Of a DNA stretch of 64,000 bases, positions 1 through 64,000 are shown piece by piece. The notes under the pieces were generated by a model, which was not told the origin of the DNA, made no database searches, and saw only the letters and a program-made list of their open reading frames with translations. Position 1 is the stretch's first letter; every line of letters begins with the position of its first letter. The translations under genes were made by a program, and so were the position numbers. Source of the DNA: Hymenobacter sp. CRA2 (GTDB lineage Bacteria > Bacteroidota > Bacteroidia > Cytophagales > Hymenobacteraceae). The stretch covers positions 248,001 through 312,000 of the forward strand of contig NZ_MVBC01000002.1 of assembly GCF_002007105.1 (NCBI RefSeq), read 5' to 3'.

Positions 1-687
1 CATGTTGCCGCAGAACACCAGCTCGTACGGCTCACCCGCAGCTACGGCATCGGGACGAAAAAACTCGGTGTCGATGCCGTTGGGCACCACCTGAATGCGC
101 TGCCGGGCTTCGTGGTCGATGAGCTGCCGGTCCTGGTCGCTGATGATGGTGTGGTGGCGAAACCAATCGAAGGCGCGAGCTTCGTACTGCTGCAGGCGGC
201 GCGCTTCCAGGGCCATAACCGGGCGCTGCCAAGCGGGCGCTTTGTCGGCCCAGCGCTGCATGCCGGTCGAGAATACATCCATGTAGTCCAGCGTGAAGGG
301 CACCCGGTGGGCGTGCGGACGGGCGTACTCGGCCATGCGGATAAGCTGGCAGTAGCCGCGCTCGGGCCGGAACTGGCGCACCACCTCGGCCAGCCGGCGC
401 TGGGCGGCCGCGTCGCGGAAGTAACCAACCTGGAAGGGCTGGCCCTTGAGGCCGGCCAGAGCCATGTTGGCGGCAATGCCGGGCTTCTGGAGCCGGTGCA
501 CGTGCACGCCGCCCCGGCAGAGCGGGGCCACGGCGGCATGGGCGTCGGGCGTTACGTCTTCGTCGCTAAGGGCGAAGAGGCACACCTCGAAGTGCCGCGC
601 CAGGTAGCGCAGCTGGTGGTACGCGCGGAGCTTGTCGCCCTTGTCGAGCGGGTACGGAAAGCGGGAAAGCAGGACGAGCAGCTTCAT
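1..687 (-). CDS. Glycosyltransferase family 4, C-terminus beyond window
   Basis: Reading on the minus strand from an ATG at 687 gives 229 codons open to the window edge, so only the N-terminal part is present. The protein begins MKLLVLLSRFPYPLDKGDKL, the usual GT-B start in which a PxxKGDK loop follows the first strand. A VVPNGIDTEFF motif, the start of the C-terminal Rossmann domain of family-4 enzymes, lies near residue 210. It likely transfers a sugar from a nucleotide donor in surface-polysaccharide synthesis; donor and acceptor cannot be told. The start ATG overlaps the stop of the upstream glycosyltransferase (ATGA), which implies translational coupling. Confidence 0.85.
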   Translation of the reverse strand, partial: MKLLVLLSRFPYPLDKGDKLRAYHQLRYLARHFEVCLFALSDEDVTPDAHAAVAPLCRGGVHVHRLQKPGIAANMALAGLKGQPFQVGYFRDAAAQRRLAEVVRQFRPERGYCQLIRMAEYARPHAHRVPFTLDYMDVFSTGMQRWADKAPAWQRPVMALEARRLQQYEARAFDWFRHHTIISDQDRQLIDHEARQRIQVVPNGIDTEFFRPDAVAAGEPYELVFCGNM

Positions 688-1916
688 CGGGGCGGCAAAG
701 CTACGGCCTGGCCCGCACCCACGCGCTGGTACAGCTCCACAAAGCGCTGCACCACCTGCCGGTTGTCGTAGAGGCGCTGCACGGTGCGCCGGGCCTGCGC
801 GCCCACGGCCGCAGGCTCCACCTCGCCGCGGCAGTACTGATCGAGCACGTGCAGCCACTGCTCCGGCTCGTCGCACACCAGGATGTCGTGCCCGTGGTGC
901 ACGGCAATGCCTTCGGCGCCCAGACCGGTGCTGATGATGCACTTGCCCAGGGCCATGCCCTCAATGATTTTGACGCGCATGCCGCCGCCCGAAAGCAGGG
1001 GTACAATCATCACCTCGTACTGCTGCATGAATGCCGCCGCCGATTCCACGAAGCCGTGCACCTGCACGCCCGGCAAGCGCAGCTGCCGGATGTACTCGGG
1101 CATGTTCTTGCCGGCCACGTGCAGCTCCAGCTTGGGGTAACGGCGCCGCGCCTCGGGCCACACGCGTTCCAGAAACCACTCCAGCCCTTCCTGATTCGGC
1201 CGCCAGTCCAGCGACCCGAGGAAAAACAGCGTGTGAGGCGCGGGCCAGATGGCGGAATCGGGCTGCATGCGGATGAGGTCGGCGCCGGCCGGGATGAACA
1301 CCACCGGCTCCTGGCAGCCGAGCTGGCGCAGGCGGCGCTGGTCGGGCTCGGTGATGGCGGCCACGGCCGAAAAGCGCGGCAGGTACCGAGCCTCGAAGCG
1401 CTTAAGCCGGCGAGCCAGGTGGCGCAGGTAGCGGGCTTTGAACAGTTGTCGCTCCCCGGTAGCCAGCTGGTCCCAGATTTCGTGCTCCACGTTGTGGGCG
1501 CGCAGCACGGTGGGTACTTGTGGGGCCACGCGCTGCACCACGTCCACGTACCAGGCCACGAAGGTGCCTTCCATCTGCACCACGTCGAATTGCTCGGTGG
1601 TGAGCAGCTCCGCCAGCCGGGCCGCCAGCGCGTCGGACATGAAGCGCTCCACGTTGTAGGGGTTCGGGCTAAAGAGCAGATTGCGCAGAGCCTTGAGCGG
1701 CGACAGGCTCGTGTCCACGTCCACTGTGACCAGGCGCAGGTTGGGCCCGAGGTGCGCCAGCGCGTCGGCGGCCTGGCGGTGCTTGGGCGTGTTGGCGGCC
1801 AGCAACGTGACCGTGTGGCCGGCCTGTACCAGGCCCGCCGCCACGTCGTACATGGCAATGGCGCCGCCATCGGTGGGCGGAAACGGGACGCGGGGGCAGA
1901 GCTGAAGAACGTTCAC
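684..1916 (-). CDS. Glycosyltransferase family 4 (GT-B fold)
   Basis: About 410 aa from a GTG at 1916 (VNVLQLCPRVPFPPTDGGA); the frame stays open to an upstream start at 2021, but that extension is unlike the family. The N-terminal domain carries the PPTDGG loop and MEGTF/RAHNVEHEIW motifs, and the C-terminal domain has FLGSLDWRPNQEGLEWF and SGGGMRVKIIEGMALGK, where the family's nucleotide-sugar-binding glutamate lies in the KIIEGMA stretch. It resembles PelF/TIGR03087-like sugar transferases. It is the first gene of a pair overlapping the next glycosyltransferase by 4 bp, so both probably act in one cytoplasmic glycan assembly pathway. Substrate unknown. Confidence 0.85.
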   Translation of the reverse strand: MNVLQLCPRVPFPPTDGGAIAMYDVAAGLVQAGHTVTLLAANTPKHRQAADALAHLGPNLRLVTVDVDTSLSPLKALRNLLFSPNPYNVERFMSDALAARLAELLTTEQFDVVQMEGTFVAWYVDVVQRVAPQVPTVLRAHNVEHEIWDQLATGERQLFKARYLRHLARRLKRFEARYLPRFSAVAAITEPDQRRLRQLGCQEPVVFIPAGADLIRMQPDSAIWPAPHTLFFLGSLDWRPNQEGLEWFLERVWPEARRRYPKLELHVAGKNMPEYIRQLRLPGVQVHGFVESAAAFMQQYEVMIVPLLSGGGMRVKIIEGMALGKCIISTGLGAEGIAVHHGHDILVCDEPEQWLHVLDQYCRGEVEPAAVGAQARRTVQRLYDNRQVVQRFVELYQRVGAGQAVALPPR

Positions 1917-2075
1917 AGACCGGTGCGGCTGGGCGGGTGGACCGCAAAGATAATGGTGTGAGTAGGTGATTGGGTGGCCACGGTAGGCAGATGCAGCCAG
2001 AACGTCATCCGCAGGCGCCACCGAAGGACTTCTCCCGACAGAGAGTAACTAACCCGGGTTAGGTTACGGAGCGGG

Positions 2076-2127
2076 GCTAGAGCTAGCTCCCCTCCCCAGC
2101 TGAGGAGGGGTTGGGGGTAGTTGAAAG
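2076..2127 (+). repeat. REP-like palindromic repeat, copy A
   Basis: A dispersed element of about 50 bp with a near-palindromic core around CAGCTGAGGAGGGG, flanked by GAGCTAGCTCCCC on one side and TTGGGGGTAGTTGAA on the other. It faces copy B (2237-2287) in inverted orientation, so the two could form a long stem. It lies in the 457-bp gene-free gap between the glycosyltransferase and the K+ channel; nothing else is evident in that gap. Confidence 0.75.
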
Positions 2128-2236
2128 GTTAGGGTTAAGGTTACTATCTAACGTCAGCACGCGGGATGTCTCGATTCCTCGCTTGATGCGCGACATGCTC
2201 GACATGACGGTCTGTTTCAGATGTTCAAGTGTCAGG

Positions 2237-2287
2237 TCAACCACCCCTTACCCCTCCTCAGCTGAGGAAGGGAACTAGCTCTAGCCA
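2237..2287 (-). repeat. REP-like palindromic repeat, copy B
   Basis: Inverted partner of copy A: CAACCACCCC, then CCCCTCCTCAGCTGAGG, then GAACTAGCTCTAGCC. Related copies occur at 8923-8964 and 9016-9066, again as a head-to-head pair, which is the layout of bacterial interspersed mosaic elements. Confidence 0.75.
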
Positions 2288-2373
2288 GTTAATGCTTGTT
2301 GCTCAGCGGTGAGAAGGTCCTTCGGCGGCGCCTCAGGGTGATAGTTTCAAAACACTTCCACCTGCTTCCCCAA

Positions 2374-3396
2374 TCACCGCCGCAGCTCCCGCACCACGGC
2401 CATGATCTGCTCGTCGGTGCCGAGCAGCAGCAGCACGTCGCCGGAACCGGGGCGAAAGTCGGCGGCGGGGCTGACCTGGAACTGGCCGGTGCGGTCCTTC
2501 AGCCCGATGACGGTGGCGCCGGTACGCGAGCGGACGTCCAGCTCGCGGATGGAGCGCCCGCGCAGCTCGGGGCGCAGGTCCTGGTAATCCAGCTCTTCCA
2601 GGCGCAGGCGGTTGGGGCCCAGGCCGCTGATCATTTCCAGGAAGCGAATCACCTCGGGGCGCATCACCAGGTTGGCCATGTGCGAGCCGCCGATTTCGTC
2701 GGGCATCACCACCGAGTCGGCGCCGGCGCGCAGCAGCTTGGTTTCGGAGGTTTTGAGCGAGGCGCGGGCAATGATTTTCAGCTGCGGGTTCAGCTCGCGC
2801 GCCGTCAGGGTCACGAACACGTTGTCGGCGTCCTTGGGCAGGGCCGAAATCAGCGCCCGGGCCCGCTCGATGCCGGCCTGGCGCAGGGTGTCGTCGGCGG
2901 TGGCGTCGCCGCAGATGACGGGCACGGCCGCGTCGCCGAGGGCTTCGGCGTGGGCGCGCATCAGCTCCTGGTTCTGCTCGATGATGATGACTTTGGCCCC
3001 GTTGGCGCGCAGCTCGTGAAAGGCCTTGCTGCCGTTGCGCCCAAAGCCGCAGACGATGACGTGGCCCTGGATGTGGCGAATTTCCTGATCGGTCATAAAC
3101 ATCTTGAAAAGGGTGCGCAGCTCGCCATCAAATAGGTACTGGGTGAGCACCGACACGAGGTAGGCCACCACCACCAGGTTGTACATGATGTAGAGCGAGA
3201 CGAACAGCCGTCCGCCGCCGGACAAGGGCTTGACTTCGCCGAAGCCGGTGGTGCTGACGGTGATAATCGTCATGTAGAAGGCCTCCATGAAGGTATAGCC
3301 CTCGATAATCATGAAGCCCGCCAGACCGATGCCCAGGCTGAGCACCGTCAGGATAATGGCCAGCATGAGCCGGCTGAGGTTGGCGCGTTTCCACAT
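2374..3396 (-). CDS. Potassium channel with RCK (TrkA-N/TrkA-C) domain
   Basis: A 340-aa inner-membrane K+ channel of the MthK/TrkA-N type. After the start (MWKRANLSRL) comes a first membrane helix, a pore loop with selectivity filter TTGFGE (the family usually has TVGYGD, so this is a variant), and a second helix. A Rossmann NAD-binding RCK domain follows (HVIVCGFGRNGSKAF, then EQNQE and GDATADDTLRQAGI), then a C-terminal RCK_C domain (about 260-340) that usually binds a ligand gating the pore. The ATG at 3396 is preferred over 3423 because a TACCTTCG -7 box (3408-3415) lies inside the longer version. Probable role: gated K+ flux; the ligand is not predictable. Confidence 0.9.
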   Translation of the reverse strand: MWKRANLSRLMLAIILTVLSLGIGLAGFMIIEGYTFMEAFYMTIITVSTTGFGEVKPLSGGGRLFVSLYIMYNLVVVAYLVSVLTQYLFDGELRTLFKMFMTDQEIRHIQGHVIVCGFGRNGSKAFHELRANGAKVIIIEQNQELMRAHAEALGDAAVPVICGDATADDTLRQAGIERARALISALPKDADNVFVTLTARELNPQLKIIARASLKTSETKLLRAGADSVVMPDEIGGSHMANLVMRPEVIRFLEMISGLGPNRLRLEELDYQDLRPELRGRSIRELDVRSRTGATVIGLKDRTGQFQVSPAADFRPGSGDVLLLLGTDEQIMAVVRELRR

Positions 3397-3538
3397 AATG
3401 CGTGGCGCGAAGGTAGCGGGCAACGCGGCTAGTTCGCACCTGAGCTTCCGGGCACGAGTATCGGCCGCCCCGGCTTGCCTGCAAGCCCTATTTGTGCGTA
3501 TCTCGCAGCCACTTTCCTATTCCAAAGCACTTTATCAG

Positions 3539-4711
3539 ATGTCATTTACCCCCAAGCGTTTGTTGTTCGTGCTGGTCGGCTTGTATCTGCTTTACCTGGC
3601 GGGCGGCATTGCGCTGGCGTCGCAGGGCGTTGTCGACCGCGTCTACTTCTTCCCCGGCTTTTCCATCAAGCGCCCCCATTCCGATCAGTCGGCTTTCTCG
3701 CCCGACGGCCCGCTGGTGCACTACCTCCCCGACGGCGCGGCCCTGAGCCGGTGCATCGTGCCGCAGGGCTCCGGCTTCGCGGTGCGGCTCGATACGCTGC
3801 GTCGCCCCACCGATTCGCTAACCTGCTTCGTGCAGGAAACCGGGCTCTCCTTCCGCTTCCCGCGCCACGCTTTCACTACTGAGGCCGCGGAGTATCCGGC
3901 CCCGGCCCGCATGCTGGTGGTGTCCGACATCGAAGGCAACTTCAAAGGGCTGCAACAGCTGCTACAAGGTGCGGGCGTGACGGATGCTCAAGCGCGCTGG
4001 CGCTTCGGCACGGGCCACCTGGTGTTCGTGGGCGACATGTTCGACCGCGGCCTGCAGGTGACCGAGTGCCTGTGGCTGCTCTACAAGCTGGAGCACGAGG
4101 CCGCGCAGGCCGGCGGCAAGGTGCATTTCCTGCTCGGCAACCACGAGGTGATGAACCTGACCGGCCACTACAAGTACCTGCGCCGCAAATACCGCAAGAA
4201 CGCCGACTCGCTCGGCGTCGACTACGCCCGCTGGTACGCGGCCGACACGGAGCTGGGGCGCTGGCTGCGCACCAAGAATGCGGTGGAGCGCATCGGCCCG
4301 ACCTTATTCGTGCACGGCGGCCTGAGCCCGGAAGTAGCCGCGTTGCAGCTGCCCCTCGCGCAGCTCAACGACCTGACCCGTCGGAGCATCGACGCACCGG
4401 CCACCACTGATCGGAGCGCCGCGGAAAAGCTCATTCGCAACCCCAAGCTTAGCCCCGATTGGTACCGCGGCATTGCACAGGAAGAGGCCCCGGCGGCGCA
4501 CGTGCAGGCGGTGCTGCGGCAGTACGGCGCCACGCGCATGGTCATTGCCCACACCCCCGTAACGGAAATCAAGCCGCTCTACGACGGGCGCGTGGTGGCC
4601 ATTGACCTGCCGCACCAGGAGCACACCGGCCAGGGCTTTATGCAGGCGCTGTGGGTGGAGGGCGGAAAGCTGTCGGTGGTCGACGACAAGGGCCGGAAGC
4701 GGGCGTTGTAG
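3539..4711 (+). CDS. Calcineurin-like metallophosphoesterase
   Basis: 390 aa starting MSFTPKRLLFVLVGLYLLY, with an N-terminal hydrophobic segment acting as signal anchor or signal peptide. The metal-binding blocks of the calcineurin-like family are all visible in order: SDIEGN (normally SDxHG, so E replaces the common H), VGDMFDRG, LLGNHEVM, and IAHTPV near the C-terminus. The architecture resembles the Shewanella-like/bacterial PPP phosphatases, and the N-terminal segment suggests action in the periplasm or at the membrane. A phosphoprotein or phosphoester substrate is inferred from family only. The next gene follows 40 bp downstream on the same strand. Confidence 0.85.
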   Translation: MSFTPKRLLFVLVGLYLLYLAGGIALASQGVVDRVYFFPGFSIKRPHSDQSAFSPDGPLVHYLPDGAALSRCIVPQGSGFAVRLDTLRRPTDSLTCFVQETGLSFRFPRHAFTTEAAEYPAPARMLVVSDIEGNFKGLQQLLQGAGVTDAQARWRFGTGHLVFVGDMFDRGLQVTECLWLLYKLEHEAAQAGGKVHFLLGNHEVMNLTGHYKYLRRKYRKNADSLGVDYARWYAADTELGRWLRTKNAVERIGPTLFVHGGLSPEVAALQLPLAQLNDLTRRSIDAPATTDRSAAEKLIRNPKLSPDWYRGIAQEEAPAAHVQAVLRQYGATRMVIAHTPVTEIKPLYDGRVVAIDLPHQEHTGQGFMQALWVEGGKLSVVDDKGRKRAL

Positions 4712-4751
4712 AATCCGCCCATCATTTGTTTACGCCTCTATATCATTGCTA

Positions 4752-5423
4752 ATGATTCGCCAAGCAGCTGGTCTGGCCGCTACCTTACTCATGCTCGGTG
4801 CTACTCAGCTCAGGGCCCAGACCGACCACCTGGTCCCGGCCCCGGGCTATTTTTCCAGCTACTCCTACGCCCCGGACTACTACGCCAGAGTGCAGCAGAC
4901 GCTGCTGAAAGGGCTTGCCGACAGCCCGGTACTGCGCATAGTCGTGCTGCCCTCGTTTTTGCCCGAATACGTGATTTCGCTTGAGCAACAGGGCCAGACC
5001 TACGCGCTGCAATGCGTCACCGCTCGTAGCAGCGTCTGGCACGCATTGCAAACCAAGGCGCCGGCGCCGGTAATCGTCGCCCGACACACGGCCGCCATCA
5101 GCCCGGCCGCGGCCCGCGCCGTAGCGGCGGCCTTCAACGCCGCTATCGACCAGACGCACTACCCCAGCCCCACGGACCGGCGCATGGTCATGGACGGGGT
5201 CAATTACCACTTCGTATCGTTTCGCGGCGGGCTGGGGCTGCGGGAAGGCACGGCGCACTCCCCGGCCCGTGGCAGCAACCTGGCCCTGCTGGTGCAGCTG
5301 ACGGATGGGTTGCAGCAGCTGGCCCTACAGAGCCCGGACGCACCCAAAGAAGCCGAACTGATCAACCTGGCCGAATCCGCCGCAGCCAAATTCACCGCTG
5401 CTGCCCCGGCTACCGCGAAATAA
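4752..5423 (+). CDS. Secreted protein of unknown function
   Basis: 223 aa with a clear Sec signal peptide (MIRQAAGLAATLLMLGATQLRAQ, cleavage after RAQ). The mature part has a mixed alpha/beta look (LRIVVLPSFLPEYVISLEQQ; MVMDGVNYHFVSF) and an alanine-rich C-terminal helix. I do not recognise a family. It follows the phosphoesterase by 40 bp and may be cotranscribed. Its last 14 bp overlap the 3' end of the convergent dnaG gene. Confidence 0.8.
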   Translation: MIRQAAGLAATLLMLGATQLRAQTDHLVPAPGYFSSYSYAPDYYARVQQTLLKGLADSPVLRIVVLPSFLPEYVISLEQQGQTYALQCVTARSSVWHALQTKAPAPVIVARHTAAISPAAARAVAAAFNAAIDQTHYPSPTDRRMVMDGVNYHFVSFRGGLGLREGTAHSPARGSNLALLVQLTDGLQQLALQSPDAPKEAELINLAESAAAKFTAAAPATAK

Positions 5424-7521
5424 TGGTGCCCAGCATGCCCGCCAGCTGCATGTCCAGCTGCTTGAGGCTCTTGAAGATGGCCATCTGCGCCAGGTACTCC
5501 TCCACGTTGTTGGGGTCCAGGGAGTTCATGGTGTTCAGACACTGGGTCAGCTCGCGTTCCACGTTGCACTTGTTCAGGCGCAGAATGGCGTTTTCGCAGG
5601 CCACCTGCAGCTGATCCAGCTCGCGCGGCACGTAGATGCTGTGCGTAATCCAGTTCGGGCTCAGCTCGTGGGGCTCGGTCACCAGGTCGCTGATGGCGGC
5701 GCGGATATCGGCCCGGTCGTGGCGCACCAGTTCGCGGGCGTCGGGAAAGCGGCCGGCCTGCACGGCCTGGGTGCAGAGGTGCAGGAGGTCGGCGTAGAGC
5801 GGGGTGCGGAAGGGCGTTTCATCGACCTGGCCGAGCAGGTATTCGGCCACCGGCACGCCGTCGGCCAGGGGTTGGGCGGGGTAGTTCAGGATCAGGCGCA
5901 CCACTTCCCGCTCGCAGCTTTGCTGCGCGTCGGGCACCGGCTCGTTGTCCAGGGCGTCGCCCGTGGGTTCGTCTTCCTCGTCGCCCATGTAGCCGTAGGC
6001 CTCGGGCGGCAGCTCGTCGTCGTAGCCGGGGCTGGTGGCCGGGGTCGGGCGGGCGCTGCCGAGGCCCGTGAGCTGGCCGCCGGGCTGCACGGCCGAGCCG
6101 CTGCTGGCCGGCCGTGGCCCCGCGGAGCTGGCGCCGGCGTTGCGGCTGCCCTCATTGCTGCGGCTGCCGGCACTGCTTCCACCGCCGGGGCGCGGGCCCG
6201 GCGCGGCCTGCTTCACCTGCTTGTTGTAGGCGTCGATGAGCACCTGCTCGTCGATGTGGAAGGTGGCCGAGGTCTGCTGCAGAAACACCTGCCGCTTGAG
6301 CGGGTCGGGCACCTTGGCAATGCTCTGCAGCACTTCGCGGATGGCTTCGGCCTTCTTCACCGGGTCGTTGGCGGCGTCTTTGGCCACCAGCCGGGTTTTG
6401 AAAGAGATGAAGTCCTGACTGTTTTCCTCCACAAACTGGCGGAAGCGCTGGTCGCCCACCTTGCGGATGTAGCTGTCGGGGTCGTCGCCGTCGGGAAACA
6501 GCACCACGCGCACGTTCAGGCCGTTTTCCAGGATGATGTCCAGGCCGCGCAAGGCCGCCCGGATGCCGGCCGCGTCGCCGTCGTAGAGCACCGTCACGTT
6601 GTCGGTGTAGCGGCTGATGAGGCGGATCTGCCCCTCGGTGAGCGAGGTACCCGACGAGGCTACCACGTTCTTCACCCCGCCCTGGTGCAGGCTGATAACG
6701 TCGAGGTAGCCTTCCACCAGATAGCACAGCTCCTCCTGCCGGATGGCCTGCTTGGCCTGAAACAGGCCGTAGAGCACGTCGGATTTGTGGTAAATCTCCG
6801 ACTCGGGCGAGTTCAGGTACTTTGCCCCGGCCTTTTCATCCCGCCGCAGGGTGCGGGCCCCGAAGCCCACCACCCGGCCCGAAATGTTGTGAATCGGGAA
6901 CATCACGCGGCCGCGGAATCGGTCGTAACGGCGGCCGTCCTCCTCGCGCTTGACGACGAGGCCGGTTTTCTCCAGGTACTTCACGTCGAAGCCCGCCTGC
7001 TGGGCCGAGTTCAGCACGTCGTCCCACTTATCGAGCGAGTAGCCCAGCTCAAAGGTTTCGATGGTTTGCTGGTTCAGGCCGCGCTCCTTCAGGTACGCCC
7101 ACCCAATACTCTCCCCTTCCTCCGACTCGCGCAGCAGGGTCTTGTAGCGGTTTTTGGCCCAGTCCGACACGATGTACTGCGAGTCCCGCTCGTTCTGGGC
7201 CAGCTGCTGCTCGGGCGTGCGCTCCTCTTCCTTGATTTCGACGCCGTACTTCTTGGCCAGCCACTTGATGGCCTCGGGGTAGCTCACCGATTCCACGTCC
7301 ATCACGAAGCGCACCACGTCGCCGGCCTTGCCGCAGCCGAAGCACTTGTAGATGCCCTTGGCCGGCGCTACGGAGAAGGAAGGCGACTTCTCGTGGTGGA
7401 AGGGGCAGCAGGCCCACAGGTTCTGCCCTTTCTTTTTCAGGGAGACGAAGTCACCGACGACCTCCACGATATCGGCGTAGTGGAGGACCTGGTCAATGGT
7501 TTCTTTGGGGATGAGGGCCAA
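5410..7521 (-). CDS. dnaG: DNA primase DnaG
   Basis: 703 aa, a little longer than E. coli DnaG. The N-terminal zinc-binding domain is intact (CPFHHEKSPSF then CFGCGKAGD), followed by the RNA-polymerase domain and TOPRIM core (LVEGYLDVISLHQGG and VLYDGDAAG). A Gly/Ser/Pro-rich low-complexity linker (roughly residues 440-510) precedes the C-terminal helicase-interaction region. It makes RNA primers for lagging-strand replication. The start codon is TTG (7519-7521), fixed by the conserved IPKETIDQ N-terminus; a TATTTTTG -7 box lies upstream at 7562-7569. Its 3' end overlaps the convergent secreted-protein gene by 14 bp. Confidence 0.97.
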   Translation of the reverse strand: MALIPKETIDQVLHYADIVEVVGDFVSLKKKGQNLWACCPFHHEKSPSFSVAPAKGIYKCFGCGKAGDVVRFVMDVESVSYPEAIKWLAKKYGVEIKEEERTPEQQLAQNERDSQYIVSDWAKNRYKTLLRESEEGESIGWAYLKERGLNQQTIETFELGYSLDKWDDVLNSAQQAGFDVKYLEKTGLVVKREEDGRRYDRFRGRVMFPIHNISGRVVGFGARTLRRDEKAGAKYLNSPESEIYHKSDVLYGLFQAKQAIRQEELCYLVEGYLDVISLHQGGVKNVVASSGTSLTEGQIRLISRYTDNVTVLYDGDAAGIRAALRGLDIILENGLNVRVVLFPDGDDPDSYIRKVGDQRFRQFVEENSQDFISFKTRLVAKDAANDPVKKAEAIREVLQSIAKVPDPLKRQVFLQQTSATFHIDEQVLIDAYNKQVKQAAPGPRPGGGSSAGSRSNEGSRNAGASSAGPRPASSGSAVQPGGQLTGLGSARPTPATSPGYDDELPPEAYGYMGDEEDEPTGDALDNEPVPDAQQSCEREVVRLILNYPAQPLADGVPVAEYLLGQVDETPFRTPLYADLLHLCTQAVQAGRFPDARELVRHDRADIRAAISDLVTEPHELSPNWITHSIYVPRELDQLQVACENAILRLNKCNVERELTQCLNTMNSLDPNNVEEYLAQMAIFKSLKQLDMQLAGMLGTIISR

Positions 7522-7561
7522 AATACGGGGGGCAATAGGAGTGGTCAGGGCAGCGGGGCCG

Positions 7562-7569
7562 CAAAAATA
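7562..7569 (-). promoter_or_regulatory. Bacteroidota -7 promoter box of dnaG
   Basis: TATTTTTG on the minus strand matches the primary sigma-factor -7 consensus TAnnTTTG and sits 40 bp before the TTG start of dnaG. No clear -33 box is seen. Confidence 0.5.
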
Positions 7570-7589
7570 ACCACAAACCCCGGCCCCGC

Positions 7590-8864
7590 TCAGAAGTTGT
7601 GGCTGGCGGTGGTCTGCGGAATGATGACCACGTAGTCGTAGCCCAGCAGCACGGCCTGCAGCTCCTGGTCGGGCACGGGCAGCCCTTTGTAGAGCATGGC
7701 GCGGCGCAGCGGGCGCACATCAAACACCTGCCAGGCCGCGCCGGCGGGCGTGGCGGCCATAAACGGGCGCAGCATGGCCTCGTCGGCGGCGGAATAACTG
7801 CCGCTGTTCTTGCTGAAATCCTCCGGGTTCTGTCCCATCACCTTCGTGCCCTGCTTGCCGATGACGAAGATGTGCAGGGTTTTCTGGCTGTGGGCGTCGG
7901 CCAGGTTCACGGCCAGGTTGCCCACGTCGTAGATGTCGCCCCAGATGCTGCGGCCGCGGCCCAGGTGGTTGGCCCCGAACTTGAAGAGCATGGGCGGCAG
8001 CGGCTGCCCGGCCGTTTGGTAGGGCTGCAGCTCCTCCAGCAGGTTGCGCTTCATCAGGTTGATGCGGGCCTGGTGGCCGCCGGGCTTGCCGGCCGCGTTG
8101 GTTTGGAAGATGGCCACGCTGGCCTCCAGATCCTGCAGCATGCGGCGCACCTGCGGGCGCTCGGTGCGCGTCAGCAGCCGCAAGCTGTCGAGCGTGGCGG
8201 AGCGCAGGGTATTGACGGCCACGCTCTCGTAGCGGCCCGACACGAGAGCGGCGCGGTCCTGGGCCTGCGTGGCGGCGGCCAGCTGCCGCAGGTAGGTGCG
8301 GGCCAGCTTGGTTTTGGCCTCGTCGGCCATCAGCTCCAGCACGCGGCCCGGCGCGGCAAAGCCCACCTGCTCCACCCCTACCAAGGAGGTGCCCTGCGCC
8401 CGCAAGGCCCGGGCCAGCTCAAACTCCTCCGCCCAGCTGTAAAACGACAACTCCATCGGGTGCTGCTTCAGAAACGCCGACGGCAGGCCGGGCTGCGCCG
8501 CCAGGCGGCTCAGGTCGCGGGCCTGGTACCGGTCGATTTCGGCCACATAAACTTTGGGCTTCAGCACCTGGGCCACAGCCTGGGCGAAGGCCGGAATTTC
8601 AGCCATGCCGTGGTCTTCGCCTACGAGCACCCAAGCACTCTGGCGGATATCCTGCTGGAGCTTGTCCCAGCCCGGCCCGCTCAGCTGCGCTCCGGCCACC
8701 GTCAGCGGAGCCTGGTGCTTGCGCATCAGACGCACGAAAGCGGTATCTGCCGGTGCCGGCGCCTGGGCCACGGCGCGCTGGCCTGTCCACAACCCGCTCA
8801 TTACCCCCAGCCACATGCCCACTGCCCGACCCGCCTTGGCCGCCCCGCTAATTCTTTTAATCAT
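7590..8864 (-). CDS. Secreted erythromycin-esterase/ChaN-like protein
   Basis: 424 aa from the ATG at 8864 (MIKRISGAAKAGRAVG...), which gives a signal peptide cleaved near AVAQAPA; a longer frame begins at 8891 but contains a TAACTTGG promoter-like sequence just upstream. The mature protein opens with VLVGEDHGMAEIPAF and VYVAEIDRYQ, matching the GExHG and acidic motifs of the EreA/ChaN/TraB fold. The middle is a helical bundle and the C-terminal half has KFGANHLGRG with a conserved-looking histidine. A hydrolase or metal/haem-binding role is possible; resistance to macrolides should not be inferred from fold alone. It stands alone between dnaG and a repeat-rich gap. Confidence 0.7.
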   Translation of the reverse strand: MIKRISGAAKAGRAVGMWLGVMSGLWTGQRAVAQAPAPADTAFVRLMRKHQAPLTVAGAQLSGPGWDKLQQDIRQSAWVLVGEDHGMAEIPAFAQAVAQVLKPKVYVAEIDRYQARDLSRLAAQPGLPSAFLKQHPMELSFYSWAEEFELARALRAQGTSLVGVEQVGFAAPGRVLELMADEAKTKLARTYLRQLAAATQAQDRAALVSGRYESVAVNTLRSATLDSLRLLTRTERPQVRRMLQDLEASVAIFQTNAAGKPGGHQARINLMKRNLLEELQPYQTAGQPLPPMLFKFGANHLGRGRSIWGDIYDVGNLAVNLADAHSQKTLHIFVIGKQGTKVMGQNPEDFSKNSGSYSAADEAMLRPFMAATPAGAAWQVFDVRPLRRAMLYKGLPVPDQELQAVLLGYDYVVIIPQTTASHNF

Positions 8865-8922
8865 CCTGGTTAGAAATTCATTGCTTCCCAAGTTACAGAG
8901 TAGCTTAAGGCTAGCGGTTAGG

Positions 8923-8964
8923 GTTAGTTCCCCGCCTCAGCTGAGGAGGGGCTAGGGGTGGTTG
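8923..8964 (+). repeat. REP-like palindromic repeat, copy C
   Basis: Same family as copies A and B: GGTTAGTTCCCCGCCTCAG leading into CTGAGGAGGGGCTAGG and GGTGGTTGG. It faces copy D across 51 bp. Confidence 0.75.
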
Positions 8965-9015
8965 GCCGAAGCGGCTGAACGTTATCCAGCTCCATATTTT
9001 CTAGCCCTAGTTTTT

Positions 9016-9066
9016 CAACTACCCCAACCCCTCCTCAGTTGAGGAGGGGAGCTAGAACTAGCTCCC
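9016..9066 (-). repeat. REP-like palindromic repeat, copy D
   Basis: Inverted partner of copy C, with core CCCCTCCTCAGTTGAGGAGG and flanks CAACTACCCCAA and GAGCTAGAACTAGCTCCC. Closest in flanks to copy A. With copy C it fills much of the 360-bp gap before mrp. Confidence 0.75.
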
Positions 9067-9181
9067 TAATTTGGGTTTGCTACAAAACGCCTGAAGATAA
9101 CGGCCGGCTGCCAGCTTTGGGCCCGCGCAAACCCTTCCGCCCTTTTCCGGTTTTTTGGCACGACCCCGCCGGTTTCGGGGT

Positions 9182-9189
9182 TATCTTTG
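9182..9189 (+). promoter_or_regulatory. -7 promoter box of mrp
   Basis: TATCTTTG is a perfect match to TAnnTTTG, 37 bp before the mrp ATG. A TTTG at 9154-9157 is a possible -33 element but is spaced 24 bp away, longer than usual. Confidence 0.55.
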
Positions 9190-9226
9190 CCGGATGGTAG
9201 CCCGTTTGGCTGCCCGCACGTTTGCC

Positions 9227-10324
9227 ATGAGCATCACCAAAGAAGCTGTACTGAAAGCCCTGAGCTACGTCGAGGAGCCCGACTTGGGCAAGGACCTCGT
9301 CACGCTCAATATGATTGAGGACGTGCTAGTTGACGGCCTGAACGTCTCGTTCACCGTCGTACTGACCACGCCCGCTTGCCCGCTGAAAGAACTGATCCAC
9401 AACGCCTGCGTGCGCGCCATCCACACGATGGTCGACAAGGATGCGCAGGTGACCGTGAACATGACCTCGCGCGTGACGACCATGCGCCAGAACCGCGACG
9501 TACTGCCGGGCGTGAAAAACATCGTGGCCATTGCCTCGGGCAAGGGCGGCGTGGGCAAGAGCACCGTGACGGCCAACCTGGCCGTGGCCCTGGCCCGCTC
9601 GGGCGCCAAAGTCGGCCTGATCGACGCCGACATTTCGGGCCCGTCCATGCCGGTGATGTTCGGCGTGGAAGACTCCCGCCCGCACGTGTTTCAGGCCGAA
9701 GACGGCCGCAACCTCATCGAGCCCATCGAGCGGTTCGGCGTCAAAATCATGAGCATCGGCTTCCTGGCGCCGGCCGAGTCGGCCATCGTGTGGCGCGGCC
9801 CCATGGCCTCGTCGGCGCTGAAGCAGTTCATCACCGAGGTGGACTGGGGCGAGCTGGACTACCTGCTGCTCGACATGCCCCCCGGCACCTCCGACATTCA
9901 CCTCACGATGGTGCAGACGCTGCCCGTGACGGGCGCCGTCATCGTGACCACGCCGCAAAAAGTGGCCCTGGCCGATGCCCAGAAGGGCCTACAGATGTTC
10001 CGCCAGCCGCAGATCAACGTGCCGGTGCTCGGCGTCATCGAGAACATGGCCTGGTTTACGCCCGAGGAGCTACCCAACAACAAGTACTACATCTTCGGGC
10101 AGGGCGGCGGCGCGGCCCTGGCCGAGAAGCACGAGGTGCCGCTGCTGGGCGAAATTCCGCTGGTGCAGGGCATCCGCGAAAACGGCGACCAGGGCATTCC
10201 GGCTGTGCTGCAGAGCACCTCGCCGGTGGCGCCGGTGTTCGAGCAACTGGCCGAATCGGTAGCCCGCGCCGTGTCGATTCGCAACAACGTGGCCCCGCGC
10301 ACGCAGGTGGTAGAAATGAAGTAA
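9227..10324 (+). CDS. mrp: Mrp/NBP35 family Fe-S carrier ATPase
   Basis: 365 aa (apbC/mrp). The N-terminal 90 residues are a MIP18/DUF59 domain (YVEEPDLGKDLVTLNMI and TPACPLKELI with its cysteine). A deviant Walker A P-loop follows (ASGKGGVGKST, near residue 107) with SIMIBI-class features (LIDADISGPSMP; LLLDMPPGTSD). The usual C-terminal CxxC of Mrp is replaced: the region reads ENMAWFTPEEL, with no cysteine pair. It transfers Fe-S clusters to apoproteins in the cytosol. The ATG at 9227 fits the DUF59 start and the promoter box upstream. A NifU-type scaffold gene lies 57 bp downstream, which supports a cluster-assembly unit. Confidence 0.93.
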   Translation: MSITKEAVLKALSYVEEPDLGKDLVTLNMIEDVLVDGLNVSFTVVLTTPACPLKELIHNACVRAIHTMVDKDAQVTVNMTSRVTTMRQNRDVLPGVKNIVAIASGKGGVGKSTVTANLAVALARSGAKVGLIDADISGPSMPVMFGVEDSRPHVFQAEDGRNLIEPIERFGVKIMSIGFLAPAESAIVWRGPMASSALKQFITEVDWGELDYLLLDMPPGTSDIHLTMVQTLPVTGAVIVTTPQKVALADAQKGLQMFRQPQINVPVLGVIENMAWFTPEELPNNKYYIFGQGGGAALAEKHEVPLLGEIPLVQGIRENGDQGIPAVLQSTSPVAPVFEQLAESVARAVSIRNNVAPRTQVVEMK

Positions 10325-10381
10325 CCGGCCGAAGTGCCGCGAATGTGCGAACTTCGTGGCCCGCCCCAATGTCTCGTAAGT

Positions 10382-10711
10382 ATGTCTGCAACCGCCACCT
10401 TGATTGAACACCCGCTGCTGCCGCGCATCGAGCAAGCCCTCGACGGCATCCGCCCGTACCTGAAAGCCGACGGCGGCGACGTACGCGTGCTCGACATCAG
10501 CGAGGATATGGTCCTGCGCCTGGAGCTGCTCGGCGCCTGCGGTACCTGCCCCATGTCGCCGATGACGTTGAAAGCCGGCGTGGAGGAATCGGTAAAGAAG
10601 GCCGTGCCCGAAATCCGCAGCGTGGAAGCCGTGAACGTGGCGAACATGCAGCAGCCCGCCGGCCAGGAAGGCCGCCCGCAGCCGCCCACCCCGGTGCCGA
10701 CGCCCAACTAG
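10382..10711 (+). CDS. NifU C-terminal-domain Fe-S scaffold/carrier
   Basis: 109 aa. It contains one NifU_C/NfuA-type domain: IRPYLKADGGDVRVLDI followed by LGACGTCPMSPMTLKAGVE, with the CxxC pair that bridges a 4Fe-4S cluster between monomers. A short Pro/Gln-rich tail follows. It sits 57 bp after mrp on the same strand, so the two likely form an operon delivering Fe-S clusters. A strong intrinsic terminator follows at 10737-10785. Confidence 0.92.
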   Translation: MSATATLIEHPLLPRIEQALDGIRPYLKADGGDVRVLDISEDMVLRLELLGACGTCPMSPMTLKAGVEESVKKAVPEIRSVEAVNVANMQQPAGQEGRPQPPTPVPTPN

Positions 10712-10736
10712 GTTTAGTATTTCTCTCAACAGCAGC

Positions 10737-10785
10737 GCGCCCCGCTCCTGCCGGTTTCGGTGGAAGCGGGGCGCGGTGGTTTTTT
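10737..10785 (+). terminator. Intrinsic terminator after the mrp-nifU unit
   Basis: The 10-bp GC stem GCGCCCCGCT/AGCGGGGCGC is followed by GGTGGTTTTTT, a classic rho-independent terminator. Confidence 0.85.
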
Positions 10786-10886
10786 GGAAACTACGTTCAG
10801 AGGTTGGGGGCTCGAGCCGAATCGAAAATACAAAACCTAACTAGCCCGTTAGCTTCGTTTGATGCAGTATCCGGCTATGCGGTATT

Positions 10887-11414
10887 TTACCTTGCAATTC
10901 TTTTATCAGTTGGCACATTTATAATCCCGCAGCCGTCGACCATCCAATTATTATTTTCCGGAGCTACTTTTATTGCCAGTTTAAAGTCTGGCCAGTCCTT
11001 TCCTTTAACCACTACATAGTTTGTCTTGCCATCCAAGGAATCTAGCACAAAGCCCTGATCGGGGTAGTCCTGGGCGTCGAATATTGGATCTGCGTCCAAG
11101 CCCATTTCGGGGTCCAGCTTGTAAGCCTGATCTACTATTGATTTCACTTCAGATTTGAAACGATTCGTTGCCAAATTATTTGACTGCACCCATTCAACGA
11201 CCCCGACTGATTCTTTCATTTTATTACAGTTATTGACGTATGCGTTTATAAATTTTAATGCAACGTCAGCAGCTCCGTTGGCTTGATCCTTTGCTTTTGC
11301 CGCATCTGCTTTTCGTATCGTTTTAGTTTCCGCAACCTGCTCACAAGAAGCGTTCAGGAATATCGCCAACACCAAAATTATTTGCTTTACAAACGTTTTT
11401 CCGGAATAGAACAT
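10887..11414 (-). CDS. Putative lipoprotein of unknown function
   Basis: 175 aa from the ATG at 11414 (MFYSGKTFVKQIILVLAIF). The signal ends in LNASC, a loose lipobox, and Cys is followed by acidic residues, so an outer- or inner-membrane lipoprotein is likely. The mature part (FINAYVNNCNKM; PEMGLDADPIFDAQDYPD) has the look of a DUF3828-type small secreted domain with a beta-rich C-terminus. Codon use is clearly more AT-rich than in the flanking genes, which suggests recent arrival. It stands alone between a terminator and the fumarylacetoacetase promoter. Confidence 0.65.
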   Translation of the reverse strand: MFYSGKTFVKQIILVLAIFLNASCEQVAETKTIRKADAAKAKDQANGAADVALKFINAYVNNCNKMKESVGVVEWVQSNNLATNRFKSEVKSIVDQAYKLDPEMGLDADPIFDAQDYPDQGFVLDSLDGKTNYVVVKGKDWPDFKLAIKVAPENNNWMVDGCGIINVPTDKRIAR

Positions 11415-11593
11415 AGAATCTGGAGGACTGCTCGGTATTGAGGTCATTGGCCCAACAATGGTCGCATGATAAGCGAATTGTTCCTGACGGCAACCGTTCC
11501 CGCCAGTTGGAGGCGGCTCAAGATAGGCTGACCACTGATTTTGTGCAAATGGCCACTTGTCAGATGGCTCCTCCCCAATTCCTCATCAGCGTC

Positions 11594-11601
11594 TACCTTT
11601 G
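11594..11601 (+). promoter_or_regulatory. -7 promoter box of fumarylacetoacetase gene
   Basis: TACCTTTG, a perfect TAnnTTTG match, 32 bp before the ATG at 11634. Confidence 0.5.
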
Positions 11602-11633
11602 CCCCTACACCACCCCTACTCCGCATTCCGAAC

Positions 11634-12917
11634 ATGGCCAACCCCAACGACCCCGCCCTGCACTCCTGGATTGACATTCCGCCGCACAGCGACTTTCCCA
11701 TCCAGAACCTGCCCTTCGGCGTGTTCTTTACCGAAGAGCGCGGTACCCGCGTGGGCGTGGCCATTGGCGAGTACGTGCTGGATTTGTACGCAGTAAGCCA
11801 GTTCGGCTTTTTCCGCGGGCTGGACCTGCCCACCGAGCCCAAGGTGTTTCGCCGCCGCTCCCTGAACAGCTTTATCAGGCTGGGGCGCCCGGTGTGGCGG
11901 GCCGTGCGCCAGCGCGTGAGCCAGCTGTTGCGCCACGACAACACCGAGCTGCGCGACAACGAGGACGCCATGCGTAGCTGCCTCGTTCGTCAGCGCGACG
12001 TGCAGATGCTGCGCCCGGTAAAGCCCCAGAATTACACCGACTTCTACAGCAGCATCGAACACGCCACGAACGTGGGCACCATGTTCCGGGACCCGAACAA
12101 TGCCCTGCTGCCCAACTGGCGCTGGATTCCCATCGGTTACCACGGGCGCACGAGCAGCATCGTAGCCAGCGGCACCGACATTCGGCGCCCCAACGGGCAG
12201 CGCAAGGCCCCGGATGCGCAGGTGCCCACCTTCGGGCCCTCGCAGCAGCTGGACTTCGAGCTGGAAGTATCGATGGTGGTGGGCCAGGGCACGGCGCTGG
12301 GCCAGACGGTGCCGCTGAGCGAGGCCGAGGACCACATCTTCGGGCTGCTATTATTCAACGACTGGTCGGCCAGAGACTTGCAGAGCTGGGAGTACGTGCC
12401 GCTGGGGCCGTTCTTGGGCAAAAACTTCGGCAGCAGCGTCTCGCCCTGGGTGGTGACGATGGACGCGCTGGAGCCCTTCCGCGTGGAGGGGCCGCGGCAG
12501 GAGCCCGAGCCCCTGCCCTACTTGCAGCAATCGGGCGGCGCACACAACTTCGACATTCAACTGGAAGTGAGCCTGGCTCCGCAGGGCGGCGCTGAGACGG
12601 TCATCAGCCGCACCAACTACAAGGACATGTACTGGAGCATGGCCCAGCAGCTGACGCACCACGCCTCCAACGGCTGCAATATGGAAGTCGGTGACCTGTA
12701 CGCTTCCGGCACCATCAGCGGCGCCTCGCCCGATTCCTACGGCTCGATGCTGGAGCTGACCTGGCGTGGCACCCGCCCGCTGACCCTGGCCGACGGCTCG
12801 CAGCGTAAGTTCCTGCAGGACGGCGACACGGTCATCATGCGCGGCTTCTGCCAGCGCGGCCCGCTGCGCATTGGTTTCGGCGAAGTGCGTGGCACGGTGC
12901 TGCCGGCGGTGGAATAG
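11634..12917 (+). CDS. fahA: Fumarylacetoacetase
   Basis: 427 aa, full length for the family. It hydrolyses fumarylacetoacetate to fumarate and acetoacetate, the last step of tyrosine/homogentisate breakdown. The N-terminal SH3-like part (NLPFGVFFTEERGTRVGVAI) is followed by the FAH catalytic fold, with YTDFYSSIEHATNVG (catalytic His and metal Asp), PIGYHGRTSSI, LDFELEVSMVVG (metal-binding Glu pair), LLFNDWSARDLQSWEYVPLG and KNFGSSVSPWVV. The ATG at 11634 follows a perfect -7 box and agrees with the family start. No other homogentisate-pathway gene is in the window, so this gene is unlinked here. Confidence 0.96.
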   Translation: MANPNDPALHSWIDIPPHSDFPIQNLPFGVFFTEERGTRVGVAIGEYVLDLYAVSQFGFFRGLDLPTEPKVFRRRSLNSFIRLGRPVWRAVRQRVSQLLRHDNTELRDNEDAMRSCLVRQRDVQMLRPVKPQNYTDFYSSIEHATNVGTMFRDPNNALLPNWRWIPIGYHGRTSSIVASGTDIRRPNGQRKAPDAQVPTFGPSQQLDFELEVSMVVGQGTALGQTVPLSEAEDHIFGLLLFNDWSARDLQSWEYVPLGPFLGKNFGSSVSPWVVTMDALEPFRVEGPRQEPEPLPYLQQSGGAHNFDIQLEVSLAPQGGAETVISRTNYKDMYWSMAQQLTHHASNGCNMEVGDLYASGTISGASPDSYGSMLELTWRGTRPLTLADGSQRKFLQDGDTVIMRGFCQRGPLRIGFGEVRGTVLPAVE

Positions 12918-12948
12918 TAGCGGATTAGCTAATAAGTGAACAAGTAGA

Positions 12949-13062
12949 AAAGCACGTCATCCTGAGCGCAGCGAAGGCCCTTCTCACCTCAGAACGATAA
13001 TCGTATCGACGACTCGTTCCCGTGAGACAAGGTCCTTCGCTGCGCTCAGGATGACGTGCTTT
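12949..13062. repeat. Perfect 29-bp inverted repeat between convergent genes
   Basis: Arms at 12949-12977 and 13034-13062 are exact reverse complements over 29 bp and are separated by 56 bp. The arm begins AAAGCACGTCATCCTGAG. It lies between the convergent fumarylacetoacetase and MATE genes, where it could act as a bidirectional terminator, but length and perfection suggest a mobile or dispersed repeat. A shorter relative may be at 62015-62052. Confidence 0.85.
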
Positions 13063-13085
13063 AAGCTGCCGTTCTGCTTATCTGT

Positions 13086-14456
13086 TCATATACCGACGCC
13101 AAATCGACTGATGTGCGCTTCCTGACGCAGGCGGCGCCAACGCCGCACCAGTAAGAAACCACCAGCCAGGCCGCCCAGCACCACCCAGTACACCAGCTCG
13201 GCGGCCCACACGCCCGCCAGCGGCAGCTTCAGCAGCTCCACGGCGGCATAGGCGGCAGCTAGGTACGCGCCGATGGCCACGACTTCCATCTGAAACGCCT
13301 GCGCGGCTCCGCCCAGGCCGATGATGCTGTTGTAGAGGATATTGCTGACGGCGAAGAGCACCAGAATCATCACCAACACCGGCGCCAATGGCACCAGGGC
13401 CTCGTTCAGCACCGCCTCCGATGAGAACAGCCCGCCGATGTGCACCGGCAGCAGCCCGATGGCCAGTGCGGCCGGCAACGTGACCAGCAAGCTCAGCAAC
13501 ACGGTGCGCCCCACCACAGGTGCCAGCAGCTCGGGCCGGCGCTGGCCCAGGTAGCGGCTGGTGAGCGTGTAAATAGCCGAAGCCAGGGCCAACGACGGCA
13601 GACTCACCACGGTGTACACGCTGCGCAGGATGTTGGACACGGCCAGCGCCTGCGTCCCCAGCCGGCCTATTAGCACGAAAAACACGAACCAGCCGGCCGT
13701 TTCGACCAGCTGCTTGCCCACGATAGGTGCGCTGAAGAGCAGCAGGCGACGCATGGACAGGCGCAGTGGGCCGTGCCGCAGCAGGGCGTAGCGCGGCCGC
13801 AGCCCCGGCCGCCACAGCGTCAGCAGCAGGACCAGCGCGCCCAGCATTTCCGATACCACAGCGGCCCAGGCGGCCCCCACAATGCCCAGCAGCGGAAACC
13901 CGGCCCCGCCCCACACCCAGGCATAGTTGAAAAACACGTTGGCACCCGTCATCAGCGCGGTGCTCAGCGTGATAATGCGCGTGCGCCCAATGCCGGTGTA
14001 AAACCCCGACAGGCAGTGCCAGGTGAAGCTGGCCGGCAGGGCCCACACTACCGTTTGCAGGTACAGCTGCATGGGTCGGGCCACGGCCTCCTCGGCGACC
14101 AGCAGGCGGGCCAACGCGGGTGCCACTGCGTAAGTGAGGCCGCCCAGCGCAGTAGCCAGCCCCAGGCTTAGGTACAAGGCGTTGTCGAACAGCCGGCCGA
14201 CGGCCCGGCGGCGACCCTGCCCGATGCGCCGGGCGGTAAGAATCTGTAGGCCCACGGCCAAGCCCGCCCCCACCGTGGTGAGCAGGTAAAACAGCAGCCC
14301 GCCCAGGCCAATGGCAGCCAGCGGAGCTTCGCCCAGGCGCCCCACAAACACCGAATCGGTGAGGTAAATGGCGCTTTGGGCGAGGCTACCCAGCATGATG
14401 GGCGCGGCAATGTCGAGGATGGCGCGGTAGGACGCCGGACGCCGGCGACGGGGCAT
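13086..14456 (-). CDS. MATE family efflux transporter
   Basis: 456 aa with about twelve membrane helices in two related halves of six, as in MATE (NorM/DinF) Na+- or H+-coupled exporters of drugs and cationic metabolites. Family-like segments include LDIAAPIMLGSLAQSAIYLTD near residue 15 with SVFVGRLG after it, and the matching second-half start LLFSAPIVGKQLVETAGWF near 240. It sits in the inner membrane. It follows the SET-domain gene by 80 bp on the same strand, and that gap holds an imperfect inverted repeat. Confidence 0.88.
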   Translation of the reverse strand: MPRRRRPASYRAILDIAAPIMLGSLAQSAIYLTDSVFVGRLGEAPLAAIGLGGLLFYLLTTVGAGLAVGLQILTARRIGQGRRRAVGRLFDNALYLSLGLATALGGLTYAVAPALARLLVAEEAVARPMQLYLQTVVWALPASFTWHCLSGFYTGIGRTRIITLSTALMTGANVFFNYAWVWGGAGFPLLGIVGAAWAAVVSEMLGALVLLLTLWRPGLRPRYALLRHGPLRLSMRRLLLFSAPIVGKQLVETAGWFVFFVLIGRLGTQALAVSNILRSVYTVVSLPSLALASAIYTLTSRYLGQRRPELLAPVVGRTVLLSLLVTLPAALAIGLLPVHIGGLFSSEAVLNEALVPLAPVLVMILVLFAVSNILYNSIIGLGGAAQAFQMEVVAIGAYLAAAYAAVELLKLPLAGVWAAELVYWVVLGGLAGGFLLVRRWRRLRQEAHISRFGVGI

Positions 14457-14462
14457 GGGGCA

Positions 14463-14559
14463 AGTGGTGAAATGGAGAGGTTGTGAAATGGCGAGTTGAT
14501 GTTCTGACGGCGCAAGCTGAACGCCAACTCACCACTTCACAACTTCACCACCTCCCCTT
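14463..14559. repeat. Imperfect inverted repeat between MATE and SET-domain genes
   Basis: TGGTGAAATGGAGAGG, TTGTGAAATGG and CGAGTTG on the left are mirrored by CAACTCACCACTTCAC and AACTTCACCACCTCCCC on the right. The right arm runs into the 3' end of the SET-domain gene, so that gene's last codons form part of the hairpin. Confidence 0.55.
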
Positions 14560-15139
14560 TGTAGTAGCAATTCAGAATGGAATCCATCGGCTCGCGCCCG
14601 GCCGCTACGGCCGCCACTTTGGCCTGGTAGCGGGCTTCGAGCAGCGGCAGCAAGGGCTGGGTCACCTGGTTGAAATGGCGGAAGGCCTCGGTGAGCTTGG
14701 CATCCCACTCGGGGTGGAAGTTCAGCAGGTCATCGGGCAGCACTTGGGTGCGGGCGCTGCCGGCCTCGGGCAGGCAGTCAAACGGCTCCCATACATTCAG
14801 GTAGCCATAGTCGTCGGTCAACTCCTCGCCGGGGTGAATGTCGCGCACGGCCAGTTCGAAGTTGTAGGCGGTGGACACGAGCGAGCTGTTAAAGGAGTGG
14901 TTGACGTAGCGCGAATGGTCCCAGCACAGCACGAAGTCGCCGTGCGCGTCGCGGTAGCTGTACTTGTTGAGGACGTCCTTGTGGATCTGGTCCAGTTGCT
15001 GCACCTGCGCGGGGCTGAAGACCTGATCAAAAGCGTCGAAAATCCAGCAGATCGTGCCCTTGGGAATGAACTGCGTAGCCACCACGCCATACCCGATTTC
15101 GGGGGAAATGAAGCGCAGTTCGGTGTTGGGGTGAATCAT
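14537..15139 (-). CDS. SET-domain protein (putative lysine methyltransferase)
   Basis: 200 aa, essentially a stand-alone SET domain. Visible motifs are GYGVVATQFIPKGTICW (N-terminal SET strand), SRYVNHSFNSS (the cofactor-binding NHS motif of eukaryotic and bacterial SET enzymes) and GEELTDDYGYLN (the catalytic tyrosine motif). By family it would transfer a methyl group from S-adenosylmethionine to a protein lysine. There is no post-SET cysteine cluster. The target is unknown. It lies between glpD and the MATE gene, all on the minus strand. Confidence 0.82.
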   Translation of the reverse strand: MIHPNTELRFISPEIGYGVVATQFIPKGTICWIFDAFDQVFSPAQVQQLDQIHKDVLNKYSYRDAHGDFVLCWDHSRYVNHSFNSSLVSTAYNFELAVRDIHPGEELTDDYGYLNVWEPFDCLPEAGSARTQVLPDDLLNFHPEWDAKLTEAFRHFNQVTQPLLPLLEARYQAKVAAVAAGREPMDSILNCYYKGEVVKL

Positions 15140-15228
15140 AAGGAGCGAAGCAACGAAAACCCAAAACAGGTCGCTGCGCGTGCGGCACCGCCAGCTGAAG
15201 CCTTCGTAACGTGAAGGCCTCGTTTCGG

Positions 15229-16824
15229 TTACAGCGTCGGGGGCGGCAATTGGTATTCGGCGGCCAGTTGGCGAAAGGCCTGCACCTGCGCCGCAGCCCA
15301 GGCGTCGTCACGGCCCAACTCCTGGGCCAATAGCTGCGCCACCGCCGGGGCCGAGCGTGCGGCCGCCGCGGCGTTCAGAAACAAGGCGCGGTTGCGCCGG
15401 GCCAGCACGTCCTCCACCGTGCACGCCATTTCGTGGCGGGCCGCCCACACTACCTGTCCCGCCAGGATGGGCAGCTCGGCATCCAAGGGCTGGCGCCAGG
15501 CCGCATCCTGCGCCAGCAGCGCGTCGAGTTGGGGCTGATCAGTACCGTACGGGGTACCGAATTCTGCGCCTTCGGCCTCAGCTGGGGCACCGTGAATGCG
15601 CAGGGCGGCGCTGCGGCTGGGCCGTGGCGGCAGCTGCCCGAGCTGCTGGGCCCACGCCACCGCGTCTTGCCCCATCTGGCGAAAGGTGGTCCACTTGCCG
15701 CCGGTAACCGTCAGCAGCCCGGCCGGGCTTACGTGCAGCTGGTGGCTGCGCGACAGTTCTTTGGTGCTGCTACCGTTGGCGGCAGCCAGCGGGCGTAGGC
15801 CGGCCCACACGCTGAGCACATCGGCCCGGGTGGGCGGCTGCGCCAGGTAGCGCCCGGCGGTGCGCAGAATGAAGTCGACTTCGGCGGGCAGGGCGCGGGG
15901 CTCCAGGCTGGCGGTAGCCACCGGCGTATCGGTGGTGCCCAGCACTACGTGGTCCAGCCAGGGCACGGCGAAGAGTACGCGGCCGTCGGCGGTGCGGGGA
16001 ATGAGCAGGGCGGCCGGGCCGGGCAGAAACCGGCGCGCCACCACCACGTGTACGCCCTGGCTGGCCTGCACCAGCGGTGTGGTGGCGGGCTCATCGAGGC
16101 GGCGCAGCTCGTCCACAAACACGCCCGTGGCATTGATGACCGCCCGCGCCCGCAGCTCGTGGGCGGTGCCGTCTTCCAGATCTTCGGCCCTGACGCCCGT
16201 GATGCACCCCGCCGTGTCTTTGCGCAGGCTTGTCACCCGCAGGTAGTTCAGCACGGTGGCCCCGTGGGCGACGCAGGTCTGGGCCACGTTGAGCGCTAAG
16301 CGGGCGTCGTCGAACTGCCCGTCGTGGTAGAGTACGCCGCCCCGTAGCGCGGCCGGTTGGGCGTTGCCGAGCAGCCCCAGCACCTGATTACGGCCCAGCA
16401 GCCGCGCCGCGCCGAGGTTGCGGCGGCCGGCCAGCAGGTCGTAGAGCTTGAGCCCGAGCAGGTACCAGGGCCGATTCCACCAGCGGTAGGCCGGAATGAC
16501 GAAGCGCAGGTCGCGGACGAGGTGCGGGGCATTCCGGCGCAGCAGGCCCCGCTCGCGCAGGGCTTCGTGCACGAGTCGTACGTTGCCCTGCGCCAGGTAG
16601 CGCACACCGCCGTGCACCAGCTTGGTGCTGCGGCTGGAGGTGCCCTTGGCAAAATCGGCCTGCTCCAGCAGCAGGGTTTTGTAGCCGCGGCTGACGGCGT
16701 CCAGGGCCGCACCGAGTCCGGTAGCCCCGCCCCCGATGATAATAATGTCCCACTCGGGCGTGGCAGTCAGCTGGGCCAGTTGGGCTTCACGGGCGAATGG
16801 TACGAGGTAGGCGGGCTGTGGCAT
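15229..16824 (-). CDS. glpD: FAD-dependent glycerol-3-phosphate dehydrogenase
   Basis: 531 aa from the ATG at 16824 (MPQPAYLVPFAREAQ); the frame continues to a GTG at 16875 but without family similarity. It oxidises sn-glycerol-3-phosphate to dihydroxyacetone phosphate and passes electrons to quinone at the inner membrane. The N-terminal dinucleotide-binding motif (IIIGGGATGLGAALDAVSRG), GTSSRSTKLVHGGVRYL, the second FAD-contact INATGVFVDEL, and VWAGLRPL/TVTGGKWTTFRQM are all family hallmarks. The C-terminal DAO_C domain is present. No glpF or glpK gene is adjacent. Confidence 0.93.
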   Translation of the reverse strand: MPQPAYLVPFAREAQLAQLTATPEWDIIIIGGGATGLGAALDAVSRGYKTLLLEQADFAKGTSSRSTKLVHGGVRYLAQGNVRLVHEALRERGLLRRNAPHLVRDLRFVIPAYRWWNRPWYLLGLKLYDLLAGRRNLGAARLLGRNQVLGLLGNAQPAALRGGVLYHDGQFDDARLALNVAQTCVAHGATVLNYLRVTSLRKDTAGCITGVRAEDLEDGTAHELRARAVINATGVFVDELRRLDEPATTPLVQASQGVHVVVARRFLPGPAALLIPRTADGRVLFAVPWLDHVVLGTTDTPVATASLEPRALPAEVDFILRTAGRYLAQPPTRADVLSVWAGLRPLAAANGSSTKELSRSHQLHVSPAGLLTVTGGKWTTFRQMGQDAVAWAQQLGQLPPRPSRSAALRIHGAPAEAEGAEFGTPYGTDQPQLDALLAQDAAWRQPLDAELPILAGQVVWAARHEMACTVEDVLARRNRALFLNAAAAARSAPAVAQLLAQELGRDDAWAAAQVQAFRQLAAEYQLPPPTL

Positions 16825-17394
16825 ATGGTACCTGCTTACGGCGTATGGCCCGCTCGGAACAGTTTCTTGTGCCACCGACTGTTTGTGAGCTTCAGCATAG
16901 GGGCACTTTGAGCGTAACTATTAAAGTTATTTACTATCCGCAGCTGCACACTGCTAAACAGGTTTACTGACTGTTCGAGGTTTTTAGGTTATTCAGGGGC
17001 CATATATAAGTAACCTATCTTATTTCTACATGCAGTTCAATTGTAGACTTATCTCCGATCTGCACACGCCTTTACTTCTCCCTACTAAGACCAAATGTGA
17101 CTGTGGCCGTCAAAGCTGCGGGCTGAGTGAGGCTTTATCCGCGGCAATATAGGCCGGAAGCCGGATGGTAGGTAGCACCCAACTACCTTCATTGCTTGTC
17201 TCTCCAAGCTCGGGTATAACTGCTGCGCTACCAGCCAATTCGCTTTTGGCAAGCTCGTCATTTGAAACCTTCCCTCCTATAGTTAGTACTATTTCAACTC
17301 GGCATTCAACCATCCACCCCCGGGCGTCTCCGGCTTCCGGCGCACCTTGGTTGGCTACCGAGCTTGTCCAATTGCACCCCTAACCAAAATACCT
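16825..17394. other. AT-rich intergenic region without a convincing gene
   Basis: 570 bp between divergent glpD and the alcohol dehydrogenase gene. Base composition is clearly poorer in GC than the flanks. One 67-codon minus-strand frame (17110-17313) is present but has no recognisable homology. I saw no strong hairpin or promoter consensus. Confidence 0.6.
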
Positions 17395-18549
17395 ATGCTC
17401 GCCATGGATTACCGGGGCCCGAAACGGGTCCGCGTTACCCAAAAGCCCATGCCCGAAATCAAGCATCCCGAGGATGCTATTGTCCGGGTGACGCGCTCCT
17501 GCATCTGCGGTTCCGACCTGCACCTCTACAACGGCAACGTGCCCGACACCCGCGTAGGCACCACCTTCGGCCACGAGTTTATTGGGGAAATTGTGGAAGT
17601 TGGCTCCGAGGTCACCAAGGTGAAGGTGGGCGACATGGTCATCGTGCCCTTCAACATTGCCTGCGGCCGCTGCAGCTTCTGCCAGCAAGGCCTGTTTGGC
17701 AACTGCCACGAGTCGAACCCCATGGCCACGGCCGTGGGCGGCATCTTCGGTTACTCGCACACCGCCGGGGGCTTCCACGGCGGGCAGGCTGAGTACGTAC
17801 GTGTGCCCTACGCCAACGTCGGCCCGACGGTGATTCCGCCCGGCATGGACCCCGATGACGCCGTGCTGCTCACCGACGTGGTGCCCACCGGCTACCAAGC
17901 CGCCGAAATGGCTGGCATTCAGCCCGGCGACACCGTCGTGGTGTTCGGCGCCGGCCCCGTGGGCATTATGGCCGCGCGTTGCGCCTGGCTGTTCGGCGCG
18001 GGCCGCGTTATCGTGCTCGACCACGTCGACTACCGCTTGGAGTTCGTGAAGAACTACGCGCCGGCCGAGGCCTACAACTTCAAAACCGACATGCAGGACC
18101 CGGTGCTCTTCATCAAGAAGCAGACCGACTGGCTGGGTGCCGACTGCGTTATCGACGCCGTGGGGGCCGAGGCCACCGGCGACGTGATGCAGACCATCAC
18201 CGGCCGCAAAACGCTGCTGCAGGCCGGCTCGGCCACGGCCGTGCACTGGGCCATCAACTCGGTGAAGAAGGGCGGCATCGTGAGCATCGTGGGCGTGTAC
18301 GGGCCCACCGACAACCTGGTGCCCATTGGCAACGTGCTCAACAAGGGCCTCACCATCCGGGCCAACCAAGCCTCGGTGAAGCGCCTGCTGCCGCGCCTAA
18401 TCGAGCACGTGAAGAACGGCGTCATCCGGCCCAAGGAGCTCATTACGCACCGCATCCCGCTGGAGGAAATTGCCGACGGCTACCGCCTCTTCTCCGACAA
18501 GCTCGACAACTGCATCAAGCCGGTGCTGACCATGCCGTCGTCACGCTAA
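17395..18549 (+). CDS. Zinc-dependent alcohol dehydrogenase (formaldehyde/threonine DH-like)
   Basis: 384 aa medium-chain dehydrogenase. The catalytic zinc site is formed by CICGSDLH, GHEFIGE and the later acidic position; the structural zinc cysteines are CGRCSFCQQGLFGNC. The Rossmann motif is VVVFGAGPVGIMAARCAWLFG. The sequence runs close to glutathione-independent formaldehyde dehydrogenases and L-threonine DH-like proteins, so an NAD(P)-dependent oxidation of a small alcohol or aldehyde is likely but the substrate is open. The ATG at 17395 was chosen; 17404 is possible. A conserved small gene follows 24 bp downstream and probably shares the transcript. Confidence 0.9.
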   Translation: MLAMDYRGPKRVRVTQKPMPEIKHPEDAIVRVTRSCICGSDLHLYNGNVPDTRVGTTFGHEFIGEIVEVGSEVTKVKVGDMVIVPFNIACGRCSFCQQGLFGNCHESNPMATAVGGIFGYSHTAGGFHGGQAEYVRVPYANVGPTVIPPGMDPDDAVLLTDVVPTGYQAAEMAGIQPGDTVVVFGAGPVGIMAARCAWLFGAGRVIVLDHVDYRLEFVKNYAPAEAYNFKTDMQDPVLFIKKQTDWLGADCVIDAVGAEATGDVMQTITGRKTLLQAGSATAVHWAINSVKKGGIVSIVGVYGPTDNLVPIGNVLNKGLTIRANQASVKRLLPRLIEHVKNGVIRPKELITHRIPLEEIADGYRLFSDKLDNCIKPVLTMPSSR

Positions 18550-18573
18550 TTCCCCACCCTTCCTTCGAACACC

Positions 18574-19119
18574 ATGCAAAAGCACGTAATCGATCCGAAA
18601 TCTGTGCCGGGCTGGGGCATCGACGCCGACCCGGAAAACGACCCGACCTACCCCATGAAGCCCAACCGTACTGACATCGAGCAGGCGGGCTACAGCTGGG
18701 AACGGCCCACGCAGCAACCCATCGACGTGGAAGTGCTGCACTCCAACGAACGGCCCAACGTGTCGTCCGTCTTCGGCACGGCCTCGCCCCCGATGGGGCT
18801 GAGCGGCATGATTCGCCGCTGGGCCTTCCGCTGGAGCGAAAACGAATACAACCACTGGCTCCCGCTGATTCTGGCCGACCGCGTCAACGTGGTCGAGGGC
18901 GTTCTGGAAGACATTGCCCACGGCAAGTTTCCGAACATCTGGAAGGAAAAAGGCTACAACGCGTCCTGGAAGCACGACCGTACCAGCCTGATCCTGCGCC
19001 TGGCCACCTTCACGGCCGTAACCGGCGGCCTAATCCTGTGGCTGTCGTCGGGCGACGATAAGAAGAAGGCCAAGCGCGCGAAGCACTACCGCGGCGCGTA
19101 CTACGATTACGACGAATAG
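18574..19119 (+). CDS. Conserved protein with C-terminal membrane segment
   Basis: 181 aa. The N-terminal part is polar, with KSVPGWGIDADPENDPTYPM and RPNVSSVFGTASPPMGLSG. A positively charged stretch then leads to a hydrophobic helix LRLATFTAVTGGLILWLSSG and a Lys/Tyr-rich tail (KKAKRAKHYRGAYYDYDE). No family name comes to mind. It lies 24 bp after the alcohol dehydrogenase gene and is followed by a strong terminator, so the two form a two-gene operon. A membrane-anchored partner of the dehydrogenase is an inference. Confidence 0.8.
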   Translation: MQKHVIDPKSVPGWGIDADPENDPTYPMKPNRTDIEQAGYSWERPTQQPIDVEVLHSNERPNVSSVFGTASPPMGLSGMIRRWAFRWSENEYNHWLPLILADRVNVVEGVLEDIAHGKFPNIWKEKGYNASWKHDRTSLILRLATFTAVTGGLILWLSSGDDKKKAKRAKHYRGAYYDYDE

Positions 19120-19141
19120 CCGTGTGCCTCTGAGCTATGCC

Positions 19142-19184
19142 ACAAGGCCGCCCGACGCATTGCCGGGCGGCCTTGTTGTTTTTG
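19142..19184 (+). terminator. Intrinsic terminator of the alcohol dehydrogenase operon
   Basis: The 11-bp stem AAGGCCGCCCG/CGGGCGGCCTT with a 9-nt loop is followed by GTTGTTTTT. Confidence 0.88.
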
Positions 19185-19211
19185 AAGCGGATGCAGTGGT
19201 TTGAAGCGGCC

Positions 19212-19275
19212 AGACAGACAAACGGTAGCACTAGTTGTCATTGCGAGGACGAAGGACGAAGCAATCCTTCCTCTC
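19212..19275. repeat. Dispersed GTCATTGCGAGGACGAAG-type repeat fragment
   Basis: The segment around GTCATTGCGAGGACGAAGG and GAAGCAATCCTTCC resembles short intergenic repeats seen scattered in many bacterial genomes. Only one copy is in this window, so the assignment rests on general recognition. Confidence 0.4.
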
Positions 19276-19297
19276 GTGGCACAATGGCGCGGGCCCG

Positions 19298-19600
19298 TTA
19301 ACTGAACTCGTGCAGCTCATACAGTATTCGCTCAACAACATCCTGAAAAGCTGTCCTTCTTGATTCCAACTCTTTTTGGGGAGTTGACTTAGTCACACTT
19401 TTATTCTCGCAAGCAACAGCGTACGCCAACTCTTGCGACTGGGTCTGTTTCAACCTAAACCAAGTTTGATGATTTAGTAAAGCGACCTTTTCTACTACGT
19501 CCTCCATGAGCTGACTTAGGCGGTAAGTTTGTCCGGGGCGCAGGGCCTTGATCTGCTCGATCAGGATCTTTAGTTCAGCCTTTGTGGTGTCGTCATTCAT
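19298..19600 (-). CDS. Small hypothetical protein downstream of acs
   Basis: 100 aa beginning MNDDTTKAELKILIEQIKAL. It is predicted to be largely helical, with no signal peptide or membrane segment, and has a single Trp/Cys each (NHQTWFRL; AVACENK). Codon use is more AT-rich than the flanking acs gene. It starts 14 bp after the acs stop, so it could be the last gene of that transcript. Function unknown; I cannot exclude a non-conserved frame, but its amino-acid composition is natural. Confidence 0.5.
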   Translation of the reverse strand: MNDDTTKAELKILIEQIKALRPGQTYRLSQLMEDVVEKVALLNHQTWFRLKQTQSQELAYAVACENKSVTKSTPQKELESRRTAFQDVVERILYELHEFS

Positions 19601-19614
19601 ATTTTTCGTGCCTC

Positions 19615-21534
19615 CTACTTCCGCCCCTCGATGATTTCGTCGACCACGGTGGGGTCGAGCAGGGTGGTGGTGTCGCCGAGGTTGCTGGTTTCGCCCTCGG
19701 CTACCTTGCGCAGGATGCGGCGCATGATTTTGCCGGAGCGCGTTTTGGGCAGGCCCGAGACAATCTGAATCTTGTCGGGCCGGGCGATTTTGCCGATTTC
19801 AGCCACCACGGTTTCGATGATGCTGGCTTCGAGGTGCTGCGGGTCGTTGTTCACTACCCCGTCGCCCGGGCGGCAGATGACGTAGGCGTAGATGCCCTGG
19901 CCTTTCACGTCGTGCGGGAAGCCCACCACGGCCGACTCCACCACGTGCGGGTTCTGGTTGATGGCATTTTCAATTTCAGCCGTGCCGAAGCGGTGGCCCG
20001 ACACATTAATCACGTCATCGACGCGGCCGATGATGCGGTACAGGCCCTGCTCGTCGCGGCGGGCGCCGTCGCCGGTAAAGTAGTAGCCGGGGTACGGCTG
20101 GAAGTACGTCTGCTCGGCGCGCGTATGGTCGCCCCAGGTGGTGCGGATGACGGCCGGCCACGAGGCCTTGATGGCCAGGTAGCCCTCCTGGTCGTTGCCC
20201 TCGATTTCCTGGCCCTCATGCGTCAGCAGCACGGGCTGCACGCCGGGCAGCGGCAGGCCGGCGTGGGCGGGCTTGCTGGGCGTGATGCCGGCCAGGGCCG
20301 AGAGCATGATGCCGCCGGTTTCCGTCTGCCACCAAGTGTCCACCACCGGGCAGCGCTCCTTGCCTACGTGCTGGTAGTACCAGTACCAGGCTTCCTCGTT
20401 GATGGGCTCCCCCACCGAGCCGAGCACCCGCAGCGAGTCGAGCGAGTAGCTGAGCACGTTGTCGAGCGGGGCGGCCATGAGCGAGCGGATGGCCGTGGGC
20501 GCGGTGTAGAAAATGCTGACCGAGTGCTTGTCGATGACCTCCCAGAAGCGGCCGGCGTCGGGGTAGGTGGGCACGCCCTCGAACATGAGCGAGGTGCTGC
20601 CGGCCAGCAGCGGGCCGTAGAGCAGGTACGAGTGGCCCGTGACCCAGCCCACGTCGGCGGTGCACCAATACACGTCGTTTTCCTCCACCTGAAACACGTT
20701 GCGGAAGGTGTAATCGGCCCACACCATGTAGCCGGCGGTGCTGTGCACCACGCCCTTGGGCTTGCCAGTGGAGCCGGAGGTGTAGAGAATGAACAGCGGG
20801 TCTTCAGCGTCCATTTCCTCGGCCGGGCAGGTTTTGGCCACGTCCTGCACTTCCTCGTGGTACCACACGTCGCGGCCCTCGTGCATGTGCACGGGCCAGC
20901 CGAGGTGCTCCACCACCAGCACCTTGCGCACCGAGGGGCAGTGCTCCAGGGCCTCGTCGACCACGCGCTTCACCGGAATCTGCTTGGGGCCGCGGTTCAG
21001 CCCGTCGGCGGTAATCACGAAGCTGGCCCCCGCGTCGTTGACGCGGTCGGCAATGGCGGTGCTGCTAAAGCCGGCAAAGATGACCGAGTGCACGGCCCCG
21101 ATGCGGGCGCAGGCCAGCACGGCCACGGCCAGCGGCGGAATCATGGGCATGTACAGGCACACCCGGTCGCCCTTCTCCACGCCGAGGTTGTGGAGCACGT
21201 TGGCGAAGCGGCACACCTCCTGGTGCAGCTCGCGGTACGTGAGGCGCAGGTGGCGCTGCTTGGGGTCGTTGGGCTCCCAGATGATGGCCAGCTTGTTGCC
21301 GCGCTGGGCCAGGTGCCGGTCGAGGCAGTTCTCGGTGATGTTGAGGCGGCCGCCGTCGAACCAAGTGCTGCGGCCGGCCGGCGAAAACTCGCCGCCGCGC
21401 ACGGTGTTCCACTTGCGGCGCCAGGTAAAGGGCTCGGCTACTTCGGCCCAGAACGCGTCGGGGTCTTCTACGCTGCGGCGGTAGGCGGTTTGGTAATCTT
21501 CGAAGGAGCGGATGCGCGGATGCGTAGCGGACAT
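19615..21534 (-). CDS. acs: Acetyl-CoA synthetase (AMP-forming)
   Basis: 639 aa, the normal length. It activates acetate with ATP and CoA to acetyl-CoA. AMP-binding family core motifs are visible: LYTSGSTGKPKGVVHST (P-loop), WWQTETGGIM, YFTGDGARRDEQGLYRIIGRVDD (hinge) and the C-terminal PKTRSGKIMRRILR, whose lysine is the known regulatory acetylation site in Acs. N-terminal ACAS_N domain (EDYQTAYRRSVEDPDAFW) is present. A carboxylate-type symporter gene lies upstream on the same strand, fitting uptake and activation of acetate or a similar acid. Confidence 0.97.
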   Translation of the reverse strand: MSATHPRIRSFEDYQTAYRRSVEDPDAFWAEVAEPFTWRRKWNTVRGGEFSPAGRSTWFDGGRLNITENCLDRHLAQRGNKLAIIWEPNDPKQRHLRLTYRELHQEVCRFANVLHNLGVEKGDRVCLYMPMIPPLAVAVLACARIGAVHSVIFAGFSSTAIADRVNDAGASFVITADGLNRGPKQIPVKRVVDEALEHCPSVRKVLVVEHLGWPVHMHEGRDVWYHEEVQDVAKTCPAEEMDAEDPLFILYTSGSTGKPKGVVHSTAGYMVWADYTFRNVFQVEENDVYWCTADVGWVTGHSYLLYGPLLAGSTSLMFEGVPTYPDAGRFWEVIDKHSVSIFYTAPTAIRSLMAAPLDNVLSYSLDSLRVLGSVGEPINEEAWYWYYQHVGKERCPVVDTWWQTETGGIMLSALAGITPSKPAHAGLPLPGVQPVLLTHEGQEIEGNDQEGYLAIKASWPAVIRTTWGDHTRAEQTYFQPYPGYYFTGDGARRDEQGLYRIIGRVDDVINVSGHRFGTAEIENAINQNPHVVESAVVGFPHDVKGQGIYAYVICRPGDGVVNNDPQHLEASIIETVVAEIGKIARPDKIQIVSGLPKTRSGKIMRRILRKVAEGETSNLGDTTTLLDPTVVDEIIEGRK

Positions 21535-21639
21535 GAGGTGTTGGCTGGTATTCGGGGCGGCAGTTTACAAAAAAGTCGATGGGCCGCCGTTGTCCAATCG
21601 TCGCAGATTGTGGCGCGGAAGTCGCAAAACGGCGTGTAG

Positions 21640-21658
21640 CGCGAACGTTCAGTTCGCG
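21640..21658. repeat. Short hairpin between symporter and acs genes
   Basis: CGCGAAC/GTTCGCG with a 5-nt loop, in the 206-bp gap between the transporter stop and the acs start. No T-run follows on the minus strand, so it may be a repeat or an RNA-stability element, not a terminator. Confidence 0.4.
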
Positions 21659-21740
21659 TTTCGTTGCTGTGTTTGCCCGGTAGTCGTTCTGCGATACGCG
21701 AGGTAAAACTTGACTACGTCGAGCTTCGCTTCGCGCTGCA

Positions 21741-23231
21741 TCAATCCATGATGCGCACGTTGCGCACGTCCTTCATCAGCGCCGAGCCAATAACCCAGCA
21801 GATCAGCGCAATCAGCACCGGGTAGATCAGGCCCGACAGGGACGCGTGCTCGTGGAAGAAGGTACCTTCGGGCTGCGCCTTGGCCCACACGGCAATCCAA
21901 GTGGCCACCAGCGGTACGAAGCCGCCGAAGACGCCGTTGCCGATGTGGTAGGGCACCGACAGCGAGGTGTAGCGCACTTTCGTGGGGAACAGCTCCACCA
22001 GGTAGGCCGCAATGGGGCCGTACACCATCGTCACGAACAAGACCAGGCAGAAAGTCAGCGCGGTCATCAGCAGCAGGTTGGGCGCCAGGGCTTTCTGCAC
22101 GGCCGCTACGGCCTGGCCGGCCGCATCCACGGTGGCGGGTGTGGTCTCGGTGAGCGGCCCGGCGTAGGCCTGCAGGCCGTAGAAAATCGGCACGGTAAAC
22201 AGCGTAGCGCACAGCATGCCGGTCATGATGATGCGCTTGCGGCCGATGCGGTCGGACAAGGAGCCGAAGTACACAAAGAAGGGCGTGGCCAGCACCATGG
22301 CCACCACCAGCACAATGCTGGCGTCGACGAGGTCGAGCTTGAGCGTGTTCTGCATGAAAGAGTAGGCGTAGAACTGCGAGGTGTAGAATACCACGCCCTG
22401 GCCCATGGTGACGCCAAAAAGAGCAATGAGCACGAGGCGACGGTTCACCGGGTTCATAAACGACTCGCGCAGCGGGTGCTGGCTGGTGCGCCCTTCGGCC
22501 TTGGCCTTGGCAAACAGCGGCGACTCGTGCAGGCGGCGGCGGATGTAGTACGAGGCCACAATCAGCAGGGCGGAAAGCAGGAAGGGAATGCGCCAGCCCC
22601 ATTCCTTAAAGGCCGCGTCGGGCATGGCTTTCTTGGTCAGCACAATCACCAGAATGCTCAGCACCAGGCCCGCCGTAGCGGTAATCTGGATGTAGCTGGT
22701 GAAGTAGCCGCGGCGCTTGTCGGGCGAATATTCGGCCACGTAGGTGGCGGCCCCGCCGTACTCGCCGCCCAGCGCCAGGCCCTGCAATAGGCGCAGCACC
22801 AGCACGATGAGCGGCGCGGCCACCCCAATGCTGTCGTAGCTCGGAATCAGGCCCGTGACGACGGTGGCGCCGCCCATGATGAGCAACGTGAGCAGGAAGG
22901 TGTACTTGCGCCCGATCATGTCGCCGAGGCGGCCGAACACCAGCGCCCCGAAAGGCCGCACCACAAAGCCCGCCCCGAACACGGCCAGCGCCCCCAGCAG
23001 GGTATCTTCGGGCTTGCCCTGCGAGCCGAACAGCACCGGCCCGATGATGGCCGCCAGGGAACCGAAGATGTAGAAGTCGTACCACTCGATGACGGTGCCC
23101 ACCGAGGAGGCCGTGATGACCTCCCAGATTTTGCCGACGGCGACGCTGTTGTTGTCGTGGGCAGCGGGCGCGGCCGGGCCGGCGGTGACGGGCTCGGTGG
23201 CCGGGGCGCGCTGGGGTAAAGCGGAATGCAT
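21741..23231 (-). CDS. MHS-family (MFS) carboxylate/proton symporter
   Basis: 496 aa, twelve membrane helices. The start of helix 1 (SSVGTVIEWYDFYIFGSLAAI) and the loop GRLGDMIGRKYTF are hallmarks of the metabolite:H+ symporter group (ProP, KgtP, ShiA). The second-half repeat FGSLSDRIGRKRIIM and LQGLALGGEYGGAATYVAEY are also present. It takes up an organic acid or osmolyte across the inner membrane. Its position just upstream of acs, same strand, favours a short-chain carboxylate, but substrate is inferred. A TACCTTGG -7-like box lies at 23270-23277. Confidence 0.88.
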   Translation of the reverse strand: MHSALPQRAPATEPVTAGPAAPAAHDNNSVAVGKIWEVITASSVGTVIEWYDFYIFGSLAAIIGPVLFGSQGKPEDTLLGALAVFGAGFVVRPFGALVFGRLGDMIGRKYTFLLTLLIMGGATVVTGLIPSYDSIGVAAPLIVLVLRLLQGLALGGEYGGAATYVAEYSPDKRRGYFTSYIQITATAGLVLSILVIVLTKKAMPDAAFKEWGWRIPFLLSALLIVASYYIRRRLHESPLFAKAKAEGRTSQHPLRESFMNPVNRRLVLIALFGVTMGQGVVFYTSQFYAYSFMQNTLKLDLVDASIVLVVAMVLATPFFVYFGSLSDRIGRKRIIMTGMLCATLFTVPIFYGLQAYAGPLTETTPATVDAAGQAVAAVQKALAPNLLLMTALTFCLVLFVTMVYGPIAAYLVELFPTKVRYTSLSVPYHIGNGVFGGFVPLVATWIAVWAKAQPEGTFFHEHASLSGLIYPVLIALICWVIGSALMKDVRNVRIMD

Positions 23232-23404
23232 GGCGAGGCGGGAAGGTTAGGTAGTAGGTCGTGTGCCGTCCAAGGTACACGCTCCGCGGGCCCAACCTGC
23301 CTGTACTCACCCATTCCGGGCCGTCAAAACCTATCTAAAACGGTTTCGCCTGCCTCAAGACGTCTTGGTCAAGTCTTCCTGCGTGCGAGTTGGAAGCTTA
23401 GCTC

Positions 23405-23433
23405 TTGTTCATTACACACAGCACTTACCTTGT
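23405..23433 (+). promoter_or_regulatory. -33/-7 promoter of the SUKH-like gene
   Basis: TTG at 23405-23407 and TACCTTGT at 23426-23433, separated by 18 bp, fit the Bacteroidota promoter layout. The -7 box ends 8 bp before the ATG, which predicts a very short or absent leader. Confidence 0.55.
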
Positions 23434-23441
23434 ACCCAATT

Positions 23442-23972
23442 ATGCTAACCATCAAAGATTTTTTCGCACTCGACGATTTAATAATGGCTCGGTGGGGACG
23501 TAATGCGTTCCGTTACGTGGACTACTGTGGGCTGATTCCCATTCGCCCACTGGAAAATTGGGCTTACGCGTGCACGCCGGTTAACTCGTTGAGCTTTGCG
23601 CGCACGGGTGGCAATGGGGTGCATTTTGGAATTTTAGAGGCACGTGATGTAACGGCTACCGGCCCGGTCGTCATGACAGTGCCAATGCCCGGGGTGAACA
23701 TCGTCGTTGCGGAGACGCTGGACGAATTCTTTGGCATTGGCTGCTGGGCGGGCTGGTTTGGGCTGGAACAACTCGTCTACGACACTCCCGAAACCTTGGC
23801 GTATTACGCCGCTGAACCGACAGATCTATTGCCCGAGGAGCTGAACTTTCTGGATATGGTGCGCGCCGAGCTACGTACGCAGCCCGTTGCCCTTACAGCC
23901 GAGCGTTTGGCCGCGCTTGAGCAACGTTTCCAGCCGCAGCTGCAAATCAAGCCGCACGACGGTAAGTATTAG
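23442..23972 (+). CDS. Possible SUKH/SMI1-like protein, orphan
   Basis: 176 aa from an ATG directly behind a promoter. The pattern TGGNGVHFGILE, then VVMTVPMP, then NIVVAETLDEFFGIGCWAGWFGLEQL is like the SUKH (SMI1/KNR4) fold, in which a phosphate of beta strands precedes a helical 'xxFLxxGxxxGxxxxE' segment. Many SUKH proteins are immunity proteins against contact-dependent toxins. No toxin, T6SS or Rhs gene is nearby, so an orphan immunity or house-keeping role are both open. The resemblance is from memory of the family and is moderate. Confidence 0.6.
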   Translation: MLTIKDFFALDDLIMARWGRNAFRYVDYCGLIPIRPLENWAYACTPVNSLSFARTGGNGVHFGILEARDVTATGPVVMTVPMPGVNIVVAETLDEFFGIGCWAGWFGLEQLVYDTPETLAYYAAEPTDLLPEELNFLDMVRAELRTQPVALTAERLAALEQRFQPQLQIKPHDGKY

Positions 23973-24042
23973 TCCACAAGTAAAGGTCGGCACATTCTAA
24001 GCTCACGCATCAGAGCTACTAATCACAAAATCCAGCTCGTAC

Positions 24043-24963
24043 CTACACCCGCAGCAGCGCGGCCAGCACCGCATCCGTAGCCAGGGCCAGACGGTGTAGG
24101 TCCAGCCGGGTCAGGGTGTCGCCGGTTTGGTGGTACTCCCGGTTGCGGTAAAAGGCCGTGTCGGTGAGCAGCAGGGCTGAGTAGCCGAACTTCCAGTAGT
24201 TCAGGTGGTCGGAGAAGTCGATACCGGGCAGCCAGGCCGGGGCCTGAAAGCGGCGCACCGGCAGCTGCGCCAGCTGCCGGTAGTGGCGGGCAAAGGGCCG
24301 AGCGAAGGAACCGTGGCCGAATTTGCGGGCAGCCGTGACGTAGTTGCCCCGCCCGCCGTAGATCAGCTTCAGTGGGCCGAAGGGGTAGTGCTGGGTGCCG
24401 GGCCGGTCGTCGTAGTAACCGAGCATTTCCAGCGCCACCATGCCGCGCACGGGCACCTTGGCATCGTGCAAGGACTTGGCGTGCACGTAGCTGCCCATCT
24501 GTGGGGTGCGGAAGTAGGGCGGTTCCTCCAGGGTGTAGGCCACCAGATCAATGCGCTGCCTCAGGTTGGGTTGCCGGCCGAGCAGGCGGGCCAGCTCCAG
24601 CAGGGCCGCTACGCCCGTGCCGTTGTCGTCGGCGCCGGGCTGCTCGCCGCACACGTCGTAGTGCGCGCCCACGATGATGCGCGGGGCGTTTTCGGGCCCA
24701 AACGAGCCGATAACGTTGCGGTAAGTGCGCCCGCTGACCTGGTAAGGCTGCTCCGTGACGCGGGCCCCGGCCTGGCGCAGTTCGCGGCCGAGGTAAGCGG
24801 CCACGGTATCGAGCACGGCCACGTGCTGGTAATTGCGCGGCTGCGGGGTGCTCACAAGGTAGCGCAGGTGGCGACGCAGGCGCGCGGAATCGGCGGACGC
24901 GGGCGCCGCAGCGGCCGTGAGCGGAACCAACAGGCTAAGCAGAAGGAATAAGCGCAGAATCAT
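24043..24963 (-). CDS. Secreted M28 family Zn-peptidase
   Basis: 306 aa with a signal peptide (MILRLFLLLSLLVPLTAAAAPA). It has the di-zinc peptidase fold: VGAHYDVCGEQPGADDNGTG (first zinc His and bridging Asp), TLEEPPYF (catalytic Glu pair), VALEMLGYY (second zinc ligand region) and IDFSDHLNYWKFGY (last His). It probably acts as an aminopeptidase or glutaminyl-cyclase-like enzyme in the periplasm or outside the cell. It is divergent from the next gene, with start codons 38 bp apart. Confidence 0.88.
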   Translation of the reverse strand: MILRLFLLLSLLVPLTAAAAPASADSARLRRHLRYLVSTPQPRNYQHVAVLDTVAAYLGRELRQAGARVTEQPYQVSGRTYRNVIGSFGPENAPRIIVGAHYDVCGEQPGADDNGTGVAALLELARLLGRQPNLRQRIDLVAYTLEEPPYFRTPQMGSYVHAKSLHDAKVPVRGMVALEMLGYYDDRPGTQHYPFGPLKLIYGGRGNYVTAARKFGHGSFARPFARHYRQLAQLPVRRFQAPAWLPGIDFSDHLNYWKFGYSALLLTDTAFYRNREYHQTGDTLTRLDLHRLALATDAVLAALLRV

Positions 24964-25000
24964 TACAACTTACGGGCACCGAACAACGCGCCTCGTTCCC

Positions 25001-25531
25001 GTGAAAGTATCCATCCGCCGGGATTCCCTACTGCTCACCGGCTTATTTCTAGTCGCCTTGGTGTATGCCCAGGCCGAATGGAGCGATTGGTTCCTGCTGC
25101 TGTTTCAGCTCCTTATTGGCCTGGGCCTGGCGTTTGTGTGGTTTTTGCTCTGGCTGGCCTGGTGGCCGTGGGCCGTGCCCTTCCGCCGGGTAACGGGCGC
25201 GCTGACGGTGGCCATTTTCCTGAGCTGGCCGTTGCTGCTTCCCATCTGGCACTGGCAGGAACAGCGCACCCAGCACCGGGCGGCCCGCATCGTGCAGCAG
25301 CTCGATGCCTACCGCCGCGCCCACGGCCACTACCCCGATTCGCTGGCCCAGCTCGCGCCCCACTACCTGCCGCAAGTGCCCACCACGGCGCAGGGCGTAC
25401 TGCACCCACCGGCCTTTACCTATTGGCACTGGCCGGAGCGGCCCGCCGAATTTGCGCTGAGCTACTACGCCGGTTTCTGGGTGGATGCCACCTTCAGCAG
25501 CCAGACGCGGCAGTGGCAATACGCCGATTAA
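25001..25531 (+). CDS. Membrane protein with pseudopilin-like C-terminal segment
   Basis: 176 aa from a GTG at 25001 (VKVSIRRDSLLLTG). Three hydrophobic helices occupy about the first 85 residues (LLLTGLFLVALVYA; WFLLLFQLLIGLGLAFVWFL; LTVAIFLSWPLLLPIW). The C-terminal part RAARIVQQLDAYRRAHGHYP with DSLAQLAPHYLPQVP follows the pattern of the soluble helix of type II pseudopilins, where a Tyr-rich loop comes after 'hGxYPxsLxxL'. No secretion operon is near. Function unknown. Confidence 0.65.
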   Translation: MKVSIRRDSLLLTGLFLVALVYAQAEWSDWFLLLFQLLIGLGLAFVWFLLWLAWWPWAVPFRRVTGALTVAIFLSWPLLLPIWHWQEQRTQHRAARIVQQLDAYRRAHGHYPDSLAQLAPHYLPQVPTTAQGVLHPPAFTYWHWPERPAEFALSYYAGFWVDATFSSQTRQWQYAD

Positions 25532-25632
25532 GCCGCCCCTGCTTCCACCTACCGGGTACGTTTCCGGGGCCAAAGCTGCTATATTTGATGATGCGGTGAT
25601 TCCCACGTCGCCCACCCACCGCCCGCTTCCCC

Positions 25633-28449
25633 TTGACTACCCCCACCCTATTGCTTCGCCGCTGGCTGCTGCTGACGGCCCCTCTGCTGGGGTTGCTGGC
25701 TGGCTGTGCTCAGTCGGAAAAAGCCCCCACCTACCGCATCGGCTTCTCGCAGTGTAGCACCGTCGGGCCCTGGCGCAAGGACATGCTGGCCGGCATGGAG
25801 CGCGAGCTGACCTTCCACCCCGAGGTGGAGCTGCGCATGCTCGACGCGCACGACAACAGCCAGGTGCAGCAGCAGCAAATCCGCGAGCTGCTGCGCGACG
25901 GCATCGACCTGCTCATCGTCTCGCCCTACGAGTCGGGGCCCGTCACGCCCGCCGTGGAAGAGGCGTTCCGCCGGGGCATTCCGGTAGTGCTGCTCGACCG
26001 CCGCACCGCCTCGCCGCAGTACACGGCCTACGTCGGCGGCGACAACCTGGAAGTCGGGCAGACGGCCGCTCGCTACGCCGCCCGGCTGCTTCGCCAGCAC
26101 GCCCAGGCCCTGGAAGTGCTGGGCACGCCCGGCTCCTCCGCCACCACCGACCGCCACCGCGGCTTCGTGCAGGGCCTCTCGGCTTACCCCGGCATGCGCC
26201 TCGTGGGCCAGGTGACGGGCCACTGGAAGGAAAAGCCGCTGCCCGAGCTGACCAAGCTGCTACAGGCGCACCCCGACGTGACGCTGATTTTTGCCCAGAA
26301 CGACGCCATGGGCCGCGCCGCCTACCAGGCGTGCCAGGAGCTGGGCCGCACCAAGCAGGTGCGCATCATCGGCGTTGACGGGCTGGCGGGCCACAACGAG
26401 GGCATCGACCTGGTGCAGCGCGGCGTGCTCGACGCTTCGGTGCTCTACTCGCCCGGCGGCGAAGAGGCCATTCGCACGGCGCTGAAGATTCTGAAGAAGC
26501 AGCCTTACAAGCGCGAAAACACCCTCGGCACGCTGGTCATCGACTCCACCAACGTGGTGAGCATGCAGCAGCAGACCGACAAAATGGTGAGCCAGCAGGA
26601 GGACATTCTGCGCCAGCAAGGGCTGCTGCGCACCCTGCGCGCCACTTACGGCCGGCAGCAAACGGTGCTCTACGGCCTGGTGGTGTCCTTGCTCGGGGCG
26701 TTGGTGCTCGGGGCCGTGGCGCTGAAATCGGCCCGGCGCAACCGACAAATCAACCAGCAGCTGGCATTGCGCAACGCCGAAATCGACGCCATCAACCACC
26801 AGCTGGTGGCGCAGAACGAGGAAATCAGCTCGCAGCGCAACCAGCTGGAGGCCATGGCCGCCCAGGCCCGCGCCGATACCGAAGCCAAGCTGCGCTTCTT
26901 CACCAACTTCTCGCACGAGCTGCGCACGCCGCTCACCCTCATCCTGGGCCCGGTGGAGGAGCTGCTCACCAGCGGCCAGCAACTCACCGCCCCCCAGCGC
27001 CACGACCTGGGCCTGGTGCGCCGCAACGCCCAGCGTCTGCTCCAGCTGGTGAATCAGCTGCTCGACTTCCGCAAGCTGGAGGTGGGCAAGATGCCGGTGC
27101 GCGCCACCGAGGGCAACCTCGTGGCCTTCGTGCGTGACATCGTGGACGCCTTCGAGAAGCCGGCCCGCCTGCGCGGCCTGCGCCTGCGCTTCGAGGCCGC
27201 CGAGCCGGTGCTTATGGCCTGGTTCGACGCCAACGTGCTCGACAAGGTGTTCTTCAACCTGCTCAGCAACGCGCTGAAATTCACGCCCGACGGCGGGCAG
27301 ATTACCATCAGCCTGCAGCCCGCCGACCAGGGCCGCCGCCTGCGCGTGAGCTTCGCCGACACCGGCCGGGGCATCAGCGAGCAGGACCGCGCCCACATCT
27401 TCGAGTGGTTTTACCAGGGCGAGCAGGGCGCCGTGGCCAAGGGCTCGGGCATGGGCCTGGCCTTGGCCCAGGGCCTGGCCCGCCTGCACCAGGGCGAGCT
27501 GACCTTCAGCAGCCAGCCGGGCAAGGGCAGCACCTTCGTGGTGACGCTGCCGCGTGAGCTGCCCGCGGCCCTGCGCGCCGGCAGCGCCGAGCCGGCCACC
27601 TTCGTAGCCGACGAGCTAAAACCCTGGCCCACTGACCTGGACGACGCGCCGGAGGCTGTTAGCAGTCCGGCCGAAGTAACCGAGACGCTGGTACTCGTCA
27701 TCGAGGACAACCCCGAGGTGAACGACTTCCTGGCCCGCAAGCTGGGCTCGGCCTACCAGGTGCGCACCGCCGCCGACGGGCACTCCGGCTTCCGGCTGGC
27801 CACGGAGCTGATTCCGGACCTCATCGTGTGCGACGTGATGATGCCCGGCCTGAGCGGGCTGGAAGTGGTGCAGCAACTGCGCGACGACTGGCGCACCTCG
27901 CACATCCCCGTCATCATGCTCACGGCCCGCAACGCGCCCGAGCAGCAGCTGGAAGGCGTGCAGGCCGGTGCCGACGTGTACCTGACCAAGCCCTTCAACC
28001 CGGCCTTTCTGCTCGAGAGTGTGCGCACACTCATGGCCAACCGCGCCCGGCAGCGCGAGCATTTCCGCCGGGAGCTGTCGGTGGATACGGCCACGGTGGC
28101 CCCGAGCAATCCGGACCAGAAATTTCTGAGCGACCTGACGGCCATCGTGGAGGCAAACCTGACCAAAACCGACCTATCGGTGGAGGAAGTGGCGCGCGGC
28201 CTGGGCATCTCGCGCATGCAGCTTTACCGCAAAGTCAAGGCGCTGCTGGGCACCGGCGTTACGGACTTTATTCAGGGGCTGCGCCTGACCAAAGCGCGCG
28301 AGCTGCTGCTTGATGACTCACTCACCATTGCCGACGTGGCCTACGAGCTGGGCTTCTCCTCGCCTTCCTACTTTTCCAGCAGCTTCAAGGCGCGCTACCA
28401 GATTTCCCCCTCCGAGTTTCGGACGCTACACATAGCCCCGCAGCACTGA
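25633..28449 (+). CDS. Hybrid two-component system protein with sugar-binding sensor
   Basis: 938 aa in one chain. A lipobox-like LLAGC (Cys25) ends the signal; residues about 33-310 are a LacI/PBP1-type sugar-binding domain (YRIGFSQCSTVGPWRKDM; VVLLDRRTASPQYTAYVGGD). One membrane helix (about 344-366), a coiled coil, a HisKA domain with phospho-acceptor H428 in FSHELRTPLT, a HATPase domain, a receiver domain with D734 (VCDVMMPG) and an AraC-type HTH at the end follow. It should sense an oligosaccharide in the periplasm and switch on the PUL just downstream. Start is TTG (25633), since it alone includes the signal segment. Terminator follows at 28479. Confidence 0.92.
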   Translation: MTTPTLLLRRWLLLTAPLLGLLAGCAQSEKAPTYRIGFSQCSTVGPWRKDMLAGMERELTFHPEVELRMLDAHDNSQVQQQQIRELLRDGIDLLIVSPYESGPVTPAVEEAFRRGIPVVLLDRRTASPQYTAYVGGDNLEVGQTAARYAARLLRQHAQALEVLGTPGSSATTDRHRGFVQGLSAYPGMRLVGQVTGHWKEKPLPELTKLLQAHPDVTLIFAQNDAMGRAAYQACQELGRTKQVRIIGVDGLAGHNEGIDLVQRGVLDASVLYSPGGEEAIRTALKILKKQPYKRENTLGTLVIDSTNVVSMQQQTDKMVSQQEDILRQQGLLRTLRATYGRQQTVLYGLVVSLLGALVLGAVALKSARRNRQINQQLALRNAEIDAINHQLVAQNEEISSQRNQLEAMAAQARADTEAKLRFFTNFSHELRTPLTLILGPVEELLTSGQQLTAPQRHDLGLVRRNAQRLLQLVNQLLDFRKLEVGKMPVRATEGNLVAFVRDIVDAFEKPARLRGLRLRFEAAEPVLMAWFDANVLDKVFFNLLSNALKFTPDGGQITISLQPADQGRRLRVSFADTGRGISEQDRAHIFEWFYQGEQGAVAKGSGMGLALAQGLARLHQGELTFSSQPGKGSTFVVTLPRELPAALRAGSAEPATFVADELKPWPTDLDDAPEAVSSPAEVTETLVLVIEDNPEVNDFLARKLGSAYQVRTAADGHSGFRLATELIPDLIVCDVMMPGLSGLEVVQQLRDDWRTSHIPVIMLTARNAPEQQLEGVQAGADVYLTKPFNPAFLLESVRTLMANRARQREHFRRELSVDTATVAPSNPDQKFLSDLTAIVEANLTKTDLSVEEVARGLGISRMQLYRKVKALLGTGVTDFIQGLRLTKARELLLDDSLTIADVAYELGFSSPSYFSSSFKARYQISPSEFRTLHIAPQH

Positions 28450-28478
28450 AATAATTTCGCAAGCGCTGCAACAAAAGC

Positions 28479-28511
28479 AAAAGCCCGGCCTGTAGCAGGC
28501 CGGGCTTTTTC
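28479..28511 (+). terminator. Intrinsic terminator after the hybrid sensor gene
   Basis: AAGCCCGGCCTG/CAGGCCGGGCTT with a short loop then a T-run. It separates regulator from the susC transcript, so the two are independent units. Confidence 0.88.
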
Positions 28512-28642
28512 AATTTATACTACCTGATTAACTGATAGTTAGCTAAAAGTTAAGGTGTGAACGGATTTTGAAAGAAATCAGCAAGTGCCAGCGCGCCGCC
28601 CCGGTGACATTTGCACAGTGAGTTCCGCCTAGGGCACAATGC

Positions 28643-28656
28643 CGCAAACGATTGCG
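28643..28656. promoter_or_regulatory. Near-palindrome upstream of susC, possible operator
   Basis: CGCAAACGATTGCG matches its own reverse complement at 12 of 14 positions and has a central CG, as LacI-type operators often do. It lies 140 bp before the susC start in the 346-bp gene-free stretch. A weak -7-like GACATTTG occurs about 40 bp earlier. Binding by the AraC domain of the hybrid sensor or by another regulator is speculative. Confidence 0.3.
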
Positions 28657-28795
28657 CACCCGCTCCCAGCCCGGCCGCTTCTCCCCCGAGCCGCCGCGCC
28701 GCCTCTTTCGGCCGGGCTCCAGCGCCCCTCCCACCCCCGCCTTGACCACTTCTCCAGACACACTTTTCTCCTGTCCCACCATCACTCCTCACTCC

Positions 28796-31700
28796 ATGTC
28801 GTCACGTCTACGATTCCCACACGGGCGGCCTTTCGCGCAAAGGCTCCTCGTCCCGACGCTGAGCGGAATTCTTCTTACCAGCCTGGTGCTGGCCCAGCCG
28901 ACCCTGGCCGCGGGCGAGGCCGATCTGTTGGCTAAATCGACCGTCGTGCAGAACGGGCCCGTGTCGGGCCGCGTGCTCGACGACAAGGGCCAGCCCATGC
29001 CCGGCGCCACGGTGGTGGTGGAAGGCACCACGCTCGGCAGCGCCACGGCCGCCGACGGCTCTTACTTTATCCAGAACGTGCCGGCCGGGCCGCACACGCT
29101 TATCATCTCGTCGGTGGGCTTCAGCACGGTGCGGGTGCCCATCACGGTGACGGCCGGCCAGCCCACGCAGGTGGCCTCGGCTACCCTGGCCGAAAGCACC
29201 CAGGGTCTGGGCGAAGTGGTAGTGGTGGGCTACGGTACCCAGTCGCGGGCCAACGTGACCACGGCCATTTCCTCGGTGAACGGCACCGAACTGGCCCGCC
29301 AGACGGTGGCTGGCTTCGACCAGGCGCTGCAGGGCAAGGTGCCCGGCGTGCAGGTGACGGCGCCTTCGGGGGCTCCGGGCTCGGGCATCAACGTGCAGAT
29401 CCGCGGCAACAACTCCTTCAGCCTCACTAACTCACCGCTGTACGTCATCGACGGGGTGCCGGTGCTGCCGACCTACGACCGGGAAGTGGGCGTGGGCAAC
29501 CAGCGGCCCAACCCGCTGAACACCATCAACCCCTCCGACATCGAGAGCATCGACGTGCTGAAGGATGCGGCGGCGGCGGCCATCTACGGCCTGCGCGCCT
29601 CCAACGGCGTGGTGGTCATCACCACCAAGCGCGGCAAAGCGGGCAAGCCCGAAATCAGCTTCAACGCCTACACCGGCGTGCAGCAGCTGCGCAAGAAGAT
29701 TGACCTGCTGAACGCCAATGAATTCGCGGCCTACTTCAACGACGCCCAGCGCGCCGCGGGCCGGGACATCAACCAAGCCAACCAGGGCTTCCCGGACCTG
29801 AACAACCTGCCGCCCTACGACACGGACTGGCAGGATCAGATTTTCCGCCAGGCCGGCATGCAGAACTACCAGATAGCGGCCCGTGGCGGCTCGGACAAGA
29901 CGAAATACTACATCTCGGGCGGGTACTTCAATCAGAAGGGCATCATCCTGAACTCGGGCTTCAACCGCTACACCTTCAAGCTGAACCTGGACCAGCAGAT
30001 GACGGACCGGTTCCGGGTGGGCACCAGCCTGAACCTGAGCCGCACCCAGAACAACAACTCGGTGCGCTCGGAGCTGGGCCTGGGCAACTCCGGCGTCATT
30101 GCCGGGGCGCTGGCGTACATCCCCACGGTGCCCGTGCGCACCGCCACCGGCGCTTACAGCACCAACCCCTTCCTGCTGCTCGACAACCCGGTGGGCAACC
30201 TGCTGGAAACGCGCAACAAAGCCAACATCTACCAGGCCATCGGCAATGTGTACGCCGAGCTGGACGTGCTCAAGAACCTGACCTTCCGCAGCCAGGCCAG
30301 CATCGACTTCCGCTCGCAGATCGAGAACCAGTTTCAGACGCGCGAGTACCCGGGCACGGCGGCCTCGGCCAACCGCGGCCGGTCCCAGACGGGCACCAAC
30401 CAGCAGACCATCTGGCTGATCGAAAACACGCTGACCTACAACCCCGAGCTGGGCGAGCGGCACCACCTGACGCTGCTGGCGGGCCAGTCGGCGCAGGAGT
30501 CGGACCGCTTCACCTCGGGCGCCAATACGTCGAACTTCTCCAATAACGCGGTGCCCTTCCTGCAGGCCGGCACCGTAATCAGCACCCCGTACACCTACCA
30601 GGACCAGTGGGGGCTGATGTCGTTCTTTGGCCGCGCCATTTACAACTACGACCAGCGCTACCTGCTGACGGCCAGCCTGCGCGCCGATGGCTCCTCGCGC
30701 TTCGGCAAGGGCAACCGCTTCGGCTATTTCCCGGCCGTGAGCCTGGGCTGGCGCGTGGCCAGGGAAACCTTCTTCCCGCAGAGCGCGGCCGTGAGCGACC
30801 TGAAGCTGCGCGTCAGCTACGGGGCAGTGGGCAACTCCGAAATCGGGCCCTACGACCGGTTCCCGACCTACACCCCCGGGGCCAGCTACGCCGGGGCGGG
30901 CGGCATCGTGGGCGGCGTGGCGCCGGGCCGGGTGGGCAACGCCGACGTGGCCTGGGAAAGCACCTACCAGCTGAATGCCGGCATTGACCTGGGCCTGGTA
31001 AAAGACCGCCTGCTGCTGACCCTGGACGCCTACCGCAAGCGCACGGACAACCTGCTGCAAAACGTGCCGCTGCCCGTCAGCACGGGTGTCAACCCGCTGG
31101 AGGTTATCGGCAACGTGGGGGAAATCGAGAACAAGGGCCTGGAGTTCGGCCTGACCAGCACCAACGTGCGCAGCAACGACAACGGCTTCAACTGGACCAC
31201 CAACGCCAACATTTCGCTGAACCGCAACAAGGTTATCGACCTGGGCCAGCTGCGCAACGAGCAAAACCAGCTGGTAGACCGCGAAATCATCAACTCCAAC
31301 GGCTACACCATTACCCGCAAGGGCGAGCCGCTGGGCTCCTTCTACGGCTACGTGGTGGAGGGCATTTTCCAGACGCAGGATGAGATTCGCAACCACGCCG
31401 TGCAGCAAACCGGCACCAACTCCTCCAACAGCACCGCCCCGGGCGACCTGAAGTTCAAGGACCTGAACGGCGACAACGTTATCAACGGCTCGGACCGCAC
31501 CATCATCGGCAACCCGAACCCGAAGTTTATCTACGGCCTGACCAACAACCTGAGCTGGAAAGGCGTGGAGCTGAGCTTCTTCTTCCAAGGCTCGCAGGGC
31601 AACGACATCTACAACGAAAACCGGCGCACCATCGAGGGCCTGAACGGGCCTTACAACCAGACCCGGGCCGTGCTGAACCGCTGGACGCCCACCAACACGA

Positions 31701-32032
31701 ACACGGACATTCCGCGCGCCATCACCGGCGACCCGAACCAGAACGCCTCCGGCGGCCGCGGCGTGTCGACGCGCTTTATCGAGGATGGCTCCTACCTGCG
31801 CCTCAAGAACGTGACCCTGGCCTACACCCTGCCCAGCAGCGTGCTGCAGCCCGTGCACCTGAGCAACGTGCGCCTGTACGTGACGGGGCAAAATCTGCTG
31901 ACCTGGACCAACTACTCCGGCTACGACCCCGAGGTTAGCGCCGACCCCTTCTCGGCCACCGGCTTCGGCCGCGACCTGGGCGTGTACCCGCAGGCCCGCA
32001 CCTACACCGTCGGCATCAACGCCTCCTTCTAA
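28796..32032 (+). CDS. susC: SusC/RagA family TonB-linked outer-membrane transporter
   Basis: 1078 aa. After the signal peptide comes a CarboxypepD_reg-like domain (VSGRVLDDKGQPMPGATVVV), the TonB-box-like GLGEVVVVGYGTQ, the SusC signature plug (VTAPSGAPGSGINVQIRGNN; LYVIDGVPV; DIESIDVLKDAAAAAIYGLR; SNGVVVITTKRG) and a 22-strand barrel ending in an aromatic residue (TYTVGINASF). With SusD it forms the pedal-bin complex that imports oligosaccharides using TonB energy. The ATG at 28796 is the first giving a usable signal peptide. It is the first gene of the PUL operon, 26 bp before susD. Confidence 0.96.
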   Translation: MSSRLRFPHGRPFAQRLLVPTLSGILLTSLVLAQPTLAAGEADLLAKSTVVQNGPVSGRVLDDKGQPMPGATVVVEGTTLGSATAADGSYFIQNVPAGPHTLIISSVGFSTVRVPITVTAGQPTQVASATLAESTQGLGEVVVVGYGTQSRANVTTAISSVNGTELARQTVAGFDQALQGKVPGVQVTAPSGAPGSGINVQIRGNNSFSLTNSPLYVIDGVPVLPTYDREVGVGNQRPNPLNTINPSDIESIDVLKDAAAAAIYGLRASNGVVVITTKRGKAGKPEISFNAYTGVQQLRKKIDLLNANEFAAYFNDAQRAAGRDINQANQGFPDLNNLPPYDTDWQDQIFRQAGMQNYQIAARGGSDKTKYYISGGYFNQKGIILNSGFNRYTFKLNLDQQMTDRFRVGTSLNLSRTQNNNSVRSELGLGNSGVIAGALAYIPTVPVRTATGAYSTNPFLLLDNPVGNLLETRNKANIYQAIGNVYAELDVLKNLTFRSQASIDFRSQIENQFQTREYPGTAASANRGRSQTGTNQQTIWLIENTLTYNPELGERHHLTLLAGQSAQESDRFTSGANTSNFSNNAVPFLQAGTVISTPYTYQDQWGLMSFFGRAIYNYDQRYLLTASLRADGSSRFGKGNRFGYFPAVSLGWRVARETFFPQSAAVSDLKLRVSYGAVGNSEIGPYDRFPTYTPGASYAGAGGIVGGVAPGRVGNADVAWESTYQLNAGIDLGLVKDRLLLTLDAYRKRTDNLLQNVPLPVSTGVNPLEVIGNVGEIENKGLEFGLTSTNVRSNDNGFNWTTNANISLNRNKVIDLGQLRNEQNQLVDREIINSNGYTITRKGEPLGSFYGYVVEGIFQTQDEIRNHAVQQTGTNSSNSTAPGDLKFKDLNGDNVINGSDRTIIGNPNPKFIYGLTNNLSWKGVELSFFFQGSQGNDIYNENRRTIEGLNGPYNQTRAVLNRWTPTNTNTDIPRAITGDPNQNASGGRGVSTRFIEDGSYLRLKNVTLAYTLPSSVLQPVHLSNVRLYVTGQNLLTWTNYSGYDPEVSADPFSATGFGRDLGVYPQARTYTVGINASF

Positions 32033-32058
32033 TTCCCCGCCCCTTGCCTTTCCCGACC

Positions 32059-33543
32059 GTGAAAAAGACCCTCATTCCCGTTTTGGCCCTGATGCTGCTG
32101 GGTACCGGCTGCAACATCCTGGACAAGGACCCGCTGACCACCATCGCGCCGGCCAACTTCTTTAAGAATGCCGACGACGCCGAAGCCAGCATCACCGCCG
32201 TGTACGACGTGCTGCAGTTCACCGGCGCCTATGGCCAGGATATGAACGTGGTGGGCGAAATGCCCTCGGACAACTGCACCACCACCAACAACGACGTCAA
32301 CGCGATGGAGCGCATCATCTGGACGCCGACGACGAGCCAGGTGAACAACGTGTTCCGCGACATGTACATCGGCATCAACCGCGCCAACGCCGTCATCAAG
32401 TACGTGCCCGGCGTGGATATGCCCGCCGAACGCCGCGACCAGATTCTGGGCGAGGCCCGGTTTCTGCGGGCCCTGTTTTACTTCAACCTGGTGCGCCTCT
32501 ACGGGGGCGTATCCATGCGCCTAGAACCGGTAGAGAGCAACGCGCAGGAAGTGGTATCCGTGGCCCGTGCCACGCCGGAGCAGGTGTACGCCCAGATTGT
32601 GGACGACCTGGGCCAGGCCGAAAACCTGGTGGCCACGAGCCAGGGCACGCTGAACGGCACCCGCGTCAATAAGCCGACGGTAAATGCCCTGCAGGCCAAG
32701 GTGTACCTGACCATGCGCCAATGGAGCGACGCTGCCACGGCCGCCAACAAGGTCATCACCTCGAACGTGGCGTCGCTGATGGCCACGCCCAAGGCCCTGT
32801 ACCCGCCCGAAAACAAGGGGGAGTCCATCTTCGAGGTGCAGTTTGCTGGCACCGCCGACGGGGGCTTCCTGCTGCCCGACCTGGTGCTGCCCGCGCCGCC
32901 GGCCTCGTACTCCTTCCAGAAGTTCAACATCCCGACGCTGTTCCGCACCGGCACCAGCGCCCAACCCACCGACCTGACCTCGGTGGTGGATACCCTCAAC
33001 GACCTGCGCTGGAAGTACGTGGGCACCACCGACGCCGGCCGGGACCACGTGAGCTACGTGGACAGCAAGCGCAGCGGCAACGACCGTGGGCCCTTCGTGT
33101 ACAAGTGGACGAGCACCCCGGTGCAGCCCTTCAACTCGGCCGACAACTACTACCTGCTGCGCCTGGCCGACGTGTACCTGATGTTCGCCGAAGCCAGCAA
33201 CGAGCAGAACGGCCCCAACGCGGATGCCCTCGGCCGCCTGAACAGCATCCGCACCCGCGCCGGGCTGCCCGCTCTCACCTTGGCGAACCTGGGCACCAAG
33301 GCGGCTTTCCGCAACGAAGTGGACAAGCAGCGCCGCCTGGAGCTGGCCTTCGAGGGTGAGCGGTGGTTTGACCTGCTGCGCTACGCCCGCCACAACCAGG
33401 CCGAAGCCAACGCCCACGCCGTGACGGCCCTGACCATCATTCAGCAGCAGAAAGGCACGGCCGATGCCAACTTCCTGCTGTTCCCGATTCCGCAGAGCGA
33501 GCTGAACAACAACGTCAACACGCAGCAAAACCCGGGCTTTTAA
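32059..33543 (+). CDS. susD: SusD/RagB surface glycan-binding lipoprotein
   Basis: 494 aa from a GTG at 32059 (VKKTLIPVLALMLLGTGCNILD); a TTG 15 bp earlier is possible but would add an unlikely extension before the positive charges. Lipobox LGTGC gives an outer-membrane lipoprotein. The SusD-like N-terminal region (NILDKDPLTTIAPANFF) and the C-terminal SusD/RagB repeats (YYLLRLADVYLMFAEASNE; LGRLNSIRTRAGLPAL; DKQRRLELAFEGERWFDLLR) are typical. It caps the SusC barrel and binds the glycan. Its gene lies 26 bp after susC. Confidence 0.95.
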   Translation: MKKTLIPVLALMLLGTGCNILDKDPLTTIAPANFFKNADDAEASITAVYDVLQFTGAYGQDMNVVGEMPSDNCTTTNNDVNAMERIIWTPTTSQVNNVFRDMYIGINRANAVIKYVPGVDMPAERRDQILGEARFLRALFYFNLVRLYGGVSMRLEPVESNAQEVVSVARATPEQVYAQIVDDLGQAENLVATSQGTLNGTRVNKPTVNALQAKVYLTMRQWSDAATAANKVITSNVASLMATPKALYPPENKGESIFEVQFAGTADGGFLLPDLVLPAPPASYSFQKFNIPTLFRTGTSAQPTDLTSVVDTLNDLRWKYVGTTDAGRDHVSYVDSKRSGNDRGPFVYKWTSTPVQPFNSADNYYLLRLADVYLMFAEASNEQNGPNADALGRLNSIRTRAGLPALTLANLGTKAAFRNEVDKQRRLELAFEGERWFDLLRYARHNQAEANAHAVTALTIIQQQKGTADANFLLFPIPQSELNNNVNTQQNPGF

Positions 33544-33564
33544 GCAGCGCGGCCGTTTCGGGAT

Positions 33565-33594
33565 GGGAGGCCGGAGGTGAGTGACTGGCCTCCC
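33565..33594 (+). terminator. Hairpin after susD, possible attenuator
   Basis: GGGAGGCC/GGCCTCCC stem with a 14-nt loop, 20 bp after the susD stop. No T-run follows, so a partial processing or attenuation element is more likely than a full terminator; such hairpins often sit after susCD and lower expression of downstream genes. Confidence 0.45.
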
Positions 33595-33677
33595 GTTCCA
33601 AAACGCTGCCTGCCGCCTTGGCCGCTCCGGCCTCTACAGAAGCCGGCGGCCACTTTTTCGAAATTCCCCTTTTCCCG

Positions 33678-34940
33678 ATGGCTGCTCCCATATTATCCAC
33701 CGCCCACGCCCCCGCCGCCACTGAAGCCGGTGCCCAGCCGCGCTATACCTCGGCGTTGTCGTCGTTGACGGTGCTGTTTTTCATGATGGGCTTCATCACC
33801 TGTCTGAACGACATCCTCATCCCGTACCTGAAGGCCATCTTCCAGCTGAGCTACGCCCAGGCCAACCTCATCAACCTGTGCTTCTTCGGGGCGTACTTTT
33901 TCATGGGCATTCCGGCCGGCTTGCTGGTGCAGCGCATCGGCTACAAAGGCGGTATGCTCACGGGGTTTGTGGTGGCAGCGCTGGGCTGCTTCCTATTTTA
34001 CCCGGCCGCCGACAGCCGCTCCTACCCCTTCTTTCTGGTGGCGCTGTTCGTGCTAGCTACCGGCGTGGTACTGTTGCAGGTAGCTGGCAATCCTTACGTA
34101 GCCGTGCTCGGTCCGGCCAAGTCGGCTCCGGCCCGCCTCACGCTTACGCAAGCCTTTAACTCGCTGGGCACCACGGTAGCGCCGCTGCTGGGCTCCGCCC
34201 TGATCCTCTCGCACCTGCCCGATCTGGACACGGCGTCGGCTGCGGCCATCGACGTGAAGGCGGTGCAAACGCCTTACCTGGCCATTGGGGCGGCGCTGCT
34301 AATTATCAGCGGTCTGCTGGCCATCCTGAAGCTGCCGCGCATTCAGCACGCCGCCGACCCTACTGACCACGCCGGCCGTCAGGCCTGGCACTTCCGCCAC
34401 CTCGTGCTCGGGGCCGTGGGCATCTTCGCCTACGTAGGCGGGGAAGTGGCCATCGGCTCGCACATCGTGAGCTACCTGCACCTGCCCGACGTGGCCGGCC
34501 TCGCGCCCAAAGTCGCTGGGGAGCAAGTGTCCTACTACTGGGGCGGGGCCATGGTCGGCCGTTTTATCGGGGCCTACCTGCTCAACAAAGTAAACCCCGG
34601 CCGCCTGCTGGCTCTCAATGCCGTGGGGGCCGTGGTGCTGGTGCTGATTTCGGTGCTGAGCACCGGGTCGGTGGCCATGTGGGCCCTGCTGGCCGTGGGG
34701 CTGATGAACAGCATCATGTTCGCCACCATTTTCACCCTGGCCGTGGCCGGGCTGGGCCGCCACACCGAGCAGGCCTCCGGGCTGCTGAACGTGGCCATCG
34801 TGGGCGGGGCCGTGGTGCCCATGCTCTTCGGCCTGGTGGCCGACGCCGCCTCGCTGCGCTGGGCCTTCGTGCTGCCCGTGCTCTGCTACGTCTACATCAT
34901 GTGGTACGGGCTGAAAGGCCACGTGCCGCAGCGGTCCTAA
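33678..34940 (+). CDS. FHS-type MFS sugar:H+ symporter
   Basis: 420 aa, twelve helices. The first helix region (LTVLFFMMGFITCLNDILIPYL) and FGAYFFMGIPAGLLVQRIGY match the fucose/glucose/galactose FucP-GluP group. It takes a monosaccharide from the periplasm into the cytoplasm. In this PUL it would import glucose or a small glycan released by the GH30 enzymes. The ATG at 33678 (MAAPILSTAHAPAATE) was preferred to the longer frame from 33618. Confidence 0.9.
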   Translation: MAAPILSTAHAPAATEAGAQPRYTSALSSLTVLFFMMGFITCLNDILIPYLKAIFQLSYAQANLINLCFFGAYFFMGIPAGLLVQRIGYKGGMLTGFVVAALGCFLFYPAADSRSYPFFLVALFVLATGVVLLQVAGNPYVAVLGPAKSAPARLTLTQAFNSLGTTVAPLLGSALILSHLPDLDTASAAAIDVKAVQTPYLAIGAALLIISGLLAILKLPRIQHAADPTDHAGRQAWHFRHLVLGAVGIFAYVGGEVAIGSHIVSYLHLPDVAGLAPKVAGEQVSYYWGGAMVGRFIGAYLLNKVNPGRLLALNAVGAVVLVLISVLSTGSVAMWALLAVGLMNSIMFATIFTLAVAGLGRHTEQASGLLNVAIVGGAVVPMLFGLVADAASLRWAFVLPVLCYVYIMWYGLKGHVPQRS

Positions 34941-34978
34941 CGGCCTACCTTTCCCTCCTGCCTTCCCTCCACCTGCGC

Positions 34979-36418
34979 ATGCATTCTTTTTCCTCCAAGC
35001 GTTTACTCCTGATTGGCGGCTGCCTGGCTGCCCTGAGCTGGACCGCGGCCTGCCAGTCACCGAAGGGCGCGGGCACCACCGGCAAAGCCGCCAAGGACGC
35101 CGAAGCCTGGCTGACCACCCCCGACAAATCGGCGCTGTTTCAGCGGCAGCCGGCCCGCCTGGCCTTCGGCACCGCCACCAACGCCAACCCCACCATTGAC
35201 ATCGACGAGCAGCAGCAATTCCAGCCTATCGACGGCTTTGGCTACTGCCTGACCGGCGGCAGCGCCATGCTGCTGCACCGCATGGACGCCGCCGAGCGCA
35301 CCAAGCTCCTGAAGGAACTCTTCGGCACCGACGGCAACAACATCGGCGTGAGCTACCTGCGCGTGAGCATCGGCGCCTCCGACCTGGATGACCGCGCGTT
35401 CAGCTACGACGACCTGCCCGCCGGGCAGACCGACCCGCAGCTCACCAAGTTCAGCCTCGCGCCCGACCAGGAGCACCTGATTCCGGTGCTCAAGGAAATT
35501 CTGCGCATCAACCCGCAGATCAAGCTGATGGGCTCGCCCTGGTCGCCGCCGCCGTGGATGAAAACCAACGAAAGCTCCAAGGGCGGCTCGCTGAAGCCGG
35601 AGTTCTACCCCACCTACGCGCAGTACTTCGTGAAGTACCTGCAGGGCATGCAGGCCCAGGGCATCCGCATCGACGCCATTACGGTGCAGAACGAGCCCCT
35701 GCACCCCGGCAACAACCCCAGTCTGCTCATGCTGGCCGAGCAGCAGGCCGAGTTCGTGAAAAAGCACCTCGGCCCGGCCTTCAAGGCCGCTAAGCTCGAC
35801 ACGAAAATCATCGTGTACGACCACAACTGCGACAAGCCCGAGTACCCGCTGGCCATCCTGGGCGACCCGGAAGCCAGGCAGTACGTCGACGGCTCGGCCT
35901 TCCACATGTACGGCGGCAAGATCGAGGCCATGAGCCAGGTGCACGACGCGCACCCCGACAAGAACCTGTACTTCACCGAGCAGTGGGTGGGCTCGAAGAG
36001 CAAATTCTCCGACAACCTGCCCTGGCACGTGCGCACGCTCATCATCGGGGCCACGCGCAACTGGGCCCGCACCGTGCTGGAGTGGAACCTCGCGGCCGAC
36101 CCGCAGCAGAACCCGCACACGCCGGGCGGCTGCACCGAGTGCCGCGGCGCTCTTACCCTCGACGGCAACAAAGTGACCCGCGAAGACGCCTACTACATCA
36201 TTGCCCACGCCAGCAAGTTTGCCCGCCCCGGCTCGGTGCGCATCGCCTCCACCCTGCCCGACAAGCTGCCGAACGTGGCCTTCAAAGCGCCCGACGGCCG
36301 CAAGGTAGTGGTGGTGCAAAACGACTCACCCACCGCCCAGAACTTCAACATCCGCACGCAGGGCCGGCAGTTTGCCGCCGCGCTGGCACCGGGGGCCGTG
36401 GGCACCTACGTGTGGTAA
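34979..36418 (+). CDS. GH30 glycosidase A (probable lipoprotein)
   Basis: 479 aa. The signal ends WTAACQSPKG, a lipobox-like site. The (beta/alpha)8 GH30 domain opens with FQPIDGFGYCLTGGSAML; the acid/base Glu239 lies in ITVQNEPL and the nucleophile Glu334 in LYFTEQWV. The C-terminal part is the beta domain that clan GH-A GH30 enzymes carry. The motifs SPWSPPPWMKTN and ATRNWARTVLEWNL favour the glucosylceramidase-like subfamilies (GH30_1/_3), which include endo-beta-1,6-glucanases; xylanase subfamilies differ. It starts 38 bp after the sugar transporter gene, so same operon. Confidence 0.9.
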   Translation: MHSFSSKRLLLIGGCLAALSWTAACQSPKGAGTTGKAAKDAEAWLTTPDKSALFQRQPARLAFGTATNANPTIDIDEQQQFQPIDGFGYCLTGGSAMLLHRMDAAERTKLLKELFGTDGNNIGVSYLRVSIGASDLDDRAFSYDDLPAGQTDPQLTKFSLAPDQEHLIPVLKEILRINPQIKLMGSPWSPPPWMKTNESSKGGSLKPEFYPTYAQYFVKYLQGMQAQGIRIDAITVQNEPLHPGNNPSLLMLAEQQAEFVKKHLGPAFKAAKLDTKIIVYDHNCDKPEYPLAILGDPEARQYVDGSAFHMYGGKIEAMSQVHDAHPDKNLYFTEQWVGSKSKFSDNLPWHVRTLIIGATRNWARTVLEWNLAADPQQNPHTPGGCTECRGALTLDGNKVTREDAYYIIAHASKFARPGSVRIASTLPDKLPNVAFKAPDGRKVVVVQNDSPTAQNFNIRTQGRQFAAALAPGAVGTYVW

Positions 36419-36560
36419 GCTAGCCTACCGTATTGATGCCGGTCGACCACCGGCATCGGGCCCGCCACGCGGCGGGCCACCACAGAAGTGAGGCCCGGGA
36501 AAGCCTCGCTTCGGTCCGCCAGAAGCTCGTGGGAAAGCCGCTGGCGGACTTGGCAGGGGG

Positions 36561-36592
36561 AGCCGGCGGCAGCAGCGCCGCCGGCTTTTTCC
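36561..36592 (+). terminator. Intrinsic terminator inside the PUL
   Basis: AGCCGGCGGC/GCCGCCGGCT (10-bp stem, 6-nt loop) followed by TTTTTCCCC. It lies between GH30-A and GH30-B, so the downstream genes either need read-through or their own promoter. A second hairpin (GGCCCGCC/GGCGGGCC) is at about 36457-36476. Confidence 0.75.
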
Positions 36593-36639
36593 CCGCTATT
36601 TTCCCGCTGTTCTTTCCGTCGCATTCCCGTTAACTTGTT

Positions 36640-38151
36640 ATGAAAACGTTTACGCCCGTTTCCGCCGTCGCCCGCCGCGCCCGTCCCTGGCTCGGCGCCG
36701 GCCTGCTGGCCGCCACCTTGCTGGCCGGCTGCCAAGACAAAGGCAATACCCCAACGCCCACCCCCAACCCGCCCGCGCCCCCCACGGGCCCCACCACCAG
36801 CGAGGTGGATGCCTGGCTGACCACGCCCGAGCAGAGCGGCGCCCGCCTGACCAAGCAACCCTTCCCGCTGAACTTCGACGCGGCGGCCGGCGACGCCACC
36901 GCGCCCATCATCGAGGTGAACCCGGGGCAGGAGTACCAGCCCATCGACGGGTTCGGGGCAGCCGTCACGGGCTCCTCGGCGTACCTGATTCAGCGCAAGA
37001 TGAGCACCGCGCAGCGCGACGAGTTGCTACGGGACCTGTTCACGACCACCGGCAACGGCATCGGGCTGAACTACATCCGCATGACCATCGGCTCCTCGGA
37101 CTTCTCCCTGGGCAACTACTCCTACGACGACCCGCCCGCCGGCCAGACCGACCCGACGCTGGCCCGCTTCAGCATCGCGCCGGACCAGCAGGATTTGGTG
37201 CCCACGCTGCAGCAGATCGTGGCCTTGAACCCCGGCATCAAGCTGATGGGCTCGCCGTGGTCGGCCCCGGCCTGGATGAAAAGCTCGCAGAGCATGATTC
37301 GGGGCCGGCTGAACACCAGCGCCTACCCGGCCTTTGCGCAGTACTTCGTGAAGTACGTGCAGGCTTTTCGGGCGGCGGGCGTGCCGGTGGATGCCATTAC
37401 CGTCCAAAATGAGCCGCTGTACGAGCCCTCGGGCTACCCGGGCATGCTGATGTCGGCGCCGGAGCAGGCCGATTTTATCAAGAACTTTCTCGGCCCGGCC
37501 TTCAGCACCAATAACATCAGCACCAAAATCATTGCCTACGACCACAACTGGGACCGGGCCGATTTCCCCATCACGGTGCTCAACGACCAGGGCGCCCGCC
37601 GCTACGTAGCCGGTTCGGCCTTCCACGGCTACGGCGGCAACGTGTCGGCCATGGGTACGGTGCACGACGCGCACCCCGACAAGGACCTGTACTTCACGGA
37701 GCAATCGGGCGGGGAGTGGGCCCCCAGCTTCGCCAACAACCTGCGGGACATGACCCGCGACCTGATTATCGGCACCACGCGCAACTGGTCGCGCAACGTG
37801 CTGCTCTGGAACCTGGCCCTTGACGACAACCACGGCCCCACCAACGGCGGCTGCCTGGACTGCCGCGGGGTGGTGACCGTCAGCCAGGGCTCGGGCACGG
37901 TGACGCGCAACGTGGAGTACTACGTGCTCGGCCACGCCAGCAAATTTGTGCGGCCCGGCGCCGTGCGCATTGCTTCCACCGCGGCCAATGGCTTTCCCAA
38001 CGTGGCCTTCAAAAATGCCGACGGCTCCAAGGTGCTGCTGGTGCTCAACGAGCAGAACCAGATTCAGAGCTTCCGTCTGAAATACAACGGCAAGTACCTC
38101 GGCTTCACCCTGCCCGCCGGCTCGGTGGTGACGCTGAAGTGGAGCCTGTAA
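36640..38151 (+). CDS. GH30 glycosidase B (lipoprotein)
   Basis: 503 aa. A textbook lipobox, LLAGC (Cys31), is followed by a Thr/Pro-rich linker, as in surface-displayed Bacteroidota lipoproteins. The GH30 fold opens with YQPIDGFGAAVTGSSAYL. Acid/base Glu258 is in ITVQNEPLYEP and nucleophile Glu354 in LYFTEQSGGEW. It shares long stretches with GH30-A and GH30-C (SYDDPPAGQTDPTLARFS, HDAHPDKDLYFTEQ), so the three are paralogues from tandem duplication. A beta-1,6-glucanase role is inferred from subfamily look. Confidence 0.9.
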   Translation: MKTFTPVSAVARRARPWLGAGLLAATLLAGCQDKGNTPTPTPNPPAPPTGPTTSEVDAWLTTPEQSGARLTKQPFPLNFDAAAGDATAPIIEVNPGQEYQPIDGFGAAVTGSSAYLIQRKMSTAQRDELLRDLFTTTGNGIGLNYIRMTIGSSDFSLGNYSYDDPPAGQTDPTLARFSIAPDQQDLVPTLQQIVALNPGIKLMGSPWSAPAWMKSSQSMIRGRLNTSAYPAFAQYFVKYVQAFRAAGVPVDAITVQNEPLYEPSGYPGMLMSAPEQADFIKNFLGPAFSTNNISTKIIAYDHNWDRADFPITVLNDQGARRYVAGSAFHGYGGNVSAMGTVHDAHPDKDLYFTEQSGGEWAPSFANNLRDMTRDLIIGTTRNWSRNVLLWNLALDDNHGPTNGGCLDCRGVVTVSQGSGTVTRNVEYYVLGHASKFVRPGAVRIASTAANGFPNVAFKNADGSKVLLVLNEQNQIQSFRLKYNGKYLGFTLPAGSVVTLKWSL

Positions 38152-38165
38152 CGTCCGTCCTGCCG

Positions 38166-39716
38166 ATGACCGCCCTGCCCTACTTACGCGCCACGACGCT
38201 GCTGCTGAGCCTGCTCGGGGGCGGGCTGGCCGGGCGTAGCTGGGCGCAGGCGCCGCCCGTGGTGAAGACGCGCCAGGGCCGGCTGCAGGGCACGCGAGAG
38301 GCCAACCTATGCGTGTTCCGGGGCATTCCGTACGCGCAGGCCCCGGTGGGCACCTTGCGCTTCCGGCCGCCGCAGCCGCTGCAGAAGCACCGCGGCGTGC
38401 GGCTGGCGTCGGCCTTCGGCGGACGGGCTAGCCAGAGCGGCGGCCCGGCGGGCGTGCAGGGCGCAGAGGATTGCCTGTATCTGAATGTATGGGCCCCGGC
38501 CTGGCCGCTTACTGCCCAAAAGCCCGCCAAACCGCGCCCGGTGGTGGTGTGGGTGCACGGCGGCGCCTTCACCGGCGGCTCGGGCCAGGACAACGACACC
38601 TGGACTTTCGCCGCGCAGGATACCATCGTGGCCGTGAGCCTGAACTACCGCCTCGGGAGCCTGGGCTTTCTGCAGCTGGGCCAGCAGTTAGGCCCCGACT
38701 ACCAGCAAGCCGGCAATTGCGGCCTGCTCGACGCCGTGGCAGCCCTGCGCTGGGTGCACGACAACATCCGCCGTTTCGGCGGCGACCCACGCCGGGTGAC
38801 GGTGATGGGCGAATCGGCCGGGGCCAAGCTGGTGGGCGCCTTGCTGGTGACGCCGGCAGCCGAGGGCCTGTTTCAGCGGGCCATCCTGGAAAGCGGCGCC
38901 GTGCAGGCCATCCGCGACACGGCCACGGCCGGCGCCGTGACGCGCCAGCTGCTGCATGAGCTGCACCTGACCCAGCCCCGCGAGCTGCTAACCGTGCCCG
39001 CCGAAACGCTGGTGCGCGCCCAGGCCGGCTTTGCCAGCGGAGCCGGCGGCCTGCAGGTGTTCGGGCCGGTGCTCGACGGCCGCAGCATTCCGCAGCCGCC
39101 TCTCGCCTACCTGCGCCGCCACCCCGCGCGCGCCGTGCTGCTGGGTACCAATCGGGAGGAAGCCGGCCTGTTCACGGGCCCCGGCTCCACCATTGCCCAG
39201 CCCGACGAGGCGGCGCTGCACGCCGTCTTCGGCCCGCAGAACGCGCCCCGCGTGTGGCGGGCCTACCAGCAGGCCACTCAGACGCGCCCAGCCCTGGCAG
39301 CCTGGAACGCTACCCTCACCGATTACCTCTACCGCCTGGCCACGTACCGCCTCGCCGATTCGCTGACTGCCGCGGGCGCGCCGGTGTGGCTCTGCCGTTT
39401 CGACGGCGCCGCCGGGCAACGGCCGGTGCATGCCCAGGAGCTGGCTTACGTGTGGAACGCCCCGGCTGGCAGTTCGGCCGCCGCTCCCCTTGCGGTGCCG
39501 GCCACGGCCCCGCGCAAAGCCGCCGATGCTGCGCTGGCCGCTGCCATGCACGCGCATTGGGCCCGCTTCATCAAGACCGGGCTACCCGGCCCCGCCTGGC
39601 CGGCTTACGCGCTGCCCGCACGCCGGCTCATGGTATTTGACCAGGCGCCGCGCCTCGAATCGGCGGCGGATGCTTACACCGACTCCACTTTCCCGACCCA
39701 AGGCTATATCCGCTAA
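38166..39716 (+). CDS. Carboxylesterase type B inside the PUL
   Basis: 516 aa with a signal peptide (cleavage near SWAQAPP). It is an alpha/beta-hydrolase: VFRGIPYAQAPVG, EDCLYLNVWAP, the oxyanion segment VVVWVHGGAFTGGSG, nucleophile Ser in GESAGAK, acid in LLGTNREEAGLF and His in VHAQELAYVWN. It would hydrolyse carboxylic esters in the periplasm. Its start is 14 bp after GH30-B, so it is cotranscribed. Possible role: removing acyl groups from the glucan or from attached aglycones; the substrate is unknown. Confidence 0.88.
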   Translation: MTALPYLRATTLLLSLLGGGLAGRSWAQAPPVVKTRQGRLQGTREANLCVFRGIPYAQAPVGTLRFRPPQPLQKHRGVRLASAFGGRASQSGGPAGVQGAEDCLYLNVWAPAWPLTAQKPAKPRPVVVWVHGGAFTGGSGQDNDTWTFAAQDTIVAVSLNYRLGSLGFLQLGQQLGPDYQQAGNCGLLDAVAALRWVHDNIRRFGGDPRRVTVMGESAGAKLVGALLVTPAAEGLFQRAILESGAVQAIRDTATAGAVTRQLLHELHLTQPRELLTVPAETLVRAQAGFASGAGGLQVFGPVLDGRSIPQPPLAYLRRHPARAVLLGTNREEAGLFTGPGSTIAQPDEAALHAVFGPQNAPRVWRAYQQATQTRPALAAWNATLTDYLYRLATYRLADSLTAAGAPVWLCRFDGAAGQRPVHAQELAYVWNAPAGSSAAAPLAVPATAPRKAADAALAAAMHAHWARFIKTGLPGPAWPAYALPARRLMVFDQAPRLESAADAYTDSTFPTQGYIR

Positions 39717-39790
39717 CCCGCTATCCGCTACTCCGCTCTGCCTTTCCGCCCCTGTTCGGGGGCATTTCCACAACCAAACCCTTTACGCGT

Positions 39791-41980
39791 ATGCTTCACC
39801 TTTCCAGATCCATGCTCGGCCTGCTTACCGCAGGCCTCGCGCTACAAGTTGGCTCGGCGGCGGCCCAGTCCGTGAGCCTGTGGATGACCACCGGCGACCA
39901 AAGCAAGCTGCTGCAGCCCCAGGCGGGCGTGAGCTTCGGGGCCAACACCGGCACGGCCAGCACTACCATCACCGTCGACGAGGGCACCACTTACCAGACC
40001 ATCGATGGTTTCGGGGCCTCGCTGACGGGCTCGTCGGCCTATGTGCTGAACAAAAACCTCTCCGCTACCCAGCGCGACGCACTGCTGAATGAGCTGTTCA
40101 CCGGCTCGGGCATCCGGCTGAGCTTCCTGCGGCACAGCATGGGTGCCTCCGACTTCTCGGCCTACGGCAACTACACCTACGACGACAAGCCCCAGGGACA
40201 GACGGACCCCAACCTGACGTCCTTCAGCCTGGGCGCCGATCTGAACGACGTGGTGCCCATGCTGAAGGCGGCCCGCGCCAAAAATGGCTCCCTGAAAATC
40301 ATGGGCACGCCCTGGACGGCCCCACCCTGGATGAAGGAAGCCTACCAGTGGAACGGCGGCTGGCTGAGCACCGCTTGGTACCAGACCTACGCCAACTACT
40401 TCGTGAAGTACGTGCAGGCCATGCAGGCCCAGGGGCTGCCGGTATACGCCGTCACGCTGCAAAACGAGCCCCTGAACGCCGCCGCCTACGCCTCCATGCG
40501 CATGGATGCGGGCAACCAGGCAGCCTTCCTGAAGAACAACATCGGGCCGGCGTTCCAGAATGCGGGCATCACCACCAAGCTCGTGGTGTACGACCACAAC
40601 TGGGATAACCCCAACAACTACGTGCAGACGGTATTTGCCGACGCGGCCGCCGCACAGTACGCCGCCGGCTCGGCCTGGCACGGCTACTCGCCGACGGAGG
40701 GGATTCCCAACCAAACGGCCGCCCACAACGCTTACCCCGGCAAGGACCTCTGGTTTACCGAAGTCACCGGCTCGGTGGGGTCCAGCTTTTCGGGCGACCT
40801 GCGCTGGCACCTCTCCAACATCATCATCGGCACCACGCGCAACTGGGCTAAAGCAGCCCTGGAGTGGAACCTGGTCCTGGACCAGAATAACGGCCCGCTG
40901 AACGGCGGCTCCAATAAGTGCCGCGGCGTGGTGACCATCAACAACACCAACGGCGCCGTCACGCGCAACGTGGAGTACTACGCCCTGGGCCACGCCAGCA
41001 AGTTTGTGGACCCGGGCGCGGTGCGCATCGCCTCCAACTCGGTGGCCGGCGGCATCGAGGACGTGGCCTTCCGCAACCCCGACGGCTCCAAGGTGCTCAT
41101 CGCGCTGAACAACGGCGGCTCGGCGCAGACGTTCAAGGTCGTCTGGAACGGGCAGGCCTTCACCTACACCCTGCCGGCCGGGGCCGTGGCTACTTACAAG
41201 TGGTCGGGCGGCTCGACTCCCCCGCCCACTGCTGGCGGCCCGCAGATCGGGCGCATCTACGAAATCAGCTCCAAGAACGGCGGCAAGGCGCTGGAAGTCT
41301 CGGCCAGCTCCACGGCCAACGGCGGCCGGGTGCAGCAGTGGGGCTGGGTAGGCGCCGCCAACCAGAAATGGAAGCTGGTGGACGCGGGCGGCGGCTACGT
41401 GCGCATCGTGAACCTGAACAGCAACAAGTCGCTGGACATTGCGGGCCCGAGCACCGTCGACGGGGCGCTGATTCACCAGTGGGACTGGGCCTCGGCCGAT
41501 AACCAGTACTGGCTGATCAGCGACAACGGCGACGGCACGTACCGCATCCTCAACAAGTACAGCAACAAGGCCCTGGACGTGAAGGATAACTCCACGGCCG
41601 ATGGCGGCGCCATCCAGCAGTGGACGTACAGCGGCGGCAACAACCAGCGCTGGTACTTCTCCGACCAGGGCGCGGCCCGCACGGCCTCGGTCACGGCCAC
41701 CGCCAGTCCTGAGGTGGACGCCCGCCTGCAGGTGTACCCCACCACGGTGCAGTCGGAGCTGAGCTTCGACTACCAGGCCCAGACGCTGCAGGCCCAGACG
41801 CTGCAGGTGCAGCTCGTGGACGTGCTCGGCCGCGTGGCGCTGCAGCGCACCGAGGAGCCCGTGCACGCCGGCCAGAACCATTTTGCCCTGAACGTGGCCT
41901 CCCTGAAGGCCGGAATCTACACCCTGCGTGTGCTCACGGCCGATGGCCGGCTGCAGCGCCGCGTGGTGGTGAGCCGCTAG
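39791..41980 (+). CDS. GH30 glycosidase C with ricin-type domain and T9SS signal
   Basis: 729 aa. Signal peptide, then GH30 catalytic domain (about 60-470; acid/base Glu226 in VTLQNEPL, nucleophile Glu324 in LWFTEVTG). A Pro-rich linker leads to a ricin-type beta-trefoil (about 487-630) with repeated QW motifs (VQQWGW, IHQWDW, IQQWTY), which usually bind carbohydrate. The last 75 residues are a T9SS type A sorting domain (LQVYPTTVQSELSFDY ... GIYTLRVLTADGRLQ). So this is the released or surface-anchored enzyme that can start on the polymer. The linker before the sorting domain has a short direct repeat (QAQTLQAQTLQ). Confidence 0.93.
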   Translation: MLHLSRSMLGLLTAGLALQVGSAAAQSVSLWMTTGDQSKLLQPQAGVSFGANTGTASTTITVDEGTTYQTIDGFGASLTGSSAYVLNKNLSATQRDALLNELFTGSGIRLSFLRHSMGASDFSAYGNYTYDDKPQGQTDPNLTSFSLGADLNDVVPMLKAARAKNGSLKIMGTPWTAPPWMKEAYQWNGGWLSTAWYQTYANYFVKYVQAMQAQGLPVYAVTLQNEPLNAAAYASMRMDAGNQAAFLKNNIGPAFQNAGITTKLVVYDHNWDNPNNYVQTVFADAAAAQYAAGSAWHGYSPTEGIPNQTAAHNAYPGKDLWFTEVTGSVGSSFSGDLRWHLSNIIIGTTRNWAKAALEWNLVLDQNNGPLNGGSNKCRGVVTINNTNGAVTRNVEYYALGHASKFVDPGAVRIASNSVAGGIEDVAFRNPDGSKVLIALNNGGSAQTFKVVWNGQAFTYTLPAGAVATYKWSGGSTPPPTAGGPQIGRIYEISSKNGGKALEVSASSTANGGRVQQWGWVGAANQKWKLVDAGGGYVRIVNLNSNKSLDIAGPSTVDGALIHQWDWASADNQYWLISDNGDGTYRILNKYSNKALDVKDNSTADGGAIQQWTYSGGNNQRWYFSDQGAARTASVTATASPEVDARLQVYPTTVQSELSFDYQAQTLQAQTLQVQLVDVLGRVALQRTEEPVHAGQNHFALNVASLKAGIYTLRVLTADGRLQRRVVVSR

Positions 41981-42107
41981 CCGGGCGGCTTGCGCCCCCA
42001 ACGCGAGGGCGTGCTTTTCAATTTCCCAATTCCACCGCCGGCCCAGGCAGCACAGCCCGGGTCGGCGGTGCCGGCGGGCCCGCCCGCTGCTTACCCTCCT
42101 TCTACTT

Positions 42108-43583
42108 ATGCTGAACAAGCTCCTCTCCGTGGTCTTGCTCTCGGCGCTGGGCGCCGGCTATGCGCCTGCGCAACGCAGCAACCCCAAGCCCACCGCCCCG
42201 AAGAAGTACTCCGTGGCGGGCCGCAAAGCCCAGGTGTACGTTACGGCCGCGGGCACCGCGCAGCGTCTGGCCGCCGGGCCGGTGCTGGCCTTTCAGCCCG
42301 TGACCCAGCCGCTCGAAACGCAGGTATGCGTGTTTCTGGACCCCACCAAGACCTACCAGACCCTGCTGGGCATCGGCGGGGCGCTGACGGATGCCTCGGC
42401 CGAAACCTACGCCAAGCTGCCCAAGGACCAGCAGCAGGAGTTTATGCGCGCCTACTATAGCCCCACCGAGGGCATCGGTTATTCCTTGGCGCGCACCAAC
42501 ATTGCCAGCTGCGACTTTTCGAGCGCGCCCTACAGCTACGTGGCCGAGGGCGACAAGGAGCTGAAGACCTTCAGCGTGAAGCACGACGAGCAGTTTCGCA
42601 TCCCTATGCTGAAGCAGGCTACGGCCACGGCCGGCGGCAAGCTGCCCCTGTACGTGAGCCCCTGGAGCCCGCCCGCCTGGATGAAGGACAACAAAGCCCT
42701 GCTGCAGGGCGGCAAGCTGCTGCCCGAGTACCGCCAGGCCTGGGCCAACCACTACGTGAAGTTTATAAAGGAGTACGAGCGGCAGGGCCTGCCCATCTGG
42801 GGCCTCTCGGTGCAAAACGAGCCCATGGCCAAGCAGCGCTGGGAGTCCTGCATTTTCACGGCCGAAGAGGAGCGCGACTACATCAAGCAGTACCTGGGCC
42901 CGACGCTGAAGAAAAACGGGCTGGGCAACCGTAAGCTCATTGCCTGGGACCATAACCGTGACCAGGTATTTCAGCGCGCCAGCACCATCCTCGACGACCC
43001 CGAGGCCGCGCAGTACGTGTGGGGCATCGGCTACCACTGGTACGAAACCTGGACCGGCAGCGACATGCTCTTCGACAACCTGCGCCGCGTGCACGAGGCC
43101 TACCCCGAGAAGAATCTGATTTTCACCGAAGGCTGCATCGAAAAGTTCAGCTTCGACCGCGTGGGCGACTGGTCCCTGGGCGAGAAGTACGGCTACTCGA
43201 TGATCAACGACTTCAACTCAGGCACCGTGGGCTGGACCGACTGGAACGTGCTGCTCGATGAGCGGGGCGGCCCCAACCACATGGGCAACTTCTGCTTCGC
43301 CCCCATCATTGCCGACACGCGCACCGGCAAGTTGGTGTACACCAACATCTACTACTACATCGGGCACTTTTCCAAGTTCATCCGCCCCGGCGCCAAGCGC
43401 ATCGGCAGCTCCTCGAACCGGGACTTCCTGAGCAGCACCGCCTTCCTGAACCCCGACGGCAAAGTGGCCGTGGTGGTGATGAACAACAGCGACAAAGCCC
43501 AGGACTTCCAGCTCTGGATGCAGGGCCAGGCCGTGACGGCCGCCAGCCAGCCCCACTCCATCATGACCGTGGTGGTGAACTAG
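42108..43583 (+). CDS. GH30 glycosidase D (distinct subgroup)
   Basis: 491 aa with a signal peptide (cleavage near APAQRSN) and no lipobox. Compared with A-C it lacks the FQPIDGFG start and reads YQTLLGIGGALTDASAETYA instead. Acid/base Glu238 is in LSVQNEPMA and nucleophile Glu341 in LIFTEGCIE; the WDHNRD and NFCFAPIIADTRTG stretches resemble GH30_1 glucosylceramidase/beta-glucosidase types. It may finish short oligosaccharides in the periplasm. It is the last PUL gene, followed by a strong terminator. Confidence 0.9.
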   Translation: MLNKLLSVVLLSALGAGYAPAQRSNPKPTAPKKYSVAGRKAQVYVTAAGTAQRLAAGPVLAFQPVTQPLETQVCVFLDPTKTYQTLLGIGGALTDASAETYAKLPKDQQQEFMRAYYSPTEGIGYSLARTNIASCDFSSAPYSYVAEGDKELKTFSVKHDEQFRIPMLKQATATAGGKLPLYVSPWSPPAWMKDNKALLQGGKLLPEYRQAWANHYVKFIKEYERQGLPIWGLSVQNEPMAKQRWESCIFTAEEERDYIKQYLGPTLKKNGLGNRKLIAWDHNRDQVFQRASTILDDPEAAQYVWGIGYHWYETWTGSDMLFDNLRRVHEAYPEKNLIFTEGCIEKFSFDRVGDWSLGEKYGYSMINDFNSGTVGWTDWNVLLDERGGPNHMGNFCFAPIIADTRTGKLVYTNIYYYIGHFSKFIRPGAKRIGSSSNRDFLSSTAFLNPDGKVAVVVMNNSDKAQDFQLWMQGQAVTAASQPHSIMTVVVN

Positions 43584-43611
43584 CCTCTCCGCTGCTTGCT
43601 GCTTTTACCTG

Positions 43612-43652
43612 ACTGCCATGCCGCCCTTCGCGCGGCATGGCAGTTTTGCTTT
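43612..43652 (+). terminator. Intrinsic terminator of the PUL operon
   Basis: A perfect 13-bp stem ACTGCCATGCCGC/GCGGCATGGCAGT with a 7-nt loop, then TTTGCTTTT. Confidence 0.92.
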
Positions 43653-43675
43653 TCTGCCGCCTGGATTAGCCGCTG

Positions 43676-44392
43676 TCAGCAGGCGTGCAGCTCGCCCGTT
43701 ACCGTCGCGTTCAGGGCCGTGCGGTGCTGCCGCCAGTCGGGCATAAACTGGTCCATCAGGCCCCAGAAGCGGGCGTTGTGCAACCGCTCGTGCAGGTGCA
43801 CCAGCTCGTGCACCAATACGTATTCCAGGCACACCACGGGCTTTTTGATCAGCTCCAGGCTCAGCCAGATGCGCCGGGCTCGGGTGTTGCAGGTGCCCCA
43901 GCGGGTACGCATTTGTTTCACGCCCCAGGCAGCGGCCTGGGCGCCGACCACCGGCTCCCAGCGAGCCAGCAGGGCCGGCAGTTGCTCCTTCAGGCGGACC
44001 CGGTACCACGCCTGCAGCACCAGCCCGCGCGCTTCGGCGGTGCTTTCTTCGGGCACGTACAGGTCGAGGCAGCCGGCCGCCTCATGCAGGGCTACGCGCG
44101 GCTTGCCGGCGGTGAGGTGCACGCGCAGCTCGTAGGGCCTACCCTGGTAATAATGCGTCTCGCCCGATACAAACGCCACGGCCTGGGGCCGCGGGCGGGC
44201 CTGAATGCGCGTCTGGTGCTTCTCGATCCAGGCCCGGCGGGCGCGCACGAAGTCGAAGATGGCCGCGGCCGGCAGGCGCAGCGGGGCCGATACGCGCACG
44301 TGGCCTTCGGGCGCCGACACGGTCAGGCGCAGCGTGCGGATGTTTTTGCGCACCAGTTCTACCGGTACGTCGTCGATAAGCAGGTGGGGCAT
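43676..44392 (-). CDS. YgjP/DUF45-type metallopeptidase
   Basis: 238 aa from the ATG at 44392 (MPHLLIDDVPVELVR); the longer frame to 44428 contains a TATTTTTG -7 box, which argues against it. The C-terminal half has the gluzincin-like YVLVHELVHLHERLHNARFW, which is the HExxH zinc site of the YgjP/WLM family, preceded by TRWGTCNTRARRIWLSLEL. Family members are cytoplasmic putative peptidases of unclear substrate. It stands convergent to the PUL with a terminator between. Confidence 0.87.
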   Translation of the reverse strand: MPHLLIDDVPVELVRKNIRTLRLTVSAPEGHVRVSAPLRLPAAAIFDFVRARRAWIEKHQTRIQARPRPQAVAFVSGETHYYQGRPYELRVHLTAGKPRVALHEAAGCLDLYVPEESTAEARGLVLQAWYRVRLKEQLPALLARWEPVVGAQAAAWGVKQMRTRWGTCNTRARRIWLSLELIKKPVVCLEYVLVHELVHLHERLHNARFWGLMDQFMPDWRQHRTALNATVTGELHAC

Positions 44393-44397
44393 TCCGA

Positions 44398-44405
44398 CAA
44401 AAATA
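44398..44405 (-). promoter_or_regulatory. -7 box of the YgjP-type gene, next to the start codon
   Basis: TATTTTTG on the minus strand, 5 bp before the ATG at 44392. A transcript starting a few bases downstream would be almost leaderless. Confidence 0.5.
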
Positions 44406-44463
44406 GCCCTCGAAACGATGCGCCCCAACGCGACTGAGTATATCTAAATAGCCCTATTGACAA

Positions 44464-44508
44464 GTAAAAGGCCGTTTGGCAACGCCCTTAGCGCAGCCAA
44501 ACGGCCTT
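44464..44508 (-). terminator. Intrinsic terminator of the small unknown gene
   Basis: Minus-strand stem AAGGCCGTTTGGC/GCCAAACGGCCTT (13 bp) followed by TTTTACTTG. Confidence 0.8.
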
Positions 44509-44554
44509 AACATTTCAAATCGAGCGGGCCGGGCAAGTGGGCCCGGCGGGCCCG

Positions 44555-44845
44555 CTACACCTGGGTGCCCGCCACGGCGCTGCTCCACAGGCAGTGGCCC
44601 TGCACGGAGTGTTGCTCCACGCGGTATTCCACCAGGGTGCCGGGCGCAAAGGCGTCTTCGTCGACGAAGGGGCTGGCGGCATTCACGGCGATGCGCGCCC
44701 ACGGGTTGCTGTTGGCCCGCCGGTACACGTGCATGATGCCCGTCCGGTCGTGGGAAAAGGAAATGGCGCGAGCCTTGGCGACCAACAGGTCTACTACAAT
44801 GGCGGAGGACGACGCGGGGGTGGAATAACTGCAGGAAATGGCCAT
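44555..44845 (-). CDS. Small protein of unknown function
   Basis: 96 aa from MAISCSYSTPASSSAIVV. Upstream extension to 44911 looks non-coding. It includes FSHDRTGIMHVYRRANSNPW and PFVDEDAFAPGTLVEYRVEQ, a beta-rich pattern; no signal peptide or membrane segment. A competing minus-strand frame (44454-44885) and a plus-strand frame (44537-44872) overlap it, but this one has the most protein-like composition and a matched terminator 50 bp after its stop. Function unknown. Confidence 0.6.
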   Translation of the reverse strand: MAISCSYSTPASSSAIVVDLLVAKARAISFSHDRTGIMHVYRRANSNPWARIAVNAASPFVDEDAFAPGTLVEYRVEQHSVQGHCLWSSAVAGTQV

Positions 44846-45484
44846 ACCAAACAGGAAAAAAGGGCGTCGTAAGCAAATGAGGCAATCAGGGACCCGCCGT
44901 TTACGGGGCAAAAGCTCAACGGTTGGGTCTACTCAAATTTAGGCTTTTGCCGATAATGTATTATACGTATTTAATGCGTTTTTATTGCGGGCTTTCGGTA
45001 TTTGCCCGCCGAGGCTGAGCCGAAGGCGCCGACGAACCTGCCTCGTAGCAGCTCAGCGACTGATGCAGCCCATGCCGAGGCTCATATTCTGCCCTATTGT
45101 AGCTCAGGCAACCCCACCCGGACGGGACACGAGTATGATGATACTCCCAATCTGAAATCAGCGGGCGACTTGGGCTATTCTATGATAAATACCAACCTCC
45201 TTACAGCCCTCAGAACGAAATAACTAATTGTAATTAACCATCACCTGCTTACACAATACCCGTATATAACTTTTTTTCATTTCACGTCTCAATTTGGAGC
45301 GTACAAGTCCCAAATGGTCTCCGTAGCTTTGCACAGTCAATGGTACGCCCTGATGCTAAGCCACGCTGGATAAGACTTATTCAACTTCTTTCCGCCTCGT
45401 CTTACGCACACGCCACCTCGACAAATGACAATTCTTTAGTACGCTTTTCCGCTCGTTTTTTTTACGCGTTTCGTTGGTCGTTGC
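44846..45484. other. AT-rich intergenic region without a convincing gene
   Basis: 639 bp, poorer in GC than the flanks, especially 45200-45480. A 73-codon plus-strand frame (45002-45223) has no protein-like pattern. A TAGCTTTG -7-like box at 45325-45332 is a possible promoter of the TPR gene. Nothing else is evident. Confidence 0.5.
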
Positions 45485-46825
45485 ATGGGCAAACTCTACT
45501 GTAGTGATGGTTTCTGGAGCAAGGGAGTAGAGCAAGTCGGTGCACGGGTACTGACGGTGCTGCTGCTCTTCGTCGCGTTGGCGGCCCGGGCGCAGCAGCC
45601 GGACTCGGCCGCGGCGCCGGTGCGCAACGTGCAGCTGGCCAACGTGGATGTGGCTCCGAGCGCGGCGGATACCAAAGGCTGGCTGCTGCTCGACCGGGAC
45701 ATTGCCCTGGAGCTGGAAGGCGCCGTGCAGAACCTCTACAACCTCAAGCACGACAAGGCCGAAAAGCAGTTTCGCTCGTTGCGCCGGCGCTACCCCGCGC
45801 ACCCCATGCCCTACTTCCTGATGGGCCTGAGTCAGTGGTGGAAGATGGTGCCCTCGCAGCTGAGCACCAAGGCCTACGACGCCCCATTCCTGGCCTACAT
45901 GGACACGGCTATTACCAAGGCCGAGACTCTGTACGAAGCCGACGACAAAAACTACGAGGCCTGCTTTTTTCTCTCGGCCGCCTACGGTTTTGCGGCCCGC
46001 CTACACGCCGAGCGCAGCAACTGGCGCAAGGCCACTGTCTACAGCAAGCACGCGCTGGATTACCTCGCCAAAAGCCAGGAAGCCAACGGACTGAGCCCGG
46101 AATTCCTCTTTGGGCAAGGCCTGATGAACTACTACGCCGTGTGGCTCGGCGAGCAGTACCCGCTGCTGCGGCCGGTGCTGTGGCTGTTTCCCAAGGGCAA
46201 CCGCCAGCTGGGGCTGCAGCAGCTCAACACCGTGGCCCAGCAGGCCAACTACACCGCTCCCGAAACGCAGTACTTTCTGCTCCGAATCTACTACTACGAC
46301 GAGCACCGCCCCCAGGACGCCCTGCCCCTGGCCCGCACCCTCGCCACCAAGTACCCCGACAACGCTTACTTCCAGCGCTTCTACGCCATGGCCTGCTTTA
46401 ATCAGGGCGCCCTGCGGGAGTGCGAGAAAACCAGCCGCGACATCCTCGACAAGCTCAATCAGGGCCTACCGGGCTACGAGGCCATCAGCGGACGCTACGC
46501 CGCCTACTACCTGGGCTACCTCACCCAGCACAAGTATAAGGACCTGGCCAAGGCCAAGGAGTATTACCAGCGCTGCATCGTGTTTGCCGAAAGCACCGGC
46601 GACACCAAGGCGGGTTACTTCCTGCACGCCAACTGGAACCTGGCCAAGCTGGCCGAACAGGAGCAGAACTGGTCCGCCGCCACGCGCTACTTCACGCTGG
46701 TGCGCGAGCGGGCCGAACCCGCCTCGGAAATGGCAGCCGAAGCCAACGCCTACTTCAAGCAACGGAACGGCGTGCGCAAAGCCGGTAAGCGCCCGGCTGC
46801 GGCCACGCTGTCTTTGGCCAAATAA
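45485..46825 (+). CDS. Secreted TPR-repeat protein
   Basis: 446 aa. An N-terminal hydrophobic stretch (VLTVLLLFVALAARAQQP) is a signal peptide, though the first ~20 residues before it are unusual. Most of the chain is TPR-like helical pairs, e.g. KAEKQFRSLRRRYPAHPMPY near 95, QYFLLRIYYYDEHRPQDALP, and YYQRCIVFAESTGDTKAG to NWNLAKLAEQEQNWSAATRY. It probably works as a periplasmic scaffold; no catalytic domain is seen. It is followed by a flavin-reductase-fold gene on the same strand after 145 bp. Confidence 0.82.
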   Translation: MGKLYCSDGFWSKGVEQVGARVLTVLLLFVALAARAQQPDSAAAPVRNVQLANVDVAPSAADTKGWLLLDRDIALELEGAVQNLYNLKHDKAEKQFRSLRRRYPAHPMPYFLMGLSQWWKMVPSQLSTKAYDAPFLAYMDTAITKAETLYEADDKNYEACFFLSAAYGFAARLHAERSNWRKATVYSKHALDYLAKSQEANGLSPEFLFGQGLMNYYAVWLGEQYPLLRPVLWLFPKGNRQLGLQQLNTVAQQANYTAPETQYFLLRIYYYDEHRPQDALPLARTLATKYPDNAYFQRFYAMACFNQGALRECEKTSRDILDKLNQGLPGYEAISGRYAAYYLGYLTQHKYKDLAKAKEYYQRCIVFAESTGDTKAGYFLHANWNLAKLAEQEQNWSAATRYFTLVRERAEPASEMAAEANAYFKQRNGVRKAGKRPAAATLSLAK

Positions 46826-46935
46826 GCTGCGCTGCTTCCTGTTTCATCTGCCCGCCGGCCCTGCCTCTACCCGAGGCAGGGCCGGCAGCTTTTGGCCGGG
46901 GCCGGAACGGCACCGGGGCATCGGCGGCGAAGCAC

Positions 46936-46943
46936 TACTTTTG
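46936..46943 (+). promoter_or_regulatory. -7 box of the flavin-reductase-fold gene
   Basis: TACTTTTG matches TAnnTTTG, 27 bp before the ATG at 46971. Confidence 0.5.
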
Positions 46944-46970
46944 GCTGACTGTCCTGCCGAACCGTTTTTC

Positions 46971-47900
46971 ATGCCCACCTCTACTCCCACCGCTTTCCGC
47001 TCCATCACGCCCGGCACCCTGAAGGGCCCCGAGTGGCACCAGTTCATGCTCGGCGCCGTGGCCCCGCGGCCCATTGCCTTCGTCAGCACCATCGACCGGG
47101 AAGGCCACGTGAACCTGAGCCCGTTCTCGTTCTTCAACGTGTTCAGTTCCAATCCCGCCACGCTCATCTTCTCGCCCGCCAACCGTGTGCGCGACAACAC
47201 CCAGAAGCACACGCTCTACAACGTGCGCGACGAGGTGCCGGAGTGCGTCATCAACATCTGCGACTACGCCCTGGTGGAGCAGATGTCCTTGGCATCGACG
47301 GAGTACGAGCGCAGCGTGAACGAATTCCGCAAGGCTGGGCTCACCGAGCTGCCGTCCGATATGGTGCGCCCGCCGCGGGTGGCCGAGTGTCCGGTAGCCT
47401 TCGAGTGCGTGGTGGAGCAGGTCATTGCCATCGGCGACTCCAACGGCGGCGGCAACCTGGTCATCTGCCGGGTGGTGCAGTCCCATTTCCGCGAGGATAT
47501 CCTGCTGCCCGGCAACGGCGGCGTCGACCCGCACAAGTTCGATGCGGTGGCGCGCATGGGTGGCGACTGGTACTGCCGCGTGGTGCCCGAAAGCCTGTTT
47601 GAGGTGCCCAAGCCCAACCGCAACAAGGGCATCGGCATCGACTCGCTGCCCGAGCACATCCGCCACTCCGACGTGCTAACGGGCAACAACCTCGGCCGCC
47701 TGGGCAACCTGGAGGAGCCGGCCCTGCCCTCAGCCGCCGAGGTACAGGCCTACCGCGACGAGCCGCTGGTGGCCTACACGCTCAACAAATACCGCGAGCA
47801 GCCCGCCGAGCAGCGGCGGCAGCTGATGCTGCTGGGCAAAACCCTGCTGGAGGAAGGCCGCCTGGCCGAAGCCTGGAAGGTGCTGCTGCTGGCCAAGTAG
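46971..47900 (+). CDS. Flavin-reductase-fold (FMN-binding split-barrel) protein
   Basis: 309 aa. The first ~200 residues form the split-barrel domain: MLGAVAPRPIAFVSTID, NLSPFSFFNVFSSNPATLIFSP and the DNTQKHTLYNV loop, typical of the FMN-binding flavin-reductase-like family. A further C-terminal ~100 residues are helical and less conserved. The likely activity is FMN binding with NAD(P)H oxidation or a flavin-dependent redox step, in the cytoplasm. It ends in a bidirectional terminator shared with the S74 gene. Confidence 0.87.
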   Translation: MPTSTPTAFRSITPGTLKGPEWHQFMLGAVAPRPIAFVSTIDREGHVNLSPFSFFNVFSSNPATLIFSPANRVRDNTQKHTLYNVRDEVPECVINICDYALVEQMSLASTEYERSVNEFRKAGLTELPSDMVRPPRVAECPVAFECVVEQVIAIGDSNGGGNLVICRVVQSHFREDILLPGNGGVDPHKFDAVARMGGDWYCRVVPESLFEVPKPNRNKGIGIDSLPEHIRHSDVLTGNNLGRLGNLEEPALPSAAEVQAYRDEPLVAYTLNKYREQPAEQRRQLMLLGKTLLEEGRLAEAWKVLLLAK

Positions 47901-47914
47901 CGGGTAAGCACGAA

Positions 47915-47956
47915 AGAAAACGGCGGCTTCGGTAGGTACCGAAGCCGCCGTTTTCT
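47915..47956. terminator. Bidirectional terminator between convergent genes
   Basis: A perfect 20-bp stem (47915-47934 and 47937-47956) with a 2-nt loop, starting AGAAAACGGCGGCTTCGGTA. The A-rich left arm and T-rich right arm let it work both ways between the flavin-reductase-fold gene and the S74 gene. Confidence 0.9.
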
Positions 47957-47972
47957 ATGAAGCGTAGCCGAA

Positions 47973-50900
47973 TTATTTTGCTTCTGCCCGAGCCCCGAGC
48001 AGCGCCTCCAGGGCCTTCAGGCGCTGGGCCAGGTCAGCGGTTTGCGCGGCCTGGGTTTGCAGCGAAGCCTGCTGCTGATCGAGGCGGGTGCCTTGCGTCT
48101 GGTTTTGCTGACGCAGCGCGGCGTTCTGCTTTTGCAGCTCGGCCACCTGCCGGGCCAGCTCCTGCGTGGCCGAGACGTTGAGCATGGCCAAAGCTTCGTA
48201 ATCAACGGTGCGCACATCGGCGTGCTCCAGCCCAAACACGAACACCTGCTGCCCGGCCAGCTGCCGCGCCCCGCGCACGACGAGGGTGTTGCCGGTCGCA
48301 GCCTTCACGGTGCCCACAATTTCACCGCCCGCACTGATAAGCTTGAGACGCTGGCCGGGTTGGGCGGCCGCGGCGGGAGCCGCCGGCAGCGTCAGTACCA
48401 GCAACGAATCTGCCCGCGTTTCAACCTTAACAGCCGCCGCGTAGATATCGGGCAGGAAGCCGGCGTGCTGATTCACGGCCTGCGGAAACACCTCCTCCAC
48501 TTCCTGGGCAATGACCTTCTTGAAGCGGCGCTGCCCGTACTGCACCCGGTCGCGCATCTGGTAATCGGTGATGCGCAGCTGCTGGAGCAGGGCCAGGTCT
48601 TGGGCAGCGTTGCTCAGGCCGATGATGGACTTGAGGCGGCGGTCAGAAGTAGCGTTGAACTCCGTGGCCAGCACCCGGCCGGTGGCGCGGATGCTCACCG
48701 GCCCGGCGTTGTTAGAGGCATAGCCCGTAGACCCACCGCCGTTGAGGTAGCCGTAGTTGAAGTTGGCGGGCGTCACCGAGCGCTGCACGTCCAGCGGGTA
48801 AGCGGGGTTGGTCGTGCCGATGCCCACGTTCGTACCGCTGAAGGTCATGTAGTTGGCGCCGCCCGGGGTGGGGCCGTCCGACAACTTGAGCTTGTAGCCG
48901 TCGCCCGCATCCAGACCGAAGGAAGCCCAGGCATTGCCGGGCGAGTGCACCACCATGTAGGGGCTGTTCTGGCGGATTTCCAGCGGTCCGTTGGGCAAAG
49001 CGGCGTTGCTAAAGCCCGTGCCGATGCCCAGCCGGCCGTTTTTGAGCACCATTTGCTGCGTGCCCCCGCCGGTGTCGAACTGGCCATTGGCGTGCGAGCC
49101 GCCGGCGTACCAGGCAAAGGCCTCGCCCGAGCGGAAGTACTGCGTGCCATCCTGCACCCCGACGCCATAATCAGCATTCCACAGGCTCAGCATCTGCCGG
49201 GTGCTGGCCCCGAAGCTCAGCGTGCCGCGCACCTGCTGGTTGCCATTCACATCGAGCAGCGCCGCGGGGCTGGTAGTGCCGATGCCCACCCCGCCCGCGC
49301 CCTTGGGCATCAGGTTCAGGTCTTGGTCGGCGTTGGAGCCGGCGGCGTAGAGCGAGTTGTAGCCGATGCCCACGCCCTGCGTGCCGTTGTAGTGCCGAAA
49401 CTCCGCCCCGCCAGCGGCCTGGTCGAAGTCGCCGGTGACGTACAGCGGCCGGCCCGTGGCGTGCGTGCCCGAGCGGGCCGCCGTCGTTTGCACGTCTAGG
49501 CGGTTGCCGGGCGTGCCGTTGCCCGTACCGATGCCCACGTTGCCGTTGCTCTCGATGCTCACGTTGGGCGTGGTGCCCCGGTCGTCGTCGGAGTAGAAGC
49601 GAATGGGCGCCTGATTGGTGACCAGGCGCAGGAAGTTGCCGTTCAGGCGCGAGTACAGCCCCAGGTCGGAGGTGCTGGTAATGGCTGCTCCACCGCGCTG
49701 AATCACGCCGGCCGGCAGCAGCAGCCCGCCGCCGCCGCTTACGCTCAGGCCCTCGGTACCGCCGTTGCCCACCAGCTGGTTACTGGCCAGGTTCAGGTTT
49801 TGCGTGGCCGTGTGGTTGCCCAGGTTATCGGCCCCGGCCGGCAGCGTGACGGTATTGCCCCCGCTGATGCCCAGCGTCAAGCCGCTGATGGTGAGTTCGG
49901 GCAGGGCCTGGGCGGCGAGTTGGCCGCTGGCGTCGGCTGTGACCATGCGCGTGCCGCTGCCGGCCAATCCGTCGATGCGCGCCGCGCCGGCCACGTGCAG
50001 CTTGGCTTGCGGACTGCCCGTGCCGACGCCCAAGCGGGTGGAAGCGTTGTCCCAAAATAACTGGCCCGCGTTGCCAACGAGCTTGCTGCCGTCGCTGAAG
50101 ACCACGCTGCCCGCGGCCTGCGAGGTAGTGGCGTTATTGAGGCTGATAACCGGCGCTTCAGGCTGAAAGCTGAAGCTCAGGCGGGCGTAACCCGCCCCGT
50201 TCTGGTAGCCCTGGGTGTGCGTTACGTTGCTGGTCAGCGCGGGGTCGGCGTAGGAGGAGCCCCCGCCGGCTCCGGCGTTGCCGTGGCTGGCGCCGCCGCC
50301 GTAATAGCCGCCCCCGCCGCCCGCCGCGCCCCAACTGGTGCCGCCGGTCAGGCCGGCGCCCACGCCCAAGCCGGCCGGGCTCGTGCCGCAGTAGCAGAAC
50401 TGCTGCGGCGTGCCGCCCGTGGTGCCGCCGGCCGATTGGGTACCGCCGGTGCCGGGCACCCCCGTCGGGTTGCTCGCCGTAGGCACCAGGCCGTCGCCGC
50501 CGGTCAGGCCCCCGCCGGGCCCGCCCCGGGCGTAGTAGCCCGAGCCGCCGCCGCCGCCGGCCACCAGCACCCGGTGGGCGAGGCCCGTGCCACCGATCCG
50601 AATGTCGGTAGCGCCGCCGCCCGGTTCGCTGCCGCGGCCGCCGCCGTTGTAGCCCCCGTCCTGGTACAGCGTACTGGGGTTATAGCCCCGGTCGCCGCCG
50701 ACTTCAATGGTGAGCACCTGCCCCGGCGTCACCGCCAGCGTGGCCTGCACCCGCCCCCCCCGGCCACCCCGGTAGCAGTTGCTGCAGTTATCGATGGTTC
50801 GGCCGCGGGCCCCGGCCAGATCTACCTGCACGCTGGTCACGCCGAGCGGCACGGTCCAGGTCTGCGGGCCGCCGGTGTAGTTGAAGGTCACGGCCTGCGC

Positions 50901-51527
50901 ACCGCTGGCGCTGGCGGGCAGGCCCTGCACCGGGTCGGACCAGTAGAAGCCGTTCCAGGTGTTCAGCTTGGCCGCATCGGTGTTGTAAATGGTCAGGCCC
51001 ACGGCTGGGCTCCGAATGGCGTCGCGCTGGGCCGTGGTCATACGCGGCGGCAGAAAGCCCTTACTGGTTGAACTCAGTTCGAGCAGAGCCGAAGCGTTCG
51101 GCGCGGCAGTACCAATGCCTACCTGGCCGCTGTTGCTGATGCTCAGGCCCTCGGTGCCGCCGTTGCCCACCAGCTGATTACCGGCCAGGTTCAGGTTCTG
51201 CGTGGCCGTGTGGTTGCCCAGGTTGTCGCCGGCGCCGGTGGGGCTCAGGTAGGTCCAGCTCGTGCCGGTGTAGTACCAGAAGCCCAGCTGCACGCCGTCG
51301 GTCTGGTACACCAGCAGGCCGGTGGCGGGGCTGCCGATGGCCGCGCGCTGGGCAGCCGTCATGCGCGGGGCAAGCAGGCCCTTGGTCACCGACGACAGAT
51401 CGAGCACGGCGGAGGCATCGGGCGAGGTGGTGCCAATGCCCACGCTGCCCGTGGATTGGGCACGGACAGCAAAAGTTAGTCCCAGGCCAGCGGCCAGGGC
51501 GCAGGTATACCGTAATAGTTTGTGCAT
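47973..51527 (-). CDS. Large surface protein with S74 intramolecular chaperone
   Basis: 1184 aa from the ATG at 51527 with signal peptide (MHKLLRYTCALAAGLGLTFA). The body has repeated SVGIGTTSPDASAVLDLSS-type segments seen in Bacteroidota 'tail-fibre-like' surface proteins, and a Gly-rich domain (about 240-470, e.g. VAGGGGGSGYYARGGPGGG). Near the C-terminus, ATSDRRLKSIIGLSNA carries the Ser/Lys pair five residues apart used for self-cleavage by the endosialidase-type (peptidase S74) chaperone, followed by KKVIAQEVEEVFP. A coiled coil ends it. It likely trimerises, cleaves off its chaperone and acts as an adhesin. No T9SS tail is seen. It is not flanked by phage genes. Confidence 0.88.
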   Translation of the reverse strand: MHKLLRYTCALAAGLGLTFAVRAQSTGSVGIGTTSPDASAVLDLSSVTKGLLAPRMTAAQRAAIGSPATGLLVYQTDGVQLGFWYYTGTSWTYLSPTGAGDNLGNHTATQNLNLAGNQLVGNGGTEGLSISNSGQVGIGTAAPNASALLELSSTSKGFLPPRMTTAQRDAIRSPAVGLTIYNTDAAKLNTWNGFYWSDPVQGLPASASGAQAVTFNYTGGPQTWTVPLGVTSVQVDLAGARGRTIDNCSNCYRGGRGGRVQATLAVTPGQVLTIEVGGDRGYNPSTLYQDGGYNGGGRGSEPGGGATDIRIGGTGLAHRVLVAGGGGGSGYYARGGPGGGLTGGDGLVPTASNPTGVPGTGGTQSAGGTTGGTPQQFCYCGTSPAGLGVGAGLTGGTSWGAAGGGGGYYGGGASHGNAGAGGGSSYADPALTSNVTHTQGYQNGAGYARLSFSFQPEAPVISLNNATTSQAAGSVVFSDGSKLVGNAGQLFWDNASTRLGVGTGSPQAKLHVAGAARIDGLAGSGTRMVTADASGQLAAQALPELTISGLTLGISGGNTVTLPAGADNLGNHTATQNLNLASNQLVGNGGTEGLSVSGGGGLLLPAGVIQRGGAAITSTSDLGLYSRLNGNFLRLVTNQAPIRFYSDDDRGTTPNVSIESNGNVGIGTGNGTPGNRLDVQTTAARSGTHATGRPLYVTGDFDQAAGGAEFRHYNGTQGVGIGYNSLYAAGSNADQDLNLMPKGAGGVGIGTTSPAALLDVNGNQQVRGTLSFGASTRQMLSLWNADYGVGVQDGTQYFRSGEAFAWYAGGSHANGQFDTGGGTQQMVLKNGRLGIGTGFSNAALPNGPLEIRQNSPYMVVHSPGNAWASFGLDAGDGYKLKLSDGPTPGGANYMTFSGTNVGIGTTNPAYPLDVQRSVTPANFNYGYLNGGGSTGYASNNAGPVSIRATGRVLATEFNATSDRRLKSIIGLSNAAQDLALLQQLRITDYQMRDRVQYGQRRFKKVIAQEVEEVFPQAVNQHAGFLPDIYAAAVKVETRADSLLVLTLPAAPAAAAQPGQRLKLISAGGEIVGTVKAATGNTLVVRGARQLAGQQVFVFGLEHADVRTVDYEALAMLNVSATQELARQVAELQKQNAALRQQNQTQGTRLDQQQASLQTQAAQTADLAQRLKALEALLGARAEAK

Positions 51528-51584
51528 AGGTGGAAAGTGGGCGAAGTACGACCGGCAGCCGGGCAGGCCGCTGGTTTGCCGCCG

Positions 51585-51644
51585 CAAACTTCCCTGCAGT
51601 GCAGCTACATTTCCAACTATATTCTGTACCGCATTTGGGGGTAT
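51585..51644 (-). promoter_or_regulatory. Operator-promoter of the S74 gene
   Basis: The 20-bp element TGTACCGCATTTGGGGGTAT (51625-51644, read here on the plus strand) is identical to one at 53101-53120. On the minus strand it is followed after exactly 8 bp by TTG (51614-51616), a -33 element, then after 21 bp by GAAGTTTG (51585-51592), a weak -7. The element has TACC/GGTA ends. The fixed spacing to the -33 box is what a transcription activator would need. Confidence 0.55.
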
Positions 51645-51739
51645 TGGCAACCTAGGCCGCCGGCCCCGGCACGGCTGCAGCGGTCGGGCTTAAGCCGACT
51701 ACGCAGTAGCATAAACTCAACTCATTGATCATCAAGCAA

Positions 51740-51769
51740 GCAGGCCCCGCCAACACTGGCGGGGCCTGC
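51740..51769 (-). terminator. Hairpin after the T9SS cargo gene
   Basis: Perfect 13-bp stem GCAGGCCCCGCCA/TGGCGGGGCCTGC with loop ACAC. The following minus-strand sequence (TTGCTTGATG) is only weakly T-rich, so termination efficiency is uncertain. Confidence 0.6.
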
Positions 51770-51790
51770 CGGCAATCCGTGGCACTGACC

Positions 51791-52990
51791 TTATTGCCGC
51801 AGTAGCTTTATCGTCGCTTGGTGCGTGCCTTGCTGCACGCTGAGCGTGTACAGCCCCGGGCTCAGCGCGGCTGCAGCGGAAGCGGGCAGCGTGGCAGTTC
51901 CATTCACCAAAGGCAGCGGCTGACTCAGCACCGTCCGGCCGAGGCCATCCTGCACCATCAGGCGCACGGGCTCGCCGGCTTGGGCACCGGGCAGCGCCAG
52001 TTGCAGGGGCTGATCGGCCGCCAGCGGGTTGGGCCAGGCCTGCCAGCCGGCCGTTAGCAGATTGGCCTTGCGGGCGGCCAGCACACTGCTTTCGACGGAG
52101 TAATCGGCGGCTACCGGCGTGCCAAACCGGCTGGAGCTGTAGTACAGCTCCAGCAGCGGCTGGGCCGAGTTGTTACGCCAGAACTGGTCGAAGTACGTCG
52201 TGCTGACGGCCCCCTGCTGCAGGTTGAACGCCGCCAGCAGCGTGGCCGGGGCGGGGCTGCCGTTGAGGTAAATGCTGTCCTGCCGAATGGTGCGGCTGCG
52301 CACCTGCAGCACCGCCAGCGCGTCGGAGCCGGTGCTGCGGCCCGCCACCGGGATGCGCACCGTGCCCCAGCCGGCCACCGAGTCGACGTAGGTGTAGCGC
52401 TGCACCAGCAGCAGCGGGGCCCGGTTCAGGCTGGCCAGCTGAATGGTGAGGCTGCCCGTGGTGGCCACGCGGAACGAGCGGCTCAGCCGCCCGCCCGCTG
52501 TTAGCGGCAGCGGGAAGTTCACCACGCCGCTAGGGCCGTACGGGATGCTTTGGCGGTTAATCACCGCCGAGTCGTTGGCCCCACCCGTCAGCAGCGCCAG
52601 CGACGCGGCCTGCCGGGAAATGGTACGGCCCAGGTTCAGCCAGCCCGTCGGGGCCAGGGCGCCGTAGCCGACGTAGTCGTAGGCCAGGCGGCCGAACGTG
52701 GCCTGCCGGTCGTAGGCCCACTGCGCCCCGGCAATGCCGCCTGTAGCCGGAGCGGGCAGGCGTGTCACGTTGTACGGCAGGCCAGTCGGCGTCAGGGCGC
52801 GGAAGTCCCAGGCTTGGTTGGCGCCGGTAGCCGTAGCCCCGATGCTGCCGGGAATGTTGGCGTCCTGGTAGCGCTCCACCGTAGCCGCCGACGACGGAAA
52901 GGAAGCTTGCGTCAGCGTAATCGGCGACTGGGCCAGCGCCGCGGGCACCACGAGCAGCGTCGTGGCAGTCAACAGGGTAAATTTGGGCAT
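51791..52990 (-). CDS. T9SS-exported protein of unknown function
   Basis: 399 aa with signal peptide (MPKFTLLTATTLLVVPAALAQ). The body is beta-rich, with repeated Tyr/Ser-rich strands. The last ~80 residues are a T9SS type A sorting domain: WQAWPNPLAADQPLQLAL, then VRLMVQDGLGRTVLSQ and LYTLSVQQGTHQATIKLLRQ. So it should be exported to the surface or medium. No catalytic motif or known family is seen in the N-terminal 320 residues. Start at 52990 was chosen as the only one that gives a signal peptide. Its promoter carries the same operator as the S74 gene. Confidence 0.88.
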   Translation of the reverse strand: MPKFTLLTATTLLVVPAALAQSPITLTQASFPSSAATVERYQDANIPGSIGATATGANQAWDFRALTPTGLPYNVTRLPAPATGGIAGAQWAYDRQATFGRLAYDYVGYGALAPTGWLNLGRTISRQAASLALLTGGANDSAVINRQSIPYGPSGVVNFPLPLTAGGRLSRSFRVATTGSLTIQLASLNRAPLLLVQRYTYVDSVAGWGTVRIPVAGRSTGSDALAVLQVRSRTIRQDSIYLNGSPAPATLLAAFNLQQGAVSTTYFDQFWRNNSAQPLLELYYSSSRFGTPVAADYSVESSVLAARKANLLTAGWQAWPNPLAADQPLQLALPGAQAGEPVRLMVQDGLGRTVLSQPLPLVNGTATLPASAAAALSPGLYTLSVQQGTHQATIKLLRQ

Positions 52991-53061
52991 AGAGGAAAGA
53001 ATTAAGGATGAGGATTCAGAATCAGGCGAGCCGGGCAGCCGGGCCGCACCGTTAGGGGCCG

Positions 53062-53120
53062 CAAAAGTATTCCCGGGCTGCTGGCTCGACAATCGGGTCT
53101 TGTACCGCATTTGGGGGTAT
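53062..53120 (-). promoter_or_regulatory. Operator-promoter of the T9SS cargo gene
   Basis: Operator TGTACCGCATTTGGGGGTAT at 53101-53120; 8 bp below it on the minus strand lies TTG (53090-53092); 20 bp further is TACTTTTG (53062-53069), a perfect -7. The operator lies between this gene and the response-regulator gene (start 53165), 44 bp from the latter, so it may serve both. Confidence 0.6.
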
Positions 53121-53164
53121 GCCCCGGGTTGCGCTTTTCCCGCCCCCGGGCGTCCTTTGCCATC

Positions 53165-53803
53165 ATGAATACTCCCATCAGGCTGGCATTGGTCGAGGAC
53201 GACCCGGAGGTGCGCGCCCTGCTGCACGGCTACCTGTGCCGCCAGCCCGAGCTTAGCTGCGTGTTGCTGGCCGATTCGGTGGAAAGCTTTCTGCAGCAAC
53301 TGCCCGATCTGCTGCAGCCGCCGCAGGTGATTCTGCTCGACATCCACCTGCCGGGTATGAGCGGCCTGGAAGCCCTGCCCCTGCTGAAGCAGCGCCTGCC
53401 CGAGGCCGACGTGGTGATGCAAACCGTATTCGACGACGCTGACCGCATCTACCGCGCGCTGTGCGCCGGGGCCAGCGGCTACGTGCTCAAAAACACGCCC
53501 CTGGAAGAGCTGAAAGCCGCCGTGCTGGAGGTGTACCGCGGCGGCGCGCCCATGAGCCGGGCCGTGGCCCGCAAGGTGCTGGCCCACTTCAAGCCTACCC
53601 CCGCCGTGCAGCCCGATCTGCTGTCGGAGCGGGAACGGGAGGTAGTCGTGGCCATTGTGGATGGCCTGAGCGACAAGCAGGTAGCCGCCCGCTTGGATCT
53701 GTCCGTTGAGACGGTGCGCACCTACGTAAAGCGCATCTACAAGAAGCTACAGGTAGGCAGCCGCACCGAGCTGGTCAGCCGCCACGCCCGCGGTCAGCTC
53801 TGA
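53165..53803 (+). CDS. NarL/LuxR-type response regulator
   Basis: 212 aa. Receiver domain with acidic pocket EDD (11-13), phospho-acceptor Asp59 in VILLDIHLPGMSG and the conserved Lys in YVLKNTP. A LuxR-type HTH follows (LSEREREVVVAIVDGLSDKQVAARL and SVETVRTYVKRIYKKLQV, about 148-205). It binds DNA as a dimer when phosphorylated. Its gene is convergent to the histidine kinase gene next door, with which it most likely pairs. Upstream it shares an operator region with the T9SS cargo gene. Confidence 0.92.
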   Translation: MNTPIRLALVEDDPEVRALLHGYLCRQPELSCVLLADSVESFLQQLPDLLQPPQVILLDIHLPGMSGLEALPLLKQRLPEADVVMQTVFDDADRIYRALCAGASGYVLKNTPLEELKAAVLEVYRGGAPMSRAVARKVLAHFKPTPAVQPDLLSEREREVVVAIVDGLSDKQVAARLDLSVETVRTYVKRIYKKLQVGSRTELVSRHARGQL

Positions 53804-53939
53804 GCCCGCAGCTTTCCTGCGCGCCGCTCATCGGGTTCCTCACGCGTGTACAATTTGGGCTTCCACCTGCCCCGACGGCTTCCACCTGACCGCCGCGGTC
53901 TTCAGCCCGCACTACACTTGAGCGGCTCCCGGGCCCTTG

Positions 53940-55712
53940 CTACTCCACCGGCACCGCCAGCCGCACGCGGAAGCCGCCCTGGCTACTAGGCTCGGCCGTG
54001 ACGCTGCCGCGCAGCGCGGCGGCGCGCTGCTGCATGTTGCGCAGGCCCATGCCGCTGCGCGTAGCAGGCGCTACGGCCTGCCCGTCGTCGTCGATGGTGA
54101 GCAGCAGCTGATCCTGCTGGCGCGACAGTCCCACGCGCAGCTGGGTGGCCTGCCGGGCATGGCGCACGGCGTTGGTCACAGCTTCCTTGAACACTAAGTA
54201 CAGGTGCTGGCGAATTTCGGGCGTCAGCGGCTCGCAATCGGTCAGGCCGCGGGTAACGAGCTCGGTGTTGAGGCCGGCCGGTCCGGCGGTCTGATCGAGG
54301 TGGTCCCGCATACGGTCGAGCAGGGCTCCCACGGTGTCGGCCTGCGCATCGATGCTCCAGACGATGTCGCGCATGGTGCTGGCGGCGGCGCGGCTGTTGG
54401 TCAGCAGCCGGTCCAGCGCCGGGTCGGCCTGGGGATGGCCCTGGCGCAGCAGCTCGGCCTGCAGGTTCACGCGGGTGAGCAGCGTGCCCACTTCGTCGTG
54501 CAAATCGGCGGCGATGCGGTTGCGCACGCGCAGGGCGGCAGCCGTAGTTTCGAGGATGTGGCGGGCGCGCTGGCGCACCATCACCAGCACCAGCATCAGG
54601 GCGGCGCCGGCCAGCACCGCCAGAAAGATGGTGGTGCGGCGCGTCAGCTCGGCCTCGCGCAGCCGGGTGCGGGCTTGCAGGTCGGCAATGCGCTGCTGTT
54701 GCTGGGTAAGCTGCTGCTCTTTCTGCTGGGTGTCGTGCAGGGTTTGCAACTCGCGGGCGTGGCGGGCACTGCCCTCCTCAAACAGGCTATCCTGCAGCAC
54801 GGCATAGCGCCGCTGGTGCTGGAGCGCCTCGCGGTAGCGGCCGAGGTGCTCCAGTGCCGGCACCAGGGTTTCCATCACGCTCATTTCGTCGTGCAGGTGA
54901 TGGGTGGCGCGGCTGAGTTGCAGGGTGGTTTCCAGTACCCGCGCCGCGTCGGCGTAGCGGCCCTGATGAAAGGCCAGCGTGCCTTTCAGTCCATCCAGGA
55001 AAATCTGCGTGCCCGCGTGGCGGGGCAGTGGGTAGGCCGCATAGGCTGAGTCGAGCCGCTGGGCCATCAGCGGGTACTGGCGTTGCCTGGACGCAATGCC
55101 AGCCAGGTTGCCATATTCCACGGCTACGTTGCCGGTGTCGCCGTCAGCCCGGGCCAGGCGCAGCGCCTGCCGGTAGCAGTGAATGGCCAGCGGGTAGTCG
55201 GCGGCCACCTCGGCGCAGCAGGCCAGGTTGGTGTAGATGCCCGACAGTTCATCGTGCCCGGCGGCGGTGCGGCGCGGCACCAGGCGCAGGGCCTCGCGGC
55301 CGTAGGCAATGCCTGGCTGCGGCTGCTTCAGCAGGTAGTACGAGTAGCAAAGCCATTCGCAGGCCACGGCAGCGCGCAGGGAGTCGCCGTCTTCCAGGGC
55401 CATGCGCCGGGTTTGCAGCATCTGCAGGATGGCCAGGCTGGGCTGATTTTCGTGCAGGTAGTGCCCGGCCAGGTTAGCCAGAAGCTCGGCCCGCACCGCC
55501 CGCGCTAGCTTAGGTTGCCGTAGCAAGCCGATGACGACCGGCGCGGTAACGGGCGTCACCGAGCCACGGGCCATGCGCAGCTGCACGGGCAGCGGCCAGC
55601 GCTGCAGTTGCCGCAGGCTATCCAGCGCCGGTGGTCCTGCCTGCACCTTCCCGGCAAACCAAAGCAAGCAAAGGATGCACAGGGCCGGGGTGAGGCGGGC
55701 AAGACGGATCAT
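53940..55712 (-). CDS. TPR sensor histidine kinase (NarX-type)
   Basis: 590 aa. Signal peptide, a periplasmic TPR-like sensor region (about 60-330), a coiled coil rich in Gln (QTLHDTQQKEQQLTQQQQ), one membrane helix near 361-385, a HisKA_3 domain with H405 in RIAADLHDEVGTLL, and a HATPase domain (EAVTNAVRHARQA, IDDDGQAV, GMGLRNMQQRAAALRG). It autophosphorylates and should hand the phosphate to the adjacent NarL-type regulator. A TAACTTGC -7-like box lies 4 bp before the ATG. Confidence 0.93.
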   Translation of the reverse strand: MIRLARLTPALCILCLLWFAGKVQAGPPALDSLRQLQRWPLPVQLRMARGSVTPVTAPVVIGLLRQPKLARAVRAELLANLAGHYLHENQPSLAILQMLQTRRMALEDGDSLRAAVACEWLCYSYYLLKQPQPGIAYGREALRLVPRRTAAGHDELSGIYTNLACCAEVAADYPLAIHCYRQALRLARADGDTGNVAVEYGNLAGIASRQRQYPLMAQRLDSAYAAYPLPRHAGTQIFLDGLKGTLAFHQGRYADAARVLETTLQLSRATHHLHDEMSVMETLVPALEHLGRYREALQHQRRYAVLQDSLFEEGSARHARELQTLHDTQQKEQQLTQQQQRIADLQARTRLREAELTRRTTIFLAVLAGAALMLVLVMVRQRARHILETTAAALRVRNRIAADLHDEVGTLLTRVNLQAELLRQGHPQADPALDRLLTNSRAAASTMRDIVWSIDAQADTVGALLDRMRDHLDQTAGPAGLNTELVTRGLTDCEPLTPEIRQHLYLVFKEAVTNAVRHARQATQLRVGLSRQQDQLLLTIDDDGQAVAPATRSGMGLRNMQQRAAALRGSVTAEPSSQGGFRVRLAVPVE

Positions 55713-55777
55713 ACCGCAAGTTAGGCACCGCCGGGCAGCGGGCGTGAGCAGCTCGGACGAAAAAGCAGACGTTCAGC

Positions 55778-56725
55778 TTACTGGTGCACCACCGTGTAGG
55801 GCACGCGCACCCGGAAGGTGGTATCCTGCCCGTAGTACTTGCCGCTAATGGTGCCCTCCCACACCGCCGGGCCGGGCGGCTGGTTGGCCGGTATCGGAAT
55901 TTGCACCTGACCTTCTCCCCAGCCCCCGGTGACGGGCACCGGCTGGCCGTTAGCTGTCATACGCAGATTCCGCAAACGGCTTTCGGAACGCACCAGAAAC
56001 AGGCGGGCGCGGTAAGTACCGCCGGCCGGCACCCAGTTGCTTTCGGACACGGCAAAAGCGCCAATTCGGGCCATGTCGTGGTGGTGGCTGCCACCCATAA
56101 TCTGGAACTGGCGCATCACGTCTGTTTCGCGCTGCAGCACCTGCGCTTCCAGCTGCGCCAGGCTGAGCAGGGCCGCCGCCACGGGCGTATCATTGAAGTA
56201 AAACTGACTGAAGGACAACTTCTTTACTTGCGCCAAGGCCGGACCATGCAGCCGGATTTCCTCCGCCGGGCTGGCCCCGAGCCGCACCGGCGCCGGCGAC
56301 AACTGCTGCACATACTGACTGTACGCCCGCAGCCGTTGCTGCAGCGTGTCGGCCGATATCCGCGCGGGCTTTTCGGGCAGCATCAGGCCACGGACCTCGC
56401 GCTCGGCCGTGAGGGTGCGCGCTTCTGCGTCGTTATCGGTGGACGCCAGCAGTTGGTGCCGGGTGTCGTCGAAGTAGCGCCGCAACGTTTGGGTGCGGGT
56501 GTGCAGTTGAGTAGCTTGGGTAACTATCGCGCTGTCCTTGGGCTGCCAGCCGTTACGCTCCGCTTCCGCCCGAATTTCCCAGACCGTGTAGCCGTTGGTG
56601 CGGTCGGCCTGCTCGTTATAGTTCCGCAGGCTGTGCTCGGCCAGACTGAGCTGGGCCAGTTGGGCATCGGTCATGCCAGTGCAGCTGGCTAAGATCAGCA
56701 GCACCGCTGCGGTAGCTGACTGCAT
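55778..56725 (-). CDS. GldM-like putative lipoprotein
   Basis: 315 aa from the ATG at 56725 (MQSATAAVLLILASCTGM), which gives a lipobox LASC; an ATG at 56746 is also possible. N-terminal half is long helical (HSLRNYNEQADRTNGYT; TQATQLHTRTQTLRRYFD). The later part resembles the first periplasmic domains of the gliding-motility protein GldM: PVAAALLSLAQLEAQVLQRE, then FAVSESNWVPAGGTYRARLF and a beta-rich end. True GldM is about 510-530 aa with a membrane helix that carries proton flow; those parts are missing here. So this is a truncated paralogue or a component of unknown job. Similarity is from memory and should be tested by a profile search. Confidence 0.6.
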   Translation of the reverse strand: MQSATAAVLLILASCTGMTDAQLAQLSLAEHSLRNYNEQADRTNGYTVWEIRAEAERNGWQPKDSAIVTQATQLHTRTQTLRRYFDDTRHQLLASTDNDAEARTLTAEREVRGLMLPEKPARISADTLQQRLRAYSQYVQQLSPAPVRLGASPAEEIRLHGPALAQVKKLSFSQFYFNDTPVAAALLSLAQLEAQVLQRETDVMRQFQIMGGSHHHDMARIGAFAVSESNWVPAGGTYRARLFLVRSESRLRNLRMTANGQPVPVTGGWGEGQVQIPIPANQPPGPAVWEGTISGKYYGQDTTFRVRVPYTVVHQ

Positions 56726-56789
56726 GGAAGCAGTAGAAAAAGTCACTATACAAACGGGTTTATACTTGCTTGATAACGCGCAGCGCGGC

Positions 56790-57641
56790 TTACAGCTTGC
56801 ACTCCATTTCGTGCAGCTCCAGGGCCGTTTGCTCCCAGCCGCAGCTACGCAACAGCTCCTGCCCGGCCCCGGGCGGCAGCAGGCAGGGCATCAGCAGGGA
56901 CGTACCGGGGTACCGAGCTTCCAGGGCCCGCACCATGCGGTGGCCCCAGCCCTGGCGGCGCACTGCCGTCGGCACCACCAGGCTCAGCAGCACGGTTTTG
57001 TCCGCTTCCGGCCGCACCAGGGCAAAGGCATTGCCCTCGAGCTGCCAGGCCTGCACGAGGGGGGCCGTAGTGGCCACTAAAGTTTCGCCGGCTATCATCC
57101 AGGGCAACTGCTCGTCCCCGTGCTGCACCACGCGGCGGGCCAGCGTCAGCGGATCGATTTCCGTCAGGGCATCATCGGATTCGGTTGGAGTAGCACCAGC
57201 AGGGCGCTGAAAGCCGCTGAGCGTGCGCGTGATGCGAAAACCCAGCCGCTCGTAGAGGCGAATGGCGGGCTCGTTGTTGGTAAACACTTCCAACATCAGC
57301 AGTTGGTCGCCGCGGCGCTTGGCCTCGTCAATGGCCGTTTGCAGCATGGGCTTGCCCAAGCCTTGGCCACGGGCTTCTATCACCAGGCCCATGGCGGCCA
57401 CGCGGCTGGTCCAGCCCCGACGCGAAATGTATACCACGCCCACCAGCTCATCGCCGCAGGACCAGATGCGGCTGGCCACTGGGTCGAGGTGCTCCCCGCG
57501 AAAGCGCCGCTGAAAGGATTGCTCGTCGAAGCGCAACGGCACGATGTATTGCTCGAAAGAGCGGTTCATGGCCTCGGTCTGCTCGGCGGAGGAGCATTCC
57601 AAGACGGTTCGGGACGTGAGGGTGGCGGAAGAAAACGTCAT
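56790..57641 (-). CDS. Double GNAT-domain acetyltransferase
   Basis: 283 aa from the ATG at 57641. Two GNAT-like halves: the first has VAAMGLVIEARGQGLGKPML (acetyl-CoA pyrophosphate loop, R/QxxGxG/A) and FTNNEPAIRLYERLGF, the second has LLSLVVPTAVRRQGWGHRM and ELLRSCGWEQTALELHEMEC. Cytoplasmic N-acetyltransferase by family; acceptor unknown. It precedes the GldM-like gene by 64 bp on the same strand. Confidence 0.87.
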   Translation of the reverse strand: MTFSSATLTSRTVLECSSAEQTEAMNRSFEQYIVPLRFDEQSFQRRFRGEHLDPVASRIWSCGDELVGVVYISRRGWTSRVAAMGLVIEARGQGLGKPMLQTAIDEAKRRGDQLLMLEVFTNNEPAIRLYERLGFRITRTLSGFQRPAGATPTESDDALTEIDPLTLARRVVQHGDEQLPWMIAGETLVATTAPLVQAWQLEGNAFALVRPEADKTVLLSLVVPTAVRRQGWGHRMVRALEARYPGTSLLMPCLLPPGAGQELLRSCGWEQTALELHEMECKL

Positions 57642-58121
57642 GCCAGCAAGTTGCGCAAACCACGCCACCGACGCTAACTCTCTCCTCTTCTTACCACGAA
57701 ATAACGCTCCTCCACACCCCGCGGAAAAGCCCATAACCAAAAGTCAGCGGAGCTAAAATTCATATATTCCGAACCGGAGATAGTCGCAGCCAAAAAGCCG
57801 TGCCAATCCAAACACGCTCTGCTCTAAAACGGGTTTATATCAGGACTTGAATTGTCGACTCCGGAGGCAAGCGGCAGAATTCAATACGTTAAAATGCACG
57901 ATGTAAAAGATTCTAATCGAGAGCAAATAATATCTCGTTAAAATTTAAAGCATTATCTAATTCACTATATCACCTAACTTTAATAATGCCGGCGACGCAG
58001 CAATGAATCAAAAAATAATATTTAATCTTGGCTATAAAAATTGGCATCAAGCAAGGAATTCAAATTACCTTTGAAGGAACTATCGAAACAGATTTTAAGA
58101 AGCAAAACAAATCTCAAAGAA
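57642..58121. other. AT-rich island, left part, without a sure gene
   Basis: About 480 bp, sharply richer in A+T than the 65% GC background. It holds a transposon-end-like sequence at 57804-57820 and a TAATCTTG promoter-like box at 58023-58030. The N-terminal extension of the next gene, from a TTG at 58041, may overlap its end. Confidence 0.5.
57804..57820 (-). repeat. Transposon-end-like sequence at left edge of AT island
   Basis: On the minus strand this reads AGAGCGTGTTTGGATTG, very similar to both ends of the element at 58568-58724. The GAGCGTGTTT core resembles termini of IS5-group insertion sequences and their MITEs. The body of an element would lie to the left, but no transposase gene is present. 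Confidence 0.45.
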
Positions 58122-58556
58122 ATGATCACATCATTTGGCCACACGCAATCAATCACAAAAAAATGGATTTCCTTTTGTTTCACTGCTGTTTTTTGCTTGT
58201 TCGTTGCTTTGCTTCATGCAGATTTCTCTCACATAGAAACTTGGTGCATGCTAGCAGTAGCTCTTTTCTTTATCTATTTTAATTACACTTTCTCCTTAAC
58301 CGTATCTAATGTCTACCTATATCCAGGTCAAATCCGGATAGAAAACGTAATGCATGGCGATATATATTTTGACAGCCACGAATTTATTCAAGTCAAAATA
58401 AATTTTTTCTACAGCTATATAATATTTACAGATTACAAATTTAAGTTTTATTATGTACCTGGATTTATTCAATCAGCATTGTTGGCAAATGTACGTGATG
58501 CAGAGACAAAAGCTAATAAATTTATAAAAACCAAAACTTCACTTGTGAAAGATTAG
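58122..58556 (+). CDS. Small membrane protein in AT-rich island
   Basis: 144 aa from the ATG at 58122 (MITSFGHTQSITKKWISF); the frame extends to a TTG at 58041 that adds 27 basic residues. Two hydrophobic helices (FCFTAVFCLFVALL; CMLAVALFFIYFNYTF) precede a beta-rich soluble part (VYLYPGQIRIENVMHGDIYF; YYVPGFIQSALLANV) that could be a small PH-like domain. Codon use is far from that of the neighbours, a strong sign of transfer. No family recognised. Confidence 0.6.
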   Translation: MITSFGHTQSITKKWISFCFTAVFCLFVALLHADFSHIETWCMLAVALFFIYFNYTFSLTVSNVYLYPGQIRIENVMHGDIYFDSHEFIQVKINFFYSYIIFTDYKFKFYYVPGFIQSALLANVRDAETKANKFIKTKTSLVKD

Positions 58557-58567
58557 CAAACTGTGCA

Positions 58568-58724
58568 AGAGCGTGTTTAAAATTTTAGCATTTGGTCATG
58601 CTGAGCTTGTTGGAGCACCTCTACCGCTTCGTTGAATAGGTTTTAACGAAGCGCGGAGATGCTTCAACAAGCTCAGTATGATGGCCTAGGTATCTTTTCG
58701 CCAAAATCCAAACACACACGCTCT
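58568..58724. mobile_element. MITE-like element, 157 bp
   Basis: The left end AGAGCGTGTTTAAAATTTT and the right end (reverse complement AGAGCGTGTGTGTTTGGATT) form terminal inverted repeats. Inside are long imperfect arms (GGTCATGCTGAGCTTGTTGG vs GCTTCAACAAGCTCAGTATG) and an inner pair CCGCTTCGTT/AACGAAGCGCGG, so the element folds into one long hairpin. No coding frame. Its right end overlaps the ald stop codon (58723-58725). No clear target duplication is seen. Confidence 0.6.
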
Positions 58725-59955
58725 AGTTGCGCACGGCAATCATCAGCCCGAGCTCCTTGTAGCGCAGGTTGAACTTGCGGGCAATCATGGAGTTGGTCAG
58801 CGCGCCCTTGTAGAGGTATACGCCCGAGCGGAAATGCTCGTCGGCAAACAGGGCCTCGTTGATGCCGCCGTGCTGGCTGATTTCCTGCAGGATGGGCGTA
58901 AAGATGTTGCTCAGCGCGTTGGTGGCCGTGCGCGGCACGCGCGAGGCAATGTTCGGCACGCAGTAGTGAATCACGTCGTACTTGCGGAACACCGGCTTGG
59001 CGTGCGAAGTCAGCTCGCTGGTCATAAAGCAGCCGCCCTGGTCGATGCTCACGTCGATAATCACCGAGCCGGGGGCCATGGTGCTGACCACGTCCTCGGC
59101 CACCATAAACGGGATGCGGCCTTCCTCGGCGTTCAGCGCGCCGATGACCACGTCGGCGCGGCGGATCTGCTGGCTGAGCGTAAACGAGTCGAAGGTGCTG
59201 GTGAACAGTTGCGGGGCGCCCAGGTTCTGCTTGAGACGGCGCAGCTTGTAGAGGTGGTTGTCGAACACCTTCACGTCGGCGCCCAGACCGATGGCGGCGC
59301 GGGCGGCGTACTCGGCCACCGTGCCGGCACCCAGAATAACCACCTGCGAGGGTGGCACGCCCGTGATACCGCCCAGGATGATGCCCTTGCCCTCATTGCC
59401 GCGGGCCAGGTACTCGGCCGCCACCAGCATGACGGTGGAGCCCGCAATTTCCGACATGGCCCGCACCACCGGCTTAGCGCCCGAGGGGTCCTTGATCAGC
59501 TCGAAGGCAATGGCGTTGATTTTCTTGCGCTGCAGGGCCATCAGGTATTCCACCGACACGGCCCCCAGCTGCAGAGCCGAAATCAGCGTCTGGCCCGCGT
59601 GCAGGTGCTCCATTTCCTCCAGCGTCGGCGGCGCGATTTTCAGCAGAATGTCGGCCTCGTACACTTCCTTCAGGGTGTACACGATACTGGCCCCGGCCTC
59701 GGAGTAGTCGTGGTCGGAGTGCTTGCTGGGCTCGCCGGCCCCGCTTTCCACCACCACTTCGTGGCCCTCGTTGACGAGGTGCTTCACCGCCTCGGGCGTG
59801 AGGCCCACGCGGTTTTCCTGCAAGCTGGTTTCGCGCGGCAGCCCGATAAACAGCCGCCGCTTGCGCGTTTCGACGGCCAGCATGGATTCCTGGGGGACGT
59901 AGGCCCGGCCGGGGGACGTCAGGGACGAGAAGCCGGGGGGTAGCTGTTCGGGCAT
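58723..59955 (-). CDS. ald: Alanine dehydrogenase
   Basis: 410 aa. It converts L-alanine and NAD+ reversibly to pyruvate, ammonia and NADH. N-terminal domain: FIGLPRETSLQENRVGLTP and EVVVESGAGEPSKHSD. NAD-binding domain: VVILGAGTVAEYAARAAIGLGADV, then DVVIGAL and VIIDVSIDQGGCFMTSE. A 20-residue N-terminal extension before MLAVETRKRRLFIGL is longer than in most Ald; the ATG at 59883 would remove it and is a fair alternative. Its stop lies in the MITE-like end. Confidence 0.93.
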   Translation of the reverse strand: MPEQLPPGFSSLTSPGRAYVPQESMLAVETRKRRLFIGLPRETSLQENRVGLTPEAVKHLVNEGHEVVVESGAGEPSKHSDHDYSEAGASIVYTLKEVYEADILLKIAPPTLEEMEHLHAGQTLISALQLGAVSVEYLMALQRKKINAIAFELIKDPSGAKPVVRAMSEIAGSTVMLVAAEYLARGNEGKGIILGGITGVPPSQVVILGAGTVAEYAARAAIGLGADVKVFDNHLYKLRRLKQNLGAPQLFTSTFDSFTLSQQIRRADVVIGALNAEEGRIPFMVAEDVVSTMAPGSVIIDVSIDQGGCFMTSELTSHAKPVFRKYDVIHYCVPNIASRVPRTATNALSNIFTPILQEISQHGGINEALFADEHFRSGVYLYKGALTNSMIARKFNLRYKELGLMIAVRN

Positions 59956-60012
59956 GTTGGCTAGGGGGCGAAGCTAAGTTGGGTGGTGGCAGAGGGCGGC
60001 ACCGAGTGGCGG

Positions 60013-60450
60013 TTACTGCGCCTCGCGCTGCACCCGCACCCGGCGCGACTCCGGCCCCGTGACGTCCACGGTGACGAGCAGCCGATCCGGCGGTAGCAGC
60101 GGCCCGACGCGGCTGGGCCACTCTATCAGGCAAAGATAACCGGAATCGAAGTACTCTTGCGCCCCAATGCGTTCGGCTTCGTCCACGGAATCGATGCGGT
60201 AGAAGTCGAAGTGGTAGATGGGCCGGTTGCGGGCGTCGCGGTACTCATTCACCAAAGAGAAGGTGGGGCTGCTCACGTCGTCCCGCACGCCCAGGGCCGC
60301 GCACAGCGCCCGGATGAGGGTGGTTTTGCCGGCGCCCATCTCCCCTTCCAGCAGCACGATGGGGCAATTTTCGGCGTCGAGAGTGGCTTTGAGCTGCTGG
60401 GCGGCGTCGGGCAGGGCTGCTAGGGAGGCAATATCGATTTCGGCAAGCAT
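60013..60450 (-). CDS. tsaE: tRNA threonylcarbamoyladenosine biosynthesis ATPase TsaE
   Basis: 145 aa from the ATG at 60450 (MLAEIDIASLAALPDAAQQL). It has the P-loop (LLEGEMGAGKTTLIRAL), SPTFSLVNEY and IYHFDFYRIDSVDEAERIG, then CLIEWPSRV, the whole pattern of TsaE. With TsaB and TsaD it makes t6A37 in tRNAs; it is generally essential. A perfect -7 box (TACCTTTG, 60455-60462) directly before the ATG rules out the longer frame from 60474 and implies a nearly leaderless mRNA. Confidence 0.95.
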   Translation of the reverse strand: MLAEIDIASLAALPDAAQQLKATLDAENCPIVLLEGEMGAGKTTLIRALCAALGVRDDVSSPTFSLVNEYRDARNRPIYHFDFYRIDSVDEAERIGAQEYFDSGYLCLIEWPSRVGPLLPPDRLLVTVDVTGPESRRVRVQREAQ

Positions 60451-60454
60451 AGGG

Positions 60455-60462
60455 CAAAGGTA
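60455..60462 (-). promoter_or_regulatory. -7 box abutting the tsaE start
   Basis: TACCTTTG, perfect TAnnTTTG, only 4 bp before the start ATG. Confidence 0.6.
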
Positions 60463-60518
60463 AATGAGACGCACCCAGACTGGCGCCAGTTTAGCCGCAG
60501 GCGTAACCAGTGCCTGGA

Positions 60519-60591
60519 ATCAGACAGGCTTTCAGCCTGTGTCTTCACCCGGTCGGCCTAAGCGCCCCACGCAGGTTGAAAACCTGCTTCA
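60519..60591. repeat. Two short palindromes in the tsaE-aminotransferase gap
   Basis: ACAGGCTTTCAGCCTGT and GCAGGTTGAAAACCTGC are two perfect hairpins with 3-nt loops in the 289-bp divergent gap. They look alike in design (AGGCT/AGGTT arms) and may belong to one dispersed family. They lie between two short-leader promoters. Confidence 0.6.
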
Positions 60592-60710
60592 GTATAGGCA
60601 TTGGTTACGCTCGCTCTGCTCGCTAAACCGGCGCCAGCGCATATTTTTCCCGCACAAAATCTGCAAGTCCGTCTAACTTGCGGCGCCGCGGCCCGGCCGG
60701 GGCTGCCGCT

Positions 60711-60739
60711 TTTGCCTGCGCACTCAGCACCTACCTTCC
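60711..60739 (+). promoter_or_regulatory. Promoter abutting the aminotransferase start
   Basis: TTTG at 60711-60714 and TACCTTCC at 60732-60739 are 17 bp apart; the ATG starts at the next base (60740). If used, the mRNA is leaderless or begins within the first codons. Confidence 0.5.
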
Positions 60740-61996
60740 ATGCAAGTTTCCAAAATGGCCGGCAGCCTGATCGGCTCCGAAATCATCAAAATCGGCAACG
60801 AAGTCAACGACATGATCCGCAAGGGGGAGCAAATCTGCAACCTCACCATCGGCGACTTCGACTCCAGCATTTACCCCATCCCGGCCGAACTGGAAGCCGG
60901 CATCACCGAAGCCTACCAGGCCGGCAACACCAACTACCCGCCTGCCAACGGCGTGCTGGAGCTGCGCCAGAGCGTGACGCAGTTTCTGGAAACCCGCCTG
61001 GGCCTCAAGTACTCCCCCAACGACATTCTGGTGGCCGGCGGCTCGCGCCCGCTCATCTACGCCACCTACATGGCCCTGATTGACCCGGGCGACAAAGTGG
61101 TTTTCCCGGTGCCGTCGTGGAACAACAACCACTACTGCCACCTCTCGGGCGCCCAGCAGGCCATGGTGGAAACGCGCCCCGAAAACAACTTTATGCCTAC
61201 CGCGGCCGACGTGGCCCCGCACCTCGAAGGCGCGACCCTGCTGGCTCTCTGCTCCCCGCTGAACCCCACCGGCACCGTCTTCTCCAAGGCCGACCTGGAA
61301 GAAATCTGCGACCTGGTCATTGCCGAAAACCAGCGCCGCGGCCCCGACGCCAAGCCGCTGTACATCATGTACGACCAGATTTATTGGTTGCTGACCTTCG
61401 GCGAGACCGAGCACTACGACCCGGTGAACCTGCGCCCCGAGCTGCGCGAGTACGTCATCTACATCGACGGCATCAGCAAGGCGCTGGCCGCCACCGGCGT
61501 GCGCGTAGGCTACGCCTTCGGCCCGAGCAATGTCATCGATAAGATGAAGTCCATTCTGGGTCACATCGGCGCCTGGGCCCCCAAGGCCGAGCAGGTGGCC
61601 ACAGCTCAGTACCTGCCCCGCACCGAGGAGGTTGACGGCTTCGTCGACGCGTTCCGCGACAAAGTGCAGGTCAGCCTCGAAACGCTCTACCAGGGCTTTC
61701 AGGACCTCAAGCAGCAGGGCTACCCGGTAGATGCGGTAGTACCGATGGGCGCTATCTACCTCACCATCAAGCTCGACGTGCTGGGCAAGACTACGCCCGC
61801 CGGCCAAGTGCTTAGCTCTACCAAGGAGCTGACCTCGTACCTCATCAGCGAAGCTTGCCTGGCCCTGGTGCCGTTCAGCGCCTTCGGCACGCCACACTCG
61901 GCACCGTGGTTCCGCGCCTCGGTGGGCGGCGCCTCGCTGGAATCCATCCAGGCCGCCCTGCCCCGTCTGAAAGCCGCGCTGGACAAGCTGCAATAA
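60740..61996 (+). CDS. Class I/II pyridoxal-phosphate aminotransferase
   Basis: 418 aa. PLP-fold type I: YPPANGVLELRQSVTQFL, SPLNPTGTVFSKADLEEICD (NPTG motif), MYDQIYWLL (Asp pairing with PLP), DGISKALAATGVRVGY (Schiff-base Lys in SKALA) and FRASVGGASLESI (substrate-carboxylate Arg). Family similarity is to aspartate/aromatic aminotransferases. The amino donor cannot be fixed. The start at 60740 fits the promoter layout; the next Met (60755) is also possible. Confidence 0.93.
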   Translation: MQVSKMAGSLIGSEIIKIGNEVNDMIRKGEQICNLTIGDFDSSIYPIPAELEAGITEAYQAGNTNYPPANGVLELRQSVTQFLETRLGLKYSPNDILVAGGSRPLIYATYMALIDPGDKVVFPVPSWNNNHYCHLSGAQQAMVETRPENNFMPTAADVAPHLEGATLLALCSPLNPTGTVFSKADLEEICDLVIAENQRRGPDAKPLYIMYDQIYWLLTFGETEHYDPVNLRPELREYVIYIDGISKALAATGVRVGYAFGPSNVIDKMKSILGHIGAWAPKAEQVATAQYLPRTEEVDGFVDAFRDKVQVSLETLYQGFQDLKQQGYPVDAVVPMGAIYLTIKLDVLGKTTPAGQVLSSTKELTSYLISEACLALVPFSAFGTPHSAPWFRASVGGASLESIQAALPRLKAALDKLQ

Positions 61997-62007
61997 GTCG
62001 CAGGACA

Positions 62008-62057
62008 AACCAAAAGAACGTCATTCCTCGGCTGCGCTCGGAATGACGTTCTGGTTG
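62008..62057. terminator. Inverted repeat after the aminotransferase gene
   Basis: 13-bp perfect stem AGAACGTCATTCC/GGAATGACGTTCT (62015-62027/62040-62052) with outer AACC/GGTT. It sits between convergent genes and can act as a terminator, but it also shares the ACGTCAT core with the long inverted repeat at 12949-13062. Confidence 0.55.
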
Positions 62058-62077
62058 TGCCGTTGTGAAACGAAGCA

Positions 62078-62392
62078 CTACTCGCCGGCGGCCCTGTCAG
62101 GGCCGCCGGTTTTTTTGGCGGCTGCCCGCTGCTGCCGCAGTACTTCGTCGGTGCGGGTATCGATGTAGAGCTGCTCCACTTTCTCCCGGGCCCAGGGCAT
62201 ACGGCGCAGAAAGTTCAGGCTGCTTTTGATGGTGGGGTTGTTGGCAAAGCAGTTGATGCGAATCAGGCGGTCCAGCTCCTGCCAGCCGTAGTGCTGCACG
62301 AGGTAGTCCAGGATCTGGGCCAGCTTGACGCCGTGCAGCTCGCGGATGAGGTAGCCGTTTTCGTCGCGGACTTCGTCGGGGTAAGCGGGCAT
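62078..62392 (-). CDS. VF530/DUF2132 family small DNA-binding protein
   Basis: 104 aa. HGVKLAQILDYLVQHYGWQELDR, then INCFANNPTIKSSLNFLRRM and PWAREKVEQLY are the near-invariant VF530 pattern. The family is small, cytoplasmic and reported as DNA-binding in structural studies. A charged tail (RQQRAAAKKTGGPDRAAGE) follows. The ATG at 62392 lies 26 bp below a perfect -7 box. Confidence 0.92.
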   Translation of the reverse strand: MPAYPDEVRDENGYLIRELHGVKLAQILDYLVQHYGWQELDRLIRINCFANNPTIKSSLNFLRRMPWAREKVEQLYIDTRTDEVLRQQRAAAKKTGGPDRAAGE

Positions 62393-62418
62393 CGGTAAAG
62401 GAGAGGTTAGAAGAATTG

Positions 62419-62426
62419 CAAAGGTA
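62419..62426 (-). promoter_or_regulatory. -7 box of the VF530 gene
   Basis: TACCTTTG on the minus strand, a perfect TAnnTTTG. The surrounding gap 62393-62771 holds no gene. Confidence 0.55.
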
Positions 62427-62700
62427 AGCCAGCCGGCATGTTAGTGTCCCGGCCAGGTGGTTTACGTCGGTGGGCGCAAACCGTGACCCCCACCCCTACG
62501 GCCGCGGCCCAAAACAGCTGAGCCTGCCCCTTAGAAACCCAAGGCCAGTTACGGAAGCGGCCAGTCGCCACGAAACGGTAACCTCAGGCTAAGTGCCCAC
62601 CGCCCAGACCTCTGCTGCAACGAACGAATTCTGCAGATGCACACGCCCCGGCTGGTCGGGGAATGACTAATTATGCGTGCGCCGTAGCGGCGGTCCTGGC

Positions 62701-62708
62701 TACCTTTA
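62701..62708 (+). promoter_or_regulatory. Possible -7 box of the FG-GAP-like gene
   Basis: TACCTTTA, one mismatch to TAnnTTTG, 63 bp before the ATG at 62772. Confidence 0.4.
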
Positions 62709-62771
62709 CGCTGGACATTATTACCTACTTGGCAGCCACCATCCCGCTGCCCTTCCTGCCTTTCTATTTGT

Positions 62772-64000
62772 ATGGCTGATGTTTACCAGCTACCGGCCCG
62801 ACTGTGGCATCTACTTGGGTTCTGGCTGCTGCTGGCCGCGTGGAGCTTCCCGGCCCAGGCCCAGTCGCCGACGTGTGATTTATTCGCCTTGGATTCCCCC
62901 ACGCCCCGGCAGCAAAGCTTCTTCGGAGCGCGGGCCAGCGTGAGCGAGCGGTTTGCCATTGTGGGCGGCGATGCCGACGCGGGCGGCCCGGTACCCGGCA
63001 AGGCGGACATCTACGAATACGTAGGGGGCGTGTGGGTGCACCGCCAGACGCTTAGCGCCCCCGGCACCGTACCTTTCGATGCTTTCGGCCACCACGTTTA
63101 CATCGACGACAACACCGCCCTGGTAGCGGCCGACAACTACACCCGAGCCAACACGCCCGCTTACGGCCGCGGCGTGGTGTATGTGTACACCCGGCAGGGC
63201 ACGCAGTGGGTCCAAACGGGCCTGCTGGCAAACCCCAGCAGCACCATTTCCGCCTTCGGCTGGTCCTTGGCCAAGAGCGGCACCGACGTGGTGGTGGGCT
63301 GCAGCTACAACGGTACCCAGAATTTCGCCGCGTACGTGTTTCGGCAGCCGGCCGTGCCCGCCCAGCCCTGGACGCTGGTGGCTACCCTCACCCCCACCGG
63401 CCCCGACAACGGCTACGACTACGGTTACAGCGTAGCTATTGAAGGCGACAACCTCGTGGTGGGCGCCCTCGACGCGTTCGGGTTCGGGCAGTCGGCGGCT
63501 CATTTCTACCACCGCGACGCGGCCGGCACCTGGCGGCTGGCGCAGGTAGAAAACTACCCCCGCGGCAGCCGGGTGGGCATCAGCGTCGCGCTCCACGGCA
63601 ACTACGCCGCCATCGGGGCCGACATGAATGGCGGCGTGCGCATCTACGAGCGGACGGCCACCGGCTGGCACTTGAGGCAGACGCTGTTCAGCCCCGGCAC
63701 TGCCGGCCGCTTTGGCTTTAGCATGGCCATGAATGCCCGTATGCTATTGATAAGCAACAACTTCGACAACCGCTTCGGTGGCGGAGCCGGCGTGGTGTAC
63801 CGCTACGAGCTGGCCGGCAGCAGCTGGCAGCTGCGGCGGCGCTACTACGCGCCCCAGGCCCGCGCCGGCGACGGGCTCGGTACCTGGGTGGGCGTGGATC
63901 ATCACAGCAACAACTTTATTCTGGGCGCCCCGGGCCGCCTCTCGAACGCGGGGCAGGCCTTCGTGCAGTGGGCGCCCGCCGTGCAGCCCGCTGGCCCCTT
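62772..64000 (+). CDS. Secreted FG-GAP/beta-propeller-like protein, C-terminus beyond window
   Basis: 409 codons open to the window end. Signal peptide (LWHLLGFWLLLAAWSFPAQA). The mature part is a series of ~55-60-residue repeats of the type FGxxVxIDDNTALVAADNY ... YVYTRQGTQWVQ, FGWSLAKSGTDVVVGCSY ... YVFRQ, YGYSVAIEGDNLVVGALD ... FYHRD, VGISVALHGNYAAIGADM ... IYERT. This is the FG-GAP/integrin-alpha-like seven-blade pattern with a closing 'aqlyxxxgxxW' strand. Such proteins in Bacteroidota are usually T9SS cargo, but the sorting tail, if any, is off the window. Role: surface or extracellular binding, inferred. Confidence 0.85.
   Translation, partial: MADVYQLPARLWHLLGFWLLLAAWSFPAQAQSPTCDLFALDSPTPRQQSFFGARASVSERFAIVGGDADAGGPVPGKADIYEYVGGVWVHRQTLSAPGTVPFDAFGHHVYIDDNTALVAADNYTRANTPAYGRGVVYVYTRQGTQWVQTGLLANPSSTISAFGWSLAKSGTDVVVGCSYNGTQNFAAYVFRQPAVPAQPWTLVATLTPTGPDNGYDYGYSVAIEGDNLVVGALDAFGFGQSAAHFYHRDAAGTWRLAQVENYPRGSRVGISVALHGNYAAIGADMNGGVRIYERTATGWHLRQTLFSPGTAGRFGFSMAMNARMLLISNNFDNRFGGGAGVVYRYELAGSSWQLRRRYYAPQARAGDGLGTWVGVDHHSNNFILGAPGRLSNAGQAFVQWAPAVQPAGP

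Follow-up and report, generated by a model that had tools for sequence, protein, structure and literature searches.

The locus considered here lies in a 64,000-nucleotide stretch of the genome of Hymenobacter sp. CRA2 (contig NZ_MVBC01000002.1), referred to below as the window. An identical 20-bp element stands before two surface-protein genes and beside the gene of a response regulator, which raises the question of whether this element is the operator of that regulator and how the neighboring genes would be controlled from it. The original prediction envisaged an undescribed surface-remodeling regulon run by the adjacent TPR kinase and regulator. The element is probably the operator of the adjacent NarL-type regulator, which would activate its own gene and the adjacent surface genes from a position of about -54, and this reading is held here with considerable confidence. 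The features concerned are as follows, with relatives denoted by L (loci) and G (genomes) numbers throughout.

47973 to 51527, minus strand: gene of a 1184-aa surface protein, the S74 target gene (glycine-rich domain PF12810, ALK_LTK_GRD, 1.6e-25; PF13884, 31.3 bits, cut-off 22; start codon picked by eye)
51585 to 51592, minus strand: -7 box GAAGTTTG of the S74 promoter, TAnnTTTG-like, with a 21-bp spacer to the TTG (box position after the part of PMC9723704 consulted)
51614 to 51616, minus strand: -33 TTG of the S74 promoter, exactly 8 bp from operator copy 1
51625 to 51644, minus strand: operator copy 1, upstream of the S74 surface-protein gene, with half-site TGTACCGCA on the promoter side
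51740 to 51769, no strand assigned: perfect 13-bp inverted repeat (loop of 4 nt) lying between operator copy 1 and the cargo gene
51791 to 52990, minus strand: gene of a 399-aa probable T9SS cargo protein, a target gene (TIGR04183 match below cut-off)
53062 to 53069, minus strand: -7 box TACTTTTG of the cargo promoter, with a 20-bp spacer to the TTG
53090 to 53092, minus strand: -33 TTG of the cargo promoter, 8 bp from operator copy 2
53101 to 53120, no strand assigned: operator copy 2, common to two divergent promoters
53129 to 53131, plus strand: -33 TTG of the regulator promoter, exactly 8 bp from operator copy 2
53152 to 53159, plus strand: -7 box GTCCTTTG of the regulator promoter, with a 20-bp spacer, ending 5 bp before the ATG at 53165
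53165 to 53803, plus strand: gene of the NarL/LuxR-type response regulator, the predicted operator-binding protein (Pfam Response_reg 7.5e-19, GerE 9.7e-17)
53940 to 55712, minus strand: gene of a TPR-containing HisKA_3 histidine kinase identified by its Pfam domains, convergent with the regulator gene and its predicted partner by synteny

The layout on the minus strand is as the original prediction had it: the 20-mer occurs at both places, exactly 8 bp separate each copy from a TTG, the -7 boxes follow after 20–21 bp (21 bp for the S74 gene and 20 bp for the cargo gene), and copy 2 lies 44 bp before the regulator ATG. The plus-strand promoter of the regulator at copy 2 had been overlooked. 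Since 8 bp and a TTG are found on both flanks of copy 2, one operator would serve two divergent promoters; the other flank of copy 1, when its sequence was read, held no such promoter. The inverted repeat between the cargo gene and copy 1 is a possible terminator that would split the S74 and cargo transcription units. The regulator transcript is predicted to start near 53164, giving an almost leaderless mRNA. Between the regulator's -7 box and the ATG lie 3 to 5 nt in the window (53152–53165) and in L046–L054, L056–L058, and L172, with a few nt more in L055, and the regulator mRNA should therefore be leaderless or nearly so in those species. In Flavobacterium psychrophilum, according to the part of PMC9723704 consulted, the -7 box spans -12 to -5 and leaderless mRNAs account for only 5.5%.

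The regulator consists of a receiver domain followed by a LuxR-type HTH (Response_reg 68.4 bits, cut-off 30.2; GerE 60.8 bits, cut-off 23.5) and is of the NarL/FixJ (LuxR-HTH) class by its domains, with Asp59 and Lys109 invariant across eight aligned regulators. The kinase lies above the Pfam cut-offs for HisKA_3 (39.5 bits), HATPase_c (46.4 bits), and TPR_12 (35.3 bits). The original prediction had named a large S74 surface protein as a served gene, and its S74 domain (chaperone of endosialidase, PF13884) indeed scores above the cut-off. The T9SS label of the second served gene is plausible from its family, in which 8 of 9 aligned members match TIGR04183 at E ≤ 0.1 (best 1.1e-5), although the 399-aa protein on its own reaches 14.8 bits against a cut-off of 23. 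A 322-aa protein encoded at 55778–56746 adjoins the kinase gene; it holds only the first and second domains of GldM and is a shortened PorM/GldM-like protein, scoring 91.9 bits where the equivalog cut-off is 180.

The genome scan that had been proposed for the 20-mer, at up to 3 mismatches, returned only the two window copies from the 5,879,518-base genome (5.88 Mb), and the backwards control returned none; in the window, where shuffles lead to an expectation of 0.00, the same two copies are again the only matches. The original prediction would have suffered from a lack of other copies, and a third genomic site was found (L178; G000, contig C1, 2479–2498, TGTACCGCAAATGGGGACTA), although it emerges with a looser core and has a weak promoter. 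This site stands on another contig, 73 bp before the ATG of a gene (2572–3849) for a 425-aa protein with S74 and YadA-head domains (PF13884 54.8 bits, cut-off 22), and thus probably serves another S74/YadA-head surface protein. It has AGC in place of the -33 TTG and a degenerate -7 box, TAGCTTGC, at the same distance from the operator; lacking the TTG and with this -7 box, it may be weak or inactive. Seven S74 matches are found in the genome, and the operator precedes two of these genes. Four of the seven fall within about 13 kb of contig C1 (271–13420; matches at 1756, 3424, 7095, and 13262), and among those four genes only that at 2572–3849 has the exact operator core before it. A large genome-wide regulon is not supported, as the operator with a TTG 8 bp away gives two exact matches, both already known. 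With up to 3 mismatches, the same pattern gives 112 matches against 94 in the backwards control, and weaker sites are therefore indistinguishable from chance.

The regulator and the element occur together across relatives. The survey covered 204 genomes of the inferred family, Hymenobacteraceae, with the best candidates for the regulator, at most 15 per genome, being scored. A regulator at least 80% identical is found in 16 of the 204 genomes, and the exact core TGTACCKCAWWTGNGG in 20, comprising 15 of those 16 and 5 of the 188 others (Fisher P about 1e-17, in which independence is overstated, the genomes being related). In the sixteenth genome, G060, a copy of the core with one mismatch adjoins the regulator; a site precedes the regulator gene in 16/16 genomes, and in G060 and G084 it departs from the core at one position. 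Among eight genomes of the same genus, the 20-mer at up to 3 mismatches is found in five, and these same five have a regulator at least 86% identical; the other three have neither the 20-mer at up to 3 mismatches nor a regulator above 49% identity. The locus is conserved in four same-genus relatives, where the operator between the regulator and the divergent gene keeps 8 bp to the TTG on both sides while the intervening letters differ. An S74 homolog, the regulator, and the kinase lie together within about 17 kb in all 15 relatives and in the window, and a cargo homolog at least 56% identical is found in 10 of the 16 loci, the window included. In the six loci without a close cargo homolog (L048, L056, L057, L058, L172, and L173), an S74 homolog takes the divergent position over the operator. 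Co-occurrence by itself does not name the binding protein, because the S74 and kinase genes also travel with the regulator and the genomes are related. Relaxing the core pattern to one mismatch was tried as well and dropped as uninformative, since 161 of the 204 genomes then match and the controls give counts of similar magnitude.

The distance between the element and the promoter is likewise kept across genomes. Exact matches to the core amount to 41 entries and 39 distinct sites, all of which were read, and 34 of them lie in the 15 regulator-positive genomes. In these genomes, a TTG lies exactly 8 bp from the TGT end in 25 of the 34 sites and at 8 bp on the other side in 14 of 34; TTTG stands at an offset of 34–36 on at least one side in 31 of 34, against a background in 20 such loci of 1.2% for TTG and 0.8% for TTTG. 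The copies are thus placed at a fixed promoter distance, and are not scattered without relation to promoters, the outcome that the original prediction had named as adverse. The three exceptions to the TTTG geometry are L184 and L185, which are without a promoter and look like chance matches, and L178, which has a degenerate -7 box. Five sites lie in genomes without an 80% regulator; two show the geometry (G115 and G117, with best regulator matches 59% and 55% identical, the G115 assembly being 81% complete), and the other three are read as chance. Sites away from the locus precede genes for a phage-tail-collar protein (L040) and a 1193-aa T9SS protein (L180, G115). Non-surface genes are faced in L179 (DUF6934 protein) and L181 (a weak, below-cut-off metallo-beta-lactamase match), and the L182 and L183 sites lie at contig ends.

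The element is, judged from its letters in relatives, a putative NarL-like 7-2-7 dimer site. L060 and L061, from two MAGs whose loci are almost alike, show the ideal form: 9-bp arms (TGTACCGCA and TGCGGTACA) enclose 2 bp, the site lies between two divergent S74-gene homologs, and either side has the same flank of 8 bp followed by TTG. Inverted 7-base half-sites with a 2-bp gap are perfect in L060, L061, and L177 (the last reading CCTACCGCATTTGCGGTAGG), and the perfect dyad of some relatives reads TACCGCA-TT-TGCGGTA, whereas the halves in L055–L057 and L173 read TACCTCA and TGAGG. In the window copies, the left heptamer TACCGCA is perfect, whereas the right half-site (TGGGGGTAT) is a poor match to the ideal TGCGGTACA, its TGGGGGT agreeing by inspection with TGCGGTA at 4 of 7 positions. 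The dimer site suggested originally from the TACC/GGTA ends is supported by the perfect dyads of relatives, one half being degenerate in the window itself. A single specificity residue for the TACCTCA group was considered and rejected: a change of V to T or A is present in L056, L057, and L173 and absent in L055 and L058.

The NarL heptamer consensus is TACYYMT, from which TACCGCA departs by inspection at positions 5 and 7, so that the architecture is NarL-like but the site is not a NarL site. In Escherichia coli, a NarL dimer binds inverted 7-base elements with a 2-bp gap, and yeaR-yoaG can be activated from one 7-2-7 NarL site alone, placed just upstream of the -35 element, according to the part of PMC7419079 consulted. 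The Hymenobacter operator resembles NarL operators (yeaR-yoaG, ogt) in the 7-2-7 layout; by contrast, its promoter is of the Bacteroidota -33/-7 type with a predicted centre near -54, and its targets are surface proteins, with nothing linking them to nitrate.

Furthermore, a sister regulator, 57–62% identical, appears from the sequences beside it to use another dyad, placed equally far from TTTG. This second dyad, TGTACCCTRWTYAGGG, occurs in 9 of the 204 genomes, against one match in the backwards control. A regulator in the 57–62% band is found in 22 genomes, which include all nine with the dyad; the other 13 are without an exact dyad, and the band probably mixes several paralogs. By coordinates, 8 of the 9 dyad genomes have a copy no more than about 135 bp upstream of the paralogous regulator. 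For the paralog dyad TGTACCCTGTTTAGGGTACA, TTTG stands at 35–36 on at least one side in 19 of 20 distinct sites, and a TTG at 8 bp is found on only 3 of 40 sides. What lies on the TTTG side in L063 and L064 is a divergent gene of 178 aa instead of the regulator. At 14 of the 20 sites, an ORF of at least 500 aa reads away within 450 bp, and a fifteenth (L213) looks spurious. Seven such large proteins were scanned: that of L208 (11620–15543) has TIG/FG-GAP domains and those of L220 and L216 have RCC1 repeats, the L208 and L220 proteins giving T9SS-tail matches below the Pfam cut-off. The other four have no informative domain, and carry a GIGTxTPN-like motif after a signal-like stretch, as in S74 proteins. 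The recognition helix reads TVH in the regulators beside the TACCCTG dyad and TVR in the window; TVH was rejected as a lone specificity mark, as L062 also has TVH and yet a different upstream repeat, and the relation is a correlation only.

These results support the computable steps of the proposal that the adjacent regulator runs a regulon, namely co-occurrence, spacing, the dyad in relatives, and the S74 targets. In the mechanism favored here, the convergent TPR kinase probably controls the regulator, a pairing predicted from synteny, and a regulator dimer would occupy the 7-2-7 dyad, ideally TACCGCA-NN-TGCGGTA, through one perfect and one degenerate half in the genome's own copies. The operator centre would fall at about -53.5 for the regulator and cargo genes and at about -54.5 for the S74 gene, just upstream of the Bacteroidota -33 element, where the bound dimer would activate transcription by polymerase contact. 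Such contact is favored because the operator adjoins the -33 element without overlapping it and because the operator-to-(-7) distance is kept where the -33 is lost. Placement upstream of the promoter elements is also what an activator site would show. Copy 1 would serve the S74 gene and the third site probably another S74/YadA-head gene, with a presumed role at the cell surface; divergent copy 2 would serve both the cargo and regulator genes, and this shared site implies positive autoregulation. The same regulator might instead repress transcription from the same operator, or activate it in one direction while repressing it in the other, since a single site between two divergent promoters is a layout also used by dual regulators and autoregulation may be negative. 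This is unlikely, however, as the site overlaps neither the -33, the -7, nor the predicted start and lies at equal distances on both sides, and as the -33 TTG is dispensable while the distance from the operator to the -7 box is kept, as in activator-dependent promoters.

It is less probable still, and indeed quite doubtful, that the operator is bound by a different transcription factor encoded elsewhere, with the neighboring regulator a bystander. The varying distal half-site would suit such a factor, as would the two genomes that keep a site with promoter geometry without an 80% ortholog, but the co-occurrence (15/16 against 5/188 genomes), the site before the regulator gene in every one of the 16 genomes, and the pairing of a diverged paralogous regulator with a diverged dyad just upstream in 8 of 9 genomes all argue for the neighbor. 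The identity of the two 20-mers, 1.5 kb apart, could also recall a recent local duplication or conversion without a regulatory role; as the exact repeat found by a repeat search spans 20 nt only, another contig carries a third copy of the core, and the element with its 8-bp spacing is kept across species while the letters between differ, this explanation was rejected and has next to no probability.

Regulators of the NarL type and 7-2-7 sites are already known kinds, as are two-component systems that control surface genes. In Porphyromonas gingivalis, FimR directly binds and activates the promoter of the surface-appendage gene mfa1 (PMC1974823, in the part consulted), in which a word search found neither "palindrom" nor "direct repeat." FimS/FimR is similar to the present pair as a Bacteroidota two-component system over surface genes, the regulators being likened by description; by contrast, its targets are fimbriae and not S74 proteins, and the window kinase reaches 28.1 bits (residues 155–349) against the FimS model NF053520, far from the equivalog cut-off of 600. 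PorX/PorY of P. gingivalis is a two-component system linked to the T9SS whose regulator binds the porT promoter, as described in the part of PMC8050853 consulted; by that description PorX governs genes of the secretion machine, whereas the predicted targets here are surface proteins encoded beside the regulator. Searches of open-licence papers brought up, among the titles listed, none on this operator, on S74 regulation in Hymenobacter, or on paralogous NarL-type operators in Bacteroidetes. The present regulon is likewise absent from those titles, as is the question of how soil Bacteroidota control their S74 and giant T9SS surface proteins. The analysis names an operator and a regulator and predicts three promoters within a single window.

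The two paralogous regulators each go with a matched operator, different in the two cases but at an unchanged promoter position, and they constitute a natural test of DNA-level insulation of duplicated two-component systems, and this part is likely to be the most interesting to specialists. The operator types seen so far are TACCGCA, TACCTCA, and TACCCTG. It is an even call whether paralogous TPR-kinase/NarL-regulator pairs form an expanding set in this family, in which every pair has a 7-2-7 operator to itself at one fixed -7 distance and drives its own regulator along with very large S74 or T9SS surface proteins of its own; such pairs would be insulated, swappable surface programs in which regulator and operator diverged together. 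For remoter paralogs of the regulator, 49–51% identical (L022, L027, L030, and L017), an imperfect palindrome, approximately CGCATCATCATGCG, lies a few dozen bp before the start codons and suggests further operator types. Two inverted copies of other sequences also stand before the regulator in L062 (CCCTGTTTAGGGGTAGGG) and L070 (CTATCCCCAAAATGAGGAC), and these are possible operators of further paralogs.
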